Below, piece after piece: positions 1 to 64,000 of a DNA stretch of 64,000 nucleotides (position 1 is the stretch's first letter; each line of letters opens with the position of its first letter). Both the position numbers and the translations under genes were made by a program. Below the pieces are notes generated by a model, which did no database searches, was not told the DNA's origin, and saw only the letters and a list, made by a program, of their open reading frames with translations. Source of the stretch: Kutzneria viridogrisea (GTDB lineage: Bacteria; Actinomycetota; Actinomycetes; Mycobacteriales; Pseudonocardiaceae); the NCBI GenBank assembly GCA_014138725.1, contig JACJID010000003.1:310001-374000 (forward strand), written 5' to 3'.

Positions 1-1
1 G

Positions 2-304
2 CCCGAGGTGGTGGCCAAGATCGAGGCGGCGCTGGCACGGGTGGACGTGTCGGCGGCGCGGTGGGCGGTGGCCAGCGTGGTGCCACGCCGTCCCGACCAA
101 CTCGCCCTGCTCGGCGCCGTGCGCTCGCCGGTGCTCGTCGTGGCGGGCAGACAGGACGCGACCTTCCCCGTGGCCGAGACCCGGCTGATGGCCGAGGCGA
201 TCCCCGGGGCGCGGTTCGTGGTGCTGGAGCGGGCCGCGCACCTGGCTGCACTGGAAGCCCCGGCCGAGGTCAATGCCCTGATCGAGGAGTTCTTGTCACG
301 GTGA
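2..304 (+). CDS. Alpha/beta hydrolase, C-terminal fragment (5' end outside window)
   Basis: Only the last ~100 residues are present; the frame is open to the window edge, so the true start lies upstream. The segment VLVVAGRQDATFPV is the typical alpha/beta-hydrolase strand carrying the acid residue (Asp in GRQD), and ERAAHLAALEAP carries the catalytic His, as in the C-terminal third of AB-hydrolase-1 proteins such as 3-oxoadipate enol-lactonase and related esterases. The nucleophile elbow is missing from view, so the substrate cannot be inferred. The reading ends with TGA at 302-304, and about 100 bp separate it from the following secreted glycosidase, so the two are probably separate transcription units. 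Confidence 0.8.
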   Translation, partial: PEVVAKIEAALARVDVSAARWAVASVVPRRPDQLALLGAVRSPVLVVAGRQDATFPVAETRLMAEAIPGARFVVLERAAHLAALEAPAEVNALIEEFLSR

Positions 305-407
305 CGCCCACCCACACGGTGCGACTTGTGCTCCGTGACAGGCAATCCGGTGCACCTGCTGAGCGAACACGAGCCAGTCCGGGATCCTGCTGCTACGGTC
401 CCGAACG

Positions 408-2798
408 GTGTGGGTGAACCGATCGACACGGGTGCTGGTGGCTTTCGCCTTGGTGCTGGCCAGTTCCGCGCTCGCGGCGGGTGCGGCCGACAGGGCGGAG
501 GCCAGGGCCGCGGGCCTGGTGGCGCGCATGACCCTGGACGAGAAGCTGGGATTCGTCGGCGGCTCGGCGGATCCGCGCAAGCTGGGTGGGGCGGGCTACG
601 TGCCGGGTGTGCCCAGGCTGGGCATCCCGGAGCTGCGGCTGACCGACGGGCCCGCGGGCGTGCGGGTGGCGGCGCACGCCACGGCCATGCCCGCGCCGAT
701 CGCACTGGCCTCGGCCTTCGACCCGGGGCTGGCCCGCGCCTACGGGGCCGTGCTGGGCAGGGACGGGCGCGCACTGGGCCAGGACGTGCTGCTCTCGCCG
801 ATGGTCAACACGATCCGCGTGCCGGTGGCGGGCCGCAACTTCGAGACCTTCAGCGAGGACCCGCTGGTGTCGGCGCGCACGGTGGCCGCGGAGGTCGCCG
901 GGGTGCAGTCCCAGGGCCTGATGGCCACGGTCAAGCACTTCGCGGAGTACAACCAGGAGACCGACCGGGACACCGTGGACGTCTCGGTGGACGACCGCAC
1001 GGTGCACGAGATCGAGTTACCAGGCTTCCGGGCGGCGGTGGACGCGGGCGCGGCCTCGGTGATGTGCGCGTACAACAAGGTGAACACGGTCTACGCCTGC
1101 GCCAACGAGGAGCTGCTGCACGGGATCCTGCGCGAGGAACTGGGTTTCCGGGGCTGGGTCATGTCGGACTGGTACGGGACCCACTCCACCGACTCGATCA
1201 GCAAGGGGCTCGACCAGGAGATGCCCAACGGGTTGTACCTGGGCACGGCGCTGCGCAGGGCCGTGCTGGACGGGACCATCCCGGAGTCCACTGTGGACGC
1301 TTCTGTGCGGCGAATCCTCACGCAGATGTGCAGGTTCGGGCTGCTGGACCGCACCCCGCCACCCCGCCCGGAGCGCGACGCGGCCGGTGGCGCGCGGGCC
1401 GCGCTGGCCGTCGCCGAGCAGGGCGCGGTGTTGCTGCGCAACGAATCCGGGGCGCTGCCGCTGAGTGACGCCCCCGGCCAGCGCATCGCCGTGATCGGTC
1501 CGACCGCGCGGGTGCCGAAGATCGGTGGCGGCGGCAGCTCGCACGTCGTGCCGGACCACGCGGACGCGCCGCTGGACACGATCCGCGCGCGGGCCGGTCA
1601 GGACAGCACGGTGAGCTACTCCCCCGGCGGCACACTGGACGGTCTGCCGATCCCGCCGGCGAGCTTCGACCCGCCACTGCCGGTGGACGCGGACGGCGTG
1701 GTCTCGGTGCCGCAGGGTCAGACAGCCGTCTACAACGGGGACCTGCTCGTACCCGGCAGTGGCGAGTACCTGGTGTCGCTGAGCGCGAGCGGCAGCGGCT
1801 ACGGCGTGCTCGAAGTGGACGGTCAGACCGCCTACGCGGGCGGCAACCTCGGGCTGGCCGAGCTGTCGCTGCACTTGGACGCGGGGCGGCACAAGGTGGC
1901 CCTGTCCCGACTGGCCGGGCTGGGCATCGGGGTGCTGAAGCTGACGCCGCAGTGGGTCACCGCGCAGCGGCAGCGCGAGTACCTCGCCCCCGCGGTGGAC
2001 GCGGCCAGGCAGGCGGGCACCGCGATCGTGTTCGCCTACGACGACAGCGCGGAGGGCACCGACCGGCACTCGGTCTCGCTGCCCGGCTACCAGGACGAGC
2101 TGATCACCGAGGTGGCGCGGGTCAACCCGAACACCGTGGTGGTGCTGAACACCGGTTCCGCGGTGGCCATGCCCTGGCTGAACGGGGTCAGGGCGGTGCT
2201 GGACATGTGGTACCCCGGGCAGGAGGGCGCCGCGGCGACCACGGCGCTGCTCTACGGGGACGCGAGCCCCTCCGGCAGGCTCACCCAGACCTTCCCGACC
2301 TCCCTGGCGGCGACGCCCTTCGGCGGCCACCCGGAACGGTTCCCCGGGGTGGCCAAGCGGGCCGAGTACTCCGAGGGCATCTTCACCGGCTACCGCTGGT
2401 ACGACGCGAACCGGGTGCGGCCGCTGTTCCCCTTCGGCTACGGCCTCACCTACACCAGCTTCGCCTACAGCGATCCGCGCGCGAAGTGGCGTGACGGCGG
2501 GCTCGACGTGGAGTTCACCCTGCGCAACACGGGCACACGTCCCGGGCGGGAGGTCGCGCAGGTCTACCTCGGGCCGAGCCCGGACGTGGCCGTACCGCAG
2601 GCGGTTCGCGCGCTCGCCGGGTACCAGGGTGTTTTCTTGCGACCTGAGGAAAGTCGGCGCGTCAAGATCCACGTGGACGCCCAGCAGTTGAGGTACTGGA
2701 CCGGCACCGGGTGGGCGCTGGGCACGGGCACCCGTACGGTGTCGATCGGCGCCTCCTCGGCCGACCTGCCGCTGAGCACGGCGGTGACCGTCAGGTAG
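408..2798 (+). CDS. Secreted glycoside hydrolase family 3 beta-glucosidase with PA14-like insert
   Basis: 796 residues. An N-terminal hydrophobic stretch (about residues 8-27, ending SALAAGA) looks like a Sec signal peptide, so the enzyme probably acts outside the cell on beta-linked gluco- or xylo-oligosaccharides. The GH3 TIM barrel follows: LRLTDGPAGVR near residue 75, KHFAEYNQE near 172, and the nucleophile Asp254 in MSDWYG. The second GH3 domain begins near residue 320 (GAVLLRNE), carries a PA14-like insert (VYNGDLLVPGSGEYLVSL, about 440-510), and the protein ends with a fibronectin-III-like domain. GTG 408 is chosen because a TACGGT -10 lies 8 nt upstream; GTG 414 is possible. It stands alone; no sugar transporter is adjacent. 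Confidence 0.93.
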   Translation: MWVNRSTRVLVAFALVLASSALAAGAADRAEARAAGLVARMTLDEKLGFVGGSADPRKLGGAGYVPGVPRLGIPELRLTDGPAGVRVAAHATAMPAPIALASAFDPGLARAYGAVLGRDGRALGQDVLLSPMVNTIRVPVAGRNFETFSEDPLVSARTVAAEVAGVQSQGLMATVKHFAEYNQETDRDTVDVSVDDRTVHEIELPGFRAAVDAGAASVMCAYNKVNTVYACANEELLHGILREELGFRGWVMSDWYGTHSTDSISKGLDQEMPNGLYLGTALRRAVLDGTIPESTVDASVRRILTQMCRFGLLDRTPPPRPERDAAGGARAALAVAEQGAVLLRNESGALPLSDAPGQRIAVIGPTARVPKIGGGGSSHVVPDHADAPLDTIRARAGQDSTVSYSPGGTLDGLPIPPASFDPPLPVDADGVVSVPQGQTAVYNGDLLVPGSGEYLVSLSASGSGYGVLEVDGQTAYAGGNLGLAELSLHLDAGRHKVALSRLAGLGIGVLKLTPQWVTAQRQREYLAPAVDAARQAGTAIVFAYDDSAEGTDRHSVSLPGYQDELITEVARVNPNTVVVLNTGSAVAMPWLNGVRAVLDMWYPGQEGAAATTALLYGDASPSGRLTQTFPTSLAATPFGGHPERFPGVAKRAEYSEGIFTGYRWYDANRVRPLFPFGYGLTYTSFAYSDPRAKWRDGGLDVEFTLRNTGTRPGREVAQVYLGPSPDVAVPQAVRALAGYQGVFLRPEESRRVKIHVDAQQLRYWTGTGWALGTGTRTVSIGASSADLPLSTAVTVR

Positions 2799-2873
2799 TG
2801 CTGTCCCCAGCGGCCGCGGCGCGCCGGTGTCGGTTGCGCCGGTGGTGGCCACGACCACCGATAACCTGAGCGC

Positions 2874-2903
2874 GGACTCGACATGGCTCAGGATGTCGAG
2901 TCC
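2874..2903. promoter_or_regulatory. Inverted repeat upstream of TetR gene (candidate operator)
   Basis: Perfect 11-bp arms GGACTCGACAT (2874-2884) and ATGTCGAGTCC (2893-2903) around an 8-bp spacer, ending 30 bp before the TetR start at 2934. Position and symmetry fit an autoregulatory operator. It could instead act as a terminator for the GH3 gene, but there is no T-run. Confidence 0.55.
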
Positions 2904-2933
2904 CCACTCAGGTCGTCAATGGCGAGGTGACGC

Positions 2934-3500
2934 GTGACCGATCAGGCCAAGCCGCTGCGCGCCGACGCACGCCGCAACCGGGCGAAGGTGCTGGCCGCCG
3001 CGGAGCAGGTGTTCGCCGAGTTCGGTGCCTCGGTCTCCACCGAGCAGGTCGCGGCCCGCGCGGGCGTGGCGATCGGCACCGTGTTCCGGCACTTCCCCAC
3101 CAAGCAGGAACTGCTGCGCGCCCTGCTCAGGGAGTTGCTGGCGCGGCGGACCGAGGAGCTCACCACGCTGGTGGCCGAGGGCGACCCGGCCACCGCCCTG
3201 TTCGAGTTCTTCACCCGGCTGGTGGCGGAGGCCGCGGCGAACAAGGCCGTGGTGGACCTGCTGGCCGAGGCCGGGATGGACGTGCAGGTCGCCGAGCAGG
3301 TGCGGAGCTTCCAGCACGCGCTGGCGCAACTGCTCGACCGGGCCAAGTTGGCCGGGGCGGTGCGCGCCGACGTTCGGCTCGACGAGGTGCTGGCCCTGCT
3401 TGGCGCGATCAGCCAGGGCGCCCTGCTCGGCAGCTGGGACCGCGACCTGCAGACCCGCACCCTGGCGATCGTCTTCACCGGCCTGCTGCCCGGAGGCTGA
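2934..3500 (+). CDS. TetR/AcrR family transcriptional regulator
   Basis: 188 residues. The N-terminal helix-turn-helix (about residues 10-56) contains the typical VFAEFGASVSTEQVAARAGV followed by TVFRHFPTKQELL, the recognition-helix region of TetR proteins; the rest is a helical ligand-binding domain without an obvious ligand signature. The start is GTG with AGGTGAC upstream; a 30-bp inverted repeat lies 30 bp ahead and is a likely site of autoregulation. It is followed in the same direction by a small HhH protein after 90 bp. The divergent-type target often beside such genes is missing: upstream is the 3' end of a co-directional glycosidase, so the target may lie elsewhere or be itself. Confidence 0.9.
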   Translation: MTDQAKPLRADARRNRAKVLAAAEQVFAEFGASVSTEQVAARAGVAIGTVFRHFPTKQELLRALLRELLARRTEELTTLVAEGDPATALFEFFTRLVAEAAANKAVVDLLAEAGMDVQVAEQVRSFQHALAQLLDRAKLAGAVRADVRLDEVLALLGAISQGALLGSWDRDLQTRTLAIVFTGLLPGG

Positions 3501-3590
3501 GCTGGCTCCCCGTCCGCACCGCCAGCCTCTCGCCGCGCGAAGGCGGGGCGGCACGGCGAGGATTGCTGGACCCGGCACCAGGAGGAAGCG

Positions 3591-3806
3591 ATGGCGGCTC
3601 AGGACGCGGCGGAGCCCACGGAGTTCACGCCACGGATCGGCAAGACCGCTCGGCGCGTGCTGGCCCTCAACGGCTACACGCGGTACGAGCAGCTGACGAG
3701 GGTGTCATCGGCGGAGCTGCTGAAGATCCACGGCGTGGGTCCCAAGGCGATCCGGATCCTCGGCGAGGAACTGGCCGCGAGGGGGCTTGCCTTCCCCGCG
3801 CTGTGA
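3591..3806 (+). CDS. Small helix-hairpin-helix DNA-binding protein
   Basis: 71 residues. The C-terminal half, LLKIHGVGPKAIRILGEEL, is a clear helix-hairpin-helix motif with GVG as the hairpin, a non-sequence-specific DNA backbone-binding unit also seen in RNA polymerase alpha CTD and in DNA repair proteins. The N-terminal half (RIGKTARRVLALNGYTRYEQL) forms the preceding helices, so the whole protein is one HhH domain. AGGAGG lies just upstream of ATG 3591, which fixes the start. Such stand-alone proteins are common in actinobacteria without a known role. It is convergent with the YhgE gene, with no gap between the two stop codons. Confidence 0.82.
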   Translation: MAAQDAAEPTEFTPRIGKTARRVLALNGYTRYEQLTRVSSAELLKIHGVGPKAIRILGEELAARGLAFPAL

Positions 3807-5765
3807 TTAGGCGGCCAGCGCACGACGGCCGCGCAGCCATGCGTCGGGCACCACGCGGCGCCGCTCGGTGACCACGATGGTGGCGATCACGCCCGCCGCG
3901 AGCCAGGCGAGCAGCTCGGCTATGCCCGGCACGAGGCCATCGGCCCCGGTGACGATCGCCCGCAGCGCAACGACCGCGCCGTGCGTGGGCAGGAACGGGG
4001 CTACCGACTGGAAGAACCCGGGCACGGTGGACACGATCCCGGTCGCCGCGGCGAGCACCAGCACGGCGATCGCCACGAACCGGCCGGGCTGCCGGAAGAT
4101 CGCCACCAGTGCCCGGTTGACCGCGGTGAAGGCGAAGGCCGCCAGCAGGGTCACGCCGAGCACCGCCAGCCAGGCGGCGAGCCCCAGGCCGAACGCGGGC
4201 GCGAGCACCAGGCTGAGCAGCAGTGCGGTCAGCGCGGCGATGCCGGTGCCGGGCAGGGCCGAGCCCACGATGATCCGCCAGGTCGGACGGCGTGAGGTGA
4301 GCACGCTCGGCGGCACCGCGCGGATCACCACGTAGGTGGCCAGCGCCCCGGTCCACAGCGCCAGCACCAGGAAGAACACGGCGGCACCCGGCCCGCTCAG
4401 CCCTCCACCGTCCACTTCGGACCTCAGAGGGCTGGCCGCCACCTGCTTGAGGTGCTGGCGGTCCCGCTCGCTGTAGTTGGGCACCTGGTCGCGCCCGGCG
4501 TTCAGACCCGAGGCGAGCTCCTTGCTGCCCGAGTCGAGCTTGCCCGCCCCGTTGGCGGCCTGCTCCGCGGCCTCGGCCAGCTGCCGCGCCCCGCTGTCGG
4601 CCTGCCGGATGCCCGAGTCCAGCTGCCGCGCCCCGTCCGCGGCCGTGGCGATGCCGCCTGCCAGCTCCGCGGCCTTGGCGGCCAGCGCGGCGTTGCCCTG
4701 GGCCACCTGCCCGGCTCCCGAGGCCAGGTCGCTGACTGATTTTTTGGTCAGCACGGCCGCGTCCCGGATCTCCGCCCGCTTGCCGTCGATCACGGCGGCC
4801 TCCGCGCTGAACCTGTCGGCCGCCGCGGACAGCTGCGCGCAGAACCGCGGGTCGCCGCCCTGGTCCGCGCAGCGGTCGGCCAGGTCCCGGAAGCGCTGCG
4901 CGGCCTGGGTCGCCGAGGGCAGTGCGTCGATCACGGCGATCACCTGGTCGGCGATGGGCACGATCTTGTCGGCCAGTTGATGGTTGCCCGCGGCGACCTG
5001 GGCCGCGCCGTCCGCGAGCTGCTTGGTGAGCGCGGGCAGCTGCGCGGTCTGCTGTTCGGCGCTGGTCAGGCCCGCCGACAGCTGGCCAGAGCCCTCGGTG
5101 AGCTTGCCGGTACCCGAGGCCAGTTCCCCCGCTCCGCTGGACAGCTTGCCCAGGCCGACCACGAGCTGGCCGGTGCCCTCGCTGAGCTGACTCGCCCCGT
5201 CGGCCGCCTTGCCGAGCTGGCCGTGCACGGTGGTGAAGCCGAGGTAGATGTTGTCCAGGTAGGTCTGCACGACCTGCTGGTTGAGCGCGCCCAGCGTGGC
5301 GTTGGCGATCTGCTTGCTGGCAACGGGATCGACCAGTCCCCCACTCTTGGAGGTCTCGACCCGCAGCGTGGCCTGCTCGGCCTCCAGCGGCTTGCCCCCG
5401 GTGGAGGTGGCCTGCTTGGAGAAGGTCTTCGGGATGGTGACCACCGCCGAGTACCGGCCCCCGGACAGGCCCGAGCCCGCGTCGGCGGAGTCGGTGAGCA
5501 CCCAGTCGTAGCCAGAGTCCTTGCTGTGCACCAGGTTCCCGGCCAACTGGCGGCCAAGCGGCACGATCTGACCGTTCACCGTGACCGGCTCGTCGTTGTT
5601 GACCACGGCGGCCCGCGCGGTGGCGTGGTTGTCCTCCGGGGACCAGAACGCCCAGGTGAGCAGGCCCGCCACCAGGACGGGCACGGTGATGATGCCGACC
5701 AGGGTGCGCCAGGTGATCGGGCCGGAGGTGGTCGCCCGGTCGGAGTTGGTGAACAAGGAGAACAT
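3807..5765 (-). CDS. YhgE/Pip family membrane protein, putative exporter partner
   Basis: 652 residues from ATG at 5765, the only sensible start because it overlaps the upstream stop as ATGA. One membrane segment near residues 20-42 (VGIITVPVLVAGLLTWAF) is followed by a ~330-residue external region made of helical repeats in which GAGELASGTGKLTEGSGQL-type heptads recur, then about five membrane segments to the C-terminus. This is the YhgE/Pip (phage infection protein) layout, distantly related to ABC-2 permeases. Its translational coupling to an MMPL-ATPase fusion suggests a joint drug or lipid export machine. It may serve as the permease partner of the fused ATPase domain; that is inference. 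The family is well recognised, the substrate unknown. Confidence 0.9.
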   Translation of the reverse strand: MFSLFTNSDRATTSGPITWRTLVGIITVPVLVAGLLTWAFWSPEDNHATARAAVVNNDEPVTVNGQIVPLGRQLAGNLVHSKDSGYDWVLTDSADAGSGLSGGRYSAVVTIPKTFSKQATSTGGKPLEAEQATLRVETSKSGGLVDPVASKQIANATLGALNQQVVQTYLDNIYLGFTTVHGQLGKAADGASQLSEGTGQLVVGLGKLSSGAGELASGTGKLTEGSGQLSAGLTSAEQQTAQLPALTKQLADGAAQVAAGNHQLADKIVPIADQVIAVIDALPSATQAAQRFRDLADRCADQGGDPRFCAQLSAAADRFSAEAAVIDGKRAEIRDAAVLTKKSVSDLASGAGQVAQGNAALAAKAAELAGGIATAADGARQLDSGIRQADSGARQLAEAAEQAANGAGKLDSGSKELASGLNAGRDQVPNYSERDRQHLKQVAASPLRSEVDGGGLSGPGAAVFFLVLALWTGALATYVVIRAVPPSVLTSRRPTWRIIVGSALPGTGIAALTALLLSLVLAPAFGLGLAAWLAVLGVTLLAAFAFTAVNRALVAIFRQPGRFVAIAVLVLAAATGIVSTVPGFFQSVAPFLPTHGAVVALRAIVTGADGLVPGIAELLAWLAAGVIATIVVTERRRVVPDAWLRGRRALAA

Positions 5766-8479
5766 CAGGCGACCTCGACAGTCTGCGCGGACAGGGCCAG
5801 CGTGGTGATCCCTGCCGGTGGCACGAGATCGCGCACCAACTCGGGGCTCTGGCAGGTGAAGACGATCCCGGCCGGTCCACCGGCCAGTGCGGCGATCAGC
5901 TCGCGCAGCGCACCGCGCTGGTCCGCGCTGACCACCACGTCGAGGTCGTCCAACAGGAGCAGGCGGATCCCGTCGCGCAGCGCGTGCGCGGCCTCGCCCG
6001 CGGGGTCGGCGCTCTCCCGGCAGTCGATCAGCGCGACGCGGGTGCGCACGGCGTGCGCGTGCTGCGGTACCACCCGGCCGCACACCTTGAGATCGCCCTC
6101 CACCCGGCTGACCCGGCCGCCCAGGGCGTACAGCAGGGTGGACTTGCCCGCGGCCGCCGGGCCGTGGACCGCCAGCGCCGCACCGGGTTCCAGGTGCAGC
6201 TCGACCCCGGCGAACACCGCGCGGTCACGATCGTCGGCCACGCGCAGGTCACGCGCGCTGACCAGTTCCGGCGAGCCGGGCGCGGGCCAGTCGGCCAGGC
6301 GCAGTTCGTGCACCAGGCCGTCCCCCTCGGCGTCGAACACCGGCAGCTTGCGGTCCAGCCGGGTGGGCAGGCCCCAGGCCCGGTGGCCCAACAGCGCCAA
6401 CACCGCTGGTACCAACGTCATCCGCACCAGGAAGGCATCCACGGACACGCCGACGGCCAGGCTGAACGCGATCGGTTTGATGGTGGCGCTGCCCTCGGGC
6501 ACGAAGGCGGCGAACACCGCGAACATGATCAGTGCGGCGGCCACCACCACCCGCGAGGCCGAGACGAATCCGGACTCGATGGCCCGCGCGGGATCACCGC
6601 CGTGCACGTAGTCCTCGCGGATGCGGGACACCAGGAAGACCTCGTAGTCCATCGCGAGTCCGAAGAGGACACCCATCAGGATGATCGGCAGGAAGCTGAT
6701 CACGCTGCCCTCGTGCTGCACGTTCAGCACGTCCGCCAGGTGTCCCTGCACGAACACGAAGGAGGTTGCGCCGAAGGCGGCCCCGCAGGACAGCAGGTAG
6801 CCGAGGGTGGCCTTGACCGGCACCCAGATCGAGCGGAACACCATGGCCAGCAACACAAGTGAGAGCCCGACCACCAGCGCGCCGAAGGGCAGCAACGAGT
6901 CGCCGAGCTGGCTGGACACGTCGATGGCCACGGCGGTGATACCGGTGACCGCGGTGGCCACGCCGTAGTTGTCCTGGAACTGCCCACGCATCCCGCGCAG
7001 GGCGGACACCAGCTGCTCGGTCTGCGGTGAGTCCGGGGACGTCGAGGGCACCACCTGGATGATCCCGGTGTCCCCCTTGGGGTTCGGCGTGGCCAGCGGC
7101 ACCGAGGCCACCCCGGGCAGGTGCCGGATGTCCTCGGCGATCTTGTTGGTGACGCCGATCGGATCGGTGCTGGAGATGATGTCCGCGGTGACGATCAGCG
7201 GCCCGTTGTAGCCGGGACCGAAGTGCTCCGCGATGACCTGGTAGGTGTCCCGCGCCGGGCTGCCCTCGGCCTCGGAGGCGTTGTCCGGCAGGGCGAGGCG
7301 CAGGTCGAACGCGGGCAGTGCGCACACCGCGAGCCCCAGCACCACGACCAGCACGGTCACCAGCGGGTACCGCGTGGCCAGCCGGACCCAGCGCAGGGCG
7401 AGCCGGGCGCGTGGCTTGCGCCGTGCCCTGCGCTGGGCCCTGCGTGGGCGCTGAGCCTTGGGGCGCAGGCGTTCCCCGGCGAAGCCGAGCAGGGCGGGGA
7501 TGAGCGTGACGGCGATCAGCACGGCGATGGCCACGCCCAGTGCGGCGGCCACGCCCATGGTGGTGAGGAACGGGATGCCCGCCACGGCCAGTCCGAGCAG
7601 GGCGATGACCACCGTCAGCCCGGCGAAGATCACCGCCGAGCCCGCCGTCGCGGTGGCGCGGGCCACCGACTCCTCGACGTCCAGGCCCTCGGCGAGTTGG
7701 TCGCGGTGCCGGGACAGGATGAACAGGGCGTAGTCGATGCCCACGGCCAGCCCGAGCATCACCGCCAGCATCGGCGCGGTGGAGGAGATCGGCGTGACCA
7801 GCGTGGTGAAGAAGATCAGCGCCACCGAGACGCCGACACCGAGGATCGCCGTGAGCAACGGCATCACCGCCGCGATCAGCGAGCGGAACACCAGCAGCAG
7901 CACCAGCATCGCGATCAGCACACCGAGGCCCTCGGTGGCGCTGAGCTTGGGCACCGGGTTGGCGTAGACCGCGCCGCCCACGTGCACCTGCGCGCCACCG
8001 CCGACCGCCGTGCCGAGGTCGTGCCCGATGCGGGCGACCTCGTCCTTGGTGGCCTGCCTGGCCTCGGCCAGCTGCACGTCGAAGGGCACCGCGATCAGCG
8101 CGGCCCTGCCGTCCGCGGACACCGCGCCGTGCACGTCCTGGCCGAACGGGTCGATGGCCATGGCGACCTGGTTGACCTGCTTGAGCTTGGCCACGGCGTC
8201 AGCCACGGCCGCCCTGGTGCGCGGGCTGTCCACCCGCTGCCCGTCCGGCATGACCAGCACCACCTGTGCCGAGGTGCCGCTGACCTGTGGGAAGACGTGC
8301 TTGAGGTGGTCGAGGGCCTCCTGGGACTGCGAACCCGGGATGGCGAATGCGTCGTCGGTGCCCTGGTTGAACAGCAGCGCGCCGGTTCCGGTCAGCGCGA
8401 GCAGGACCAGCCACAGGGCCAGCACGAGGCCCCGCGCGCGCACCGCGGCGCGGCCGAGGCGGTACAGGAAGGAGGACAA
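5765..8479 (-). CDS. MMPL/RND transporter fused to a C-terminal P-loop (ABC-like) domain
   Basis: 904 residues from TTG 8479, chosen because GGAG lies 6 nt upstream and the protein then starts with the usual MMPL N-terminus SSFLYRLGRAAVRARG. Residues 1-~710 are a normal MMPL: one N-terminal helix, an extracellular loop, five helices (DYALFILSRHRDQ), a second loop, and five more (FGLAMDYEVFLVSRIREDY). Residues ~712-904 form an added cytoplasmic domain with Walker A GPAAAGKST (~773-781) and a Walker B-like LLLLDDLD (~840-847). The ABC signature LSGGQ is absent and the A-to-B distance is only ~60 residues, so it is a shortened ABC-type fold. MMPL transport normally uses the proton gradient; an ATPase tail is unusual. 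Coupled to YhgE (ATGA) and facing a TetR. Confidence 0.9.
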   Translation of the reverse strand: MSSFLYRLGRAAVRARGLVLALWLVLLALTGTGALLFNQGTDDAFAIPGSQSQEALDHLKHVFPQVSGTSAQVVLVMPDGQRVDSPRTRAAVADAVAKLKQVNQVAMAIDPFGQDVHGAVSADGRAALIAVPFDVQLAEARQATKDEVARIGHDLGTAVGGGAQVHVGGAVYANPVPKLSATEGLGVLIAMLVLLLVFRSLIAAVMPLLTAILGVGVSVALIFFTTLVTPISSTAPMLAVMLGLAVGIDYALFILSRHRDQLAEGLDVEESVARATATAGSAVIFAGLTVVIALLGLAVAGIPFLTTMGVAAALGVAIAVLIAVTLIPALLGFAGERLRPKAQRPRRAQRRARRKPRARLALRWVRLATRYPLVTVLVVVLGLAVCALPAFDLRLALPDNASEAEGSPARDTYQVIAEHFGPGYNGPLIVTADIISSTDPIGVTNKIAEDIRHLPGVASVPLATPNPKGDTGIIQVVPSTSPDSPQTEQLVSALRGMRGQFQDNYGVATAVTGITAVAIDVSSQLGDSLLPFGALVVGLSLVLLAMVFRSIWVPVKATLGYLLSCGAAFGATSFVFVQGHLADVLNVQHEGSVISFLPIILMGVLFGLAMDYEVFLVSRIREDYVHGGDPARAIESGFVSASRVVVAAALIMFAVFAAFVPEGSATIKPIAFSLAVGVSVDAFLVRMTLVPAVLALLGHRAWGLPTRLDRKLPVFDAEGDGLVHELRLADWPAPGSPELVSARDLRVADDRDRAVFAGVELHLEPGAALAVHGPAAAGKSTLLYALGGRVSRVEGDLKVCGRVVPQHAHAVRTRVALIDCRESADPAGEAAHALRDGIRLLLLDDLDVVVSADQRGALRELIAALAGGPAGIVFTCQSPELVRDLVPPAGITTLALSAQTVEVA

Positions 8480-8510
8480 GGTGGGCTCCCGACGGCGGCT
8501 GACCTGGTTC

Positions 8511-8591
8511 GATACACAATGTATCTTCATACGCGGCGCATCCGATACATACCGTATTTCAGAACACACCGCATCCGATGCACCGTGTACG
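8511..8591. promoter_or_regulatory. Three phased operator-like dyads, 33-bp period, between MMPL and TetR genes
   Basis: Site 1 at 8511-8525 is GATAC-ACAAT-GTATC (perfect 5-bp arms, 6 if the adjacent A/T pair is counted); site 2 at 8544-8558 is GATAC-ATACC-GTATT; site 3 at 8577-8591 is GATGC-ACCGT-GTACG. Centres are at 8518, 8551 and 8584, exactly 33 bp apart, and the repeat unit also shares CGCATCC just before sites 2 and 3. Site 3 overlaps a TACGCT -10 element for the TetR gene. This is the expected operator region for the TetR at 8601. Confidence 0.75.
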
Positions 8592-8600
8592 CTCGTTCGA

Positions 8601-9254
8601 GTGGTCAACAGTGGTGAGCGGGTGACCAGGCGCCGCGTGGACACCCGGCAGCGGCTGATCGCGGCCGCGCACGAGGTGTTCCTGGAACGCGGGATCCGCG
8701 ACTCCCCGATCGAACTGGTCTGCGAGCGGGCCGGGTTCACCCGGGGCGCCTTCTACTCCAACTTCGCCACCAAGGAAGACCTGTTCCTCGCGCTGTTCGA
8801 ACAGCAGAACGAGATCAGGGCCCAGCGGCTGCGCGGCATCCTGGCCGAGGTCGCCGCCAGCGGAGTGGTCTCCGACATGAGTTCCGTGCAGGCACTGGTC
8901 GTCCAGGTCGGCAAGCTGTTCATGACCCCGTTGGCCGAGGACCGCGACTGGTACCTGCTGTGCAGCGAGTTCCGCTCGCAGGCCCTGCGCCAGCCCGAAC
9001 TGCGCGGCCACCTCGCCCGCGCGCAGGCCGAGTTCGACCAGCGCCTGGGTCAGGCACTGGTGGAATCCTTGGCACAACTGGGTTTGCGCTTCGTCATCGC
9101 CCCCGCCGACGCTGTGCACGTGATGGTCGGCATGTACGAGATGGCCATGCAACGCTCCCTGCTGGAGGAGCAGGCCAGCTCCGCTGTGGAAAGCTACGTC
9201 ACCGACCTGATCCCCCGGCTGATGTCCGCGCTGGTGGAGCTGCCCCAGGGTTAG
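8601..9254 (+). CDS. TetR family regulator of the MMPL/YhgE efflux unit
   Basis: 217 residues from GTG 8601. The HTH (about residues 12-58) has the typical FLERGIRDSPIELVCERAGF followed by RGAFYSNFATKEDLFLALF, a form frequent among TetR regulators of exporters. GTG 8601 is preferred because TACGCT lies 7 nt upstream, which fits leaderless initiation; GTG 8622 would give a 210-residue product. The gene is divergent from the MMPL-YhgE operon and the shared intergenic region holds three dyads with a 33-bp period, so it very probably represses both directions and is relieved by a transported compound. Residues after ~70 are the variable ligand-binding domain. Confidence 0.9.
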   Translation: MVNSGERVTRRRVDTRQRLIAAAHEVFLERGIRDSPIELVCERAGFTRGAFYSNFATKEDLFLALFEQQNEIRAQRLRGILAEVAASGVVSDMSSVQALVVQVGKLFMTPLAEDRDWYLLCSEFRSQALRQPELRGHLARAQAEFDQRLGQALVESLAQLGLRFVIAPADAVHVMVGMYEMAMQRSLLEEQASSAVESYVTDLIPRLMSALVELPQG

Positions 9255-9352
9255 GCGCGTTCCGGAAACTCGTGCCCGGCTTCGCGATGAGTTCGGTCCG
9301 GCTACCCGGTCTATCCCGGGAACAGCCGAACACCAGCGACCGCGGAGGAACC

Positions 9353-9889
9353 ATGAGGATCAAGACGCACATGGCAGTGAGCATCGACGGCTACATCACC
9401 ACCCCGGAAGGCTGGCCGGTGCAGCTGTCGATGCCAACCTTCGCCGGGCGCACCTCGCACGGACTGCCGGAGTTCCTGGCCAGCTGCCGGGGCGCGGTGA
9501 TGGGCCGGACGACCTTCCTGCCCGCACTGGACGCGCCCGAGTGGCCCTGGCCGGGGCTACGCGTGTTCGTGCTGACCTCCAGCCCACTGCCCGAGGGCAC
9601 TCCCGAGGACGTGGTCACCGCGGCCGATCCGGCTCAGCTGCTCAAGCTGATGGCGGAAGCCGACCTCGGCGGCGACGTCCACCTGGTCGGCGGCCAGCAG
9701 ACCCTGGAAGCCTTCCTGGCCATCGGCGCGGTATCCCAGTTGGGGGTACTCACGGTGCCGCGACTCGTCGGCAGCGGGGTGCGGATGACGGCGGAGGGCA
9801 GCGCGTTCCGCCGGTTCGAGTTCCAGTCCTCGCGGACGTTCCCGGACGGCTGCACCGAGCAGATCTACACTCCCGCAGCCAGCTCCTGA
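9353..9889 (+). CDS. Dihydrofolate reductase family protein (RibD C-terminal-like)
   Basis: 178 residues from ATG 9353 with GGAGG upstream. The fold signature is clear: N-terminal strand MRIKTHMAVSIDGYI, then GAVMGRTTFLPAL (NADPH-binding MGRxT) and VHLVGGQQTLEAFL (second glycine-rich nucleotide-binding loop). Actinobacterial members of this small-reductase group are mostly uncharacterised; they resemble the reductase half of RibD and bacterial DHFR but are not assigned to folate or riboflavin pathways. No pathway partner is adjacent: the upstream TetR belongs to the efflux unit, and the downstream gene is convergent and encodes a DsbA-like protein. Confidence 0.88.
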   Translation: MRIKTHMAVSIDGYITTPEGWPVQLSMPTFAGRTSHGLPEFLASCRGAVMGRTTFLPALDAPEWPWPGLRVFVLTSSPLPEGTPEDVVTAADPAQLLKLMAEADLGGDVHLVGGQQTLEAFLAIGAVSQLGVLTVPRLVGSGVRMTAEGSAFRRFEFQSSRTFPDGCTEQIYTPAASS

Positions 9890-9937
9890 CCTGTACCGGG
9901 CGGTGCCGTCACACAGCGCCGTGCTGTGGAGTGCCAT

Positions 9938-10633
9938 CTAGCGGGTGAGCCTGGCCAGCCAGTTCGGGTCGGCGATGTCCACCGGCACCGTGCTCATCAC
10001 CACGGTGGGCGTGCCCTTGAAGAACGTGGCGTCCCGGGCCCGGTCCGTCACCGAACGGATCTTCGCCGCGTACGTGCCACCGTGCACCTCGGCCGCGAAC
10101 TGGTCACCGGTCAGCCCCACCCGCCTGCCCATGTCGATCAGCTGGTCCTCGGTGTAACCGCCCTGCCCCTCACCGGGCTGCTCGCGGTAGAGCAGTGCGT
10201 GGAACGCCGCGAACCGGCCCGCCTTCGCCGCCGCCAGCGCCGCGTTCGCCGCGCGCAACGAGTAGCCCGCCGGGTTCGACTCCCGGTCCAACAGGTTCAG
10301 CAGGTGGTAGGTGACCCTCAGTTGGCCGGCGGCCAGGGCCTTGGTCAACTGGTCGCCGTAGCGCTGCTCCAGATCCTTGCGGCAGTACGGGCACAGGAAG
10401 TCCTCGTACACGTCGATACTCGCCCGCGCGTTCGGGCTGCCCGCCACCACCGTCCCGTCCTCAGCCACCACCGCCGGGAAGTCGGCGCCCGCCCCCGCCG
10501 CCGACTGCTGGCTGCCCTGGTACAGCACGCCACCGAGCACGCCGACCGCGATCACCACCAAGGCCGCCACCCACAGCAGGCCGCGCCTGCCCCTGGTCGT
10601 GCCCCGCGCCGCCGCCACCACTGTGCTCCCCAC
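9938..10633 (-). CDS. Membrane-anchored DsbA-family thioredoxin-fold protein
   Basis: 231 residues. GTG 10633 is chosen over an in-frame GTG 21 bp upstream because AAGGAG sits at the right distance. A single transmembrane segment (about residues 18-38) anchors a thioredoxin-like domain outside the membrane. The redox motif CPYC is at about residues 81-84 in EDFLCPYCRKDLE, and the cis-proline loop is GTPTVVM near residue 208. This is the actinobacterial thioredoxin_4/DsbA-like layout used for disulfide formation in exported proteins; no VKOR or DsbB partner is visible nearby. The gene is convergent with the DHFR-like gene and may be co-transcribed behind the GNAT gene (51-bp gap). Confidence 0.9.
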   Translation of the reverse strand: MGSTVVAAARGTTRGRRGLLWVAALVVIAVGVLGGVLYQGSQQSAAGAGADFPAVVAEDGTVVAGSPNARASIDVYEDFLCPYCRKDLEQRYGDQLTKALAAGQLRVTYHLLNLLDRESNPAGYSLRAANAALAAAKAGRFAAFHALLYREQPGEGQGGYTEDQLIDMGRRVGLTGDQFAAEVHGGTYAAKIRSVTDRARDATFFKGTPTVVMSTVPVDIADPNWLARLTR

Positions 10634-10684
10634 GGTGGATCTCCTTCCGCTCACCGAAGACCACGGCCGCGCGGGACATTCGGT

Positions 10685-11203
10685 TCACCGCAGCAGCTTG
10701 TAGAAGTACGTCGTCGACTTCAGCCGCCCCGCCGTGTCCGTCGCGTAATCCGGGATCACCCCCACCTCGATCCACCCCGCCGACCGGTACACGCCCTCCG
10801 CCGGGCTACCCGTCTCCGTGTCCAGCACCAGCGTCGACCGCCCCGCCGCCAGCGCTCCCCGCTCGGCGGTCGCCAGCAACTCCCTGCCCAGTCCACGACC
10901 CCGCGCCCTCGGGTGGACCATCAGCTTCGCCACGTCCGCGCGGTGCCTGCTGTTCGGTTTGTCCGCCAGCCTCAACTGCACCGTGCCCAGCACCTCACCG
11001 TCCTCCAGCGCCAGCCACAGCACCGTAGCCCCCGCCGACACCTCCGGCGCCAGACCCGCCCACCAGTTCGCCGCCGCCTCAGGGTCCAGCGGCGCCAGGA
11101 AACCCACCGAAGCGCCCGCTGCCACCGTGTCCACCAGCAACCCCGCCAGCCCCTTCGCCGCTGCCAGCAGTTCCTCCGCCGTCGCCCGCTTGATCTCGTG
11201 CAT
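10685..11203 (-). CDS. GNAT family N-acetyltransferase
   Basis: 172 residues. The acetyl-CoA-binding motif A is present as VHPRARGRGLGRELL (RGRGLG at residues 101-106), preceded by the beta-strand region VLWLALEDGEVLGTVQLRL and followed by LVLDTETGSPAEGVYRSAGW, the typical motif B with the aromatic residues that close the fold. The length is normal for single-domain GNAT proteins. The acceptor substrate cannot be told from sequence. It precedes the DsbA-like gene in the same direction with a short gap. Upstream lies the minisatellite region described separately. Confidence 0.88.
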   Translation of the reverse strand: MHEIKRATAEELLAAAKGLAGLLVDTVAAGASVGFLAPLDPEAAANWWAGLAPEVSAGATVLWLALEDGEVLGTVQLRLADKPNSRHRADVAKLMVHPRARGRGLGRELLATAERGALAAGRSTLVLDTETGSPAEGVYRSAGWIEVGVIPDYATDTAGRLKSTTYFYKLLR

Positions 11204-11829
11204 GGGCGTGATGCTCGCAGTTGGGTGGTTGGGTTGGGTGGTCGGCTCGCTGGTCGGTTTCGCTGGTCGGTGGGCCGTTTCGGGGGTGCTCGGCGCTGGT
11301 GGTGGGGTGGTGGGTTACGGGGGTGGATCCTGGGGTCGTTGTTCCGGTGGTCGCTGCTGGTGGTGGCTTTGGACGGCAGGCGGGGCGTGACTCCGTTGCC
11401 CCGGCGGCGGTTGGGTCGTTGGTCGCTGCTAGTGGCTTTGGACAGCAGGTGGGGCGCGCCAATATCGCCCCGGCGGCGGTTGGATCGTTGGTCGCCACCA
11501 CTGCTGGCTTTGGACGACAGCCGGGACGCACCAACGTTGCCCCAGCGGCAGTTGGGCCGCTGGTCGCCACCACTGCTGGCTTCAGACGGGAGGCGGACCC
11601 GGCTCCACTGCCCGCCACCGGTTCAGCGCACCACCACTGACCACCTTCAACGGCAGCCAGACCCCAGCTCCACTGCTCCGCCACTGGTTGAGTCGTTGGT
11701 TGCCTCGGGTGGCGCTCGTTGCTTCGTGTTCGTTGTCGGCTCGCCGTTGGCTGGGGGCCGCTTCGGCGGCGGCCGGGGTTCGGGGGTTTCTTGCCTGGTC
11801 TTTGGTCCTGGCGCCCTTTTCCCAGTTCA
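11204..11829. repeat. Gene-poor G/T-rich region with 69/72/72-bp minisatellite (11371-11655)
   Basis: No convincing gene lies between the GNAT start and the HNH stop. The + strand is strongly G/T rich, with (G)GTTGGTCG-type words. Near-identical units begin at the word GGACGGCAGG (11371), at 11440 and at 11512, with a diverged partial unit at 11584, giving periods of 69, 72 and 72 bp. Each unit contains CCCCGGCGGCGGTTGG and TCGTTGGTCG. All periods are multiples of three, so both strands stay open (a + frame repeats VAPAAVGSLVA, a - frame repeats ATNDPTAAGA), but no ribosome-binding site or known domain supports translation. Confidence 0.7.
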
Positions 11830-12909
11830 TCAGGGCGGGTCCGGCTCCGCAATGGCCCTCGGCCGGGTCTCGTACTCGAATCCGAGCGGGGTGGTCCACC
11901 GCCGGGTCCCGTCGGCGTCCCGCCTGAACCGGTACTGACCGATGATCTTCAGGTAATGGTGCACATCGCAGAACGGCCCGAGATTGCGCTCATCTGTCGA
12001 ACCGCCCGAGGCAAAGCCCCGCGCATGGTCGATCTCGCATTCCGCGACGGGCCGTAGACAGCCTGGCGCCTGACAGACCCGGTCCCGGACCATCACGAAA
12101 TCCCGCAACGCCTTCGGCGGCCGGTATCGTTTCCGACCGACCCCGATCGGCATGCCGACTTTGTCGGTGAGGACTTTGCGCCAGTCGCCCTGCGCGGCGA
12201 TTTCGCGAGCCAAGCTCGCGTCAACGTATCCGACACCCGCGATGTATCCAGGATCGGCAGTCAACCCGAGCAGTGTCCGCGCGGACACGGTCACGTCAGT
12301 CCGCACCGTCACCGGTCGATCCGAGCCCAGCATCCGATCGACGAACACATCGGCCTGCTTCTCGCCTCGGGACCGGTCGTCGTCCAGGGCCTCCGCGTCG
12401 GCGGTGATCTGGTCGAACACCTGCCGCGCCCGCACCGCGTCCAGGTATGCGGTCAGTTCCGCCATGCCATCAGGCATCGGCTTGTACCGCACCTCGGAGC
12501 GTTTCACGGCCTTGACGTGCCGGATCTCCGCACCGAGTGGATCAACCAGGCACACCAGCCGCCCAACCTCGACCCTCAACTCCCCGGAGTTCAGTTCGGC
12601 GGCACCGGTCAGCCGGGCGTCCACCTGGCGGGCCTTCTCCTCGTCCAGGTTCTCGGTCAGCTTTCGCACGGCCTCGAACCGGTCCAGGTCCAGCAACCCG
12701 TCCCGCATCAACCCGGCCAACACCGGCAGCCGATCCATTGCCGCCGCCTGCTCCTGAAGCCGACGAGCCCTCCCGAGCGGAATGCGCAGCAACAACGCGA
12801 TCTCGTGGGGATCGTCAAGTTCGGCGGCGCAGCAGAGCAGATCGAATTCGGCGGACGCGAGGCGTTTCCACACCTCGAGCATCCGCTCCGCGATCTCCCT
12901 CTTCCCCAT
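11830..12909 (-). CDS. DUF222 / HNH endonuclease domain protein
   Basis: 359 residues. The N-terminal two thirds are the helical DUF222 region typical of actinobacterial '13E12 repeat' proteins (AGLMRDGLLDLDRFEAV near residues 66-80). The C-terminal HNH nuclease (about residues 270-315) shows the zinc cysteines in CQAPGCLRP, then CEIDHARGFASGG with the central His, and CDVHHYLK with the last metal-binding His pair. These genes are multi-copy in actinobacteria and often behave like mobile or recombination-related elements; function is not established. ATG 12909 is supported by TAGAAT exactly 6 nt upstream. The codons are somewhat less GC-rich than in the neighbours (GAATTC, GAATAG-type words), which would fit transfer. 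Confidence 0.88.
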   Translation of the reverse strand: MGKREIAERMLEVWKRLASAEFDLLCCAAELDDPHEIALLLRIPLGRARRLQEQAAAMDRLPVLAGLMRDGLLDLDRFEAVRKLTENLDEEKARQVDARLTGAAELNSGELRVEVGRLVCLVDPLGAEIRHVKAVKRSEVRYKPMPDGMAELTAYLDAVRARQVFDQITADAEALDDDRSRGEKQADVFVDRMLGSDRPVTVRTDVTVSARTLLGLTADPGYIAGVGYVDASLAREIAAQGDWRKVLTDKVGMPIGVGRKRYRPPKALRDFVMVRDRVCQAPGCLRPVAECEIDHARGFASGGSTDERNLGPFCDVHHYLKIIGQYRFRRDADGTRRWTTPLGFEYETRPRAIAEPDPP

Positions 12910-12915
12910 GTCACC

Positions 12916-12921
12916 ATTCTA
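12916..12921 (-). promoter_or_regulatory. -10 element TAGAAT for HNH gene (leaderless type)
   Basis: On the minus strand TAGAAT is followed by six bases and then the ATG at 12909, so transcription probably begins at the start codon itself. Confidence 0.55.
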
Positions 12922-13000
12922 CGCCGAATAGTCGACACGGAAGGGTGAAAAGCGGCGCGCGCCGAATAATCGGGGCGGTATTCCACGCACCTGGAACGAC

Positions 13001-14110
13001 CTAGCCGCCGGCACACCAGGTCTTCGACACGGTCAACTCCGCCAGCACCTCACCCAGCGGCACAACCCCGAGCCCGGGGCCACGAGGCACGGCGACATGC
13101 CCGCCGTCGAGCACGAACGGCTCGGTCAGGTCCTGGGTGTAGTACCGGTCCGAGGCCGAGGTGTCACCGGGCAGCACGAACCCGGGCAGCCCGGCGAGCG
13201 CCACGTTGGCGGCGCGGCCGATCCCGGTCTCCAGCATGCCGCCGCACCACACGGCGATCCCGTGCGCCTGGCACACGTCGTGCACCCTGCGGGCTTCGAG
13301 GTAGCCGCCGACCCGCCCGGGCTTGATGTTGACGATGGAGCAGGCACCGAGCGAGATGGCGTCGGCCGCCGCCTTGGCCGAGACGATCGACTCGTCGAGG
13401 CAGATCGGGGTCCTCAACTGACGGGCCAGCGTCGCGTGCTGGCTCAGGTCGTCCTCGGCGAGCGGCTGTTCGATCATGAGCAGGTCGAACGCGTCGAGCC
13501 GGGCCAGTTGCCGGGCATCGGTCAGCGCGTACGCCGCGTTGGCGTCGACCTGGAGCAGCAGGTCGTCCCCGAACCGCTCGCGCACAGCACGCACGGGCTC
13601 CACGTCCCAGCCTGACTGAATTTTCAGTTTGATCCGCAGGTAGCCCTGGTCCAGGTAACCGGCCACCTCGTCCAGCAACTGCCCGATCGAGTCGGCGATC
13701 CCGACGGACACCCCGGCAGGCACGCGGTCGCGCACGGCTCCGAGGTGATCGGCCAGCGAAACACCTTGTGCCCGAAGGGAAGCGTCCAGCACGGCCATCT
13801 CAAGCGCGGCCTTGGCCATGGGGTGCCCCTTGAACCGGGCGAGCGCGGGACCGACCGCGCCGGGCGTGATCCTCGGCAGCCGCAGCAGTTCGGGCAGCAG
13901 GAACCGCTCGATGACGGAGGCCGCACCCGCCACGTACTCGGCGGAGTACAGCGGCTCGGTCATCGCCACACACTCGCCCCAGCCCTCGGCATCGGGCGTG
14001 ACCACCCTCAGCAGCAGCACGTCCCTGGTGTGCGCCACGCCGAACGAGGTGCGAAACGGTGCTCGCAGCGGCATCCTGACCCTGAACAGCTCCACTCCAG
14101 TGATCTTCAC
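13001..14110 (-). CDS. N-acylamino acid racemase / o-succinylbenzoate synthase (enolase superfamily)
   Basis: 369 residues from GTG 14110, which overlaps the preceding stop as GTGA. All muconate-lactonizing-subgroup residues are in place: KxK at Lys161/Lys163 (RIKLKI), metal ligands Asp189 (VDANAAY), Glu214 (IEQPL) and Asp239 (LDESI), and the opposite base Lys263 (NIKPGRVGGY). These numbers equal those I recall for the Amycolatopsis NSAR/OSBS, and the N-terminus (PLRAPFRTSFG) is of the same type. OSBS activity belongs to menaquinone synthesis, but no men gene is nearby; instead the gene ends a three-gene set with an acyltransferase and an M20 deacylase, which points to racemisation of N-succinylamino acids. 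Codons for residues 161-166 are unlike the rest and overlap an operator-like sequence. Confidence 0.93.
   Translation of the reverse strand: MKITGVELFRVRMPLRAPFRTSFGVAHTRDVLLLRVVTPDAEGWGECVAMTEPLYSAEYVAGAASVIERFLLPELLRLPRITPGAVGPALARFKGHPMAKAALEMAVLDASLRAQGVSLADHLGAVRDRVPAGVSVGIADSIGQLLDEVAGYLDQGYLRIKLKIQSGWDVEPVRAVRERFGDDLLLQVDANAAYALTDARQLARLDAFDLLMIEQPLAEDDLSQHATLARQLRTPICLDESIVSAKAAADAISLGACSIVNIKPGRVGGYLEARRVHDVCQAHGIAVWCGGMLETGIGRAANVALAGLPGFVLPGDTSASDRYYTQDLTEPFVLDGGHVAVPRGPGLGVVPLGEVLAELTVSKTWCAGG
13611..13630. promoter_or_regulatory. Intragenic copy of the TetR operator-like palindrome, inside the racemase gene
   Basis: The 18 bases at 13611-13628 are identical to 22576-22593, the operator region of the agmatine deiminase gene. 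Here they fall in codons for K-L-K-I-Q-S, written AAA, CTG, AAA, ATT, CAG and TCA; AAA, ATT and TCA look rare in this GC-rich window. Whether a regulator binds here is unknown. Confidence 0.45.
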
Positions 14111-14814
14111 GAGGTTCCTCCCGAGGTCAGCACGTACCACCCGGACCGGCTCATCCCGGTCACGCGGAAACCGGATTCCTGCGCGTCCGCCATTGCCGCG
14201 CGCACCGCCATCCGCCACCGGTTGGCCGCGGCGGGATCGTTCCTGCGCAGCGCCTCGATGTCCTCGGGTACCCGCACGAACAGCGTTTCCCCCTGCCGCA
14301 CAACGGTTCCTGACAACTCCTGGAGCTCCGGTTCCGGCGGCGGAGCGCCGGTCAGGTCCCACTCGACCAGGAACCGGTCAGACCGGTCACCGGCGTTGAT
14401 CTCGTCAGCCATCGGCCCGTAGTAGTCCGGCACGTACCGGGATGGCAGCGCACCGAGCCGGGTGATGTTGAAGTGGGCGTTGCGCCGCACCAGTGGGTCG
14501 AAGGTCCACCTGATGATCGACACCCCACGAGCCAGCGCCCAGTCCCGCTGGTGCAGCTTCAGCCGCAGCCCGGCGCCACCGCCCCGGGCACCGGGCAGCA
14601 CACCGAGCACGTGCGAGTGCAGTTCTCCGTCAGCGCCGAAGAACCCGACCGCGGCCCCGAGCAGTTCCCCGCCCTCGACGAGCCCGCCCACGTAGTTGCC
14701 GGAGCGCGACAACGCCGTGATCAGCCCCGGGTCGATCAACTGCCGGGACCACACCTTCGCGAGCAGCTCGGCCGCGGCCCGGTGTTCGGACAACTCGGTG
14801 AGCTCGCGGATCAC
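14107..14814 (-). CDS. GNAT-type N-acyltransferase (putative amino-acid N-succinyltransferase)
   Basis: 235 residues from GTG 14814, overlapping the upstream M20 stop as GTGA and the downstream racemase start as GTGA. An acyl-CoA-binding region follows the pattern HVLGVLPGARGGGAGLRLKL (about residues 68-87), then FDPLVRRNAHFNITRLGA (about 105-122), a motif I associate with the COG3375-type predicted acyltransferases encoded beside NSAR racemases. In the Geobacillus N-succinyl pathway as I recall it, such an enzyme succinylates D-amino acids, the racemase inverts them, and an M20 enzyme removes succinate from the L-form. The same three families here, translationally coupled, make that the best reading. 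The acyl donor is not shown by sequence. Confidence 0.83.
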   Translation of the reverse strand: MIRELTELSEHRAAAELLAKVWSRQLIDPGLITALSRSGNYVGGLVEGGELLGAAVGFFGADGELHSHVLGVLPGARGGGAGLRLKLHQRDWALARGVSIIRWTFDPLVRRNAHFNITRLGALPSRYVPDYYGPMADEINAGDRSDRFLVEWDLTGAPPPEPELQELSGTVVRQGETLFVRVPEDIEALRRNDPAAANRWRMAVRAAMADAQESGFRVTGMSRSGWYVLTSGGTS

Positions 14815-15872
14815 GTCAGCACCCTGCGGATCAACGCGGCGAGCAGTTCGGCCCGCTCCGGCATCCGGTCCACGACCACGTGCTCCCCCTCGGCATGCGC
14901 ACCACCGCCGACAGCGCCAAGACCGTCCAAAGTGGGCACTCCGACCCCAGCCGTGAAGTTGCCGTCCGAGGCGCCGCCGACCGCGACCTCGGTCAGCGGC
15001 GTGGCCGAGACCTGTTGTGCCAGCTCGAAAAGCGCCGCCGAGCTGCTGCGCTCCAGCGGCGGGCGGTTCGGCCCGCCGTCCAGTCGCAGCAGGGCCCCTG
15101 GCAGTACGGGACACAGCGACCGGATCTCCTCGTCCACCCGCCGCTGTTCGGCCAGCGAACTGGTCCGCACGTCCACCGAGACGCGAGCGGCAGCGGGCAC
15201 GGTGTTGACCGTCGTGCCCGCGCTGGCCACCGAGGGCGTGACCGTCGTGCCGAGTTCCGGTCGCGCGATGGCGGACAGCGCCAGCACCTGGTGGGCGAGC
15301 TCGATCGTGGCGTTGACCCCGCGCTCGGGCTCCAGCCCCGCGTGCGCGGCCAGGCCCTGCACCTCCAGGTGGTAGATCGACGTGCCCTTGCGCGCGGTCT
15401 TCAGCGCCCCACCGTCGGCGCTCGCCTCCAGCACGAAGGCCGCCCGCGCCCCGCGCGCGGTGTCCTCGATCAGCGGGCGCGACCCCGGCGAGCCGATCTC
15501 CTCGTCCGCGGTGACCAGTACCGCGACCCCGTCCAGACTGTCCAAAGTGGACAGAGCGTGGAAAGCCTGCACCAGACCGGCCTTCATGTCGAAGCAGCCT
15601 GGCCCGGTGGCCACGCCTTCGGTGACCGAGAACGGCCAGCGGGCGAGCGTGCCCAGCGGCCACACCGTGTCGTAGTGGCCGAGGACGAGCACCTCGGTCC
15701 GGGCCGAGTACCGCCACAGCAGGTGCGGTCCGACCCGCTGCGGCGCGAGCCCGGTCAGGCGCTCGCCGAGGTCGGCGACCACCTCGGCGCAGCGGGCGAG
15801 CGCGGCGGGGTCCGCCGACGGGGATTCGACCCCGACCAGTGCGGCCAGGTCAGCGAGCATGTTCTCCAGCAC
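14811..15872 (-). CDS. M20 family metallopeptidase/deacylase (putative N-succinyl-amino acid desuccinylase)
   Basis: 353 residues. M20 metal ligands are clear: His66 in GHYDTVWP, bridging Asp95 in GCFDMKAG, the Glu124/Glu125 pair in DEEIGSPGS, Glu149 in VLEAS, and a final His in GGGAHAEGEH; the dimerisation domain lies between (about residues 165-275). The family covers carboxypeptidase G2, ArgE, DapE and N-acyl-amino acid deacylases. Start GTG 15872 is supported by TAGGGT exactly 6 nt upstream, a leaderless pattern. It is the first gene of a coupled trio (deacylase, acyltransferase, racemase), so its substrate is probably the N-acyl-L-amino acid made by the racemase. It faces a serine hydrolase gene across 118 bp. 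Confidence 0.9.
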   Translation of the reverse strand: MLENMLADLAALVGVESPSADPAALARCAEVVADLGERLTGLAPQRVGPHLLWRYSARTEVLVLGHYDTVWPLGTLARWPFSVTEGVATGPGCFDMKAGLVQAFHALSTLDSLDGVAVLVTADEEIGSPGSRPLIEDTARGARAAFVLEASADGGALKTARKGTSIYHLEVQGLAAHAGLEPERGVNATIELAHQVLALSAIARPELGTTVTPSVASAGTTVNTVPAAARVSVDVRTSSLAEQRRVDEEIRSLCPVLPGALLRLDGGPNRPPLERSSSAALFELAQQVSATPLTEVAVGGASDGNFTAGVGVPTLDGLGAVGGGAHAEGEHVVVDRMPERAELLAALIRRVLT

Positions 15873-15878
15873 CGGCCC

Positions 15879-15984
15879 ACCCTAGGTCGGCGGCGCGGCC
15901 CGCTGCTTCGTGCGATCCGACGAACCGGCCCCCACCGGTTGGTGCGCTGCGTGGAGTCGCAGGTCAGCCGGTTGTTCCTACTGT
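15879..15984. promoter_or_regulatory. Divergent -10 elements for M20 operon and serine hydrolase
   Basis: Minus strand TAGGGT (15879-15884) lies 6 nt before GTG 15872. Plus strand TACTGT (15979-15984) lies 6 nt before ATG 15991. Both starts therefore look leaderless. No clear shared operator was seen between them. Confidence 0.5.
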
Positions 15985-15990
15985 GACGCC

Positions 15991-16842
15991 ATGACAACCA
16001 GTGAGGACCTCGCCGCCTTGTTCGACCGGATCGGCGCACGGGGCTGGGTGCACGCACGGGAGCTCGACGGGGACCGCGAGATCGGCCTCGACCCGGACGA
16101 GCCGGTGGTGCTGGCCTCGGTGTTCAAGCTGCCGGTGCTGGTCACCTACCTGCGGGCGGTCGCGGCGGGCGAACTGGACCCGGCCGAACGGGTCAGGATC
16201 GGCCCGCGCCACCGGATCGGCGGGATCGGCACCGCGGGCTGCGCCGACGACGTGGAGATGAGCTGGCGGGACGTGGCGCTGTTCATGATGAGCATGAGCG
16301 ACAACGCGGCCACCGACGTACTGCTGGCACGGCTCGGGCTGGACCGGGTGCACGAGGTGCTGGCGAGCCTCGGGCTGACCAGGACCAGGCTCATCGGCGG
16401 TTGCGAGGACCTGTTCGCCAGCGTGGCCGAGGACCTGGGCCTGGACCTGGAGACGGCCCTCGCCCAGCTGGCGGAAGCCACCTTCGACGGGGACCTGTCG
16501 GTGTACGACCCGGAACGCACGACCTCGGGCACCCCGCGCGAGATCACCTCACTGCTGGCACAGGTCTGGCCGGACCCGGAGCTGCGCGCGGTGCTGGGCA
16601 AGCAGGTCTGGCCACACCGGCTCAGCGCGGGCTTTCCCGACGAGGTGGCGGTGGCGGGCAAGACGGGCACGATCCCGGGGCTGCACAACGAGGTCGGCGT
16701 CGTGACCTACCCGGACGGCCGCGCCTACGCCGTGGCGGTGTTCACCCGCTCGGCCAGCCGGGCACACCGGCAGCCCGCGCTGGACGCGGTGATCGGCGCG
16801 TCGGCGCGGGCTGCCGTGGAATCGCTCAGGGGTGCGCGGTGA
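15991..16842 (+). CDS. Class A beta-lactamase-like serine hydrolase (cytoplasmic)
   Basis: 283 residues from ATG 15991, with TACTGT 6 nt upstream. The serine-hydrolase motifs of the PBP/beta-lactamase fold are present: SVFK (Ser43, Lys46), SDN (103-105) and KTG (224-226). No signal peptide precedes the first motif, and no Glu-x-x-Leu-Asn omega-loop motif is visible, so real antibiotic hydrolysis is doubtful; such proteins in actinobacteria are usually esterases or peptidases of unknown substrate. The 3' end overlaps the convergent S9 peptidase gene by 17 bp. Transcription is divergent from the N-acyl amino acid operon, which may hint at a shared theme of peptide or amide processing. Confidence 0.87.
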   Translation: MTTSEDLAALFDRIGARGWVHARELDGDREIGLDPDEPVVLASVFKLPVLVTYLRAVAAGELDPAERVRIGPRHRIGGIGTAGCADDVEMSWRDVALFMMSMSDNAATDVLLARLGLDRVHEVLASLGLTRTRLIGGCEDLFASVAEDLGLDLETALAQLAEATFDGDLSVYDPERTTSGTPREITSLLAQVWPDPELRAVLGKQVWPHRLSAGFPDEVAVAGKTGTIPGLHNEVGVVTYPDGRAYAVAVFTRSASRAHRQPALDAVIGASARAAVESLRGAR

Positions 16843-18706
16843 GCCAGTCGATCACGCGGCGGCTGTAGTCGATCCGGTGCGAGGGGCGCCCGTTCAGGAT
16901 GAACAGGTGCCCGCCGCCCGGGTACAGCACGAGCCGGGTCGGCACCCCGCGTGCCCGCAGGGCGGCGAACCACTGCTCGGCCTGGCCGACCGGGCAGCGT
17001 TCGTCGGAACCGCCGTGCAGCACCAAGGTCGGCGTGTTGACCCGGTCGACGTGGTTGATCGGGGACAGCCTGGCGTAGCGCTCGCGCTGTTCCCAGGGCT
17101 GGCTGCCCAGCTCGATCCCGCAGAGCTCGTAGCCCGCGTCGGAGGTGCCCGCCATGCTGACCAGGTCCGACACGACACCGCCCGCGACCACCGCGCGGAA
17201 CCGGTCGGTGCGGGTGGGCAGCCAGCAACTCAGGTAGCCGCCGTAGCTGTAGCCGGTCAGCGCGAGCCGATCGGCGTCGGCCACGCCCTCGGCGACGAGT
17301 TGGTCGATCGGCTCCAGGAAGTCGTTCTCGTCGGCCTCACCCCAAGCCCCGATCGCCGCCGTGCGGAAGGCGTTGCCGTATCCGTCGCTGCCCCTGGGAT
17401 TGAGCAGCAGCACGGCCCAGCCCCGCGCCACCAGCAGTTGGTGGTAGGCGTGCACGGGATCACGGGTGGGGCTCCACGAGTTGTGCGGGCCACCGTGCGC
17501 GTCCACCAGCAGCGGTGCGGGTCCCGAGCGGTCCGGGTCCCGCAGGAGCCAGCCGTGCACCTCGGTGCCGTCACTGATCCGGAACACCCGCTGTTCCGGC
17601 CGGAACGGCTCCACGTCAGGGAAAACGGCCTCGGTGTGGTTGGTGAGCCGCCGCTGCTCGCCGGTGTCCAGGTCGACCAGCAGCACCTCGCCGAAACTGT
17701 CCGGTGTGGACACGATCGTGACCGCGAACCTGCCTTCGGCGCAGAGGGAAAGCCCGTTGACCTGGCTGGTGTCCGTGCCGACGATCTTGCGCCCCGAACC
17801 GTACAGGTGGGTGCAGCCGCGGTCCCGCGCGCAGAACAGGACCTCACCGTCGGGCCGGGTCCTGGGCAGCGCGCCGGGGTAGCCCGGACCGCCCGGCATC
17901 ACGGCACGGTCCAGATCCGTTGTCAGGTAACGCGTCTGGTCGTCGACGAGGGCCAGCACGGGATTGTCCGGACCGACCTTGACCAGACCGATCAGCAGGA
18001 GCCCGCGCACACCCCACGTGACCGCGCCGACGGTGGCGAGCACACTGGCCACCGGCTCCGGCGCGGAGCCGTCCAGGCGCAGCACGTACGCACTGGACTC
18101 CTGGGTCAGTTCGGTGTCGGCCCCACCAGCCCGCGCGAAGGCCAGCGCGGAGTCGTCCGGGGCCCAACTCGGGTCCCCCGCGTGAAAATCCCCGCTGGTC
18201 AGCTGCTGCGGCTCGGCACCGTCCAGCCCGACCACGTGCAGGTGCTTGCGCAGGCCGCGCAGCATCCCAGCCCCGTCGGTCTTGTAGCCGAGGCGGTCGA
18301 TCACCAGCGGGTCGCTGTCCTGTTCGCCGGTTGTGTTGACCGGAGCGGAGAAGGCGATTCGGCTGCCGTCGTTGCTCCACACCGGGGTGCCCGCGCCGAG
18401 CGGCAGCGCGGTGATCGCCCGCGGCTCCCCACCGTGCACGGGCAGCAACCACAGCTGGGAATCGCGCAGGAAGGCCACGCTGCCGCCATCCGGGGAGAAG
18501 CGCGGGCTGGTGTCGTTCGGTCCGTTGGTGAGGCGACGCGGCGGGCCACCGTCCACATCGACCGTCCACAGTGCACTGACATCGCGATCCAGCTCGGTGT
18601 CGGTGGTCCGCAGCACGTAGACGACCTGCCGACCGTCCGGCGAGATCGTCGGGTCGGCCGGCAGCTCGACCAGGTCGAAGTCGGCCAGCTCATGCCTGCG
18701 GCTCAT
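16826..18706 (-). CDS. S9 family prolyl oligopeptidase-type peptidase
   Basis: 626 residues. The N-terminal ~350 residues form a beta-propeller built on TolB/WD40-like blades (PTISPDGRQVVYVLR, SPRFSPDGGSVAFLR, DPSWAPDDSALAFAR). The C-terminal alpha/beta hydrolase domain has the nucleophile Ser487 in GYSYGGYLS, the acid in HGGSDERCP and the His in PGGGHLF. Acyl-aminoacyl peptidase and dipeptidyl peptidase types share this plan. No signal peptide, so it is probably cytosolic and degrades short peptides. ATG 18706 overlaps the upstream hydrolase stop as ATGA, so both come from one transcript that is divergent from the TetR-PucR pair. Confidence 0.92.
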   Translation of the reverse strand: MSRRHELADFDLVELPADPTISPDGRQVVYVLRTTDTELDRDVSALWTVDVDGGPPRRLTNGPNDTSPRFSPDGGSVAFLRDSQLWLLPVHGGEPRAITALPLGAGTPVWSNDGSRIAFSAPVNTTGEQDSDPLVIDRLGYKTDGAGMLRGLRKHLHVVGLDGAEPQQLTSGDFHAGDPSWAPDDSALAFARAGGADTELTQESSAYVLRLDGSAPEPVASVLATVGAVTWGVRGLLLIGLVKVGPDNPVLALVDDQTRYLTTDLDRAVMPGGPGYPGALPRTRPDGEVLFCARDRGCTHLYGSGRKIVGTDTSQVNGLSLCAEGRFAVTIVSTPDSFGEVLLVDLDTGEQRRLTNHTEAVFPDVEPFRPEQRVFRISDGTEVHGWLLRDPDRSGPAPLLVDAHGGPHNSWSPTRDPVHAYHQLLVARGWAVLLLNPRGSDGYGNAFRTAAIGAWGEADENDFLEPIDQLVAEGVADADRLALTGYSYGGYLSCWLPTRTDRFRAVVAGGVVSDLVSMAGTSDAGYELCGIELGSQPWEQRERYARLSPINHVDRVNTPTLVLHGGSDERCPVGQAEQWFAALRARGVPTRLVLYPGGGHLFILNGRPSHRIDYSRRVIDWLTAHP

Positions 18707-20046
18707 TCAGCTGCCCTCGCCACGGCACGGCCGTTGTGCAGGTACCTGGCCCTGCCCTGCGAGTCCTCGCCGACGAGCACGTACACCGAGTGCCGTCCCA
18801 TCTCCTGCTTCGTGGAGATCAGCCGGTTCTCGTCCAGCCGCACCAGTTCGACCGGCTCGACCTCCCCGAGCAGCACCTTGGCCTCGGGCGTGCGGGGGAT
18901 CATGGTCAGCCAGGCGCTGCCGTTCTCGCGGACCTCCAGCTCCAAGTCGAGCATCGTGGACCGGTAGGTGCCCGCGGTCCGGTGCGCGTCGATCGGCTCG
19001 GGCTCGGCGGGGACCTGGGCGAGTTCGGGCAGTCGCACCCCGGCCAGCTCGCCGAGCAGGTGCCCGAACACCTTGCGGTACAGGGCGAGCACGTCACCGC
19101 CGTTGGTCAACAGGGCGACGGCGACCCCCGCCTCGGGCACCACGCGCAGAAACGCGGACTGCCCGAGCGTGCCGCCGTCGTGGCCGATCACGGTTCCACC
19201 GGGGTAGTCGAACAGCATCCAGCCCAGACCCCAGTGGCCGCCCATCAGGTCCAGCGGCGGCAGGTCAACCTGGGGCTCGCGCATGCCGTCAAAAGCGCTG
19301 TCGGACAGGTGCATCCGCACGAACCCGAGCAGGCTGCGCGCCCGCATCGACAGCACGGCCCCGGCGGGTGCGTTCGACGGGGTGAGCGAGTAGACCGGCG
19401 CGGGCAGCACGTCCTTGCCGACGTGGCCGATCGCGGGCAGCTCCAGGATGGCCTCGCCGATGTGCGTGGCCACGTGCTCCAGGCCCAGCGGCGTGATCAG
19501 CTGCTCGCGCAGCGCGGTGTTGAACGGCTTGCCGCGCAGGACCTCGACCAGCCGGCCGAGCACGACGTAACCGCTGTTGCAGTAGGAGAACCGCTCACCG
19601 GGCGGGAACAGCTGCGCGGCGTCGGCGAGCGTGCCGACGTAGCGCTGCACGGCGTCCTCGTTGGCCCCGGTGTCGGTGAACAGGTCGCCCTCGACGCCCG
19701 CGACGTGGCAGAGCAGCTGCCGGGTGGTGATCGTCGCGGAGGCGGCTTCGTCGGCCACCACGAACTCCGGCAGGTAGTCCCGCACCGGGCGGTCCAGGTC
19801 CAACAGCCCCTCGTTGACCAACTGCTGCACCAGGGTCGCCGTCCACACCTTGGTGATCGACCCGATCTGGAACACCGCGTCGGTGGTCACCGGCACGCCG
19901 GTCGCCTTGCTGACCACCCCGGCGGCCGTGTCCACGACCTCCCCGTCCACCAGCACGGCGATCTGCGCGCCGGGCACACCGTGCTCGGCCACCAGGTCAG
20001 GCAGGTTCTTCGTGATCCACTCGGCTACCTCAGCCGCTCGCGTCAT
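18703..20046 (-). CDS. Serine hydrolase of the class C beta-lactamase/EstB/D-aminopeptidase type
   Basis: 447 residues. SITK (Ser63, Lys66) is the nucleophile motif, YCN (Tyr155, Asn157) the second, and GHDGG stands in the place of the KTG-type third motif, as in esterase/DD-peptidase relatives of AmpC. The C-terminal ~100 residues form an extra beta domain (LDLELEVRENGSAW) as in D-aminopeptidase-like proteins. There is no signal peptide. GAGGAGGGG precedes ATG 20046, giving a strong start. It is the promoter-proximal gene of a two-gene operon with the S9 peptidase, and faces a TetR gene across 165 bp that hold a clear dyad, so TetR control is likely. Confidence 0.88.
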   Translation of the reverse strand: MTRAAEVAEWITKNLPDLVAEHGVPGAQIAVLVDGEVVDTAAGVVSKATGVPVTTDAVFQIGSITKVWTATLVQQLVNEGLLDLDRPVRDYLPEFVVADEAASATITTRQLLCHVAGVEGDLFTDTGANEDAVQRYVGTLADAAQLFPPGERFSYCNSGYVVLGRLVEVLRGKPFNTALREQLITPLGLEHVATHIGEAILELPAIGHVGKDVLPAPVYSLTPSNAPAGAVLSMRARSLLGFVRMHLSDSAFDGMREPQVDLPPLDLMGGHWGLGWMLFDYPGGTVIGHDGGTLGQSAFLRVVPEAGVAVALLTNGGDVLALYRKVFGHLLGELAGVRLPELAQVPAEPEPIDAHRTAGTYRSTMLDLELEVRENGSAWLTMIPRTPEAKVLLGEVEPVELVRLDENRLISTKQEMGRHSVYVLVGEDSQGRARYLHNGRAVARAAE

Positions 20047-20158
20047 GACCCCTCCTCAACTGACGGTGCCGCCAACCTACGGCGGGTCCGAGCGCCCCGA
20101 ATCCTCGTTGCGGAGGAACGGAGAACCACCGATTGGTCGCGGTCGCGGAAACTGCCCG

Positions 20159-20187
20159 TTGGCCATAACGTACACGTACGGTAAATT
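20159..20187 (+). promoter_or_regulatory. Promoter with operator in the spacer, upstream of TetR gene 20212
   Basis: A -35 TTGGCC (20159-20164) and -10 TAAATT (20182-20187) are 17 bp apart. The spacer region contains the dyad at 20166-20183 with core CGTAC-AC-GTACG and outer TA/TA pairs, 8 of 9 positions symmetric. A repressor bound here would block the promoter; the TetR it precedes is the obvious candidate. Confidence 0.65.
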
Positions 20188-20211
20188 GGCCACCACCGAG
20201 TTGGGAGAACG

Positions 20212-20856
20212 ATGACCGGACGGACCCGCGCACCGCGCGGCGGGCTCAACCGCGCGACGATCGTGCGCGCGGCACTGGAGCTGATGCGCGCCGAAGGACT
20301 GGATGCGGTGACGGTGCGCGCCGTCGCGGCACGGCTGGACGTGCGGCCGATGGCGCTCTACACGCACGTCCCCAGCAAGGACGACCTGCTCGCCGGCGTC
20401 TTCGAGGAGTTGCTCGGGGAGATCGAACTGCCCGACCCGGCCACCGCCGGGCTGCCGGGGCTGCGCGCGCTGATGGTGCGCTTGTTCCACCTGCTGGTGG
20501 CCAACCCCGAACTGACCAAGGTCAGCATGGGTCGGCAGTCGTCCGCGGACCGGGAAATGATGTTCAGCGAGACGGTCTTCGCGATCCTGTTGTCAGCCGG
20601 GACGAGCAGGCGCGAGGCCGTGGGCACCGCGGCCACGCTCATGCGGTACACCCTGGGCTCGGCCGTGATGTACCCGTACGGCCAGCAGTTCGACGAGGAC
20701 CCGCAGCACTGGCCGAAGCTGCGCGCCACACTGACCGAACTGCCCGCGGACCGCTACCCCGCCATGCACTCCCTGGCCGACGACCTGCCCGAGTTCACCC
20801 AGCAACAGGCGTTCGAGTACGGCCTGGACCTGATCCTGGACCGGGTCGAGCCGTGA
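20212..20856 (+). CDS. TetR family regulator (TetR_C-type)
   Basis: 214 residues from ATG 20212 with GGGAGAAC upstream. The HTH lies at about residues 12-58: LNRATIVRAALELMRAEGLD, then VRAVAARLDVRPMALYTHV and PSKDDLLAGVFEELL, the classical TetR arrangement. The rest is the ligand-binding helical domain. A dyad sits within its own promoter spacer. It overlaps the next gene as GTGA, so TetR and PucR-type regulators are made from one mRNA, while the serine hydrolase-S9 peptidase operon is divergent. Two regulators in one transcript facing a peptidase operon suggests control of peptide or amide breakdown, by inference. Confidence 0.9.
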   Translation: MTGRTRAPRGGLNRATIVRAALELMRAEGLDAVTVRAVAARLDVRPMALYTHVPSKDDLLAGVFEELLGEIELPDPATAGLPGLRALMVRLFHLLVANPELTKVSMGRQSSADREMMFSETVFAILLSAGTSRREAVGTAATLMRYTLGSAVMYPYGQQFDEDPQHWPKLRATLTELPADRYPAMHSLADDLPEFTQQQAFEYGLDLILDRVEP

Positions 20857-22061
20857 TCACCAGCGCGCCGGGCGGCGACCTGTTCTCCCTCGCGGGCGCG
20901 ATCGACGCCCTGGTGCGCGCGCCGGTGACGATCGAGGACCTGACCGGCCGGGTGCTGGCCTTCTCCGGTCATCTGTCCACTGCGGACGAACCGAGGGTGC
21001 AGACCATCCTGAGCCGCCAGGTACCCGAGTGCTACCGGCGGGTCCTGGAGGAGCGCGGGATCCTCACCGAGATCTACCGCAGCCGCGAGGCCGTCTACCT
21101 GGAGCTGGCCGAACTGGGCGTGGCGCGGTTGGCGGTGGCGGTCCGCGCGGGCGAGGAGATCCTGGGCACGATATGGGCGGCGGTCGGGAGTCGTCCCGAA
21201 CCCGCCCGGACACGGGCCTTCGCCGAGTCCACCGAGTTGGTGGCCCTGGCCATGTTGCGGCAACGGGTGGACGCCGACGTGGAGCGCAGGCTGCGCACCG
21301 AACTGGTGGCCACCACGCTGGACGGCGGCCCCGAGGCGTTCGAGGCGGCCGGCAGGCTGGAGCTGCCAGTCGGGCCGATCACCGTGCTGGCACTGGGAAT
21401 TCGCAGCCCCGGACTGCCCAGAGCGCAGGCCGAGGCGGACCGGCACCGCCTTGCCGACGCGCTGTCGGTGCACCTGTCGGCGCTGCACCCACAGGCGGTG
21501 TGCGCCCCGCTGGGCACCCTCGCCTACGGCCTGCTGCCGGTGCCCGCCGCGTGCGGGGACGCCGAGTCGCACGCCCAGCAGGTGGCGCTGGAGTTCCTGC
21601 AACGCACCGGGAGCCGGACCCGCTGTGCGATCGGCATCAGCCGGGTCGCCGGGGACGTGGCCGAACTGGCCCGGTGCCGGGTCGACGCCGACCGCGCACT
21701 GCGGGTCGCCTGGCAGGAGGGCGGATCCCGGCGGGTGGCGCGCATCGGCGAGGTGTATCCCAGGGCGCTGCTGCTGGAGTTGTCCGACCGGGCACGCAGC
21801 GAGCCGCAACCACCGACCGGGCCACTGGCCAGCCTGCGCGCCTACGACGCCCAGCACGCAGCACAGCTGGTGCCCAGCCTGCGCGCCTGGTTGGACGCCT
21901 TCGGGGACGTCAACGCGGCAGCCGCTGCCGTGCACGTGCACCCGAGCACCTTCCGCTACCGGTTGCGCCGGATCCGCGAGGTCGGCGGGGTGGACCTGGC
22001 TGACCCCGAGCAGCGTTTCGCGATCATGCTGCACCTGCGGCTGCCACCCGGCGGGCCGTGA
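20853..22061 (+). CDS. PucR family transcriptional regulator (C-terminal HTH_30)
   Basis: 402 residues from GTG 20853, which overlaps the TetR stop. The N-terminal part (about residues 10-140) looks like a sensory domain; the middle (about 160-300) resembles the degenerate GGDEF-like domain common in this group; the C-terminal HTH (about 335-395) has the PucR/CdaR pattern LRAWLDAFGDVNAAAAAVHV followed by HPSTFRYRLRRIREVGG. Relatives control purine, sugar-acid or nitrogen metabolism. The partner genes here do not settle which. It is convergent with the RDD gene, stops 3 bp apart. Confidence 0.88.
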   Translation: MITSAPGGDLFSLAGAIDALVRAPVTIEDLTGRVLAFSGHLSTADEPRVQTILSRQVPECYRRVLEERGILTEIYRSREAVYLELAELGVARLAVAVRAGEEILGTIWAAVGSRPEPARTRAFAESTELVALAMLRQRVDADVERRLRTELVATTLDGGPEAFEAAGRLELPVGPITVLALGIRSPGLPRAQAEADRHRLADALSVHLSALHPQAVCAPLGTLAYGLLPVPAACGDAESHAQQVALEFLQRTGSRTRCAIGISRVAGDVAELARCRVDADRALRVAWQEGGSRRVARIGEVYPRALLLELSDRARSEPQPPTGPLASLRAYDAQHAAQLVPSLRAWLDAFGDVNAAAAAVHVHPSTFRYRLRRIREVGGVDLADPEQRFAIMLHLRLPPGGP

Positions 22062-22064
22062 GGG

Positions 22065-22571
22065 TCAGAACCCGCTCAGCACCGTGGCGGCCACGACGAA
22101 AACGCCCACCAGCCAGTTCCTGGTGAGCTGCCAGACCGTGGGCCTGCCGCCGGTGTCCTCGCGCACGAAGCGCAGCCCGGTCAGCGCCTTGCCGAGGCTG
22201 GCCCCGGTCAGCCGCTGCACGAAGATCCGGTGCCCGATCGAGCACAGCAGGAAGCCGCCGATCGCCCCCACCGCCCAGAGACCGGACAGCCGAGGGCTGT
22301 GTAGGAAGGCGGCAGTGACCCCGAAAGCCAGGAGCACGTGCAGCAAGAAGTCGACGGTGAACGCAAGCACGTTGCGCAGCGCCCGCGGCGAGGGATAGCG
22401 GGGGTCACCGTCACTGCCGTGCGAGGAGGGCAGCCGCTCCCCCTGCGGCGGGCCCCACTCGCGCAGGTGCCGTACATCGCGAGTGCGCACCAGGGCCACG
22501 TCGACAGTGCTCTGCTTGTCCCCCACCGGGGCATGATGCACCACACCACCGCCGGGTGAGTGCCGATACAC
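22065..22571 (-). CDS. RDD family membrane protein
   Basis: 168 residues at most. After a hydrophilic N-terminus of ~60 residues there are two or three membrane segments (NVLAFTVDFLLHVLLAFGVT, LSGLWAVGAIGGFLLCSIGH and the C-terminal NWLVGVFVVAATVLSGF), with the RDD-type residues ALRNVLAFTVDFLL and the conserved TGASLGKALTGLRFV loop. RDD proteins are of uncertain function (some are ion exchangers or accessory membrane proteins). The start is uncertain: GTG 22571 is the longest; several internal GTGs near 22544-22526 are possible. Its 5' end lies beside the operator-like palindrome of the agmatine deiminase gene, so both may be controlled together. Confidence 0.75.
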   Translation of the reverse strand: MYRHSPGGGVVHHAPVGDKQSTVDVALVRTRDVRHLREWGPPQGERLPSSHGSDGDPRYPSPRALRNVLAFTVDFLLHVLLAFGVTAAFLHSPRLSGLWAVGAIGGFLLCSIGHRIFVQRLTGASLGKALTGLRFVREDTGGRPTVWQLTRNWLVGVFVVAATVLSGF

Positions 22572-22576
22572 AAATC

Positions 22577-22605
22577 CTGACTGAATTTTCAGTCAGTGCT
22601 ATGCT
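22577..22605 (+). promoter_or_regulatory. Promoter with perfect 18-bp palindrome, agmatine deiminase gene
   Basis: -35 CTGACT (22577-22582) and -10 TATGCT (22600-22605) with a 17-bp spacer; the GTG start is 6 nt after the -10. The palindrome at 22578-22595 has arms TGACTGAA and TTCAGTCA around TT and covers the -35 and most of the spacer. Sister sites lie at 24217-24234 and 13613-13630. Confidence 0.75.
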
Positions 22606-22611
22606 CGGGCC

Positions 22612-23607
22612 GTGACCTGGACCAGACCGGCCGAGTGGGAGCCGCACGCCCGCACGATCATGTGCTGGCCCGCCCGGCGTCGCGTCTGGGGACTGGGCCT
22701 GCCCGGGGTCCGCGCGGACCTCGCCCGGCTGGCACGGGTGATCGCCCGGTACGAGCCGGTCACCATGCTGGCCGGGCCCGCCCAGCTCGGCCGCGCACAG
22801 CGGCTGTGCGGGCCCGAGGTCAGCGTGCTGCCGATCCCGGTGGACGACCTGTGGGCACGCGACACCTGCCCCACCTTCGTCACCGGCCCGAGTGGACTGT
22901 CCGGAGTGGACTTCCACTTCAACGGCTGGGGCGGCAAGCAGGTGCACCGCGAGGACGCGCTGGTGGCCCAGCGCCTGCTCGCGGCGGACGGGCTGCCGCG
23001 GATCCCGGCGCCGATCGTGGCCGAGGGCGGCTCGCTGGAGGTGGACGGCGAGGGCACCCTGCTGGCCACCGAGAGCTCACTGGTCAACGACAACCGCAAC
23101 CCCGGCCGCGGCCGTGCCGAGATCGAGGACGCGCTCAAGCTGACCCTCGGCGTGCGCAAGGTGATCTGGGTTCCCGGCGTGCGGGGTCTGGACATCACCG
23201 ACTGCCACATCGACGCGCTGGCCCGGTTCGCGGGCCCCGGCGTGGTACTGCTGGACCGACCGGCGGACGGCGCGCGCCCGGACGTCTGGTCGCGGGCGGC
23301 CGAGCAGGCGGCGGAGGTCCTGCGCGGCAGCACCGACGCGGCGGGCCGCCCGCTGACCGTGGTGGACCTGCCCGCGGCCGACCCGGGCCGCCGCGGCAAG
23401 GACTTCCTGCCGTCCTACACCAACTTCGCCCTGGTCAACGGCGCGGTGATCATGCCGAGGTTCGGCGACCCCGCCGCCGACGACCGGGCCGCGGGCATCC
23501 TGCGCGAGCTGCACCCGGGCCGGGAGGTGGTCGCCGTGGAGATCGACACCCTGGCCGAGGGTGGCGGCGGCATCCACTGCGCGACCCAGCACCAGCCCGT
23601 GGGCTGA
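22612..23607 (+). CDS. Agmatine deiminase family protein (peptidyl-arginine deiminase type)
   Basis: 331 residues, leaderless-type GTG start. The guanidine-modifying enzyme fold is marked by DDLWARD (near residue 79), GWGGKQ, AEGGS, TDCHID (near residue 204) and the catalytic cysteine about nine residues from the end in GGGGIHCATQ. These are the residues used by agmatine deiminase to make N-carbamoylputrescine and ammonia. Members of the family also deiminate other guanidines, and no carbamoylputrescine amidase gene is adjacent, so agmatine as substrate is probable rather than proven. The promoter holds a perfect palindrome; the TetR gene immediately downstream (convergent, 3 bp between stops) has a near-identical site in its own upstream region. 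Confidence 0.9.
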   Translation: MTWTRPAEWEPHARTIMCWPARRRVWGLGLPGVRADLARLARVIARYEPVTMLAGPAQLGRAQRLCGPEVSVLPIPVDDLWARDTCPTFVTGPSGLSGVDFHFNGWGGKQVHREDALVAQRLLAADGLPRIPAPIVAEGGSLEVDGEGTLLATESSLVNDNRNPGRGRAEIEDALKLTLGVRKVIWVPGVRGLDITDCHIDALARFAGPGVVLLDRPADGARPDVWSRAAEQAAEVLRGSTDAAGRPLTVVDLPAADPGRRGKDFLPSYTNFALVNGAVIMPRFGDPAADDRAAGILRELHPGREVVAVEIDTLAEGGGGIHCATQHQPVG

Positions 23608-23610
23608 GCC

Positions 23611-24195
23611 TCAGGCGTCCAACTCGTTGGCGACCGCGGCCTCCAGCAGCTCGTGCACCCGCGCGGTGGTGATCAACCCGGACAGCCAGCGCGGGGCCAG
23701 GCCCTCCACCAGGGCGGTGAGTCGGACCGCCGTGTCCTCGGCGATGACCGCCGCGGCGAAGCTGCCCTCGTCCTGACCGTTCGCGATGGCCTGCTCCAGA
23801 TCACCGACCCAGCGGCCGGTCTGCTCGCGCACCACCTCGCGCAGCTCCCGGTCGAACACCGAGGCGGCCCGGAGCTCGCCCCACACCGCGGAGTTCTCGA
23901 TGACCGCGTCGGTGTCCTGGAACTCCAGCTGCAACTGGTCGATCACCCGGTCGCGGGCGGTGCGCCCACCTGGGGCGTCCGCGTAGCCGAACGCGCGCTC
24001 GCTGACGAACTCCACCACGGCCGCCAGCAGGCCCTGCCGGTTCTTGAAGTGGTAGTAGATCAGGGCTGTGGAGGCCTCGGCCTCGCGAGCCACCTGGTCC
24101 ACCCGCAGCCCGCGCACCCCGCGCAGGGCGATCATCCGGCAGGCGGCCTCCAGCAAAGCGGTCCGACGATCACCAGTAGCGCTCACCCGTCCCAC
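23611..24195 (-). CDS. TetR family regulator, probable repressor of the agmatine deiminase gene
   Basis: 194 residues. HTH at about residues 10-58: LLEAACRMIALRGVRGLRVD, QVAREAEASTALIYYHFKN and RQGLLAAVVEFVSE, close to the BetI-like type. GTG 24195 is used; GTG 24186 is an alternative. An 18-bp site TGACCGGATTTTCAGTCA lies 22-39 bp upstream of the start and differs from the deiminase-promoter palindrome at two positions, which is good evidence that this protein controls itself and the deiminase. A third, exact copy lies within the racemase gene near 13.6 kb. The gene sits directly behind the ECF sigma factor gene, 32 bp apart. Confidence 0.88.
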   Translation of the reverse strand: MGRVSATGDRRTALLEAACRMIALRGVRGLRVDQVAREAEASTALIYYHFKNRQGLLAAVVEFVSERAFGYADAPGGRTARDRVIDQLQLEFQDTDAVIENSAVWGELRAASVFDRELREVVREQTGRWVGDLEQAIANGQDEGSFAAAVIAEDTAVRLTALVEGLAPRWLSGLITTARVHELLEAAVANELDA

Positions 24196-24216
24196 TCTGT
24201 CACGTCCCTCGCTGGC

Positions 24217-24234
24217 TGACCGGATTTTCAGTCA
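24217..24234. promoter_or_regulatory. TetR operator-like site upstream of TetR gene 23611-24195
   Basis: TGACCGGATTTTCAGTCA, 16 of 18 positions equal to the palindrome at 22578-22595. It overlaps the last codons of the ECF sigma factor gene (stop at 24228-24230). Confidence 0.65.
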
Positions 24235-25469
24235 ACCGGGTCCCCTGCGCGAGCCAGCAGGAACGCCCGCTCCCGCTCGTTGCCGGTCAGCCCGGCGGCG
24301 CGGGTGAACTCGCGGCGCGCCTCCTCGTCCCGGCCCAGCTTGGCCAGCAGGTCACCGCGCACGCTGGGCAGCAGGTGGTAGTTGCGCAGCGCGGGCACAT
24401 CGGCCAGTTCGTCCACGAGCGCGAGCCCCGCCGCGGGCCCCCGCGCCATGCCCACCGCCACCGCGCGGTTCAGCTCGACGATCGGCGACGGGGACACCTC
24501 GGCCAGCAGCCCGTACAGGGCGGCGATGCGCTCCCAGTCCGTCTCCTCAGCGGTGCGGGCCTGGGCGTGGCAGGCGGCGATCGACCCCTGCAACCAGTAC
24601 GGCCCCAGCGGCCCGCCGCAGTCCTGCGCGCGTTGCAACGCGGCGAGCCCGCGCCGGATCAGCACGTGGTCCCACCGCCCGCGGTCCTGGTCGAGCAGCA
24701 GCACCGGCGCGCCGTCCGGGCCGGTACGGGCACGGGTGCGCGAGGCCTGGATCTCCATCAGGCCGACCAGCCCGTGCACCTCGGGCTCCTTCGGTACGAG
24801 CTCGGCCAGCACCCGGCCCAGTCGCAGCGCCTCCGCGCACAGCTCGGGGCGCATCCAGTCCTGTCCCGCAGTGGCGGAGTAGCCCTCGTTGAACACCAGG
24901 TAGATCACTTCGAGTACCGAGGCCAGCCGCGGGCCGAGCTCGTCGGAACCGGGCACCTCGAAGGGCACGCCCTTGCTGCTCAGGGTCCGCTTGGCGCGCA
25001 CGATGCGCTGCGCGATGGTCGGTGCGGGCACCAGGAAGGCCCGCGCGATCTCCTCGGTGGTCAGCCCACCGAGCAGCCGCAGGGTCAGCGCCACCCGGGC
25101 CTCGGTGGACAGCACCGGGTGGCAGGACACGAACACCAGCCGCAGCAGGTCGTCGCCGATGCTCTGCGGGTCCGGCTCGGTCGGCTGCGCGTCCAGGTCA
25201 CGGGCCAGCTCGGCGACCTTGTCCCGCAACCGCTCGTTGCGGCGGAACAGGTCGATCGCCCGCCGCTTGGACACGGCCATCAGCCAGGCGCCCGGGTTCT
25301 TCGGCACGCCCGAGTCCGGCCACTGCTCCAGGGCGGCGACCAGTGCCTCCTGGGCCAGTTCCTCGGCAAGGCCGACATCGTGCACCAGGCGCGCGAGCCC
25401 CGCGATGAGCCGGGCGGACTCGATCCGCCAAACCGCGTCGATGGCCTCGTGGGTAGCGGAGGTCGTCAC
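24228..25469 (-). CDS. ECF42-type RNA polymerase sigma factor with C-terminal TPR-like extension
   Basis: 413 residues, about twice a normal ECF sigma. Region 2 (about residues 15-85) includes LAEELAQEALVAALEQW and PGAWLMAVSKRRAIDLFRR; region 4 (about 115-165) includes LRLLGGLTTEEIARAFLVP and TIAQRIVRAKRTL. The extension (~185-400, with LVFNEGYSATAG and EVHGLVGLMEIQASRTRAR) is the DUF6596/TPR-like tail that defines ECF42 and replaces an anti-sigma factor as control element. It lies 41 bp behind a DGPF/YCII-like gene, the known genomic partner of this group, and a promoter of the expected type precedes that gene, suggesting autoregulation. Confidence 0.92.
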   Translation of the reverse strand: MTTSATHEAIDAVWRIESARLIAGLARLVHDVGLAEELAQEALVAALEQWPDSGVPKNPGAWLMAVSKRRAIDLFRRNERLRDKVAELARDLDAQPTEPDPQSIGDDLLRLVFVSCHPVLSTEARVALTLRLLGGLTTEEIARAFLVPAPTIAQRIVRAKRTLSSKGVPFEVPGSDELGPRLASVLEVIYLVFNEGYSATAGQDWMRPELCAEALRLGRVLAELVPKEPEVHGLVGLMEIQASRTRARTGPDGAPVLLLDQDRGRWDHVLIRRGLAALQRAQDCGGPLGPYWLQGSIAACHAQARTAEETDWERIAALYGLLAEVSPSPIVELNRAVAVGMARGPAAGLALVDELADVPALRNYHLLPSVRGDLLAKLGRDEEARREFTRAAGLTGNERERAFLLARAGDPVD

Positions 25470-25510
25470 GGTGACCGATCAGATCACCCGACGGCCCGGT
25501 CGGCAACGGG

Positions 25511-25864
25511 TCAGGACGGCTCCCCGGACTCGAACACCTGACGGACCTCGATCACCGCTCCCGGCTCGCACGGGGATCTGCGTGCCCAGGCCACGGCCTC
25601 CTCGCGGGACTTCACGTCGATCATCCAGAAGCCCGCGACCAGTTCCCCGCTCGCGGCGAAGGGCCCGTCCACCACCGTTGTGCCCTCGGGGGTGAAGTGC
25701 ACGCGGGCGCCCCTCGAACTCGGGTGCAGGCCCTCCGCGGCCAGCAGCACGCCCGCCTTGACCAGCTCCTCGTTGTACCTGGCCATCTCGGTGAACAGCC
25801 GTTCGCTGGGCGGCTTGCCGTTCTCGGTGTCCTGGTCGGACTTCACGAAGATCATGAACTTCAC
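25511..25864 (-). CDS. DGPF (YCII-related) family protein, partner of ECF42 sigma factor
   Basis: 117 residues from GTG 25864, with AGGAG at good distance. The name-giving DGPF tetrapeptide is in VVDGPFAASGELVAGFW (near residue 70), preceded by KFMIFVKSDQDTENGKPPS and followed by EEAVAWARRSPC, the YCII-like ferredoxin fold of a small dimeric alpha+beta barrel. DGPF proteins are nearly always encoded beside ECF42-type sigma factors; their biochemical role is not known. The order promoter, DGPF, sigma factor on one strand implies a bicistronic, sigma-dependent transcript. Confidence 0.9.
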   Translation of the reverse strand: MKFMIFVKSDQDTENGKPPSERLFTEMARYNEELVKAGVLLAAEGLHPSSRGARVHFTPEGTTVVDGPFAASGELVAGFWMIDVKSREEAVAWARRSPCEPGAVIEVRQVFESGEPS

Positions 25865-25902
25865 GGCGGGCTCTCCTGTTCGGCCGGGAGCGGACACCAC
25901 TG

Positions 25903-25930
25903 CGTCGAACAGGGCAGACCCAGATCGACA
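25903..25930 (-). promoter_or_regulatory. ECF42-type promoter upstream of DGPF gene
   Basis: On the minus strand TGTCGA (25930-25925) is followed after 16 bp by TCGACG (25908-25903). This fits the TGTCGA / CGAC-type -35 and -10 I remember for ECF42 promoters. The start codon lies about 38 bp downstream, leaving a short leader with an AGGAG site. Confidence 0.65.
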
Positions 25931-26029
25931 CCGCACCCGAACCTAGCGGCTCGCCTCGGAACCTTGACCGTGTCTCGCCGGCGACCACCCAGCCGCGCCA
26001 GCCGACGCGGGCCGTGTCATGAAGGTGCC

Positions 26030-27271
26030 TTGGGTTCAGGGGGTGGTTGCAACACTGCTTGTGATCGAGTGGAGTTGTGATGACTGGACGGGCCCAGCTA
26101 CCCCGCGCTGTGCGGGTGAGGTTTTGGGAGGTGGTCCGGGCTGGTCATGCGGTCCGGCCCGCGTCGGGGATGGTCGGGGTCAGTCATGAGACCGGGCGGC
26201 GGTGGTTCCGGCAGGCTGGCGGGGTGATCGGTAACGCGCCCCGCCCACTGTCGAACCGGTTCCTGTCGTTGGTCGAGCGGGAGGCGATCTCCCGCGGGAT
26301 CGCCGCGGGTGACTCGTTCGCCCGGATCGCGGCGGGTCTGGGGCGTCCGGCCTGCACGGTCAGTCGTGAGGTCGGCCGTAACGGTGGGCGGCGGGGGTAT
26401 CGGGCGGTGGCCGCGGAGCGGGCCGCGAGGGCGCGGGCCCGGCGGCCCAAGGTCGCGCGGCTGGCCTCCGACCCGGTCCTGCGGGGCTGGGTCCAGGCCG
26501 GGCTGGAGCGGGGTTGGTCACCGGAGCAGGTCGCTGCCACGCTGGAGACGACCTTTCCCGACCGGCCGGAGATGCGGGTGTCGCACGAGACGATCTACCA
26601 GTCGATCTACGTCCAGGGCCGGGGCGCGTTGCGCCGTGAGCTGGCGGCGTGTCTGCGGACCGGGCGGGCGCTACGCCGCCCCCGCCGGGCCAGCGGTGCG
26701 CCCGTCTCGGGGGCGGGCCGGATCCCGGGCATGGTCAGTATCTCCGAACGTCCCGCCGAGGCCGCCGACCGGGCGGTGCCCGGGCATTGGGAGGGTGACC
26801 TGATCCTGGGGCGGGGTAACAGGTCCGCGATCGGGACTCTGGTCGAGCGTTCCACCCGGTACTGCCTGCTGCTGCACCTGCCCGACGGGCATGACGCGGC
26901 GCGGGTGCGGGACCGGATGATCGAGACCATCCGGTCCCTGCCCACGCACCTGTGGCGGTCGTTGACCTGGGACCAGGGCAAGGAGATGGCCCGGCATGCC
27001 GAGATCAGTCTGGCCACCGACCTGGCGATCTACTTCTGTGACCCGCACTCACCCTGGCAACGTGGCTCGAATGAGAACACCAACGGGCTGCTGCGCCAGT
27101 ACTTCCCCAAGGGCACCGACCTGTCCGCGCACTCCGCGGAGGACCTCGCACGCGTCGCGGTCCTGCTCAACGGCAGGCCCCGCAAGACCCTGGGCTGGAT
27201 CACCCCCGCCGAAGCACTCCAGCGGGTACTGTCCGGCAAACCCCCCATTGCAACCACCACATGAACCCACC
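26030..27271 (+). mobile_element. IS30-family insertion sequence
   Basis: About 1.24 kb. Terminal inverted repeats GGGTTCAGGGGGTGGTTGCA... (from 26032) and its mirror at 27248-27268 agree in 19 of 21 positions. TGCC occurs on both sides (26026-26029 and 27272-27275), a likely target duplication. Removing the element restores a word reading GGTGCCGTTCAGGAC, the arm of a palindromic repeat, which supports the boundaries. One intact transposase gene fills the element, so it may still be mobile. Confidence 0.88.
26080..27264 (+). CDS. IS30 family transposase
   Basis: 394 residues from ATG 26080 (GGAG 5 nt upstream; GTG 26077 is in frame). An N-terminal HTH region (about residues 60-110, IAAGLGRPACTVSREVGRNG) is the IS30-type DNA-binding segment. 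The DDE catalytic domain shows GHWEGDLILGRG with the first Asp (near residue 236), LTWDQGKEMARH with the second (near 295) and RGSNENTNGLLRQYFPKGT with the catalytic Glu (near 331), all intact. It cuts and joins the IS ends described for 26030-27271. Confidence 0.95.
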   Translation: MTGRAQLPRAVRVRFWEVVRAGHAVRPASGMVGVSHETGRRWFRQAGGVIGNAPRPLSNRFLSLVEREAISRGIAAGDSFARIAAGLGRPACTVSREVGRNGGRRGYRAVAAERAARARARRPKVARLASDPVLRGWVQAGLERGWSPEQVAATLETTFPDRPEMRVSHETIYQSIYVQGRGALRRELAACLRTGRALRRPRRASGAPVSGAGRIPGMVSISERPAEAADRAVPGHWEGDLILGRGNRSAIGTLVERSTRYCLLLHLPDGHDAARVRDRMIETIRSLPTHLWRSLTWDQGKEMARHAEISLATDLAIYFCDPHSPWQRGSNENTNGLLRQYFPKGTDLSAHSAEDLARVAVLLNGRPRKTLGWITPAEALQRVLSGKPPIATTT

Positions 27272-27337
27272 TGCCGTTCAGGACACTGGACCTGGATGCG
27301 TTGAAGATCTTGGTGTGGTGATCGTGTCGTGGACACA

Positions 27338-27406
27338 CAGATGCCCTCTGACTTGGGACGATTGTTCTTGCGAGGGAACAAACCGGACCGAGTGAGAGGG
27401 CATCTG
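27338..27406 (+). promoter_or_regulatory. Long-range hairpin ahead of the IS1380 transposase
   Basis: Perfect 12-bp arms CAGATGCCCTCT (27338-27349) and AGAGGGCATCTG (27395-27406), ending 4 nt before the transposase ATG. Transcripts entering from outside would fold this stem and could hide the ribosome-binding region, a known way of keeping IS transposase expression low. Confidence 0.55.
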
Positions 27407-27410
27407 CTGG

Positions 27411-28790
27411 ATGCGATCGTCTCATACCCCCGGCGCGGTATCAGCCAGGTTCGACGACCCGAACCTCGTGTCGCATGCCGGACTGGTGCCGGTGACACGC
27501 CTGTCCGAGCGGGTCGGCCTGGCCGAACTGGCCGACCACTGGCTCAAGGTCCCCGGCCCCACCGGCGCCAACGCCGGGGCCAAGGTCGCCTCGATCGTGG
27601 CCGGGATGGCCGCCGGCGCGGACAGCGTCACCGACCTGGACCTGATCCGGCACGGGGCACTCCCCCGACTGTTCACCCAGGTCAAAGCCGCCTCCACCCT
27701 GGGCGCCTTTCTCCGGGGACTGTGCGGCGGGGACATATCCAGCCTGGACGCGGTCGCCCGCCGGGTGCTCCAGCGCCTGGCCGCCCAGACACCCCTGCTA
27801 CCCAGGATCGACCAGATCGCGTTGATCGATATCGACTCGAAGATCACCCAGGTGCACGGACGAGCCAAGCAAGGCGCGGCCTACGGCTACACCAAGGTGC
27901 TGGGCCTGCACTTCCAGGCCGTGACCCTGTCCACCCCGCACGCGGCACCGGTGATCCTGCAGACCCGGCTGCGCGGCGGGAACGCGGGGTCCGGACGCAA
28001 GGCCGCCTCCCTGCTCCGGCAGGCGTTAGGCACCGCGCGGGCCTGCGGGGCCACCGGCCCGGTCCTGGTCCGCGGGGACTCCACGTTCTTCTCCGGCACC
28101 GTGATCGCCACCATCGGGGCCGCCGGGGCGTGGTTCTCCATCACCGCACCGCACAACCCCGCGGTCACCACCGCGATCGCGGCCATCGACCAGGCCGCGT
28201 GGAGGCCGATCCGCTACCCCCGCCCGGTGTTGGACACCGACACCGGACAGTGGGTCACCCACGCCGAGATCGCCGAGACCACCCTGACCGCGTTCACCAA
28301 CCCCACCGACAACCCCGGCCGGACGGTCACCGCCCGACTGCTGGTCCGCCGGGTACCCGCCCACACCCCCACCGGCCAGGACGGACTGTTCCCGCTCTGG
28401 CGGTATCACGCGGTGTTCACCGACAACCCCACCGACCCGGCCACCGCCTGGGCCCAGCACAACGGCCGCGCCGGAGCGATCGAACAGGTCTTCGCCGACC
28501 TGAACAACTCCGCCCTGGCACACTTCCCCTCCGGGAAGTTCGCCGCCAACGCCGCCTGGCTGACCCTGGCCGCACTGACGCACAACCTGATGCGCGCCCT
28601 GGGGTGTCTGGCCGGTGGGCGGCACGCCACGGCCCGCACCGGCACCCTGCGCCGTCACCTGGTCACCGTCGCGGCACGCCTGGCCCGCACCGCCCGCACC
28701 CTCACCCTGCACCTGCCCCGGAACTGGCCCTGGCAACGGGCATGGCAGCAGATCTTCGACCGCACCCACCACCCACCAGCGGCGGCCTGA
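27411..28790 (+). CDS. IS1380 family transposase
   Basis: 459 residues from ATG 27411. The DDE_Tnp_1-type catalytic residues are in IALIDIDSKITQVHG (first Asp, near residue 143), LVRGDSTFFSGTV (second Asp, near 221) and RAGAIEQVFADLNNS with Glu near residue 353. An N-terminal segment VPVTRLSERVGLAELADHWL is typical for the family. The gene appears intact, ends shortly before the right inverted repeat, and is preceded by a 12-bp-arm hairpin. Confidence 0.93.
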   Translation: MRSSHTPGAVSARFDDPNLVSHAGLVPVTRLSERVGLAELADHWLKVPGPTGANAGAKVASIVAGMAAGADSVTDLDLIRHGALPRLFTQVKAASTLGAFLRGLCGGDISSLDAVARRVLQRLAAQTPLLPRIDQIALIDIDSKITQVHGRAKQGAAYGYTKVLGLHFQAVTLSTPHAAPVILQTRLRGGNAGSGRKAASLLRQALGTARACGATGPVLVRGDSTFFSGTVIATIGAAGAWFSITAPHNPAVTTAIAAIDQAAWRPIRYPRPVLDTDTGQWVTHAEIAETTLTAFTNPTDNPGRTVTARLLVRRVPAHTPTGQDGLFPLWRYHAVFTDNPTDPATAWAQHNGRAGAIEQVFADLNNSALAHFPSGKFAANAAWLTLAALTHNLMRALGCLAGGRHATARTGTLRRHLVTVAARLARTARTLTLHLPRNWPWQRAWQQIFDRTHHPPAAA

Positions 28791-29029
28791 CCACCCACCC
28801 GGCCCACTGGGCACGACCCGAGGACACCACGGAAGGCTGGGCAGACCAGCGGTCCTGACACACCCGTGCCAGGACCGCATGATCACCACACCACCTCAAC
28901 CCCCACCAAGATCACCAACAAAGACCATCAGCGGATCCAGGCTGGATGTCCCAAACGGCACTTTCATGACACCGCAGCCTCGGCCCGGACCGGATACCAG
29001 GTCAACGATGCGCGACACTCCAGCCGAAC

Positions 29030-30424
29030 CTAGCCCTGCCCCGGCTGCCGCTGGGGGCCGGTCGGCGGGTGCGGCGGCGGGTTGTCCCGGACCTGCTGCT
29101 GGGCCTGGCGCAGCTTGCTGACCGTGGCGGCATAGCGCAGCTGGGCGTTGTCCCGGGGGAAGCGCGCGGGCTTGGCGAAGCGGAACGCGGAGGTCATGTC
29201 GCCCACGGCGGCGCGGCGCCAGGCACTGATGTGCGGTTCGGCCACACCGAACCGGCGCTCCAGGAAGCGCACCAGCGAGGAGTGGTCCAGCGCCTCGGAG
29301 CAGACGTAGCCGCCCGCGGTCCACGGGGACACGATGACGGTCGGCACGCGGAAGCCCAGGCCGATCGGCACGCCCCGCACGAACTCGTCCGGGGTGCCCG
29401 TGGGCGGGGTCGGCGGTGGCACGTGGTCGAAGTAGCCGTCGTTCTCGTCGTAGGTCAGGATGAACACCGTCTTGGCCCACAGGTCCGGGTTCGCCGCGAT
29501 GGCGTCCAGTTTGGACGCGATGTACTGGGCGCCCGCGGCGGGCATCCAGTTCGGGTGCTCGGTCTGCGCGGACGGGGCCACCAGCCAGGACACCTGCGGC
29601 AGCCTGCCGGTACGGGCGTCGTGCTCGAACCAGCCCGCCGACCTCTTGACCATGCCGTTGCGGTACAGGGGCGAGGACTTCGGCGCCTCGGCGAACTGCC
29701 GGAACCAGGCCAGCGCGTTGTCATCGTAGTTGTCCTCCTCCTGGTACACCTGCCAGCTGACCCCCGCCCTGGTCAGCCGCTCGGGATAGGTCTCCCAGGA
29801 CAGCACGGGGTTCGCCGAGGACATGTAGTTGTGGTACGCCGGGCCGCCCGCGGTGCCCTGCGGGTCGATCCAGCCGCTCCACATGTAGAGCCGGTTCGGG
29901 TTGGTCGGGCCCAGTACCGAGCAGAAGTAGTTGTCGCACACCGTGAACGCCTCGGCCAGCGCGTGGTGGAACGGGATGTCCTCGCGCGTGTAGTACGCCA
30001 TGCTGTTGGCGCCCTTGGCCTTGATCCAGTTGTCCATCCGGCCGCCGTTCCAGGCCGAGTGCTGGTCGTTCCAGTCGTGCGGCAGGCCGGGGGTCTCCTG
30101 CGCGCTGGTCACCGCCGTGTCGTAGCGGAAGGGCAGCAGGTAGCCGTCGGGATGGCCGGAGTAGGGCTGCTGGAACACGGAATCGCCGTTGGGCAGCCGC
30201 ATCGCGGTGGGGTCGGCGAAGCCGCGAACCCCGGGCATGGTGCCGAAGTAGTGGTCGAAGCTGCGGTTCTCCTGCATCAGGATCACCACGTGCTCGATGT
30301 CGCGCAGCCCACCACGCGCAGTGGCCGGGGTGTCGGCCAGCGCCCTGCGCAGGTTGCCCGGCAGCACCATGGCGCCCAGCGCCGCGGCGGCACCGGCAGC
30401 CAGCACCCTGCGGCGGGTCAGCAT
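29030..30424 (-). CDS. Tat-exported phosphoesterase (bacterial phospholipase C / acid phosphatase family)
   Basis: 464 residues from ATG 30424. Residues 4-6 RRR in LTRRRVLAAG, followed by an Ala-rich hydrophobic stretch, form a twin-arginine signal. The mature enzyme starts with the family motif VVILMQENRSFDHYFGTMPG (near residues 45-64), with Asn and Glu as metal ligands; TYDENDGYFDHVPPP (near 345) is the second conserved block. Family members cleave phosphodiesters or phosphomonoesters outside the cell, often for phosphate supply. It lies 5 bp behind an NHL-repeat gene in one operon. Its stop codon TAG is part of the border repeat CCGAACCTAG of the IS-split repeat element. Confidence 0.93.
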   Translation of the reverse strand: MLTRRRVLAAGAAAALGAMVLPGNLRRALADTPATARGGLRDIEHVVILMQENRSFDHYFGTMPGVRGFADPTAMRLPNGDSVFQQPYSGHPDGYLLPFRYDTAVTSAQETPGLPHDWNDQHSAWNGGRMDNWIKAKGANSMAYYTREDIPFHHALAEAFTVCDNYFCSVLGPTNPNRLYMWSGWIDPQGTAGGPAYHNYMSSANPVLSWETYPERLTRAGVSWQVYQEEDNYDDNALAWFRQFAEAPKSSPLYRNGMVKRSAGWFEHDARTGRLPQVSWLVAPSAQTEHPNWMPAAGAQYIASKLDAIAANPDLWAKTVFILTYDENDGYFDHVPPPTPPTGTPDEFVRGVPIGLGFRVPTVIVSPWTAGGYVCSEALDHSSLVRFLERRFGVAEPHISAWRRAAVGDMTSAFRFAKPARFPRDNAQLRYAATVSKLRQAQQQVRDNPPPHPPTGPQRQPGQG

Positions 30425-30429
30425 GTTGT

Positions 30430-31566
30430 TCACCTGTGTGCTCCGAACTCCACGATGCGGCTGTTTCCGTTGTCCACCACGAAGATGTGGCCGCGCCGGT
30501 CGAGGGCGACACCGAGCGGGAAGCGCAGGTCGGTGCCGAACTCGCAGCGGAACGGGCCGGTGGGCGCGAACTGGGCCACCCAGTCGTAGTCGGGCACGGT
30601 GACCAGCACCGTGCCCCCGCCGTCCACCGCCACGTACGCCGGGTTGGACAGGCCGCCGTACTTGCTGTGCTGGCCGTAGCCGAAGACCGCGGCCACCGTG
30701 CCGTCGGCGGCGTAGCGCACCACGGAGTCGTTGCCGCTGTCCGCCTTGCCGTTCTGCACCACCCACAGCTGGCCCTTGGCGTCCACGGTCACGCCCTGCG
30801 GGGAACTCATCTGCGCGGTGATCGACCCGAGCAGCTGCCCGCTGCGCGCGTCGAAGCGGGCCACCCGCTGGTTGCGCGTGTCGGCCACGTACACGTGCCC
30901 GGACTTGTCCACCGCGATGCCGCGCGGCTTGTCCAGCACGCCAACGCCGAACTCCCGCAGGTAGCCGCCCCACCACGCGAAGACCGCGACCCGGTTGTTG
31001 CCCGTGTCGGCCACGTACACGGTGCCGGCGTCGTCCACGGCCACGTCCTGCGGCTCGGCCAGGCGCCCGCTGAGCAGGCGTACCGGCAGCCCGTTGGCGG
31101 TGAAGGCCTGCACGCGGTTGTTACCCGTGTCGGCGACCCACAACTGCCCGAGCCGGTCCACGGCGAGCCCCTCCGGGCGGGCCAGCTGGCCGAGACCGCG
31201 GCCGGGGCTGGCCATGCTGCCGCGCCGCTGGGGCTGCTCCACCAGCGGGGCGCCGGGGCGCACGGTGAAGCGCACCGGCTCGGCCAGCGAGGTGTAGCCG
31301 TCGTCGTAGAGGTAGAAGGCGATGTAGTTGCCGGGGCCCAGTGCGCCCGAGGGCAGGAACACGGTCCCGCTCGCGCCCGGGGAGTAGCGGTACGCGGTGG
31401 ACGGTCCCACATAGGAGCCGTTGATGGGGCCGTTGCCGGGATCGGCGTAGAGGCCGACCCAGTTCTTGGCGCTGACCTTCTCCTGCTGGGTGCTGTAGCC
31501 GAACATCAGCTGCTCGCCCTGCTCCACAGCGGTCGAGCTGACGGTCAGGGTCCCTGTCGATGGCAC
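30430..31566 (-). CDS. NHL-repeat beta-propeller protein with N-terminal Ig-like domain
   Basis: 378 residues from GTG 31566 (tentative; TTG 31617 gives a longer form). Residues ~5-105 form a beta-sandwich (EQLMFGYSTQQEKVSAKNWV, GSGTVFLPSGAL-like strands) of the kind that binds phosphoesterase partners or cell envelopes. From ~140 on, six NHL blades are visible, each with the pattern PxxVAVD..G.VYVADTGNNRV (at ~150, ~195, ~240, ~285, ~330). No signal peptide is evident with this start, odd for a partner of a Tat substrate; it may be exported by piggyback or the true start may lie elsewhere. Directly precedes the phosphoesterase gene by 5 bp. Confidence 0.83.
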   Translation of the reverse strand: MPSTGTLTVSSTAVEQGEQLMFGYSTQQEKVSAKNWVGLYADPGNGPINGSYVGPSTAYRYSPGASGTVFLPSGALGPGNYIAFYLYDDGYTSLAEPVRFTVRPGAPLVEQPQRRGSMASPGRGLGQLARPEGLAVDRLGQLWVADTGNNRVQAFTANGLPVRLLSGRLAEPQDVAVDDAGTVYVADTGNNRVAVFAWWGGYLREFGVGVLDKPRGIAVDKSGHVYVADTRNQRVARFDARSGQLLGSITAQMSSPQGVTVDAKGQLWVVQNGKADSGNDSVVRYAADGTVAAVFGYGQHSKYGGLSNPAYVAVDGGGTVLVTVPDYDWVAQFAPTGPFRCEFGTDLRFPLGVALDRRGHIFVVDNGNSRIVEFGAHR

Positions 31567-31683
31567 GGCCGCAGCTTCACCCGATCGTGGCGGACATGTC
31601 CACCTCGGACTGGCCAAGTCGAAGAATGTTCATCCACGCTTCGACCGCTCGTGCCCGGCTGCGCGATCCTGATCGATCAACCC

Positions 31684-31689
31684 TATTCT
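31684..31689 (+). promoter_or_regulatory. -10 element TATTCT for FUSC gene (leaderless type)
   Basis: TATTCT is followed by six bases and then GTG 31696. The GC-poor word stands out in its surroundings. Confidence 0.55.
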
Positions 31690-31695
31690 TGCCGG

Positions 31696-33519
31696 GTGGC
31701 CAAGGCGTTGCTCCCGATCGTGCTGATGGTGGTGGTACTCGGCGCGGTCGCCGGGCTCGGCGTCGTGCTGGGTCTGGGCGGCGCCGCCGTGTTGGCCGCG
31801 CTCACCGCGATGTTCTGCATGATGGCCGCGTTCGGCGGGGCGCTGTGGCCGGACCTCAAGCTGCTGGCCTGGTTCGCGCCCGCCGTGGTGCTGGCCGGGG
31901 CGGGTCCGCGCCTGCTCGCCGAGGTCTCGCAGCCCGCCGCGATCGCCGCGCTCACCGCGGTGATCTTCCTGACCTCGCTGCTGCCCGCACTGGGCCCCCG
32001 GTACGTGACGGCCGCGGTCGGGCTGGGCATGGCCTCGCTGTTCGGCTACGCCTTCCAGTTCACCGGGCAGACCGGCAACGGCCAGGTGCTGGCGGCCCCG
32101 GCGCTGGCCGTGGCGGTGGTCATCGTGCTGCGGGTGGCAAGCGGGCTCGGCGACCCGACCAAGCCGACCCGCACCGCCGTGGCCGACCTGCTCGCCGCGC
32201 CCGAACCGCACAGTCCCGAGACTGCCGTCCGGGCTTGGCGCAGCGACGGCAGGCGGCACTGGATCGGCCAGGTGCTCGACGGCACGCTGCGGTACCGGAC
32301 CTCGCTGGGCCTGCTGACGGATCGCTTGCAGCAACTCGACGACGGCCACGCCGCCGAACTGACCGCGCTGCTGGACGAGGCCCGCGCCGAGGCGCAAACG
32401 CTTGCCGACGCCGTGCGGGCCAAGCAGCCGCAGGAGATCGCCGGGCCGGTGCGCGGGCCGCTGCCCACGGGGTTGCCCGGGCAGACGGCGCGCGTGGTGG
32501 AGCGGATGCGAGCCGGGCTCGACGCGGTACGTGCCGCCGTGACCGAGCGCGGTTCGAAGGCGCTGGCGGTACACGCCACGGCCACCCGCTTCCCGGTGGA
32601 ACTGGTGCTGTCGGCGCTCAACCCTCGCTCGGGCCAGTTCCGGCACGCGCTGCGCTGCGCGCTGGGCGTGCTCGTCGCGCTGATGGTCGCCTCGCTGCGG
32701 CCGGGTGATCCGCTCGTGCCCACGTTCCTGATGGCCGTGTTCGCGATCATCCAGCCGGAGTGGCAGGCCAGCGCGACCCGCGCGTGGCAGCGCACGGCCG
32801 GTGCGGTGCTCGGTGCGCTGCTGATGGGACTGATCGTGCTCGTGGCCCCGCAGGGTGCGTGGCTGGTGATCGGCGTGGTGTCGATGATGGTCGGCATGAC
32901 CTTCCAGCAGAGCAAGCCCATCGTGTTCAACGCGTGCATGGTGCTGATGCTGGTCGGCATGTACAGCACCACCAAGCACCTCGCCCCGGACCGGCTGCTC
33001 GTGGAGTACCTGGCCGCGATCGCGCTGGCCGTGGCGATCGGCCTGCTGTTCGGCTTCGCCGTGGTCCCCGGCAAACGGCGCCCCAGCGCCGAGGAGCGGA
33101 TCTCCGCGGCGGCCGGTGCCGTGCGGACCAGCCTCACCCGGTTGACCGATCCCGTCACCGAGGACGAGGCCGCGCAGCGCAAGCGCGGACGGGCCGTGGT
33201 TCGCCGGGTCAACGACCTGCTCACCGAGCCCAGCACCGGACGCGAGACGCCTGCCGACCAGGCACGGCTGGCCGAGGCCGCGCAGTCCATGGGTGAGCTG
33301 CTGCGCGGCGTGGCCGGCCTGCTCATGCACCGGGCCGCCGTGCCCGAGTCCGCCGACACCACGGCCGCCGCCCTGCGCTGGGTCCGCGACGCCGTCGACC
33401 CCGCCGCCACGCCCGATCCCGACCAGTTGGCCGCCAGCACCCAGGACGCCGACGAGGAACAACGCCTGCTCATCGACGCCCTGGCCGAGGACGCGCTGCG
33501 GCTGCGGCAAACCCTGTGA
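31696..33519 (+). CDS. FUSC family inner-membrane protein (aromatic acid exporter-like)
   Basis: 607 residues. Two membrane blocks (about residues 3-150 and 305-455), each of five to six helices, are separated by a cytosolic helical region (~155-300) and followed by a C-terminal cytosolic tail rich in heptads. The second block carries the FUSC-type sequence FRHALRCALGVLVALMVAS and WQRTAGAVLGALLMGL. Relatives include AaeB-type exporters of p-hydroxybenzoate and fusaric-acid resistance proteins, which usually need a periplasmic adaptor that actinobacteria lack. GTG 31696 is supported by the TATTCT -10. It is divergent from the NHL-phosphoesterase operon and convergent with PPOX. Confidence 0.88.
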   Translation: MAKALLPIVLMVVVLGAVAGLGVVLGLGGAAVLAALTAMFCMMAAFGGALWPDLKLLAWFAPAVVLAGAGPRLLAEVSQPAAIAALTAVIFLTSLLPALGPRYVTAAVGLGMASLFGYAFQFTGQTGNGQVLAAPALAVAVVIVLRVASGLGDPTKPTRTAVADLLAAPEPHSPETAVRAWRSDGRRHWIGQVLDGTLRYRTSLGLLTDRLQQLDDGHAAELTALLDEARAEAQTLADAVRAKQPQEIAGPVRGPLPTGLPGQTARVVERMRAGLDAVRAAVTERGSKALAVHATATRFPVELVLSALNPRSGQFRHALRCALGVLVALMVASLRPGDPLVPTFLMAVFAIIQPEWQASATRAWQRTAGAVLGALLMGLIVLVAPQGAWLVIGVVSMMVGMTFQQSKPIVFNACMVLMLVGMYSTTKHLAPDRLLVEYLAAIALAVAIGLLFGFAVVPGKRRPSAEERISAAAGAVRTSLTRLTDPVTEDEAAQRKRGRAVVRRVNDLLTEPSTGRETPADQARLAEAAQSMGELLRGVAGLLMHRAAVPESADTTAAALRWVRDAVDPAATPDPDQLAASTQDADEEQRLLIDALAEDALRLRQTL

Positions 33520-33586
33520 CGTGAAAGTGCCGTTCGAGGCATCCCCGCGCACAGCAGGTGTGCACGCGATCAATCAGGGCTGAACG

Positions 33587-33991
33587 CTATACGTTGCGGC
33601 TGCCGCCGCCCGGGGCGTCGACGTTCCAGGTGACGATCCGGCGCGGCCGGAGCCGGATCACGTCCTGGCTGAAACCCGGGATCAGCGGCCGTTCGACGCG
33701 CACGAGTTCTGCCACACCGCGGATTTCCACACCCCGGCCCCGCTGCCCGCCCGGCCCGACCGGGTGCGGGGCGTTGTCGTCGACCACCAGGGAGACCCGG
33801 GGATCGGCCTGGATGTTGCGGTACTTCCGGGACGCGGCGAGGTCCGGGCCGCCGATGTCGATCGTCCCGGCCCGCTCGTCGACCCAGAAGGCCACCGGAT
33901 GGTTCTGCGGCGCCCCGGCCGGGCCGATCGTCGCCAACCGGCCCAGGTCGCGGTCGTGGAGGTACCGTGCTTCGGCTTCTGTGAAGATCAT
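33587..33991 (-). CDS. PPOX-class F420/FMN-dependent oxidoreductase
   Basis: 134 residues from ATG 33991 (GTG 33997 also in frame). The split-barrel flavin/deazaflavin-binding fold is shown by LGRLATIGPAGAPQNHPVAF, IDIGGPDLAASRKYRNIQ and VSLVVDDNAPHPVG, the pattern of the pyridoxamine-5-phosphate-oxidase-like proteins that in actinobacteria commonly use F420. KYRNI corresponds to the phosphate-binding K-x-x-N-I/L segment. Reaction and substrate unknown. It is convergent with FUSC; a 67-bp gap there holds a half copy of the ATGAAAGTGCC palindrome. A strong hairpin 40 bp upstream separates it from the following operon. Confidence 0.85.
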   Translation of the reverse strand: MIFTEAEARYLHDRDLGRLATIGPAGAPQNHPVAFWVDERAGTIDIGGPDLAASRKYRNIQADPRVSLVVDDNAPHPVGPGGQRGRGVEIRGVAELVRVERPLIPGFSQDVIRLRPRRIVTWNVDAPGGGSRNV

Positions 33992-34031
33992 GAGCACAGT
34001 CTGCGACCTCGACCAAAGTGGAGGTCAACTC

Positions 34032-34063
34032 GTGCTCACCCCGGACGTGTCCGGGGTGAGCAC
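34032..34063 (-). terminator. Perfect 15-bp-arm hairpin downstream of YbjQ-like gene
   Basis: Arms GTGCTCACCCCGGAC (34032-34046) and GTCCGGGGTGAGCAC (34049-34063) with a 2-bp centre, about 58 bp after the stop of the operon ending at 34122. There is no T-run, as is common in actinobacterial terminators. It could also be a dyad for a regulator of the PPOX gene. Confidence 0.6.
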
Positions 34064-34121
34064 GCAAGACCGCGTACCGCCCGCCGCGGCTCAGTGGCGT
34101 CGCGCGGTCGTGGACACGGGC

Positions 34122-34466
34122 TCAGCCCTGCTTGGGCGCGATGAGGACCGCGGTGCCGTAGGCGCACACCTCGGTCCAGGTCTCGCCCATCTCCGAGGTG
34201 TCGAAGCGCATGGCGATGACCGCGTTGGCCCCCTTGGCCCTGGCCTCGTCGCACATCCGCTCGATCACCTCGTGACGGCTGTCCACCAGCGCCTTGGTCA
34301 TGCCCTTGAGCTCACCGCCGAAGATGGACTTGATGCCCGCGCCCATCTGGGACACCGCGTTGCGCGAGCGCACGGTCAGGCCGAACACCTCGCCCAGGGT
34401 GCGCACCACCTCGTGCCCGGCGATCTCGTTCGACGTGGCGATCAGGATCTCCTGCTGGCTGTCCAC
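34122..34466 (-). CDS. YbjQ/UPF0145 family protein
   Basis: 114 residues from GTG 34466 with AGGGGAAG upstream. The family is recognised by ILIATSNEIAGHEVVRTLGE, TVRSRNAVSQMGAGIKSIFGG, MTKALVDSRHEVIERM, and GANAVIAMRFDTSEMGETWT. YbjQ-like proteins form homopentameric rings; a heavy-metal-binding role has been proposed but is unproven. It is the last gene of an operon with DUF1345 and a TAP-like peptidase, 11 bp behind the DUF1345 gene, and is followed by a strong hairpin. Confidence 0.9.
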   Translation of the reverse strand: MDSQQEILIATSNEIAGHEVVRTLGEVFGLTVRSRNAVSQMGAGIKSIFGGELKGMTKALVDSRHEVIERMCDEARAKGANAVIAMRFDTSEMGETWTEVCAYGTAVLIAPKQG

Positions 34467-34477
34467 TGGACTTCCCC

Positions 34478-35110
34478 TCACTTGCCCGAGACGACTCCGA
34501 CCGCGATACCGAGGATCGCGGTGTTGTAGAAGAAGGAAAGCACGCTGTGCGTGAGCACCCGCATCCGGACCGCCGAATCGCGCACCTCCACGTCGGACAC
34601 GGCGAAGGAGGTGCCCAGGGTGAACGCGAAGTAGGTGAACTCCAGGAAGGTCGGCGACTCGGTGCCGGGGAACACCATGGCCCGCTCCGGCAGCCGGTCG
34701 TAGTACAGGTGCGCGTACCGCTCGGCGTAACCGAAGTGCAGGATCAGCCAGGCCATGATCACCGCGGGCACGCCCTCGACCTTGGCGAGCAGGTCCAACT
34801 GGGCCAGGTCGCCGGTCAGCACCGGGAACAGTGCGATGTTGAGCCCCGCGCTGATCCCGGTGATGCTGGCGAGCAGGGTGAACACGTACCCGGCCCGCCT
34901 GCCGAGCAGGCCGCGCAACCACTGCTGGTCCCCCGGCCTGCTGCGGCGGACCCGGATCCAGCGGATCAGCAGGTACACGAAGGCGACGAGGTCCCAGCAG
35001 GCGATGATCACCAGGTCGGTCACCGCCGAGTCCTCGAACGGCAGCAGCGTGGCGGCGCCCAACAGGATCAGCGTGAACTCGACCAGCCGGGAGAAGGCCC
35101 TGCGCAGCAC
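34478..35110 (-). CDS. DUF1345 membrane protein
   Basis: 210 residues from GTG 35110 with AGGGA upstream. Five or six membrane helices are visible, with the characteristic end of the DUF1345 family: TFLEFTYFAFTLGTSFAVSD followed by VRDSAVRMRVLTHSVLSFFY. Function unknown; the motif block around TYFAFTLGTSF is conserved in related proteins annotated next to ion channels. It sits between the TAP-like peptidase (8 bp upstream) and YbjQ (11 bp downstream), clearly one transcription unit, though no common theme is obvious. Confidence 0.88.
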   Translation of the reverse strand: MLRRAFSRLVEFTLILLGAATLLPFEDSAVTDLVIIACWDLVAFVYLLIRWIRVRRSRPGDQQWLRGLLGRRAGYVFTLLASITGISAGLNIALFPVLTGDLAQLDLLAKVEGVPAVIMAWLILHFGYAERYAHLYYDRLPERAMVFPGTESPTFLEFTYFAFTLGTSFAVSDVEVRDSAVRMRVLTHSVLSFFYNTAILGIAVGVVSGK

Positions 35111-35118
35111 GACTGTCC

Positions 35119-36684
35119 CTACCTGATCGGCCGAGCGTTGATCTCGGCGGTGACCTCGCTCAACGAGCGCTGGACTGAGGGCATCGGCGCGGTCGAGCCG
35201 TCGACGGGGATGTCCTCGGCCTTGTCCGTTGCGGCACAAGCGGTTCGCCGCGCGGGCAGCGTGCCCGCCACCAGGTAGGCGTTGACGGCCTGGTCCACGC
35301 AGGCGTTGCCGGTGGAGGCGAAGTGACCGTGCGTGCCGTCGTCGAGCACGCTGATCAGCGGCTCGCGCAGGTGCGCTGCCATGGCCACACCGTTCGGGTA
35401 GGCGGTCTGCGTGTCGCCTTCCCCTTGCACGACTAGGCCTGCGGGGTACTGACGAGCACCGATGGCCACCATCGGATCCCGGCCCTTGGTGAACGCGCAG
35501 TTCTTGGGCGCCATGAAGTTCGCGGTCAGACCGTACGGGAAATCGCGGGCGATGCGGCGCATGTCCGCGTAGTAGCTGTCCACATCGGACGGCCAGTGCC
35601 AGTCACAGGTCACCGCCGGGTAGACCCCGTCAACGTTGCGCTCACCGCGCTGCGCCGACTCCTTGCCGACGATCTCCTGCGCCGCAGCGGTATCCACAGC
35701 GCCGCCGTCCAGTGCGGGCAGCAACTTGGCGAGGTTGCGCGCGAAGGGCGCCCACATCGCGCGGTACCGGGTGCGGTCCCCCACCTTGGCGTCGAAGGTC
35801 GTGACATCGCTGAGCGCGCCGAGCCCGCGCTTGGCCAGCACGGCGGCGAAGCGGTCCAGGACCTGTTGCACGGCTTGGGAACTGCTCCCCAGGTGCAGGC
35901 TCTTGTCGCGCTGGGCAACCCACTGCTCCCAGGCGGCCAGGTTGTCCTTCAGCGTGGCGACCGTGTCGTAGTCCTGTTCGTGCCAGGTCTTGCCGGGGTC
36001 CAGCGCGGAGTCGAGCACGCTGCGGTCCAGGTGCTCGGGGAACAGCTGGCCGTACATGGCACCGAGGAAGGTGCCGTACGAGTAGCCCAGGTAGCTGATC
36101 TTCCGCTCACCCAGCACCGAGCGGATCAGGTCCATGTCCCTTGCGGTGTTCATGGTCGTGACGTGCTGGCGCAGTTCACCGCCCACGCGGGCGCAGTTGG
36201 CCTCGACCTCCTTCGCGTACTGGCCCCACAACGGCAGTTCCGCCTCGGTGGGCCGGCTCGTCACGTCCGGGAACCCGGTCCGCCCGCACAGCAACCGGGT
36301 CGAGGCCCCGACCCCGCGCGGGTCCATGCCGATCACGTCGTACACGGCTCCGGCGGGCTGCTCGGCGAGGATCGTGGCCAGCCCCAGCCCTTCGCCGCCC
36401 GGCCCGCCGGGATTGGTCATCAGCACGCCACGGCGCTGGGCCCGGTCGCGCGCCTGCCTGCGGCTGATCGCCACGGTGATCAGCTTGCCCTCCGGCGCGC
36501 GGTAGTCCATCGGCACCTGGACCGAGGAGCACTCGACTCCCGCCTCGGCCAGGTCCGCCTCGGCACAGGCCGCCCAGGTGATCTTCTGGTGCAACAGGGC
36601 GTCCAGGCCGTGCGGTTCACCCGCGAACGCTGGCGTGACAGCACCGGCCAACAAGATCGTGACAACAGCTGCGACCATGCGCAT
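35119..36684 (-). CDS. Secreted alpha/beta hydrolase, TAP-like tripeptidyl aminopeptidase family
   Basis: 521 residues from ATG 36684, chosen because GGAGG lies 9 nt upstream; an earlier GTG (36705) is less likely. An N-terminal signal peptide (about residues 3-24, ending TPAFA) exports it. The hydrolase core has VPMDYRAPEGKLITVAISR, NPGGPGGEG (oxyanion loop), GMDPRGVG, the nucleophile Ser in SYLGYSYGTFLG, and the C-terminal TAP-like domain with QGEGDTQTAY (acid) and GTHGHFAS (His). This is the layout of the Streptomyces SlpD/SlpE tripeptidyl aminopeptidases and mycobacterial CaeA-like esterases. First gene of an operon with DUF1345 and YbjQ. Confidence 0.93.
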   Translation of the reverse strand: MRMVAAVVTILLAGAVTPAFAGEPHGLDALLHQKITWAACAEADLAEAGVECSSVQVPMDYRAPEGKLITVAISRRQARDRAQRRGVLMTNPGGPGGEGLGLATILAEQPAGAVYDVIGMDPRGVGASTRLLCGRTGFPDVTSRPTEAELPLWGQYAKEVEANCARVGGELRQHVTTMNTARDMDLIRSVLGERKISYLGYSYGTFLGAMYGQLFPEHLDRSVLDSALDPGKTWHEQDYDTVATLKDNLAAWEQWVAQRDKSLHLGSSSQAVQQVLDRFAAVLAKRGLGALSDVTTFDAKVGDRTRYRAMWAPFARNLAKLLPALDGGAVDTAAAQEIVGKESAQRGERNVDGVYPAVTCDWHWPSDVDSYYADMRRIARDFPYGLTANFMAPKNCAFTKGRDPMVAIGARQYPAGLVVQGEGDTQTAYPNGVAMAAHLREPLISVLDDGTHGHFASTGNACVDQAVNAYLVAGTLPARRTACAATDKAEDIPVDGSTAPMPSVQRSLSEVTAEINARPIR

Positions 36685-36753
36685 GCGAGATGTCCTCCAG
36701 TGCACCGGCGGCCAGTGATCCGCCGCGATACTAGGGCGGCGGATGATCAGCGG

Positions 36754-37404
36754 CTAGCCGAGGAGTCCGGCGTCCCGGGCCAGCATGGCGGCCTGCACGC
36801 GGTTCGCGCAGGACAGCTTGGCCATCAGCCTGCTGACGTGCGCCTTCACCGTGCTCTCCGTGACGTTCAGCGCCGCGGCGATCTCCGCGTTGGAGTTGCC
36901 CTGCCCGACGAGCGCCAGCACCTCCAGCTCACGCCCGCTCAGCGCGGACAGCAGTTCCCGCGCCCGATCCGCCTTGCCCGCGCCGATTTCACCGAACCGG
37001 GTGAACAGCAGGCGAGTGACCCTCGGCGACAGGATCGCCTCCCCGGAGGCCACCACGCGGATCGCGGCCAGCAGGTCGGCCGGGGCGGTGTCCTTCACCA
37101 GGAAGCCCGCGGCCCCGGACCGCACCGCCCGGTACACGTACTCGCCGAGCGCGAAGGTGGTCAGGATCAGCACCGCCGTGCCCGGCGAGGCGCGCAGCAC
37201 CGACTCGGTGGCGCTCAGCCCGTCCACCCCGGGCATCTGCACGTCCATCAGCAGCACGTCGGGCCGGTGCTGCTCGGCCAGCAGCACGGCGCCACCGCCG
37301 TCGGCGGCCTCGCCCAGCACGGTCAGGTCCGGCGCGGTCTGCAGGATGCCGCGCAGTCCGTAGCGCACCAGCGCCTCGTCGTCCACGATGCCCACGGTGA
37401 TCAC
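36754..37404 (-). CDS. NarL/LuxR-type response regulator
   Basis: 216 residues. Receiver domain 1-120 with the acidic pocket VDDE (residues 7-10), phospho-acceptor Asp54 in LLMDVQMPG, the Thr in LILTTF and Lys in FLVKD. The LuxR-type HTH (about residues 150-212) reads LSGRELEVLALVGQGNSNAE and then IAAALNVTESTVKAHVSRLM. GTG 37404 overlaps the kinase stop as GTGA, so it is the cognate partner of the adjacent histidine kinase. Genes controlled are unknown; no ABC exporter is adjacent as often seen with this type of pair. Confidence 0.93.
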   Translation of the reverse strand: MITVGIVDDEALVRYGLRGILQTAPDLTVLGEAADGGGAVLLAEQHRPDVLLMDVQMPGVDGLSATESVLRASPGTAVLILTTFALGEYVYRAVRSGAAGFLVKDTAPADLLAAIRVVASGEAILSPRVTRLLFTRFGEIGAGKADRARELLSALSGRELEVLALVGQGNSNAEIAAALNVTESTVKAHVSRLMAKLSCANRVQAAMLARDAGLLG

Positions 37405-38513
37405 GGCCTGCCTCCCAGCGGGATCCGGGCCCTGACCTGGTAACCGTCCGAAGTGGACCCATGCACCAGCACACCACCCAGCAGGCGGAGCCGCTCGGCC
37501 ACAGTGGACAGTCCACTCCCGCTGCCCAGCGCGTGCGTGTCCGGCAGGCTCGCGGGCACCTCGTTGGCGACCAGCACGGTCAGCACCGTCGAGTCGGAGC
37601 GCACGGTGACCGCCGTGGGCACGGCACCGGCATGCTTGTGCACGTTGGTCAACGCCTCACGCACCAGTTGGTGCACCAGCGCGGACACGGCGGGCGGCAG
37701 TTCGTCGGGCTGCCAGTCCAGTTCCACGGTCAGCGGCAGACCCGCCTGCACCGAACAGCGCAGCAACGCCTCCAGGCAGGACCCCGCGTCCTCGGGCTGG
37801 GCCGGTTCGCCGTCGAGCACGCCGATCACGCGGCGCAGGTCGTGCAGGGCGGCGCACCCGGACTGGCGGATGACCCCGGCCCGCTCCGCCGCCTCACCTC
37901 CGGCCAGTTCAATGGCGCCCGCGTTGAGCACGATCAGGCTCAGCTTGTTGCCGAGCAGGTCGTGCACCTCGCGCGCGATCCGGGTGCGGTCCTCCAGCAC
38001 GGCTCGCTGCGCGGCGAGCCGCTGTTCCTGGCGCAGCACCAGGATCAGCCGCCGACTGCGGCGCACGTACAGGCCGAACAGGCTGGGCAACGCGAGCACC
38101 AGCGCGGTCCAGGACAGCCAGCCGTCCAGGTCCAGGTCCCCGCCGGTGCCCAGGGCGAGCGCGGCGCCGATCGCCAGCAGCCCCAGGCCCGAGGGCAGCA
38201 GCGGCCCGAACCGGCCCGCGGTGTAGGCGGCGCAGATCATCGCCCCGGCGGCCACCGGATGGAACTGCTCGGCCAGCGGCAGCGAGCAGGCCACGTGCAG
38301 CGCGCCGACGGCCAGCAGCACCGGCAGCGGGAAGCGGCGGCGCAGCGCGAGCAGGGCGGCGGCCGACAGCGCCCAGGCCAGGTGGTCGGCGCCGCCCTCA
38401 CCGGCGAACAGCAGCCCCCAGACGAGCAAGGCCAGGCAGTCCGCGAACAGGTCGCGACGACGGGCGGGCTGGTCGTACCACCAGGCCCGCATGCGTCCAG
38501 CGACTGTCCACAT
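37401..38513 (-). CDS. Sensor histidine kinase (HisKA_3 family), partner of the NarL regulator
   Basis: 370 residues from ATG 38513 with GGGGAAG upstream. Five to six membrane helices occupy residues ~20-150 with hardly any extracellular loop, suggesting a membrane- or cell-wall-stress-type sensor. The dimerisation helix has the phospho-acceptor His184 in RIAREVHDLLGNKLSLIVLN. The ATPase domain has the N-box VREALTNVHKHAGA (~285-298) and G-box GSGLSTVAERLRLLGG. GtrA lies 36 bp upstream on the same strand, possibly co-transcribed. Confidence 0.93.
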   Translation of the reverse strand: MWTVAGRMRAWWYDQPARRRDLFADCLALLVWGLLFAGEGGADHLAWALSAAALLALRRRFPLPVLLAVGALHVACSLPLAEQFHPVAAGAMICAAYTAGRFGPLLPSGLGLLAIGAALALGTGGDLDLDGWLSWTALVLALPSLFGLYVRRSRRLILVLRQEQRLAAQRAVLEDRTRIAREVHDLLGNKLSLIVLNAGAIELAGGEAAERAGVIRQSGCAALHDLRRVIGVLDGEPAQPEDAGSCLEALLRCSVQAGLPLTVELDWQPDELPPAVSALVHQLVREALTNVHKHAGAVPTAVTVRSDSTVLTVLVANEVPASLPDTHALGSGSGLSTVAERLRLLGGVLVHGSTSDGYQVRARIPLGGRP

Positions 38514-38549
38514 GCACTTCCCCGAGTCTTGCTCACACCCTGTCGGGTG

Positions 38550-39041
38550 TCAGCCTACCGGGGGACTCGGCTCACGCTGCTTGCGGAACACCCAGAATCG
38601 CGAGCCGGTGTAGGTGAAGGCGGCCACGCAGGCCGCCGCGATCACGCGTGCGATGCGGAAGTCCAGTCCCAGCGCGGAAAGCCCGGTGGTCACGCCGAGG
38701 GTCAGCCCGTAGTCGCAGGCGATCACCACGGCGTAGCGGGCGGCCTGACCGCCGACCGGGGCGTGCGAGCGGAAGTTGACCGAGCGGTTGAGCACGAAGT
38801 TGATGGCGAACGCGGTCACGTAGGCGATCGAGACGGCCACCGGCAGCGGCAGCGAGGTCCAGCCGCGCAGGGCGGCCAGCAGGGCCAGGTCGATGGAGAA
38901 GGTGAAGGCGCCCAGGATGGCGAAGCCGACCAGTTCGCGGGGCAGCAGCTTGCGCAGCGGCGCGGGCAGCTTGTCCACCCAGGAGGTCAGCAGATCGCCG
39001 GCGCGCTCGGCGAGGCGTCGGCGCTGTTCGGTCTGCACCAC
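38550..39041 (-). CDS. GtrA family membrane protein
   Basis: 163 residues with four membrane helices, in the GtrA pattern: RELVGFAILGAFTFSIDLAL, VAVSIAYVTAFAINFVLNRSVNF (helix 2 with the conserved N-R-x-x-F), ARYAVVIACDYGLTL, and the last helix ending in SRFWVFR. GtrA proteins are thought to flip polyprenyl-phosphate-linked sugars for surface glycosylation. No glycosyltransferase is adjacent. The start (GTG 39041) lacks a strong ribosome-binding site. It is divergent from the CSD protein and ahead of the two-component genes. Confidence 0.9.
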   Translation of the reverse strand: MVQTEQRRRLAERAGDLLTSWVDKLPAPLRKLLPRELVGFAILGAFTFSIDLALLAALRGWTSLPLPVAVSIAYVTAFAINFVLNRSVNFRSHAPVGGQAARYAVVIACDYGLTLGVTTGLSALGLDFRIARVIAAACVAAFTYTGSRFWVFRKQREPSPPVG

Positions 39042-39218
39042 ACCATGCTGCCCGGTGTGCGGGCCCGATCACGGGCGGTGGCCGGGCAGTTCGCCAACTG
39101 TTCGGGGAACCGACACCGGACTGCTCCGTTCGGGCGATTTAGGTCCGCGCGGAGTTAACGACCGCACTCCGGCGGTGGACGTGCAAGAGCGGCACATCCC
39201 CACAGGGAGGCGGCAGGC

Positions 39219-39437
39219 ATGGCAGAGGGAACGGTCACCTGGTGGCACGGCGGCAAGGGGTACGGCTTCGTCTGCCCCGACGACGGCGGCCCCGACCTGA
39301 CTGTCTACTTCACCCAGCTCCGGGACGGGCTGACCAAGCTCGTCCAGGGCGACCGGGTGTCCTACGAACTGGTGACCACCAGCAAGGGCCCGCTGGTGGT
39401 CAACGTGCGTACCGCGGTCGATCACGAGCGGAAGTAG
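39219..39437 (+). CDS. Cold-shock-domain-like small protein
   Basis: 72 residues from ATG 39219 with GGGAGG upstream. GTVTWWHGGKGYGFVCPDDG corresponds to the GxVKWFNxxKGFGFI block of CspA (RNP1), with Trp-Trp in place of Trp-Phe; the aromatic pair VYFTQL replaces the usual VFVHxS RNP2 motif, so the second nucleic-acid face is altered. The rest, DRVSYELVTTSKGPLVVNVR, is the C-terminal beta strands. Probably binds single-stranded nucleic acid, but weaker motif conservation leaves this open. The 3' end overlaps the convergent SDR gene by 16 bp. Confidence 0.85.
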   Translation: MAEGTVTWWHGGKGYGFVCPDDGGPDLTVYFTQLRDGLTKLVQGDRVSYELVTTSKGPLVVNVRTAVDHERK

Positions 39438-40171
39438 GAGGCCCCGTTGATGTCGATGATGGTGCCGCTGGCGAACTCGGCCCCGGGTGAGGCCAGGTAG
39501 AGCACGGCACCCGCGACCTCTTCGGCCGTGGCGACGCGGCCGAAGGGGCTCTGCGCGCGGATGGCCTCCGCGTCGGGGCCGGTGAGCAGGTCCTCGGCCA
39601 TCGCGGTGTCGATCACGCCGGGGGCCACGGCCGTGACCGAGATGCTCCTGGTCCCCAACGACTGGGACAGGGTCTGGGTCAGCGCGTGCAGCCCCGCCTT
39701 GGCCGCGCCGTAGCCGGGCATCATCGGGGTACCGCGGTGTGCGCCCCGCGACCCGACGTTCACGATCCGCCCGCCACGCGGCAGGTGCCGCACGGCGCAG
39801 TAGATGAGGTTGGCCGGTCCCAGCAGGTTCGCCCTGGTCATCAGCTCGAAGGACTCGTGCCACTGCTGGTAGGTGCTCTCCAGCACCGGGTGGTAGGGCT
39901 TGACCAGGCCCACGCTGTTGACCAGCACGTCCAGCCCGCCCAGCAACCCGACCGCGCCCTCGACCAGGCCCTCGGCCTGAGCGGGGTCGGCCGGGTCGGC
40001 GCCGAGCACGTGGTGGCCCTCGCCGGGCAGTCCGGAAAGGACCTGCTCGGCCCGCTCGCGGCTGGTCACGTAGTGCACGACCACGCGGTCCCCCGCCTCG
40101 GCGAAGCCCCGCGCGACGGCCGCGCCCACCCCGCCGGAGCCGCCGGTGACCAGCACAGCACGTCCTGTCAT
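39422..40171 (-). CDS. Short-chain dehydrogenase/reductase (SDR)
   Basis: 249 residues from ATG 40171, overlapping the upstream stop as ATGA. The NAD(P)-binding TGGSGGVG is at residues 9-16; the catalytic Ser-Tyr-Lys is in VNVGSRGA and MMPGYGAAKAG (Tyr and Lys four apart). The C-terminal block VIDTAMAEDLLTGPDA and FASGTIIDINGA is that of 3-ketoacyl-ACP reductase-like SDRs. It is translationally coupled to a MAB_1171c-type membrane protein and an ImmA/IrrE protease; its substrate is unknown. Confidence 0.92.
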   Translation of the reverse strand: MTGRAVLVTGGSGGVGAAVARGFAEAGDRVVVHYVTSRERAEQVLSGLPGEGHHVLGADPADPAQAEGLVEGAVGLLGGLDVLVNSVGLVKPYHPVLESTYQQWHESFELMTRANLLGPANLIYCAVRHLPRGGRIVNVGSRGAHRGTPMMPGYGAAKAGLHALTQTLSQSLGTRSISVTAVAPGVIDTAMAEDLLTGPDAEAIRAQSPFGRVATAEEVAGAVLYLASPGAEFASGTIIDINGASYFRS

Positions 40172-41274
40172 GCCTGTTGCCTCCTGAACTCGGTGACCAG
40201 TGGGGAGCGGTAGGCCCGCGCCAGCTCGCGCAGGAAGTCGATCTCGGTGTCCAGGTGGCCGCCACCAAGGTGGGCGATCCTCGGCGGCTCGGGCTGCGGC
40301 TGCGCGCCCGCGCCCCGGCTGGCGATGGCCGTGGCCACCCAGCACGCGGTGACCGCCGCGTCGGCCTGCTCCTGCGGCACGCCCTGGGCCGCGACGTGCT
40401 CGCGGGCCCGCCGCAGCAGGGCGGGCGGCACGTAGTTGCGCAGCACCAGCAGGCCGTCCCGGATCTCGATCACCATCCGGTAGATCCGCATGCCCGGGGC
40501 GGTCAGTCCGCGCGAGGGCGGCACCAGCACCACGCTCGGCACGGCCAGCGAGATGTCCCGCCACAGCGGGGTGAGGCGGCGCAGGGTCAGCAGCGAGTGC
40601 ACCGGCCGCAGCAGTGAGCCCGAGGAGGCCACCAGCACGCCTGCCGCCAGGAACAGCGCCTCCACGCCGGTGACCGGGGACAGCAGCTGCTCGGCCGGTT
40701 CCCAGCCGGTGACCAGGTAGACCGCGAACAGCACCCACAGCACGCAGGCCAGCGCGAGCCCGGCGGCGAACGTGGTCAGCCCCAGCCGCAGCGGGCGTTC
40801 GTCCGCGCGGCGGCCGTTGTACCAGCAGACCGTCGCGCAGGTCAGGTCGGAGACGAACAGCACGCTGAAGTAGATGATCCAGTACACGGGCAGCGGCCCG
40901 TCCTCGCCGACCACGTTGCGGGCGTGCGGCGGGGACACGGCGTCGATGTAGAGCAGCACCCCGGCGACCACGGCCGCCAGCGACAGGATGCGCAGCACGT
41001 ACCGGGACCGGCCCGAGGCCAGGAACACGAAGCAGAGCAGCGCGGCGGAGTCGGCCGTGGCGAACACCTGCCTGGCCAGGTCGATGGTGTGCGCGTCGCC
41101 GAGGACGCGCTGCAACAGGACGTCCACCCCGTCCAGGCGCAGGGTCATCGCCACCGCGATCGTGGTGATGGCCGCCCACAGCGCGCGCTGCCGGGGCTGG
41201 CGCAGCGCGGCCGGTGCCTTGACCAGGGCCACCAGCCACATGCACGCGATGCCCAGCAGTTCCAGCCAGCCCAT
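40168..41274 (-). CDS. MAB_1171c-type putative transporter (DUF6545-like)
   Basis: 368 residues from ATG 41274 (ATGA overlap with the ImmA/IrrE stop). Seven membrane helices fill residues ~1-235 (MGWLELLGIACMWLVALVKA to LFLAAGVLVASSGSLL); the C-terminal ~130 residues are cytosolic and include RIYRMVIEIRDGLLVLRNYV, the sequence typical for the MAB_1171c family. The name comes from a Mycobacteroides locus; a transport role is only predicted. Nearly always coded beside an ImmA/IrrE peptidase, as here, which suggests the membrane protein senses or supplies a signal that controls the protease. Confidence 0.85.
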   Translation of the reverse strand: MGWLELLGIACMWLVALVKAPAALRQPRQRALWAAITTIAVAMTLRLDGVDVLLQRVLGDAHTIDLARQVFATADSAALLCFVFLASGRSRYVLRILSLAAVVAGVLLYIDAVSPPHARNVVGEDGPLPVYWIIYFSVLFVSDLTCATVCWYNGRRADERPLRLGLTTFAAGLALACVLWVLFAVYLVTGWEPAEQLLSPVTGVEALFLAAGVLVASSGSLLRPVHSLLTLRRLTPLWRDISLAVPSVVLVPPSRGLTAPGMRIYRMVIEIRDGLLVLRNYVPPALLRRAREHVAAQGVPQEQADAAVTACWVATAIASRGAGAQPQPEPPRIAHLGGGHLDTEIDFLRELARAYRSPLVTEFRRQQA

Positions 41275-41804
41275 CAGGTGCTCGGGCTGCGGTGGTAGCC
41301 GATCGCGCTCTCCAGCCCGGCCACGATGCCGCGCAGCGGGGAGGGCGCCGACAACCGGCCGATCGTCTCCAGCACCAGCGTGGCGATCATCTCCGCCTGC
41401 TGCTCCTCCACATTGGAGTACCGGATCCTCGGCAGGTAGCCCACCACCTGCTCCAGCCCCACGTCCTCGATCATGCGCATGAGCACCCGGTTGTCCTCCA
41501 GTACGGAGTGGTTGTGCTCGCAGAGAATGTGCCCGACCTCGTGCAGGATGATGTGGTCGCGGTGGATCGGGCTCGTGTCGCTCTCGAAGCAGATGTGGTC
41601 CGCGCTGTCGGTGGCCACCCACATGCCGCTGGGCGCGCCGAGCGAGGTCAGCCCGCTCACCGGGTGCAGGCGCAGCGTGCGGCCGCGGCGCCGTTCGATG
41701 CCCGCGCACAGCCGTTCCACGTCGAACGGGTCCGGGATCTCCAGCTCGCGGATCATGGCCCGGCACTGCCTGCGGAGTCGGGCAGGACTGATGTGGTGAC
41801 GCAC
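41274..41804 (-). CDS. ImmA/IrrE family metallo-endopeptidase
   Basis: 176 residues from GTG 41804, selected because the protein then begins like its relatives (RHHISPARLRRQCRAMIREL); the open frame continues further upstream. The zinc-binding active site is HEVGH (near residue 87) in HIILHEVGHILCEHNH, with a downstream Glu in NVEEQQAEMIATLVLE as third ligand. Relatives cleave XRE-type repressors; an XRE gene, often next in such loci, is not seen here. First gene of the ImmA, MAB_1171c, SDR operon, all overlapping by ATGA. Confidence 0.85.
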   Translation of the reverse strand: MRHHISPARLRRQCRAMIRELEIPDPFDVERLCAGIERRRGRTLRLHPVSGLTSLGAPSGMWVATDSADHICFESDTSPIHRDHIILHEVGHILCEHNHSVLEDNRVLMRMIEDVGLEQVVGYLPRIRYSNVEEQQAEMIATLVLETIGRLSAPSPLRGIVAGLESAIGYHRSPST

Positions 41805-41883
41805 GAAACCCCCCAGGTCGCGTGGTTCGCCTTGCACGCTACCAGTCAGCAAGAATTGGTCCAGCACCACGAGGGGAGCCGTA

Positions 41884-42795
41884 ATGGACTACCAGGGCGT
41901 TCTCACCGAGATCGCCGCCAGCGTCAAGGGATTGGTCGGCAGCGGGCAGGTCGCCGACTACATACCCGCGCTGAGCTCGGTCGACCCCGACCAGTTCGGC
42001 ATCGCCGTGGCCGATGTGCACGGCGAGGTGCACGGGGTCGGCGACTGGCAGGTGCCGTTCAGCATCCAGAGCGTGTCCAAGCCCTTCGCGCTGGCCCTGG
42101 CGCTGGCGCACAGCGGTGAGGGCATCTGGCGACGGGTCGGCCGCGAACCCTCCGGTACCGCCTTCAACTCGCTCGTGCAGCTCGAACACGAGCACGGTGT
42201 GCCGCGCAACCCGTTCATCAACGCGGGCGCCCTGGTGATCACCGACCACCTGGTGACGACCACCGGTGACGCCGGGACCGCCGTGCTCGACCTGCTGCGC
42301 GCCGAGAGCGGCAACCCGCACATCTCCGTGGACGAGGACGTGGCCATCTCCGAACTGGCCAACGCGGACCGCAACGCCGCGCTGGCCCACCTGATGGCCA
42401 GCTACGGCAACATGGAGAACCCCGTACCAGTGGTGCTGGAGAACTACTTCTGGCAGTGCGCCGTGCGGATGAGCTGCCGCGACCTGGCCACCGCCGGCCT
42501 GTTCCTCGCCCGCGAGGGCGTGCGCGCCGACGGCTCGCGGCTGCTCTCGGGGAGCCTGACCAAGCGGGTCAACTCCGTGATGCTGACCTGCGGGACCTAC
42601 GACGCCGCCGGGGACTTCGCCTACCGGGTCGGCCTGCCCGGCAAGAGCGGGGTCGGCGGCGGCATCCTCGCCGTCATCCCGAACCGCTGCGCGCTGTGCG
42701 TCTGGAGCCCCGGACTCGACGCCCGCGGCAACTCCGTCGCCGGGGTCGCCGCCCTGGAGGAGTTCACGACCCTGACGGGCTGGTCGGTGTTCTAG
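41884..42795 (+). CDS. glsA: Glutaminase (serine-dependent beta-lactamase-fold type)
   Basis: 303 residues from ATG 41884 with GAGGGGAG upstream. Catalyses glutamine to glutamate plus ammonia in the cytosol. The catalytic dyad is Ser63-x-x-Lys66 in FSIQSVSKPF; further signature blocks are NPFINAGALV, YGNMENPVPVVLENYFWQCA (the Tyr-Asn region) and GLPGKSGVGGGI with the KSG motif. Full length for the family, without the STAS or ankyrin extension. Monocistronic by position. It is followed by a 625-bp non-coding region with palindromes and a 21-bp tandem array. Confidence 0.96.
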   Translation: MDYQGVLTEIAASVKGLVGSGQVADYIPALSSVDPDQFGIAVADVHGEVHGVGDWQVPFSIQSVSKPFALALALAHSGEGIWRRVGREPSGTAFNSLVQLEHEHGVPRNPFINAGALVITDHLVTTTGDAGTAVLDLLRAESGNPHISVDEDVAISELANADRNAALAHLMASYGNMENPVPVVLENYFWQCAVRMSCRDLATAGLFLAREGVRADGSRLLSGSLTKRVNSVMLTCGTYDAAGDFAYRVGLPGKSGVGGGILAVIPNRCALCVWSPGLDARGNSVAGVAALEEFTTLTGWSVF

Positions 42796-42838
42796 GGGCG
42801 GGCGGGAGCCTCGTGGCGCCCCGGCACCCCGGGCGAGC

Positions 42839-43107
42839 GTCATGAAGGTGCCGTTTGGGACGCCCAACGTCCCAAACGGCACCTTCATGACGGTCCGCCC
42901 GCGTGGTGAACCCGCCGCGAAAGCCACCTTCACGGCGGTGCCGCACCGCAAGCGGGCCGCTCGCCCCACACCCGCGCCACGAAAGTGCCCTTCAGGACAC
43001 CCAACGTCCCAAACGGCACCTTCATGACAGCCCGCCCACGTGGTAGAACCCGCAGCGAAAGCCACCTTCGCTGCGCCCAGCGCCGCGAAAGCCACCTTCA
43101 CGCGCAC
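42839..43107. repeat. Palindrome cluster between convergent genes (glsA and FGGY kinase)
   Basis: First palindrome: perfect 24-bp arms at 42839-42862 and 42868-42891, loop CCCAA, with the word ATGAAGGTGCCGTTTGGGAC. Second, imperfect: about 42978-43027. Then a 23-nt hairpin GCAGCGAA-N7-TTCGCTGC (43052-43074), followed by GAAAGCCACCTTCACGCG. Close relatives occur at 52589-52757 and 60555-60607. Likely bidirectional terminators or RNA-processing sites. Confidence 0.85.
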
Positions 43108-43113
43108 GTCCGA

Positions 43114-43398
43114 GCGAGACTCGCGCACCACACAGCGGGACTCAGGCGCGGCAAAACGGGACTCGCGCGCCGAAAAGCGGACTCGCGCACCTCAGAGCGG
43201 GACTCACGCACCACAGCACGGGACTCGCCCACCCCACAGCGGGACTCACGCACCACAGCACGGGACTCACGCACCCCACACCGGGACTCGTCCTCCCCCG
43301 AGCGGGACTCGCGCTCCTCACACCGGGACTCACGCGCCCCAGAGCGGGACTCAGGCTCCGCACACCGGGACTCGCGCGCCCCACAGCGGGACTCGCGG
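43114..43398. repeat. 21-bp tandem array 1, about 14 units
   Basis: Units centre on GCGGGACTCGCGCACCCCA, with a period of 21 bp (one unit of 20). The last unit ends 23 bp before the FGGY stop codon. The same unit in inverted orientation forms the array at 51806-52550, and two units occur at 60618-60656. Open frames across it (RDSRTTA-type heptapeptides) are a by-product of the period being a multiple of three. Confidence 0.88.
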
Positions 43399-43420
43399 TG
43401 TCCTGGCGTGTGCCGCCGCC

Positions 43421-44641
43421 TCAGCGGAGGTCGTGTACGGGGGTGAGCAGGGGGTCGGGGCGGACTAGGCGCCAGGGACGGGCCAGGGTCGCGGCGGCGG
43501 TGAGCGAGGGCAGGACGCCGAGGGCGCGCAGCCCGAGCAGGGCGGCGCCCATGGCGGCGGGGGCGTCGTCGGCGACGATCTCCACGGGAACGCCCAGGGA
43601 GGTGGCAACGACCTCGGCGGCCATGGGGATGCGCAGCACTGCGGGGCCGGTGCGGACCAGGCGCACCTCGACCCCGGTGGCCAGCAGGTGCTCGCGGGCG
43701 GCGGACAGGCGCCGGCCGATGCGGTCCAGGCGGATCACGGTGCAGGGCTCGTCGTCCCCGGTGGCGCCGACGAGCCACAGGCCGTCGGCAACGCGGTGCC
43801 AGTGCACGCGGCCGTGGTCACCGGGGCTGGCGGGACCGGCCAGCGCCGCGAGCACGGGACCGGACTCCAGGGTGACGGAGGCGGTGCCGGGCGCGGCCAG
43901 GCCCAGGCCCACGGCGGACAGGGCGTCCTGGGCGGCGCCGACCACGAGCGGCAGACCGCGGGGCAGGCCGAGCAGCTCGGCGGCTTCCCTGGACAGCGGC
44001 AACTGATCGTTGGGGTCGGCGAGCGGGGGCAACCGGTCGGCGCCCACGCCCGCGACCCGCAGCGCCGTACCCGACCAGGCGGGCAGCTGGGTGTCGAGCA
44101 GACCGGCGGCCGAGGCGCTGGAGGTGTCGGCGAGCACGCGCCCGGACAGCCGTGACAGCACGAAGTCCTTGAGCTCGCACCAGCGCGCCACGCTGGCGAG
44201 CAGGTCGGGGGCGTGCGTGGCGAACCAGGCCAACCGCACCAGGGCGGACCCGCCGTGCACCGGCACACCGGTCATGTGGTGCAACTCGGCGCCGAGCTCG
44301 TGGCGGATGCGGGCGGCCAGCTGCGTGGTGCCCTCGTCGGCGCCGGTGAACACCGGGGTCACCGGCCGGTCGGCCTCGTCGGTGGCGAGCAGGGTGTCGC
44401 CCGCACCGGCGAAGCAGAGCCCGCGCACCGGCACGCCGCGCGCCTGGCAGGCCAGCACCGTGCGCTCGATCGCCGCCAGCGTCACGTCCAGCGCCGCGTA
44501 CGGGTCCAGCACCCCGGCGGGGTAGCGCAGTTGCGTCGTCTCCAGCACGGTCAACTCGGTGCTGAGCGCGACCACCCGTGCCGCGTCCGCACCGACCTGC
44601 ACGCCGAAGACGGCACCCGCTGCGCTCATGCCCTCCATCAT
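43421..44641 (-). CDS. FGGY family carbohydrate kinase (gluconokinase-like), divergent
   Basis: 406 residues, shorter than the usual ~500. The actin-like ATPase fold is visible: N-terminal GVQVGADAARVVALS instead of the usual DxGTTxxR loop, FAGAGDTLLATDEADRPVTP, TGADEGTTQLAARI, and HHMTGVPVHGGSALVRLAWF, which corresponds to the gluconokinase-type TGCPxHPxYxxxKL region. VVGAAQDALSAVGLGLAAPG is the phosphate-2 loop. The weak first phosphate loop and short length make activity uncertain. It lies 53 bp behind the ABC permease on the same strand, so it may be the last gene of that operon. Start ATG 44641 or 44629. Confidence 0.8.
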   Translation of the reverse strand: MMEGMSAAGAVFGVQVGADAARVVALSTELTVLETTQLRYPAGVLDPYAALDVTLAAIERTVLACQARGVPVRGLCFAGAGDTLLATDEADRPVTPVFTGADEGTTQLAARIRHELGAELHHMTGVPVHGGSALVRLAWFATHAPDLLASVARWCELKDFVLSRLSGRVLADTSSASAAGLLDTQLPAWSGTALRVAGVGADRLPPLADPNDQLPLSREAAELLGLPRGLPLVVGAAQDALSAVGLGLAAPGTASVTLESGPVLAALAGPASPGDHGRVHWHRVADGLWLVGATGDDEPCTVIRLDRIGRRLSAAREHLLATGVEVRLVRTGPAVLRIPMAAEVVATSLGVPVEIVADDAPAAMGAALLGLRALGVLPSLTAAATLARPWRLVRPDPLLTPVHDLR

Positions 44642-44694
44642 GACGCCAAATCACCGTGCGTAGTTGACGAGTTGGCCGCCGATCGGGGCAACCT

Positions 44695-45507
44695 TCAGCG
44701 GGCCAGCCGGGGCAGCAGCGCCGCGGCGACGCCCACTCCGAGCGCGGCGGCCCCGACCAGCACCGCGAGATCCAGCGGCAGGGTCGCCGGGGTGCCGATC
44801 AGCAGTCCGCGCAGGGCGTCGACCTCGTAACTGAGCGGGTTCACGTGGTTGATCACCTGGAGCCAGCCGGGCATCAGCTGCACCGGGTACAGGGCGTTGG
44901 AGGCGAAGAACAGCGGCATGGTGATGGCCTGTCCGATGCCCATCAGCCGCTCGCGGGTGAGCACCAGCCCGGCGATGGTGATGGACAGGCAGCAGAAGAA
45001 GGCCGAACCGACCACCACCACGAGCAGCACCGTGAGCAGCCGCAAGGGGTTCGCGGTCAGGCCGACGCCGAGCAGTGCGGACAGGACCAGCACGACGAGT
45101 GCCTGTAGGACGGCGCGCACCCCGGCGGCGAAGGCCTTGCCCGCCACCAGCGCGGCCCTGGGGGTGGGCGTGACCAGCAGCTTGGACAGCACGCCCGCGT
45201 CGCGCTCCCAGATGATCTGGATGCCGTAGAAGATCGACACGAACAGGGCGGACTGGGCGAGGATGCCCGGTGCCAGGTAGTCCAGGTACGGCAGGGACCC
45301 GGTCGGGATCACCCGCAGCCGGGTGAAGGTCTCGCCGAAGACCAGCAGCCACAGCGCGGGCTGGATGGCCCTGGTGACCAGCTCGGACCGGTCGTGGCGC
45401 AGCTTCTGCAACTCCACCAGGCACATCGTGGCCACGCGGGACACGAACAGCCTGGGCAGTACTCGGTCACCCCAGGCGGCGGGCGGTGCGGCGGGTGGCG
45501 CGGACAT
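44695..45507 (-). CDS. ABC-2 type transporter permease (DrrB-like)
   Basis: 270 residues with six membrane helices (from about residue 45). The N-terminal PRLFVSRVATMCLVELQKLR and RAIQPALWLLVFGETFTRLR match the ABC-2 permease type used for daunorubicin-like drug or polyketide export; LAPGILAQSALFVSIFYGIQ is the conserved second segment. Partner of the ATPase coded just upstream; the two genes overlap by 41 bp, so their synthesis is coupled. No biosynthetic genes are nearby, so the substrate may be an outside compound. Confidence 0.9.
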   Translation of the reverse strand: MSAPPAAPPAAWGDRVLPRLFVSRVATMCLVELQKLRHDRSELVTRAIQPALWLLVFGETFTRLRVIPTGSLPYLDYLAPGILAQSALFVSIFYGIQIIWERDAGVLSKLLVTPTPRAALVAGKAFAAGVRAVLQALVVLVLSALLGVGLTANPLRLLTVLLVVVVGSAFFCCLSITIAGLVLTRERLMGIGQAITMPLFFASNALYPVQLMPGWLQVINHVNPLSYEVDALRGLLIGTPATLPLDLAVLVGAAALGVGVAAALLPRLAR

Positions 45508-46267
45508 CGCGGATCCCCTTCGACGTGTCCTCGGTCAGGTCTCCCCCGGTGCGCGCGCGGAACACGTCCTCCAGGCTCGCGTGCTCGCCCACCTCGGCCC
45601 TGAGCTCGGCAGGGCTGCCGATGGCGGTGATCCGGCCGCGGTGCATCAGCGCGATCCGGTCGCAGTTCTGCTCCGCCTCGGCCATGTGGTGCGTGGTCAC
45701 CAGCACGGTCATGCCGGTGTCCGCCCGGACCTGGCCGATGCGCTCCCACACCCCGGCGCGGGCGATCGGGTCCAGGCCGATGGTCGGCTCGTCCAGCACC
45801 AGGAGCCGAGGGGTGCTCACCAGCGCCTGGGCCAGTTCCAGCCTGCGGATCATGCCGCCGGAGTAGGTGGCGGCCTGCCGGTCGGCCACCTCCAGCAGGC
45901 CCACCGCGTCCAGCACGGAGCCGACCTGCTCGGCGCGGGCCGCCCTCGGCACGTCGAACAGCCGCGCGAACAGGGCCACGTTCTCCCGGCCGGTCAGCGT
46001 GGCGTCGGCGGACAACTGCTGCGGCACGTAGCCGACAAGCCTGCGCACGGCCAGCTTCTCGCGGGCCACGTCGGTGCCGAACACGCGGATCGCGCCCGGC
46101 GGGGCGGGCAGCAGGGTGGTGATCATGCGGATGGTGGTCGTCTTGCCCGCGCCGTTCGGGCCGAGCAGCCCGAACACCTCGCCAGGCGCCACCTCCAGAT
46201 CCAGGTCGTCCACGGCCACGGTCCGCCCGAAGCTGTGCCGCACCCCGGTGCAGCTCACCGCGTTCAC
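45467..46267 (-). CDS. ABC transporter ATP-binding protein (DrrA-like)
   Basis: 266 residues from GTG 46267, overlapping the MarR stop as GTGA. Walker A GPNGAGKTT (residues 36-44), Q-loop YVPQQLSADATLTGRENV, signature YSGGMIRRLELAQAL, Walker B LLVLDEPT, and H-loop VLVTTHHMAEAEQ. The C-terminal ~45 residues (ALMHRGRITAIGSPAELRAE onward) form the DrrA-type tail. It energises the permease that follows. Arrangement MarR, ATPase, permease with overlapping genes is typical for substrate-induced efflux. Confidence 0.95.
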   Translation of the reverse strand: MNAVSCTGVRHSFGRTVAVDDLDLEVAPGEVFGLLGPNGAGKTTTIRMITTLLPAPPGAIRVFGTDVAREKLAVRRLVGYVPQQLSADATLTGRENVALFARLFDVPRAARAEQVGSVLDAVGLLEVADRQAATYSGGMIRRLELAQALVSTPRLLVLDEPTIGLDPIARAGVWERIGQVRADTGMTVLVTTHHMAEAEQNCDRIALMHRGRITAIGSPAELRAEVGEHASLEDVFRARTGGDLTEDTSKGIRDVRATRRTARRLG

Positions 46268-46704
46268 GAGTCGGCCTCCAGGCGGGTGATCAGCCTGCGC
46301 AGCGCGGGCAGGGCCTGGCTGATGGCCGCGCGGTCGGCGGGGTCCAGGTCCGCCAGCGCCGCGCCGACCAGTTCGGTGCGGGCCTGCCGCCAGGCGGCGA
46401 GCCGCTGCTCGGCGGCCTCGGTGACGTACAGCCGGGCGTTGCGGCGGTCGTCCGGATCGGTCTCGCGGCGCAGCAGGTCCTGGTCCACCAACTGGTTGAC
46501 CAGGGTGCTGACCGAGTTGCGGGCCAGGTGCAGTTCGGCAGCCGCGGCGGCGACACCGAGACCGGGCCTGGCCGAGGCCACGCGCAGCAACTCCACCTGG
46601 GCGCCCCGCAGCCGCGGGCCGGTCAGCCCGGCCTGCAACCGCCGCCGGACCAGCCTGCGCAGCCCGGTGGTGACGGTCATCAGTTCGTCGGCGTTCGCGG
46701 TCAC
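46264..46704 (-). CDS. MarR family regulator of the ABC exporter
   Basis: 146 residues. Winged-helix core: AQVELLRVASARPGLGVAAA, AAELHLARNSVSTLVNQLVD as recognition helix, and the wing LLRRETDPDDRRNARLYVTE with the DRR motif. GTG 46704 lies exactly 6 nt after TATTCT, so it is probably leaderless. A dyad TAGGAT-CTA-ATCCTA immediately upstream of the -10 is a likely autoregulatory operator. First gene of the MarR-ATPase-permease(-FGGY) operon. Confidence 0.9.
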   Translation of the reverse strand: MTANADELMTVTTGLRRLVRRRLQAGLTGPRLRGAQVELLRVASARPGLGVAAAAAELHLARNSVSTLVNQLVDQDLLRRETDPDDRRNARLYVTEAAEQRLAAWRQARTELVGAALADLDPADRAAISQALPALRRLITRLEADS

Positions 46705-46710
46705 CGGGCC

Positions 46711-46739
46711 AGAATAGCTCTCATTAGGATCTAATCCTA
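46711..46739 (-). promoter_or_regulatory. MarR promoter and operator
   Basis: Minus-strand -10 TATTCT (46716-46711), 6 nt before GTG 46704. Dyad TAGGAT-CTA-ATCCTA at 46725-46739; an alternative reading is ATTAG-GAT-CTAAT at 46723-46735. Its AT content is unusual for the window. The dyad abuts the stop codon (46737-46739) of the preceding MarR gene. Confidence 0.65.
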
Positions 46740-47240
46740 GTGAGATCCTTCCAGGGAGATCAGCAGGGTCCGCAGGTCCTCGTTCATCCGGGCCTGACGC
46801 TCGGGATCCAGGGCGGAGAGCATCGCCAGTTCCGCACGGGTCTTGGTGCCGAACACCTGGGTGGCCCGCTCACGCCCCTGCTCGGTCAGCGCCACGAGCA
46901 CGACTCGCCGGTCGGACTCGTCGAGCTGGCGGCTCACCCACCCCTTGTGCTCCAGCTGGCTGACCCGGTTGGTCACCGCGCCCGAGGTCAGCTGCATCCG
47001 CGTCATCAGCTCGCCCGCGGTGAGCCGCTGCTTCGGCTCGGCGCGGCGCAGGCAGGCCAGCAGTTCCAGCTCCCACAGCTCGATGCCGCGCGGGGCCAGC
47101 TCGCGCTTGATCTCGGTCTCCAGCCGGTGCGCGACCCGCCGCAGCCGGTAGGCCAGCGCCTTGGCAGCCAGTTCCTCCGGGCTGTGCGTGCCCGCGAGGT
47201 GGTCGGTCAGATCGTCGATGTGGTCACGGGACTGCGCCAT
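46737..47240 (-). CDS. MarR family regulator, divergent from membrane protein and monooxygenase
   Basis: 167 residues. Winged helix: GIELWELELLACLRRAEPKQ, ELMTRMQLTSGAVTNRVSQL as recognition helix, and SRQLDESDRRVVLVALTEQG with the wing DRR. ATG 47240 is preceded by minus-strand TACGAT at exactly 6 nt (leaderless pattern). The divergent promoter region contains a TTCATATGAA palindrome inside the spacer of the opposite promoter, so it likely represses the membrane protein and flavin monooxygenase genes on the + strand. Ligand unknown. Confidence 0.9.
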   Translation of the reverse strand: MAQSRDHIDDLTDHLAGTHSPEELAAKALAYRLRRVAHRLETEIKRELAPRGIELWELELLACLRRAEPKQRLTAGELMTRMQLTSGAVTNRVSQLEHKGWVSRQLDESDRRVVLVALTEQGRERATQVFGTKTRAELAMLSALDPERQARMNEDLRTLLISLEGSH

Positions 47241-47246
47241 CGGCAG

Positions 47247-47289
47247 ATCGTAGCAATACCTTGACGTTCATATGAATGCTCATTATCTT
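47247..47289. promoter_or_regulatory. Divergent promoters with MarR-type operator TTCATATGAA
   Basis: Minus strand: TACGAT (47252-47247) for the MarR gene. Plus strand: -35 TTGACG (47261-47266) and -10 TATCTT (47284-47289), spacer 17 bp, close to the sigma-70 consensus. The perfect 10-bp palindrome TTCATATGAA (47267-47276) starts right after the -35, so binding would block the plus-strand promoter. Confidence 0.7.
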
Positions 47290-47318
47290 CACGTTAATAC
47301 AACTTGATTGGGGGCTCG

Positions 47319-47732
47319 ATGCACTCCGCACTGCGCGAGCGGCTCGGCGCGGCGGTCACGGTGGCGGGCATCGCCGCCGCGGTGCCGTCCATCCAGCAGA
47401 CCGTCTCGCACATCACCGACGACACCTACCGGGCGCCAGAGGTCCGGCACGGGGAGGGCCACGTGCAGTACCACATGGCCCGCGAGGCACTGATCACCGT
47501 GGGCAGCATCGGCGCGATCGGCGTCGGACTGCTGGCGGGGCCACGAAGGGGACGCCCGCTGTGGTGGGCGATGGCAAGCGCCGCAACGGGTTTCGCCGCG
47601 GCGATGTGGTCGGGTGGGCCGACCACCGGCAAGTGGGCGCCCAACCGCACGGCGCTGCTGGTGCACCTCGCGTCCACCACGGGGCTCGCGGTCGGCATCG
47701 CCCTGCTGCGGCCCGGCAGGGAGCGGTCATGA
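47319..47732 (+). CDS. Small membrane protein of unknown function
   Basis: 137 residues from ATG 47319. Predicted segments: AAVTVAGIAAAVPSIQQ (weak), EALITVGSIGAIGVGLLAG, PLWWAMASAATGFAAAMWSG and LVHLASTTGLAVGIALL, so three or four membrane helices. Not a family I recognise. Its stop overlaps the monooxygenase start as ATGA, so both proteins are made together under the promoter at 47261-47289, which carries a MarR-type operator. The coupling suggests a role in uptake of, or protection from, the compound the monooxygenase acts on; this is inference only. Confidence 0.75.
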   Translation: MHSALRERLGAAVTVAGIAAAVPSIQQTVSHITDDTYRAPEVRHGEGHVQYHMAREALITVGSIGAIGVGLLAGPRRGRPLWWAMASAATGFAAAMWSGGPTTGKWAPNRTALLVHLASTTGLAVGIALLRPGRERS

Positions 47733-49123
47733 ACGCGGAGGTGGTCGTCGCGGGCGGCGGGCCGGTCGGCCTGATGACCGCCGCACTGCTGAACGCGGCC
47801 GGGGTTTCCGTGCTGGTGCTGGAAAAGCTGGACAGGCCCACCACACAGTCGCGGGCGACGACCCTGCACCCGCGCTCGCTGGAGGTGTTCTCGGCGCTGC
47901 CCGGCCTCGCCGAGAGGCTGATCGAGCTGGGACGGCCCGTGTCCGGCACGCACTTCGCGGTGCTGCCGGACCTGCTCGACCTCACCGGCCTGGACACGCG
48001 CTACCCGTTCACCCTCCTGGTGCCGCAGGTCCGGACCGAACGCCTGCTGGCCGAACACCTGGCCACCTCGGGCGTGGTCGTGCTGCGCGGCACCGAGGTC
48101 ACCGGCCTCGAACAGGACGCCGAGGGCGTGCGGGTCCTCGCGGGCGGCCAGGTGCACCACGGGCGCTACCTGGTCGGCGCGGACGGGGCGCACAGCGCGG
48201 TGCGCAAGCTCGCGGGCATCGAGTTCCCCGGCCGGGAACCGACCATGTGCGGGTTCCTGGCCGACGTGGAACTGGCCGAAGCCCCGCCGCGAACACACCA
48301 GTGGCGGCACGACACCGGCTGGCTCAGCGCGGTGCGCCTGACCGACGGGGTGCACCGGTTGTTCGGCGCCGAACCGGGTGACACCGGGCTGAGCCCCGAG
48401 CAGGTGCGCGAGCGGCAGGCCGAGCCGCTGACCGAGGGGGAACTGCGCGCGGTCCTGCGGCGCGTCGTGGGCACCGACTTCGGCCTGCGCGCGGTCCACT
48501 GGACCTCGCGGGCCAACGACTCGACCCGGCACGCGGCGACCTTCCGCAGCGGGCGGGTCCTGCTGGCCGGGGACGCGGCGCACGTGCACCTGCCCGCCGG
48601 TGGTCAGGGCCTGAACGTGGGCCTTCAGGACGCGACGAACCTGGCCTGGAAGCTGGCGGCCGAGCTGCGCGGCTGGGCACCGGAGGGCCTGCTGGACAGC
48701 TACGACGCCGAGCGCAGGCCGATCGCCGAGAAGCTGGCCGCCAACACCCTGGCGCAGTCCGCGCTGATGACCACCTTCACCCCGGCGGGCGGGGCGCTGC
48801 GCGACCTGGTGAGCGGGTTGATCGCGGACGGCACGCTCACCTCGGAGCTGGCGGGCTGGATCTCCGGTATCGCCGTGCGCTACCCGGCCCCGCCCGGGGC
48901 GCACCCGCTGGTGGGCGCGCGCTGGCCCGAGGCGATCGGCCTGCCCGTGGACCGCATGACCAAGGTGGACTTCACCCCCGACCACCGGCTGGGCTGGCGG
49001 CCCGCGCGGCCTTGGCAGGGCCTGGCCGCGGCCGTGATCCGGCCCGACGGTCACGTGGCCCAGGCGTGGGACAGCGCCGAGGACGCGCTCAGTCAGCTCG
49101 GGAACCTCGCCGGTACAGGGTGA
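47729..49123 (+). CDS. FAD-dependent aromatic monooxygenase (PHBH fold)
   Basis: 464 residues from ATG 47729 (ATGA overlap). N-terminal FAD-binding VVVAGGGPVGLMTAALLNAA (GxGxxG), the second nucleotide motif YLVGADGAHSAVRKLAGI (the DG motif), and VLLAGDAAHVHLPAGGQGLN (the GD motif) define a class A flavoprotein monooxygenase like those acting on polyketide aromatics (PgaE/RdmE type) or rifampicin. The C-terminal ~90 residues resemble the thioredoxin-like tail but are short. Rifampicin monooxygenases share the early motif and this general plan, so an antibiotic-modifying role is possible but not shown. Overlaps the convergent CPBP gene by 35 bp. Confidence 0.9.
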   Translation: MNAEVVVAGGGPVGLMTAALLNAAGVSVLVLEKLDRPTTQSRATTLHPRSLEVFSALPGLAERLIELGRPVSGTHFAVLPDLLDLTGLDTRYPFTLLVPQVRTERLLAEHLATSGVVVLRGTEVTGLEQDAEGVRVLAGGQVHHGRYLVGADGAHSAVRKLAGIEFPGREPTMCGFLADVELAEAPPRTHQWRHDTGWLSAVRLTDGVHRLFGAEPGDTGLSPEQVRERQAEPLTEGELRAVLRRVVGTDFGLRAVHWTSRANDSTRHAATFRSGRVLLAGDAAHVHLPAGGQGLNVGLQDATNLAWKLAAELRGWAPEGLLDSYDAERRPIAEKLAANTLAQSALMTTFTPAGGALRDLVSGLIADGTLTSELAGWISGIAVRYPAPPGAHPLVGARWPEAIGLPVDRMTKVDFTPDHRLGWRPARPWQGLAAAVIRPDGHVAQAWDSAEDALSQLGNLAGTG

Positions 49124-49964
49124 ACACGACGGCCACGCCCACGGCCAGCACCAGGGTCGTGGCCAGGCTGCCCTCCAGGCCGAAGCCGCCACCGGTGAGC
49201 AGTTCGGTGGCGGCACCGGTGTTCCTGGTGTGCAGCAGGCTGGTCCGCACCTCGTTGCCGGACACCAACACGCCGAAGACGTTGCCCTGGGTCCAGTTCC
49301 ACACCGCGTGCCAGGCGCAGGCGCCCCACAGGCCGCCCTCCCACAGCGCCCAGCCCGCCAGGAACACCGCGAACAGCAGCAGGTTGAGCACCGGCAGTGC
49401 GCTGAACCCGTCCGGGTTGGCCAGGTGCAGCGCGGTGAAGACCACCGCCTGCACCGCCACCGCCGCGGGCAGGCCCCACTTGCGGTGCGCCGCCTGCATC
49501 AGCAGCCCGCGGCACAGCACCTCCTCGGTGGAGCCCTGCACGCAGAACCCGAGCAGCGCCAGCAGCACCCCGCCGGTCATGGACGCGTCGAACCCGCCGT
49601 CGAACCGCAACTGACCCGCCGCAAACCCGATCAGCACCACCACGCCGAACATGGCGAACCCCGCGACCGCCCCCGGCACGGCCCGCACCGGCGAGGTCTG
49701 GAAGCCGACCGTGGCGATCGGACGGCCCTCGCGCCAGCGGACCCAGGCGAGCACGAGCAACAGGGTCGCGCCGAACGCGACCACGGTGGCGAACAGCTGC
49801 CCCGGCAGGCTGGCGAAGGTCAGCGGGATGCCCAGCAGAGCCGAGAGCAGGCCCGCGATCACCATCTGGCCCAGCAGGAACGCCGCCAACAGCACCAGTA
49901 CCGCGGTGATCGGCCCGGTCGGCCTGCGCGCGGAGTTCATCCCGTCCAGCAACGGGTTCGTCAT
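49089..49964 (-). CDS. CPBP family intramembrane glutamic protease
   Basis: 291 residues from ATG 49964 with GAGGGGAAG upstream. Eight or so membrane helices. The active-site motifs are GSTEEVLCRGLLMQ (EExxxR), then FTALHLANPDGF (motif 2 His) and WHAVWNW (motif 3 His). Related to CAAX-processing Rce1 and bacteriocin-immunity proteins; in actinobacteria usually of unknown substrate. Convergent with the monooxygenase (35-bp overlap) and divergent from the GH76 gene. Confidence 0.92.
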   Translation of the reverse strand: MTNPLLDGMNSARRPTGPITAVLVLLAAFLLGQMVIAGLLSALLGIPLTFASLPGQLFATVVAFGATLLLVLAWVRWREGRPIATVGFQTSPVRAVPGAVAGFAMFGVVVLIGFAAGQLRFDGGFDASMTGGVLLALLGFCVQGSTEEVLCRGLLMQAAHRKWGLPAAVAVQAVVFTALHLANPDGFSALPVLNLLLFAVFLAGWALWEGGLWGACAWHAVWNWTQGNVFGVLVSGNEVRTSLLHTRNTGAATELLTGGGFGLEGSLATTLVLAVGVAVVFTLYRRGSRAD

Positions 49965-50035
49965 GCTGTGCTTCCCCTCGTGTGCGGTACTCGCGTGCCC
50001 CCGAAAGCTGCCCTTCCCGGCACACCCGCCCACGC

Positions 50036-50041
50036 TAACGT
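50036..50041 (+). promoter_or_regulatory. -10 element TAACGT for GH76 gene (leaderless type)
   Basis: TAACGT, six bases, ATG 50048. No Shine-Dalgarno sequence is visible ahead of the start. Confidence 0.5.
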
Positions 50042-50047
50042 CGATCC

Positions 50048-51796
50048 ATGCGGATCGCGGTCGCTCTGCTGCTCGTGTCGGCGCTGACGGCACCCACTCA
50101 GGTGTGCACCCTCTACTGCGACACGCGAGATCCCTCGCTGGCGCACCAGGAGACCTTCCCGGTCGGTACGAAGGTCCTGAACGGGCGGCAGGTGCGGCTG
50201 CACGTGGACGAGGCCGACGGCATGGCGTGGGCCAGCATCGACAACGGCGTGCTGAACGACTCGGTGTGGCTGGACAGGTCCTGGGACGGCGGCAAGACCT
50301 GGGACGGCCTGCTCGGCAAGGCCGCCATACCCGGCTCGTGGACCGGCACGCGGACGCTGATGTTCAACATGTACGACCCCAGCCACCACCGACGTGGCGT
50401 TGTCCGTGCATGTGGGGACGCACAGGGCGTCGGCTGCACCGAGTGGGCTTACACAAATGTCTGTGACCAGTTCTGTGACGGCCGCGACGCGGGCTCAGCC
50501 GCGGGCGACACCCAGCCGGTGCCTGCGGCCACGTTGAACGGTCGGCGGTTCTCGCTGCACGTGGACAACACCGGCATGGCGTGGACCGCCGTGGCGGGTG
50601 GGCGGGCCGGTGACGAGGTGTGGCTGGACCGCTCCTGGGACGCGGGCGCCAGCTGGCCGGACGGGTCCTCGTTGGGCCGCACCACGAACTCCCGGACCGC
50701 CATGTACGCCACGCGGGACCCACGCGGGTGGCTGTACGGCGGGGCGGTGCGGGCCTGTGGCCGCGCCGTGGAGGGCCAGAACGGCAGTTGCACCGCGTGG
50801 GCCCGGCCCGCGGCCGACCCGGTGTCGGCGGCCACCGAGGCGCTGGCCGCCGACTACGACCCGGCAACCGGCTGGTGGCCGTCCAGCTGGTGGAACTCCG
50901 CCGTGGCCCTGACCACGCTGACGGACTCGTTGGCCCGCACCGGCAACACCGGCCTGCGCTGGATGATCGACCGCACCTTCACGGTCAACCGGGGCACGTT
51001 CCCCGCCGGGCAGCGCGGCTCGGACCCGATCGAGGGCGACTTCCGCAGCCGGGCGATCGACGACACCGCGTGGTGGGGCCTCGCCTGGCTCAACGCCTAC
51101 GACCTGACCAGGGACCGGCGCTACCTGGACGAGGCGGTGGTCATCGCGGACTACGTCGGCGGCTACTGGGACACCGGCACCTGTGGCGGCGGCGTGTGGT
51201 GGGACCGCGAGCGGACGTACAAGAACGCCGTGACCAACGGGTTGTGGGTCCGGCTGACCGCCGCGCTGCACAACCGCCTGCCCGGGGACACGGCGTGGCT
51301 GGCACGGGCGCGGACCGCTTGGACCTGGCTCGACCACAGCGGCATGATCAACTCATCCGGTCTGGTCAACGACGGGCTGACCTCGTCCTGCGCCAACAAC
51401 GGCGGCACCGTGTGGAGCTACAACCAGGGGCTGGCCATCGGCGGCGCGGTCGAGCTGTGGCGGGCCACCGGGGACACCTCGGTGCTCGACCGCGCCCGCA
51501 CCCTCGCCGGGGCCGCTGTCACCAGTCCTGCCCTGACCCGCAACGGGATCCTCACCGAGTCGTGCGAGCCGAACTGCGACGACAACGCCAAGCAGTTCAA
51601 GGGCGTGTTCGCCCGCTACTTCGGCGAGTTCGCACGGGCCACCGGCTCGTACCAGGACTACGCGCGCCGCCAGGCCGAGGCCGCCTGGTCCACCCGCGAC
51701 TCCCTGAACCGGCTAGGCCTGCGCTGGTCCGGGCAGGCCCCCAACCCCCAGGACTGGCGCACCCAAGCCAGCGCCCTAGCAGCCCTCCTCTGGTGA
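50048..51796 (+). CDS. Secreted glycoside hydrolase family 76 protein with duplicated N-terminal Cys module
   Basis: 582 residues. Signal peptide about residues 1-17. Two related ~110-residue modules follow: the first begins CTLYCDTRDPS (~20), the second CDQFCDGRDAG (~142); both contain NGR..LHVD..MAW, VWLDRSWD.G..W and RACG. The catalytic GH76 (alpha/alpha)6 barrel starts near 270 and has the catalytic pair Asp338-Asp339 in SRAIDDTAWWGLAW, plus NGLWVRLTAALHNR and SYNQGLAIGGAVELW. GH76 enzymes act on alpha-1,6-mannan; the N-terminal modules are probably for carbohydrate binding. Monocistronic, with a leaderless-type start. Confidence 0.9.
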   Translation: MRIAVALLLVSALTAPTQVCTLYCDTRDPSLAHQETFPVGTKVLNGRQVRLHVDEADGMAWASIDNGVLNDSVWLDRSWDGGKTWDGLLGKAAIPGSWTGTRTLMFNMYDPSHHRRGVVRACGDAQGVGCTEWAYTNVCDQFCDGRDAGSAAGDTQPVPAATLNGRRFSLHVDNTGMAWTAVAGGRAGDEVWLDRSWDAGASWPDGSSLGRTTNSRTAMYATRDPRGWLYGGAVRACGRAVEGQNGSCTAWARPAADPVSAATEALAADYDPATGWWPSSWWNSAVALTTLTDSLARTGNTGLRWMIDRTFTVNRGTFPAGQRGSDPIEGDFRSRAIDDTAWWGLAWLNAYDLTRDRRYLDEAVVIADYVGGYWDTGTCGGGVWWDRERTYKNAVTNGLWVRLTAALHNRLPGDTAWLARARTAWTWLDHSGMINSSGLVNDGLTSSCANNGGTVWSYNQGLAIGGAVELWRATGDTSVLDRARTLAGAAVTSPALTRNGILTESCEPNCDDNAKQFKGVFARYFGEFARATGSYQDYARRQAEAAWSTRDSLNRLGLRWSGQAPNPQDWRTQASALAALLW

Positions 51797-51805
51797 GCTC
51801 CCGCC

Positions 51806-52550
51806 GAGCCCCGGGGTGCGCGAGACCCGGTCAGAGGCGCGCGCGAAACCCAGTCAGGGGAACACGAGTCCCGCTCTGGGGCGTGCGAATCCCGCTGAGC
51901 CGCAAGTGAGTCCCGGTGAGGGGCGCGCGAGTCCCGGCGAGAGGTGCGTGAGTCCCGGCCACGAGCACACGAGTCCCGCTCTGGGGTGCGCGAGACCCGG
52001 CCAGGAGCGCGCGAATCCCGCCCAGGGACACACGAGTCCCGGCCAGAGGCGCACGAATCCCGCCCAGCCGCATACGACCTCCGGTCTGAGGCGCGCGAAA
52101 CCCGGTCAACCGAACACGAAACCCGGCCAGGGGCACACGAGTCCCACTGAGCCGCACACGAACCCCGTCTGAGGCACGCGAATTCCGTTCAGGGGCACGC
52201 GAATCCCGGCCAGAGGGGCGCGAGTCCCGGTGAGAGGGGCACGAGTCTCGGTCAGGGGCGTGCGAGGCGCGACCAGGAGCGCACGAGTCCCGCTCTGGGG
52301 TGCGCGAGACCCGCCCAGCAGCACACGAATCCCGCCCAGGGACACACGAGTCCCGCTGAGCTGCACACGAACCCCGGCCAGGGACACACGAGGCCAGCCC
52401 AGCCGCACACGAGTCCCGCGCTGAGGCACACGAATCCCGCCCAGGAGCACGCGAATCCCGCGCTGAGGCACGCGAATCCCGCCTAGGGACACACGAACCC
52501 CAGTCGGAGGCACACGAACCCCGCCCAGGAGCGCCCAAGTCCCGCCAAAC
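51806..52550. repeat. 21-bp tandem array 2, about 35 units, inverted relative to array 1
   Basis: Units centre on CGAGTCCCGCTCTGGGGTG, period 21 bp, many single-base variants (GAGTCCCG, GAATCCCG, GAGACCCG). It fills most of the 978-bp gap between the convergent GH76 and Gly-rich protein genes. Read on the minus strand it equals array 1 (GGGACTCGCGCACCCCA). Long open frames in it (HESRP..., RDSRAP...) have no start signal and no domain, and are not called as genes. Confidence 0.88.
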
Positions 52551-52588
52551 GGCACGCCAGTTCGGCCGAGGGCACGGCCCACCGCCAT

Positions 52589-52757
52589 GTCACGAAGGTG
52601 GCCTTCGAGACGTTCACCGTCATGAAGGGCACCTTCATGACACGGGGCCCCGGCCCGGCGAGCCCGCTCAGGGCCCGCGCCGCCGCGTCGTGGCACCACC
52701 GAGACCCGCAGCGAAAGGACCATTCGCTGCGTTCAACGCAGTGAAAGCCACCTTCAC
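52589..52757. repeat. Palindrome and hairpin module beside array 2
   Basis: Imperfect palindrome 52589-52642 with GAAGGTGGCCTTC on the left and GAAGGGCACCTTCATGACA on the right. A 23-nt hairpin GCAGCGAA-N7-TTCGCTGC at 52708-52730 matches the one at 43052-43074 in arms and size, then GTGAA-N7-TTCAC at 52741-52757. It ends 18 bp before the convergent gene's stop codon. Confidence 0.8.
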
Positions 52758-52774
52758 GCGACCCGCGCGCCCGC

Positions 52775-53362
52775 TCAGTTGCCCGGCGCCCCCTGCCCGC
52801 CGCCCTGTTGGGCCAGCGCGCGGTCCAGCACGGAGGTGGCGGTGCCGGTGTCCCCGGCCAGCTTGGCGATGACGGTGACCGTGTCCCCGGTCTTCACGGC
52901 GCTGATCTGGTCGTCGCCGTTGTCCACGAGGGTGGACGAGTCGACGGTGTAGGTCTTGGTGTACCCGTCCTCGCTGGCGGTGGTGATCGAGGTGGCGCTG
53001 ACGGCGGTGACCTTGCCGGTCTGCATGCGCTCGGTGACGTAGCTGCCGTTGTCGGCGACGGTGAAGTCCCCGTGCAGGGCGTTGCCGAGCCCACCCGCGC
53101 CGCCCATCATGCCGCCGCGACCGCCCATGCCGCCGGGGCCACGGCCCTGACCGCCGCCGAAGCCGCCGGGGCCCGCGCCCTGCTGGCTGCTGCCGGTGCC
53201 GCCCGCGAGCTTGGTGATGGCGAAGCCGCCGCCGACCGCGACCACGACGGCGAGGCCGACCACCAGTGCGGTCCTGCCCGCCGACCAGCGCGGCTTGGGC
53301 TGCGCGGGGGCGGCCTGCGGTGCCGGGGCGCCCCACACGGGTTCGGTCTGCTGGGTTTCCAT
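52775..53362 (-). CDS. Membrane-anchored Gly-rich protein with DUF5666-like beta domain
   Basis: 195 residues from ATG 53362 with GAGGAG upstream. A short proline-rich cytosolic start (PVWGAPAPQAAPAQPKPRW) is followed by one membrane helix (~residues 29-50), an external Gly-rich linker (~58-92, GGFGGGQGRGPGGMGG type), and a beta-strand domain: TVADNGSYVTERMQTGKVTA, TSITTASEDGYTKTYTVDSS and VKTGDTVTVIAKLAGDTGTA. This resembles small DUF5666-type proteins; function unknown. It faces an OmpR-type regulator gene, and two inverted copies of a GCACAG-type direct repeat lie between them. Confidence 0.8.
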   Translation of the reverse strand: METQQTEPVWGAPAPQAAPAQPKPRWSAGRTALVVGLAVVVAVGGGFAITKLAGGTGSSQQGAGPGGFGGGQGRGPGGMGGRGGMMGGAGGLGNALHGDFTVADNGSYVTERMQTGKVTAVSATSITTASEDGYTKTYTVDSSTLVDNGDDQISAVKTGDTVTVIAKLAGDTGTATSVLDRALAQQGGGQGAPGN

Positions 53363-53410
53363 GTCACTCCTCTGGCCGGTTCGGCTGGTGAACTCCAACC
53401 TGGCCAGGCA

Positions 53411-53477
53411 AGCTGTGCGTGAGCTGTGCCGACGATAGGTGGTACCTGTGACGCCGAAGCACAGGGAACGCACAGCC
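53411..53477. promoter_or_regulatory. Paired, inverted OmpR-type binding boxes between divergent genes
   Basis: Box 1 on the minus strand (53429-53411) reads GCACAGCTCACGCACAGCT; box 2 on the plus strand (53459-53477) reads GCACAGGGAACGCACAGCC. Each holds two GCACAG half-sites spaced 11 bp, and 15 of 19 positions agree. Tandem half-sites at 11 bp are what OmpR/PhoB-type dimers bind. Confidence 0.65.
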
Positions 53478-53519
53478 ACGGTTCAGCACTGGCTCAGTCG
53501 CGCCGGTGAGGATGGGGAC

Positions 53520-54257
53520 ATGTCCACACCGAACGGCGAGTTGCGCAGGGCGGACGGCGGTCAGGTCCGGGTGCTGGTCGTCGACGACGAGGCGGCCCTG
53601 TCCGAACTGCTGGCGATGGCCCTGCGCTACGAGGGCTGGGCGGTGCGCGGGGCGGCCGATGGCGGCACGGCGGTGCGGGTGGCCAGGGAGTTCCGTCCGG
53701 ACGCGGTGGTGTTGGACGTGATGCTGCCCGACTTCGACGGGCTGGAGGTGCTGCGCAGGCTGCGCGCGGAACGCCCGGAGCTGCCGGTGCTGTTCCTGAC
53801 CGCCAAGGACGCGCTGGAGGACCGGATCGCCGGGCTGACGGTGGGCGGGGACGACTACGTCACCAAGCCGTTCAGCATCGAGGAGCTGGTGCTGCGCCTG
53901 CGCTCCCTGCTGCGGCGCACGCACGCGGTGTCCTCGGCGGCCAGCTCGCGCATCGTGGTCGGCGACCTGGTGCTGGACGAGGACAGCCGCGAGGTCAGCA
54001 GGGCCGGGGAGCACGTACAGCTGACCGCCACCGAGTTCGAGCTGCTGCGCTACCTGATGCGCAACCCGCGCCGGGTGCTGAGCAAGGCGCAGATCCTGGA
54101 CCGGGTCTGGGAGTACGACTTCGGCGGGCAGGCGAACATCGTGGAGCTGTACATCTCCTACCTGCGCAAGAAGATCGACGTGGGCCGGGAGCCGATGATC
54201 CACACCATGCGCGGAGCCGGTTACGTGCTGCGGCCGAGCGGGGCCGAGGCGGGCTGA
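53520..54257 (+). CDS. OmpR/PhoB-type response regulator without adjacent kinase
   Basis: 245 residues from ATG 53520. Receiver: VVDDE (residues 20-24), phospho-acceptor Asp66 in VVLDVMLPDFDG, Thr in FLTAKD, Lys in YVTKPFS. The winged-helix effector domain (about 145-240) has LTATEFELLRYLMRNPRRVL, YDFGGQANIVELYISYLRKK and the wing MIHTMRGAGYVLR. Actinobacterial relatives (TcrA/PrrA/CseB types) normally have a kinase gene just downstream; here the next gene is a convergent monooxygenase, so the kinase is missing or elsewhere. Two boxes upstream suggest control of itself and of the Gly-rich protein gene. Confidence 0.92.
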   Translation: MSTPNGELRRADGGQVRVLVVDDEAALSELLAMALRYEGWAVRGAADGGTAVRVAREFRPDAVVLDVMLPDFDGLEVLRRLRAERPELPVLFLTAKDALEDRIAGLTVGGDDYVTKPFSIEELVLRLRSLLRRTHAVSSAASSRIVVGDLVLDEDSREVSRAGEHVQLTATEFELLRYLMRNPRRVLSKAQILDRVWEYDFGGQANIVELYISYLRKKIDVGREPMIHTMRGAGYVLRPSGAEAG

Positions 54258-55663
54258 CCGGTCATCCTGCGCTCGGCGGCGGCCAGCTCGGCGGTGCTGG
54301 GCCGGGTGAGCTCGGCGGCCAGGTGCGCGTCGGGGCGGACGAGCTGGACCGCTCCGGGCGCGAGCCGGTCGGTAACGACAACACGCAGGTTTGTCGTTAT
54401 GGGCAACCCGGGTGCGGTCAGCACGAGACCACCCAGCCGGGCGAGCTGGCGCGCAGTCGTGCCGACACAGGGGAAGTCGGGAATGAGTGAGCCCTCGGTG
54501 CCGGGTGTGGTCAGCGGGGAGTCCCGGTACGAGAACGGCTCCGACAGCCTGCCGGAGTCGACCAGCGGCCAGGCCGCGGGATCGGTGGCGGCGCGGGCCA
54601 GCACTTCTTCGCGGTACTGGCGCTGGCGCTCGTCCTGGGGCACGAGGAAGTCCATGGTGGCACTGGTGACGGCGAGGTTCTCCAGCGCGGCGGCACGGCG
54701 TTCCAGGTGGTAGGTCTCCAGCAACCCGGGCGGGGCCAGGCCGTCCAGCACGTGGGCGAGCTTCCACGCGGCGTTCTCGGCGTCGGCGACCCCGGAGTTC
54801 AGGCCACGCGCCCCGAACGGGGAGTAGACGTGCGCGCAGTCCCCGGCCAGCAGCACCCTGCCGACCAGGAACCGATCGGCCACTTTGGACTGGAACCGGT
54901 AGACCGAGCGCCACAGCACCCGGTACGGCACCTCACCGAGGATCGCCCGCACCTTCTCGTCCAGCTCGGCGGGCCCCGGCTCGGCCCCGGCCGGGATCTG
55001 CCAGTCGATGCGGAACGTGCCGCCGGGGCACGGGTGGACCAGCACCTGACGGCCCGGGTTGCCCGCGGGGTCGAAGTGGAAGCGCCGCTCCTGGGCCCAG
55101 CCGGGCAGGTCGGCGGCCAGGTCGCAGATCAGGAACCGGTCGGAGAAGCTCTGCCCGGCAAGGGAAACGCCGAGCTGGGCACGCAGGTCCGCACCGTGCA
55201 CGCCGGTGCACAGCACGGCGTAGTCGGCGGCGATCCCGCCCGCGCGCACGCCGTTCGCGTCCTGGCTCAGCTCACGGACCTCGTGGTCCCAGCGCACCTC
55301 GATCAGCGGCTGCTGGGCGATCAGCTCGTCCAGGATCTGCTCGGTGCGGGCCTGGGATAGGTTCACGAAGGGCGGGAACGGGGACTGGCCCGGATCGGTC
55401 AGCTCCCGGCAGAACAGCTCGCGGTCGCGGTGGAAGGTCCTGGCCCGCGACCAGGTCAGCCCCGCATCGGCGATGCGCCGGCCCGCGCCGACCGACTCCC
55501 AGATGTCCAGCACGTCCCGCTGCTGGCAGATCGCCTTGGAGCCAACCGGGTCGCGGGCCGGGCGCCGGTCCACCAGCACCACGGACACACCTCGCTTCGC
55601 CAGCAGCAGCGCGGTGCTCTGCCCGACCGGCCCGTTGCCGATGACAACGACCCGGCCGGTCAT
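54221..55663 (-). CDS. FAD-dependent aromatic-ring hydroxylase (MhpA/PHBH-like)
   Basis: 480 residues from ATG 55663 (ATGA overlap with the MBL gene stop). FAD motifs: VVVIGNGPVGQSTALLLAKR (GxGxxG), the DG region replaced by DYAVLCTGVHGADLRAQLGV, and VLLAGDCAHVYSPFGARGLN (GD motif). The family hydroxylates phenolic acids such as 3-(3-hydroxyphenyl)propionate. The C-terminal ~80 residues (PCVGTTARQLARLGGLVLTA) are a thioredoxin-like tail. Together with an MBL-fold hydrolase and a divergent MarR gene it forms a small catabolic or detoxification unit; substrate unknown. The 3' end overlaps the convergent response regulator gene by 37 bp. Confidence 0.9.
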   Translation of the reverse strand: MTGRVVVIGNGPVGQSTALLLAKRGVSVVLVDRRPARDPVGSKAICQQRDVLDIWESVGAGRRIADAGLTWSRARTFHRDRELFCRELTDPGQSPFPPFVNLSQARTEQILDELIAQQPLIEVRWDHEVRELSQDANGVRAGGIAADYAVLCTGVHGADLRAQLGVSLAGQSFSDRFLICDLAADLPGWAQERRFHFDPAGNPGRQVLVHPCPGGTFRIDWQIPAGAEPGPAELDEKVRAILGEVPYRVLWRSVYRFQSKVADRFLVGRVLLAGDCAHVYSPFGARGLNSGVADAENAAWKLAHVLDGLAPPGLLETYHLERRAAALENLAVTSATMDFLVPQDERQRQYREEVLARAATDPAAWPLVDSGRLSEPFSYRDSPLTTPGTEGSLIPDFPCVGTTARQLARLGGLVLTAPGLPITTNLRVVVTDRLAPGAVQLVRPDAHLAAELTRPSTAELAAAERRMTGQPASAPLGRST

Positions 55664-56622
55664 CCCTGCAACTCCTCCCAGACCTCGCGGTCGCGCTGGG
55701 CGGTCCAGATCCTCGGACGCTCCACACCGGACAGTTCGTCCCACAGCCGGGACACGTCGAAGGGCAGGCAGTGCTCGAAGATCGGCCAGCGCCCGTAGCG
55801 GTCGACCAGCGCGGCGTGCGTGGCCTGAAACGCCTCGCGCAGCGTGCCACCCCTGGCCTGCACGGCGCCGACCTCGCGGAGCATGACCTCCAGGAAGTGC
55901 CGGGTCTGCGCGACCGCCGCGGTCACGGCATCAGCACCCCGCGCGACCGCTCCCCTGCCGCCGATCAGCGTCTCGGCGCCGAACGCGGCGACATTGTCCA
56001 AAGTGGACGTCGACCAGTCGCGGTGGAAGGCGTCCCCGGTGTAGAGCGCGGCCTGCGCCTCGACCAGGTCGCCAGCGAACAGGATGCGCTGCTGGGGCAG
56101 CCAGGCCACGATGTCACCCTCGGTGTGGCCGCGTCCGCAGTGGCGCAGCACCAGGTCACCGCGGTCCCCGCCGAGCGGGATGGTCAGCGAGTCGGAGAAG
56201 GTCAGCGTGGGCCAGGTCAGGCCGGGGATCGAGGCGGGCTCGTCGAACAGCCGGGGCATGCGGCCGAACTCGGAGTCCCAGTCCTGCTTGCCGCGCTCGG
56301 CGATCAGCGCGCGGGTGTTGTCGTGCGTGACGACCACCTCGGCGTCGAAGGCGGAGGCACCCAGCACGCGGACCGCGTGGTAGTGCGAGAGCACCAGGTA
56401 ACGCACCGGTTTGTCGGTGTGCTCGCGCAGCCGGGCCAGCCACTTGCGGGCCGCGACCGGGGTGGCCAGCGCCTCGAAGCAGACCAGGAAGTCCTCGCCC
56501 TCGATCGCCCCCACGTTGGGATCGCCCTCGGCGGTCAGCGCGTAGACACCCTCGGCGAGGACCTCCAGGGTCTGCTCCTTGGCCTGCACGTCGGCGGACG
56601 AGGCGAACGGCTTGGCTGCCAT
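55660..56622 (-). CDS. MBL-fold metallo-hydrolase with atypical metal motif
   Basis: 320 residues from ATG 56622, chosen for GGAGGG just upstream (ATG 56640 is an alternative). The MBL fold is shown by YLVLSHYHAVRVLGASAF, LRHCGRGHTEGDIVAWLP, RILFAGDLVE and the C-terminal IFEHCLPFDVSRLWDELSG. The first motif reads H-Y-H-A-V-R instead of H-x-H-x-D-H, so the residues that normally bind the second metal (Asp, His) are replaced; the GRGHTEGD and AGDLVE ligands remain. As I recall, this H-Y-H-A-V-R form is shared by a group of proteins from aromatic-degrading bacteria. First gene of the operon with the flavin hydroxylase. Confidence 0.88.
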   Translation of the reverse strand: MAAKPFASSADVQAKEQTLEVLAEGVYALTAEGDPNVGAIEGEDFLVCFEALATPVAARKWLARLREHTDKPVRYLVLSHYHAVRVLGASAFDAEVVVTHDNTRALIAERGKQDWDSEFGRMPRLFDEPASIPGLTWPTLTFSDSLTIPLGGDRGDLVLRHCGRGHTEGDIVAWLPQQRILFAGDLVEAQAALYTGDAFHRDWSTSTLDNVAAFGAETLIGGRGAVARGADAVTAAVAQTRHFLEVMLREVGAVQARGGTLREAFQATHAALVDRYGRWPIFEHCLPFDVSRLWDELSGVERPRIWTAQRDREVWEELQG

Positions 56623-56636
56623 GAACCCTCCGATCA

Positions 56637-56704
56637 TCAAGGCTTTGACTATCTCGCACCCTAGGGCCTCCCGGCCGGTCCTGGGAAGCCCCCTTGCCTA
56701 CGAT
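56637..56704. promoter_or_regulatory. MarR/MBL divergent region: dyad and leaderless -10
   Basis: TCAAGGCTTTGA at 56637-56648 is symmetric at 5 of 6 pairs and lies just upstream of the MBL start, a possible MarR site. TACGAT (56699-56704) is followed by six bases and GTG 56711. Confidence 0.45.
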
Positions 56705-56710
56705 CGAGCC

Positions 56711-57241
56711 GTGCCCGACTCACCGGAACAGCTGGACTACGTGTCCTTCGTGGACTACGCGATCGACCGGGTGACCGCTGGCGGCGCCGCCGTGGACCCC
56801 GTGGCGATGCGCCTGGTGCTGACCCTGCACCGGGTCACCAGCGCGCTGGTCTACGACGTGGAGTCCGGGGTGCACCGCCCACGCGGCCTGTCCTGGCCGG
56901 GGTTCCGCGTGCTGTTCGTGCTGTGGCTGGCGGGCCCGCTGGAGGCCAAGCGCGTGGCCGAACTGTCCGGCATGAGCCGCGCGGCGGTGTCCGCACTGGT
57001 CAACACCCTGGAACGGGACGGGCTGGTGTCGCGCTCCCGCGCCGAGCACGACGGGCGGGCCGTCACGCTGGCGCTGACCCCCGGCGGCATCGAGTCGATC
57101 ACCGACGCCTACCTGGCGCACAACGCCCGCGAGCAGGTGTGGGCCAGCGCGCTGACCGGGCCGGAGCAGCGCACGCTGATCGGCCTGTTGCAGAAGCTGA
57201 TGGACGGACCGGCCGCCGAGAGCGCGCGGCGGCGCACCTAG
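56711..57241 (+). CDS. MarR family regulator of the monooxygenase/MBL operon
   Basis: 176 residues from GTG 56711, leaderless-type. An N-terminal helical part (LDYVSFVDYAIDRVTAGGAA) precedes the winged helix: LSWPGFRVLFVLWLAGPLEA, RVAELSGMSRAAVSALVNTL as recognition helix, and LVSRSRAEHDGRAVTLALTP, where H-D-G-R-A replaces the usual D-x-R wing. Divergent from the MBL-hydroxylase operon. The last codons (ESARRRT, TAG) lie within the 29-bp direct repeat that borders copy B of the palindrome-centred element, so the element is inserted exactly at this gene's end. Confidence 0.88.
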   Translation: MPDSPEQLDYVSFVDYAIDRVTAGGAAVDPVAMRLVLTLHRVTSALVYDVESGVHRPRGLSWPGFRVLFVLWLAGPLEAKRVAELSGMSRAAVSALVNTLERDGLVSRSRAEHDGRAVTLALTPGGIESITDAYLAHNAREQVWASALTGPEQRTLIGLLQKLMDGPAAESARRRT

Positions 57242-57432
57242 CGGCGCCGCCTCGGAACCTTGACCGTGTCTCGCCGGCGACCACCCAGCCGCGCCCGCCG
57301 ACGCGGGCCGTGTCATGAAAGTGCCGTTCAGGACATCCAGTGTCCTGAACGGCACTTTCATGGCACCGCAGCCTCGGCCCGGACCGGATACCAGGTCAAC
57401 GATGCGCGGCGGCGCACCTAGCGGCGCCGCCT
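57224..57432. repeat. Copy B (uninterrupted) of the palindrome-centred repeat element
   Basis: Bordered by a perfect 29-bp direct repeat (57224-57252 and 57404-57432) that includes GGCGCACCTAGCGGCGCCGC. The body 57253-57403 matches copy A at both ends. In the centre is a hairpin with perfect 22-bp arms (57314-57335 and 57341-57362; ATGAAAGTGCCGTTCAGGAC) and loop TCCAG. Both flanking genes, MarR on + and a membrane protein on -, use a TAG stop that lies in one of the two direct repeats, so the element separates genes that before insertion would have ended on the same CTAG. Confidence 0.85.
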
Positions 57433-58506
57433 GGTGAGCGCGAACTGGATCAGCAGCGCGGTGGCACGCGGCACCGGCGCGTACACGAAGGAGGGCCGGG
57501 AAACCAACTCCGTGCCGTCGGCGCTGACCTCGAACAGGCCGCCGGAGGAGCGGTAGCCGGGCACCTGCACACCCCGTGCCCGCAGGAAGCCCTCCACCTG
57601 CGCCCAGGGCTTCTCGTAGTCCCGGGCACCGGCCATCGTCGGCGGCATCACGAAGACGCACTTGGACAGCAAACCGTTGCGGTACAACCAGTTGATCTCC
57701 CACCGGGTCCCGGCGAAGTCCAGCGGCACGACCACGACGGTCTCCGCGTGCCTGGCCAGGGTCCTGACCCTGGACCGCCAGTTCGCCTCCGTGCACTGGA
57801 ACTTGCCCGTGCCGGGGATGTCCCAGGTGTGCTCGATCATCGAGCCGAGGCCCTGCACGCCGGTGGGCAGCAACTCCCCCGGTCTGCCCGCGGCGATCAG
57901 CGGGCGGTGCGCGGGGAAGGCACTGGCCAGCACGGCCTCGAAGTCGGTCTGGATGTTGCCGACCTGCCCGTCGGCGCTCAGCACGCCCACGGCGTTGGAA
58001 GCCAACTGCCCGCTGGTGGTGAACGGGCGCAGGTACAGCGCGAACCGGTACCGGTCCGGGGTCTCGGCGATCCGCCGCGCCGCCGCGTCCCTGGCCCGCT
58101 GCCGCGCGGAGCTCTCCAACTCCATCAGCGCGAAACACGGCTGCCCCACGAGCGCGAACCCGATCAGCGAGACGACCGAGCCGACCGCCAGGCACAGCAC
58201 GGCGTAGAGCAGGTGCGCGGGCCAGCTCAGGAAGATCGTCGGCAACGCGTCCAGCGCGGTCCACCCGGCCACGACCAGGTCCGCGACCCAGCGGTAGACC
58301 TCCAGCAGGAACGGGCCCACGGGGGACATCGCGAGCAGGATGACCACGGCACGGCTGACCGCTCCGGTGTGCACCGGCCTGAGCAGCACGCAGGCGGCCA
58401 CCACCCCGGCGGTGATCAGCGGATGGCGGTCGAACAGCCAGCCCGCGAGCACGGCGGCGGCACAGGGCAGTGCCCAGTGGGCGAACAGGAGCAGCCTGCG
58501 CAGCAC
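57418..58506 (-). CDS. Membrane protein with C-terminal cytosolic domain of unknown type
   Basis: 362 residues. Four membrane helices (about residues 5-125: LLLFAHWALPCAAAVLAGWL, ITAGVVAACVLLRPVHTGAV, VVILLAMSPVGPFLLEVYRW and LYAVLCLAVGSVVSLIGFAL) are followed by a ~230-residue cytosolic domain with RYRFALYLRPFTTSGQLASN, NIQTDFEAVLASAFPAHRPL, IAAGRPGELLPTG, and AETVVVVPLDFAGTRWEINW then LLSKCVFVMPP. Alternating strands and helices, a DFAGTRWEI segment and the late strand VFVMPP are reminiscent of a TIR-like or Rossmann-like nucleotide-binding fold. That is a guess; I do not recognise a named family. Start GTG 58506. Confidence 0.75.
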   Translation of the reverse strand: MLRRLLLFAHWALPCAAAVLAGWLFDRHPLITAGVVAACVLLRPVHTGAVSRAVVILLAMSPVGPFLLEVYRWVADLVVAGWTALDALPTIFLSWPAHLLYAVLCLAVGSVVSLIGFALVGQPCFALMELESSARQRARDAAARRIAETPDRYRFALYLRPFTTSGQLASNAVGVLSADGQVGNIQTDFEAVLASAFPAHRPLIAAGRPGELLPTGVQGLGSMIEHTWDIPGTGKFQCTEANWRSRVRTLARHAETVVVVPLDFAGTRWEINWLYRNGLLSKCVFVMPPTMAGARDYEKPWAQVEGFLRARGVQVPGYRSSGGLFEVSADGTELVSRPSFVYAPVPRATALLIQFALTRRRR

Positions 58507-58622
58507 CGATGAACCATCGGCCCGGTGGGCGGTTCGTTACGGAGGTCCGCTACCGGCGTCAGCTCAGGTTGTGACGGCGCCGGGCGCTGGCCGTCGCAAA
58601 GGTGCCGAGACGCCCCAGCCCC

Positions 58623-59078
58623 TCAGGGCTCCTGCGGGGCCAGTCGTGCCGCCAGCGCGTCCACCCCGTCCGACAGCGCCGCGAACTGCCGCTCGCTCAG
58701 GCCGTCCACGAAGTGCCGCCGCACCAGTTCGGCGTGCCCCGGCGCGACCTCGCGCAGCTTGCGCCACCCCTCGTCGGTGAGCGCGGCGACCACCCCGCGC
58801 ACGTCGCTGGGGCAGGACTTGCGCCGCACCAGGCCCGCCTTCTCCAGTTGGCCCACCTGGTAGGTCAGGCCGCTCTTGGAGGTCACCGCGACCTCGGCCA
58901 GCTCGGTCATGCGCAGCTCGCCGTCGGGCGCCGCGGAGAGCCGGACCAGCACCTCGTACTGCGGGTGCGAGAGCCCGGCCTCCTCCTTGAGCTGCTGCTC
59001 GACCAGCCTGGTGAGCACCGTCGCCGCCGTGAGGAAGCCCTGCCAGGTCCGCAACTCGCGCTCGCTCAACCACCGCAT
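58623..59078 (-). CDS. MarR family regulator of the GTP cyclohydrolase II/dioxygenase operon
   Basis: 151 residues from ATG 59078, with minus-strand TACGCT exactly 6 nt upstream. Winged helix: GLSHPQYEVLVRLSAAPDGE, ELAEVAVTSKSGLTYQVGQL as recognition helix, and LVRRKSCPSDVRGVVAALTD as wing (D-V-R-G instead of D-x-R-S). Two related 19-bp dyads lie between this gene and the divergent ribA-like gene, one just upstream of its own -10, so it very likely controls both directions. Typical for regulators relieved by phenolic compounds or oxidants, which is inference. Confidence 0.9.
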   Translation of the reverse strand: MRWLSERELRTWQGFLTAATVLTRLVEQQLKEEAGLSHPQYEVLVRLSAAPDGELRMTELAEVAVTSKSGLTYQVGQLEKAGLVRRKSCPSDVRGVVAALTDEGWRKLREVAPGHAELVRRHFVDGLSERQFAALSDGVDALAARLAPQEP

Positions 59079-59084
59079 GGCGTG

Positions 59085-59148
59085 AGCGTACCCACTTGTT
59101 CAAATTCGAACCAACGGCTAGGGTCGAGGTAGTTCAAGTTTCAACCAA
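59085..59148. promoter_or_regulatory. MarR promoter and two 19-bp operators before the ribA-like gene
   Basis: Minus-strand -10 TACGCT (59090-59085). Operator 1 at 59096-59114, TTGTTCAAATTCGAACCAA, is near-palindromic. Operator 2 at 59130-59148, TAGTTCAAGTTTCAACCAA, matches it in 15 of 19 positions. Centres are 34 bp apart. Confidence 0.7.
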
Positions 59149-59165
59149 TGAGGCGGGGGCCGAGC

Positions 59166-59777
59166 ATGACCGACACCGCGACGGTGCGCACCCGGGTGCG
59201 CATCCCACTGCAGTTCCCCGACGGCTACCGGGCCACGGCCGAGGCGATCACCTTCCACGGCCTCGCCGACGGCGCCGAGCACCTGGCGCTGGCGCTGGGT
59301 GAACCGGGCGGGGACGCGCCGCTGGTGCGCATGCACTCCGAGTGCCTGACCGGGGACGTGTTCGGCTCGGCGCGCTGCGACTGCGGCCCGCAGCTGCGCG
59401 AGGCGGTGGAGCTCATCAGCGAGGTCGGCGGCTACCTGCTGTACCTGCGCCAGGAGGGCCGCGGCATCGGGCTGTACAACAAGCTCGACGCCTACGCCCT
59501 ACAGGACGGCGGCCTGGACACCTACGCCGCCAACACCGCCCTCGGCCTGCCCGAGGACGGCCGCGACTACACCGCCGCCGCGCAGATGCTCACCGCGCTG
59601 GGCGCCACGCGGATCACCTTGCTCACCAACAACCCCGACAAGGCCGGACAACTGCGCGCGCAGGGCGTGGACATCGCCGCCCTGCACCGCACCGGGGTGT
59701 TCGCCACCGAGACCAACCTGCACTACCTGCGGGCCAAGGTCGCCCACACCGGTCACACGATCTCGCTCGCCAGTTAG
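59166..59777 (+). CDS. ribA: Stand-alone GTP cyclohydrolase II
   Basis: 203 residues from ATG 59166. Converts GTP to 2,5-diamino-6-ribosylamino-4-pyrimidinone 5'-phosphate, formate and pyrophosphate. The zinc-binding cysteines Cys60, Cys71 and Cys73 are in HSECLTGDVFGSARCDCGPQ; the active-site segment LRQEGRGIGLYNKLDAY and TNNPDKAGQLRAQGVDI complete the signature. Most actinobacterial housekeeping copies are fused to RibB (RibBA); this one lacks RibB and sits in an inducible-looking MarR-controlled operon with a LigB-type dioxygenase, so it may serve a pathway other than, or besides, riboflavin, such as a specialised pterin, deazaflavin or pyrimidine product. Confidence 0.93.
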   Translation: MTDTATVRTRVRIPLQFPDGYRATAEAITFHGLADGAEHLALALGEPGGDAPLVRMHSECLTGDVFGSARCDCGPQLREAVELISEVGGYLLYLRQEGRGIGLYNKLDAYALQDGGLDTYAANTALGLPEDGRDYTAAAQMLTALGATRITLLTNNPDKAGQLRAQGVDIAALHRTGVFATETNLHYLRAKVAHTGHTISLAS

Positions 59778-59786
59778 GAAATCGCC

Positions 59787-60551
59787 ATGCGCATGCCCAG
59801 CCTCTACCTGTCACACGGAGCACCGCCGCTGGCCGACGACCCCGTCTGGCCCGGCCAGCTCGCCGCCTGGTCCGCCGAGCTGCCGCGCCCCAAGGCGGTG
59901 CTGATGGTCTCCGCCCACTGGGAGCACGCCCCCATCGCGCTCAGCGCCACCAGCACCGTGCCGCTCGTCTACGACTTCTGGGGCTTTCCCGAGCGGTACT
60001 ACCAGGTCCGCTACGAGGCACCCGGCGCACCCGAGCTCGCCCGCTCCGTGCGCGCCCTGCTGTCCACTTCGGACACACCGGTCGTCGACGTGCCCGACCG
60101 CGGCCTGGACCACGGCGCCTACGTGCCGCTGGTCGAGATGTACCCCGAGGCCGACATCCCCGTGCTCCAGATGTCCATGCCCAGCCTCGATCCCGAGCAG
60201 TTACTCAAGCTCGGCCGCACGCTGGCCCCGCTGCGCGAGGAGGGCGTGCTGATCGTCGGCAGCGGCTTCTTCACCCACAACCTGCGTGCCCTCAACCAGG
60301 ACGGGCAGGTCGCCTCCGTCATGGCCGAGTTCGACGACTGGGGTGCGCGCGCACTGGGCGCCCAGGACCTCGACTCACTGCTCGACTTCGAACACAAGGC
60401 CCCGGCCGCCCGGCTGGCCCACCCCCGCACCGAACACTTCGCCCCGCTGTTCGTCACCCTGGGCGCCGCGCTGGACGAGCTGTCCACCCAGCGCACCACC
60501 ATCGACGGCTTCTGGATGGGCCTGGCCAAGCGCTCGCTCCAACTGGGCTGA
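59787..60551 (+). CDS. LigB/DODA-type extradiol dioxygenase
   Basis: 254 residues from ATG 59787 with AGGAAA upstream, 9 bp after the ribA-like stop. Metal ligands of class III extradiol dioxygenases: His10 in LYLSHGAPPL, His44 in MVSAHWEHAP, and a later His in GSGFFTHNLRAL (near residue 170); DRGLDHGAYVPLVEMYPEAD is the DODA-type signature (4,5-DOPA dioxygenase, YgiD). These enzymes cleave catechols and can also bind zinc. The operon with GTP cyclohydrolase II is not one I can assign to a known pathway. Convergent with the reductase gene; a palindrome lies directly behind the stop. Confidence 0.92.
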   Translation: MRMPSLYLSHGAPPLADDPVWPGQLAAWSAELPRPKAVLMVSAHWEHAPIALSATSTVPLVYDFWGFPERYYQVRYEAPGAPELARSVRALLSTSDTPVVDVPDRGLDHGAYVPLVEMYPEADIPVLQMSMPSLDPEQLLKLGRTLAPLREEGVLIVGSGFFTHNLRALNQDGQVASVMAEFDDWGARALGAQDLDSLLDFEHKAPAARLAHPRTEHFAPLFVTLGAALDELSTQRTTIDGFWMGLAKRSLQLG

Positions 60552-60554
60552 AGC

Positions 60555-60656
60555 GCCATGAAAGTGCCGTTCATGGCACTGGACGCATCGAACGGCACTT
60601 TCATGGCAACGCGGTGAGCGGGACTCGCGTGCGGCTGAGCGGGACTCGCGTGGTGG
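60555..60656. repeat. Palindrome plus two 21-bp units between convergent genes
   Basis: Perfect 17-bp arms GCCATGAAAGTGCCGTT (60555-60571) and AACGGCACTTTCATGGC (60591-60607), loop 19 bp. Two units of the 21-bp repeat (GCGGGACTCGCGTGCGG type) follow at 60618-60638 and 60639-60656. The array is on the same side of the palindrome as at the other two loci when read in GGGACTC orientation. Confidence 0.85.
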
Positions 60657-60657
60657 G

Positions 60658-61815
60658 TCAGGCGGCGCCGCCGATGCGGGCGCGGAGTTTGCGGGTCTCG
60701 CGGGGCAGGTTCCAGCCGAGCACGCCGACCACACGGCCGTGCTGGTGGTACTCGGCGGCGAACGAGCCCTCGGCGGGATCGCCCACGACCACGGTCGGCA
60801 CGGAGTCCTCGGGGAACATGCCGTAGGCCTGGATCTTGACCTCGTACTGGTCGGTCCAGAAGTACGGCACCGGCGCGAAGGGTTCTCCCTTGCCCAGCAA
60901 GGTCTTCGCCGCCGCCATGCCCTGCTCGGTGGCGTTCATACGGTGCTCGACGCGCAGCCGCACCCCCAGCTCGGGGTGCGTCCAGCTGGCGACGTCACCG
61001 GCCGCGACGACACCGGGTGCGGCGCGGCACAACGAGTCGCAGTCCACGCCGTTGCCCAGCGACAGGCCGCTGTCGGCCAGCCAGCCGGTGGCGGGCTCCG
61101 AGCCGATGGCCACGAGCACGACCTCGGCGGGCAGCGAGCTGCCGTCGGCGAGGTCCACGGCGACGACCTGGTCGCCGAGCCCGACCAGCCCGCTGACGCC
61201 GACCCCGGTGCGCACGGTCACCCCGTTGTCGGCGTGCAACTTCGCGACCAGGCCGCCGATCTTCGCCCCGAACTGCCGGATCATGGGCGCGGGCAGCGGG
61301 TCCACCAGCGTGACGGCGAGCCCCATCTGGCGGGCGACCGCTGCGGTCTCGGCGCCGAGGAAGCCCGCGCCGACGACCACGACACTGGACGCGGCGAGCA
61401 AGTCCTTGCGCAGCGCCAAGGCGTCGTCCATGGAGCGCAGCACGTGCACGCCAGCGAGGTCGTGCCCGAACGGCAGCCGCCTGGGGGTGACGCCGGTGGC
61501 GATGACGAGTCCGTCGTAGCCGATCGCGGTGCCGTCGGCGAGGCGCACGGTGCGAGCGGCCACGTCCAGGCCCGCGGCGGGCGTGCCGAGCAGCCAGTCG
61601 GCCTCCACCAGCGCGTCCTCGCGGCGCAGCGCGGTCCGCTCGGGCTCCCAGGTGCCCGCGAGCACCTGCTTGGACAGCGGCGGGCGGTCGTAGGGCAGCC
61701 GCTGCTCCGCTCCGATCATGGTGATCCTGCCGTCGTACCCCTCACGGCGCAGCGCCTCGGCCGCGGTCAGACCCGCGGCCGAGGCACCGACGACCACCAC
61801 GTGGTCCAGGTTCAC
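60658..61815 (-). CDS. Ferredoxin reductase (FAD/NAD(P)H-dependent) of the P450 system
   Basis: 385 residues from GTG 61815 (GTGA overlap with the ferredoxin stop). FAD site VVVVGASAAGLTAAEALRRE (~6-25), NAD(P)H site VVVVGAGFLGAETAAVARQM (~145-165), and VVAAGDVASWTHPELG (FAD tail-binding GD). This is the rhodocoxin/putidaredoxin reductase type. It passes electrons from NAD(P)H to the 3Fe-4S ferredoxin coded just upstream, which serves the P450. Normal length; ends 3 bp beyond the palindrome/21-bp repeat region. Confidence 0.93.
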   Translation of the reverse strand: MNLDHVVVVGASAAGLTAAEALRREGYDGRITMIGAEQRLPYDRPPLSKQVLAGTWEPERTALRREDALVEADWLLGTPAAGLDVAARTVRLADGTAIGYDGLVIATGVTPRRLPFGHDLAGVHVLRSMDDALALRKDLLAASSVVVVGAGFLGAETAAVARQMGLAVTLVDPLPAPMIRQFGAKIGGLVAKLHADNGVTVRTGVGVSGLVGLGDQVVAVDLADGSSLPAEVVLVAIGSEPATGWLADSGLSLGNGVDCDSLCRAAPGVVAAGDVASWTHPELGVRLRVEHRMNATEQGMAAAKTLLGKGEPFAPVPYFWTDQYEVKIQAYGMFPEDSVPTVVVGDPAEGSFAAEYHQHGRVVGVLGWNLPRETRKLRARIGGAA

Positions 61816-62009
61816 GCCTCGTCCAGCTCGATGGCCAGCGCGGGGCAGATCCGCGCCGCCTGGCGCACGTCCTCGTGCAGCTCGGCGGGCGGGTACTCCT
61901 GCAACAGCACCACGATGCCGTCCTCGTCGCGCTGGTCGAACACGTCCGGCGCGGCCAGCACGCACTGCCCGGCGCCCACGCACTTGTCCTGGTCGATGAG
62001 AACCTTCAT
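61812..62009 (-). CDS. 3Fe-4S ferredoxin
   Basis: 65 residues from ATG 62009, with GGGGG upstream. Cluster cysteines are in DKCVGAGQCVLAAPDVF (Cys10, Cys16) and ARICPALAIEL (Cys54 region): the C-x5-C pattern with the middle position Ala and only three ligands indicates a 3Fe-4S cluster, typical for actinobacterial P450 partners. Lies between the P450 gene (14 bp upstream) and the reductase gene (overlap), so it is the electron carrier of the set. Confidence 0.95.
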   Translation of the reverse strand: MKVLIDQDKCVGAGQCVLAAPDVFDQRDEDGIVVLLQEYPPAELHEDVRQAARICPALAIELDEA

Positions 62010-62023
62010 CCCGGGTACCCCCT

Positions 62024-63235
62024 TCACCACTCGACGGGCAGCGAGTGCACGCCGTAGACGATCATGTCGTGCTTGAACTCGATCTCCTCCAGCGGCACCG
62101 CCAGGCGCAGCGTGGGGATCCGCCGGTACAACGTGCTGTACACGACCTGTAGTTCCATCCGGGCCAGCGGCTGGCCAAGGCACTGGTGGATGCCGTAGCC
62201 GAAGGCCACGTGGTGCCGGGACTGCCGGTGGATGTCCAGTTCCCCGGGGTCGCCCTCGAAGGCGCCCTGCTCGCGGTTGCCGATCTCGCCCGCGGCGATC
62301 AGGCCCTCACCGGCCCTGATCAGCTGGCCGCCGATCTCGATGTCCTCGGTGGCCACGCGCCTGCGCCCGCTGTGCACGATGTGCAGGTAGCGCAGCAACT
62401 CCTCGACCGCGTTGGCCACCAGCTTGGGGTCCTCGGTCTCGCGCAGCTCCGCCAGCTGCTCGGGGTGCTGCAACAGGGCGGTGGTGCCCAGCGCGATCAT
62501 GTTGGCGGTGGTCTCGTGCCCGGCGATGAGCAGCAGCACGGCCATGTCGGCGACCTCGACGTCGGTCAGCGCGCCGGTCCGCAGCTGCTCCACGACCAGG
62601 CGGCTGAGCAGGTCGTCGGCGGGCTCGGCGTCCTTGGCGGCGACCAGCTTGATCAGGTAGTTGCGCAGCTCGTCGGAGATGGCAAGCGCTTCCTCGGCGC
62701 TCACGGTGCGGTTGAGCAGCCGTGAGCTGCAACGCTGGAAGAAGTCGTGGTCGGCGTAGGGCACGCCGAGCAGTTCGCAGATCACCAGGGAGGGCACCGG
62801 CAGCGCGAAGTCGCGCACCAGGTCGGCGGGCCGCGGCCCGGCCAGCATCTGGTCGATCAGCCCGTCCACGATCTCCTGCACGCGGGGCCGCAGCTTCTCG
62901 ATGCGCTTGACCATGAAGTCCCTGGTGAGCATGCGGCGGTGCACGTCGTGCTCGGGGTTGTCCATGGTGATGAAGGCCTGCAAGTGCTGCCTGCGCGCCT
63001 TGCCGGACTCGCTGACGTGCGGGTAGCCCTCCTTGCGGACATCGGCGCTGATCCGCGGGTCGGCCAGCGCGGCGCGTTGCTCCTCGTAGCCGGTGATCAG
63101 CCACGGTGTGCTGCCGTCCCAGATGCGCACCCGGTTGACCGGGCCCTTCTCGCCCAGCTCGGTCAGCTCGGGCGACGGGTCGAAGGGACAGCCCTTGGCC
63201 CTGGTCATCGGGAAGGTGGGAATGGTGTCAGTCAT
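62024..63235 (-). CDS. Cytochrome P450 (bacterial class I, CYP105-like)
   Basis: 403 residues from ATG 63235 with GGGGG upstream. I-helix oxygen-binding AGHETT (residues 238-243), K-helix ExxR at Glu279-Arg282 (EELLR), and the heme-binding loop FGYGIHQCLGQPLAR with thiolate Cys352. The N-terminal PTFPMTRAKGCPFDPSPEL and YPHVSESGKARRQHLQAFI resemble the CYP105/CYP107 groups, which hydroxylate xenobiotics and macrolides. First gene of a three-gene class I system with its own ferredoxin and reductase. The promoter carries a perfect 21-bp operator; the TetR gene upstream is the probable repressor. Confidence 0.94.
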   Translation of the reverse strand: MTDTIPTFPMTRAKGCPFDPSPELTELGEKGPVNRVRIWDGSTPWLITGYEEQRAALADPRISADVRKEGYPHVSESGKARRQHLQAFITMDNPEHDVHRRMLTRDFMVKRIEKLRPRVQEIVDGLIDQMLAGPRPADLVRDFALPVPSLVICELLGVPYADHDFFQRCSSRLLNRTVSAEEALAISDELRNYLIKLVAAKDAEPADDLLSRLVVEQLRTGALTDVEVADMAVLLLIAGHETTANMIALGTTALLQHPEQLAELRETEDPKLVANAVEELLRYLHIVHSGRRRVATEDIEIGGQLIRAGEGLIAAGEIGNREQGAFEGDPGELDIHRQSRHHVAFGYGIHQCLGQPLARMELQVVYSTLYRRIPTLRLAVPLEEIEFKHDMIVYGVHSLPVEW

Positions 63236-63267
63236 GGATCCCCCAACACGAGCAGTTACCAAACGAT

Positions 63268-63288
63268 TGTTCAGTGACTTACTGAACA
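63268..63288. promoter_or_regulatory. Perfect TetR-type operator upstream of the P450 gene
   Basis: Arms TGTTCAGT (63268-63275) and ACTGAACA (63281-63288) around GACTT, 33 bp before the P450 start and about 60 bp after the TetR stop. The gap between the two co-directional genes holds nothing else of note. Confidence 0.7.
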
Positions 63289-63348
63289 CATGTTAGGCAT
63301 CTAGGGGGAGCGCTCGCACCGGGATGGGAGTCAGATCACACGGGTGGG

Positions 63349-63963
63349 TCAGGCGAAGACGAGGGAGAGGAACTCGCTCACCATCGGCTCGATGCGGTCC
63401 AGTTGCCGCTCGTCCGGAGAGGCGTGCCACAACGCGACCAGGCCGTGCGTGGCGACGAAGACCATCACGGCGGACCGCTCGGCGGGCAGCCGCAGCTTGT
63501 GCCCGGCCTGTTCACAGCGCTCGAAAGCGGCGGTCACGCCCAGGATGACCTTGCCCAGCGGTCCCTTGGGCGGCTCACCGGGCTCGCGGCGCGGACGGTT
63601 GTTCAGCATCAGCCGGTAGTGCCCGGGGCTGTCCAGGGCGAACTGGCAGTAGGCGTGCATCTGCGCGCGCACCCGGTCGACCACCTGCTCGGCGGGCAGC
63701 GCGGCGTCAGCCTCGGCCATGGCGGCGGCCAGCCGCTCGTAGTCGTACTCGATCAGGCCGTGCACCAGCGCGTTCTTGTCCGCGAAGTGCTGGTAGATGC
63801 TGGCCGGGGCGATGCCCGCGGCCCGCGCCACCCCGCGGATGGTCAGCCCCTCCTCGCCGCCGAGCTCGGACAGCAGGCGGGCCGCCGCCTCCAGGATCTC
63901 CCCGCGCAGCCGTTCGCCCTGCCCCCACGGGTTGCGGGCGCGCTGCTGCGGTGTCGGGTCCAA
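63349..63963 (-). CDS. TetR family regulator of the P450 operon (5' end may extend beyond the window)
   Basis: 204 residues from TTG 63963; the frame remains open to the right edge without stop, so the true start may lie outside. HTH at about residues 20-66: LRGEILEAAARLLSELGGEE, IRGVARAAGIAPASIYQHFA and DKNALVHGLIEYDYE. The ligand-binding part has CQFALDSPGHYRLMLNN, typical of TetR_C_13/WHG-type regulators. It is co-directional with, and 113 bp ahead of, the P450 gene, with a perfect dyad between them. Confidence 0.85.
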   Translation of the reverse strand: MDPTPQQRARNPWGQGERLRGEILEAAARLLSELGGEEGLTIRGVARAAGIAPASIYQHFADKNALVHGLIEYDYERLAAAMAEADAALPAEQVVDRVRAQMHAYCQFALDSPGHYRLMLNNRPRREPGEPPKGPLGKVILGVTAAFERCEQAGHKLRLPAERSAVMVFVATHGLVALWHASPDERQLDRIEPMVSEFLSLVFA

Positions 63964-64000
63964 GGCGGTCTCACTCGGTGATCGGGGTTCCGGCCGGATG

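Follow-up and report, generated by a model that had tools for sequence, protein, structure and literature searches.

A GC-rich family of short non-coding elements in the Kutzneria viridogrisea genome, very probably IS630-type MITEs

Introduction

Among the small mobile elements described in bacteria, RUP and its presumed partner IS630-Spn1 provide the closest comparison for the repeat analyzed here: RUP is short, non-coding and dispersed, has ends resembling those of an IS630-family element in the same genome, is found at TA, and is proposed to be mobilized in trans (PMC2229807, PMC3049150). The Correia/NEMIS elements of Neisseria are likewise presented as short MITEs that have TA at either end and terminal repeats about 24 bp long (PMC2229807). 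ISY100, a studied member of the IS630 group, is reported to require no more than its own transposase, to work with 30 bp of each end, and to duplicate TA and, occasionally, another dinucleotide (AA/TT in 2 of 39 cases) (PMC2170065).

Here, we examine a repeat element in a 64,000-nucleotide stretch of the genome of the actinomycete Kutzneria viridogrisea (the whole stretch is hereinafter called the window), which contains two copies of it, one uninterrupted and the other broken by insertion sequences. Like RUP, this element is short, non-coding, dispersed, inserted at TA and similar in its ends to an IS630 element of the same genome; it is set apart from RUP in that the latter is 107 bp long and AT-rich, whereas the present element is 176 bp long and GC-rich, with other ends and a long palindrome. 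By analogy, the element would work as RUP does with IS630-Spn1. The Correia/NEMIS elements, to which it is likened by description, reside in a host that is, judging by the searches, unrelated. IS630 and ISY100 duplicate TA (PMC2170065), as the MITE appears to do, but are autonomous and possess a transposase gene, whereas the MITE encodes none. A literature search, with subscription journals mostly outside its coverage, found no account of the element, which represents a new family within a well-known kind, the IS630-type MITE.

Results and discussion

Copy number and consensus

A search of the whole genome with the uninterrupted window copy as the query produced 78 matches, which, when read singly, comprised copies of the element and matches located mainly over the central hairpin. 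The MITE family occupies about 26 loci, dispersed over eight contigs and surrounded by different flanks (L001–L021; L022 with L025, which together represent the interrupted window copy; L023; L024 with L026; L030; and L083; L027–L029 and L031 are repeats of other loci and were left out of the locus count). This number may be low because some decayed matches that reach past the hairpin, such as G000:C1:1214280, are outside the count. The initial annotation had suggested a small mobile, MITE-like element on the strength of two window copies sharing both ends; both copies are where it placed them, their end segments recur in the other genome copies, and the dispersed loci and terminal inverted repeats bear the suggestion out.

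The consensus, derived from 15 copies without large deletions, is 176 bp long, starts with G and ends with C, and 20 aligned copies, shortened ones included, diverge from it by 1.7–9.9%. The terminal inverted repeats are imperfect and about 25 bp long; of their 25 outermost positions, 18 are alike in the two consensus ends. Short length, lack of a transposase gene and many dispersed copies are the features of an IS630-type MITE. The terminal-repeat pattern matched the genome 41 times compared to 0 matches for the reversed control, so that chance is excluded; by position, 37 of these matches belong to MITE copies, 3 to two IS630 copies, and 1 to a decayed IS630 relative (L082). Several copies (L005, L006, L007 and L026) are flanked by short, G+C-rich GCGAGTCCCGGCC-type repeats, apparently another intergenic repeat family.

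The two copies in the window

The features of the two window copies are listed in Table 1.

Table 1 Coordinates of the window copies and their features, with the loci considered for end orientation
Feature	Position	Strand	Remarks
Uninterrupted MITE copy, G...C, 178 bp	57241..57418	+	TA flanks at 57239-57240 and 57419-57420
Left 29-bp direct repeat, aberrant, spanning the left border of the uninterrupted copy	57224..57252	.	
Right 29-bp direct repeat, aberrant, spanning the right border of the uninterrupted copy	57404..57432	.	
Central hairpin of the uninterrupted copy	57307..57369	.	Arms 57307-57335 and 57341-57369, 93% complementary
Interrupted copy, segment left of the IS30 insertion	25946..26029	+	Left CTAG 25943-25946
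IS30-family element in the hairpin arm of the interrupted copy	26030..27271	+	Transposase ORF 26077-27264; NF033563, E 2.5e-86
Interrupted copy, hairpin piece separating the two insertions	27272..27290	+	
IS1380-family element in the hairpin loop of the interrupted copy	27291..28941	+	Transposase ORF 27411-28790; NF033539, E 2.2e-91
Interrupted copy, right part	28942..29030	+	Right CTAG 29030-29033
Left 11-bp direct repeat CCGAACCTAGC of the interrupted copy	25937..25947	.	
Right 11-bp direct repeat CCGAACCTAGC of the interrupted copy	29024..29034	.	
Loci listed for the right-end/stop asymmetry	L001, L005-L007, L009, L013-L017, L030, L083, interrupted copy		

The central hairpin of the uninterrupted copy, recognized already in the initial annotation, is present, and the RNA fold of positions 57248–57410 has an energy of −94.6 kcal/mol, with a z-score of −8.2 relative to 200 shuffled sequences. 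The insertion sequences said to break the second copy proved to be of the IS30 and IS1380 families (assigned by NCBIfam, with the borders of the insertions read from the sequence); the former is flanked by a duplicated TGCC (26026–26029 and 27272–27275) and the latter by a duplicated CTGGA (27286–27290 and 28942–28946). Both elements entered the hairpin of this copy after the insertion of the MITE. Another MITE copy (L024/L026) contains an insertion with the same ends as the IS30-family one, in the same hairpin arm and with GTGC duplicated; in these two copies, the IS30-type insertions lie around GTGCC of the arm.

Target site and border repeats

The MITE sits in Y-TA-R, usually CTAG. Tenzen and Ohtsubo reportedly found in 1991 that an IS630-associated transposon prefers TA in CTAG, and the target of the MITE follows this rule known for IS630. 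Both borders could be counted in 21 copies, with 5 of the 26 loci omitted on account of missing or decayed borders (L019, L020, L021, L023 and L024/L026). The central dinucleotide is identical on the two sides in 19 of the 21: TA, the duplication typical of an IS630-type MITE, in 17, CA/CA in L002 and TC/TC in L012. Four of the 17 TA copies have unlike outer Y bases on the two sides (T/C in L006, L016 and L083, C/T in L030), and L010 is bordered by CTAG and CTAA, that is, an outer G versus A. This discordance of the outer bases points to duplication of the central 2 bp of Y-TA-R rather than of the 4-bp CTAG, and the border sequences thus favour reading the target duplication as a 2-bp TA. The preference for CTAG proposed in the initial annotation holds, but the duplication is best read as TA. 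Speaking against a plain TA duplication are the 2 copies of the 21 with unequal dinucleotides (L003 and L011) and the 4 with long direct repeats, for which it does not account.

These direct repeats at the borders are 29 bp long in L001, 11 bp in L002, 11 bp in the interrupted copy and 9 bp in L015; in L019, which has lost the left end, the repeat measured by eye is about 16. The initial annotation had taken such repeats for a property of the element; they are indeed found in both window copies (29 bp and CCGAACCTAGC, the latter 11 rather than 10 bp long) but are atypical, reaching at least 9 bp in 4 of the 21 copies, with 2–6 bp in the other 17. In L001 and L002, the left flank has been copied into the place of the usual right end, and in L001 the right flank has likewise been copied into the place of the left end; the right end of the interrupted copy is altered as well, less simply than in these two. 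The match in L015 could be due to chance. The long direct repeats would be aberrant products that arose when one end went missing and repair, or template switching between a filled and an empty site, copied the flank from the other side; the few copies concerned present a small, testable puzzle on the repair of IS630-type insertions in bacteria.

An IS630-family partner and the proposed mobilization

The same genome carries two intact, 1,194-bp elements of the IS630 family (L080 and a second copy, L081), the target of which is CTAG. Their 367-aa transposases (in L080 encoded at 1070–2173 on the − strand) are identical, match the NCBIfam IS630 model (NF033545, E 2.4e-61) and contain Pfam DDE_3 and helix-turn-helix domains. 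One of the IS630 copies splits a regulator gene (LysR-type by eye) at CTAG, and keeping one copy of the target yields a single 282-codon frame. The ends of the MITE and IS630 agree at 18–21 of the first 25 bases and at 4–13 of the next 25; because the agreement fades beyond the first 25 bases, only the ends are common to the two, not the interiors. Terminal inverted repeats in common with an NF033545 IS630 element of the same genome mark the family as IS630-type MITEs, and a GC-rich genome thereby adds a clear example of a MITE paired with an IS630 element.

In all likelihood, the element is a non-autonomous IS630-type MITE, with ends that are recognized and moved by an IS630-family transposase encoded elsewhere, either the present one or an earlier relative. 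The comparison of ends and targets suggests that the enzyme of the full-size IS630 element probably moves the MITE in trans; the initial annotation had supposed that a transposase or recombinase elsewhere perhaps moved it, and the IS630-family partner, with its matching ends and target, answers to that supposition. The copy number, the ends held in common with an intact IS630 element, the target word and the duplicated dinucleotide are observed directly, and we infer cut-and-paste movement in trans as well as which IS moved the MITE. An IS630-family (Tc1/mariner-type) transposase, or an earlier relative, would recognize the two imperfect terminal repeats, excise the MITE and integrate it at the TA within Y-TA-R, in most cases CTAG, whereupon host repair of the 2-bp stagger would duplicate TA. 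Because G is the outermost base of either MITE end, a TAG stop is restored when the element inserts into it. Given that the IS630 proteins are identical while the MITE copies diverge by 1.7–9.9%, and that the interiors are unlike, the IS now present may have arrived later and may not be what moved the MITE. A second IS630 type, with six copies of equal score, lies directly on border CTAG words of the MITE twice (L008 and L021) and on the border of the decayed IS630 relative once (L082); each such insertion supplies new CTAG targets.

Alternative explanations

IS701-family transposases make 4-bp YTAG duplications, and movement of the MITE by such an enzyme was considered first: CTAG predominates as the border word on either side, and the genome yields 9 matches to Pfam DDE_5, the domain of IS701 transposases. 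In L006, L016, L083 and L030, one border reads TTAG and the opposite one CTAG, which, together with CTAG/CTAA in L010, is at odds with a 4-bp YTAG duplication, and all 41 matches to the end pattern fall in MITE copies, IS630 elements or the decayed IS630 relative. We therefore set the IS701 explanation aside as very unlikely, on the grounds of borders that mix TTAG with CTAG and of the partner element from the IS630 family. Flanks that vary among the copies beyond CTAG, and again the presence in the genome of an IS630 partner sharing its ends, make it extremely unlikely that the element is a cassette for which a site-specific recombinase uses CTAG as the crossover core, although the ends, when joined, would form a dyad (the palindrome expected of such a cassette) around CTAG, and the flanks of L001 resemble the opposite ends. 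The window copies lie on one contig, 31 kb apart, as copies derived from one another by a single local gene conversion or duplication might; this explanation, which the initial annotation had set against its own, is refuted by the copy number (eight contigs carry about 26 copies between them, and the flanks differ) and retains a vanishingly small probability.

Distribution in other genomes and empty sites

The terminal pattern (≤3 mismatches) was detected in 32 of 200 genomes of the host family, the window's own included, whereas the control gave a single match each in 4 of the 200. Among six stretches from relatives, two encode full-length relatives of the transposase with 81–82% identity (L165 and L166), one encodes a more distant relative (L167, 59%, with a second piece at 85%), two contain fragments (L164 and L169), and one showed no match (L168). 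The 160-base core of the MITE matched 29 of 59 other genomes, over at most 61 bases each, and these matches were not counted as copies. The exact right-half pattern, which misses diverged copies, produced 0 matches in viral contigs and 1, in an unrelated proteobacterial MAG, in a set of genome contigs that may omit records of the window's own genome; a search of plasmids for the MITE gave no match. From these sequence searches, the family looks confined to the host species or its near kin.

Empty sites, the check suggested in the initial annotation, were sought at four places (L001, L030, L005 and the gene to the right of the interrupted copy), with usable orthologues only at L005. At the L001 place, gene order differs in the nearest relative; the L030 place had no match in six relatives; and for the gene to the right of the interrupted copy, relatives with 50–62% identity are among the best matches. 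The L005 orthologue was found in all 6 same-genus genomes, none of which matches over the element part at E 1e-30. In five of these, which lack the MITE (G001, G002, G003, G005 and G006), the stop of the orthologue is no more than a few codons from where the alignment ends, and in G004 it is 15 codons further on. The stop in G005 lies in a single CTAG with no MITE after it, in flanks too diverged for a base-exact comparison. The relatives hold other palindromes at this place, which, along with the diverged flanks, makes base-exact comparison of empty sites impossible at L005.

Gene setting and the hairpin

A border falls on a stop codon in 11 of the 21 copies by the strict count and in 13 by the lenient one, to which three borders were added by eye, compared to 13 of 43 control CTAG sites (10/31 and 3/12). 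This test employed ORFs of at least 100 codons that passed a third-position G+C test, the third positions of coding ORFs in these regions being very G+C-rich. The excess over the control is weak (Fisher p 0.10 strict, 0.03 lenient), and special attraction to stop codons was rejected as an explanation, the pattern being largely accounted for by the CTAG target; the target rule thus goes far to explain gene-sparing insertions at TAG stops. Such a stop coincides more frequently with the right end than with the left, at 9 to 1 by the strict count (p 0.02) and 10 to 1 by the lenient one (p 0.01), an asymmetry that was spotted post hoc, so that the p values flatter it, and from which L008 and L021 were omitted because the stop belongs to a neighbouring IS630-type gene. 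The genes around 20 MITE copies (L008 omitted) are converging in 14 cases, tandem in 6 and diverging in none, figures that stand without a genome-wide base rate. Selection against promoter insertions is the simple explanation for this setting.

The hairpin that the initial annotation had considered part of the element is carried by the MITE but belongs to a separate palindrome family, found in 120 places in the genome versus 0 for the control, and is lacking in the MITE copies L030 and L083. The arms of this family are about 24 bp long, and the loop often contains CTAG (loci L122–L141 and the window hairpin). At 20 lone-hairpin loci from the listed part of the 120 places, the surrounding genes are converging in 13 cases, tandem in 7 and diverging in none. 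The palindrome family may be terminator-like or a mobile repeat in its own right. It is conceivable, if rather doubtful, that the MITE with its acquired strong palindrome is a portable, stop-sparing 3′-end unit, which would settle on TAG stops and leave the protein unaltered, mostly between converging genes and with the right end toward the gene, and end transcription there, the long-repeat copies recording repair that switched between filled and empty sister sites. REP/RAYT palindromes, a possible comparison for the hairpin only, are hairpins with a GTAG-type tag that are moved by a Y1 transposase. The palindrome of the relatives downstream of the L005 orthologue (L153 and L158) has another arm sequence, and its loop again contains (C/T)AGATG.
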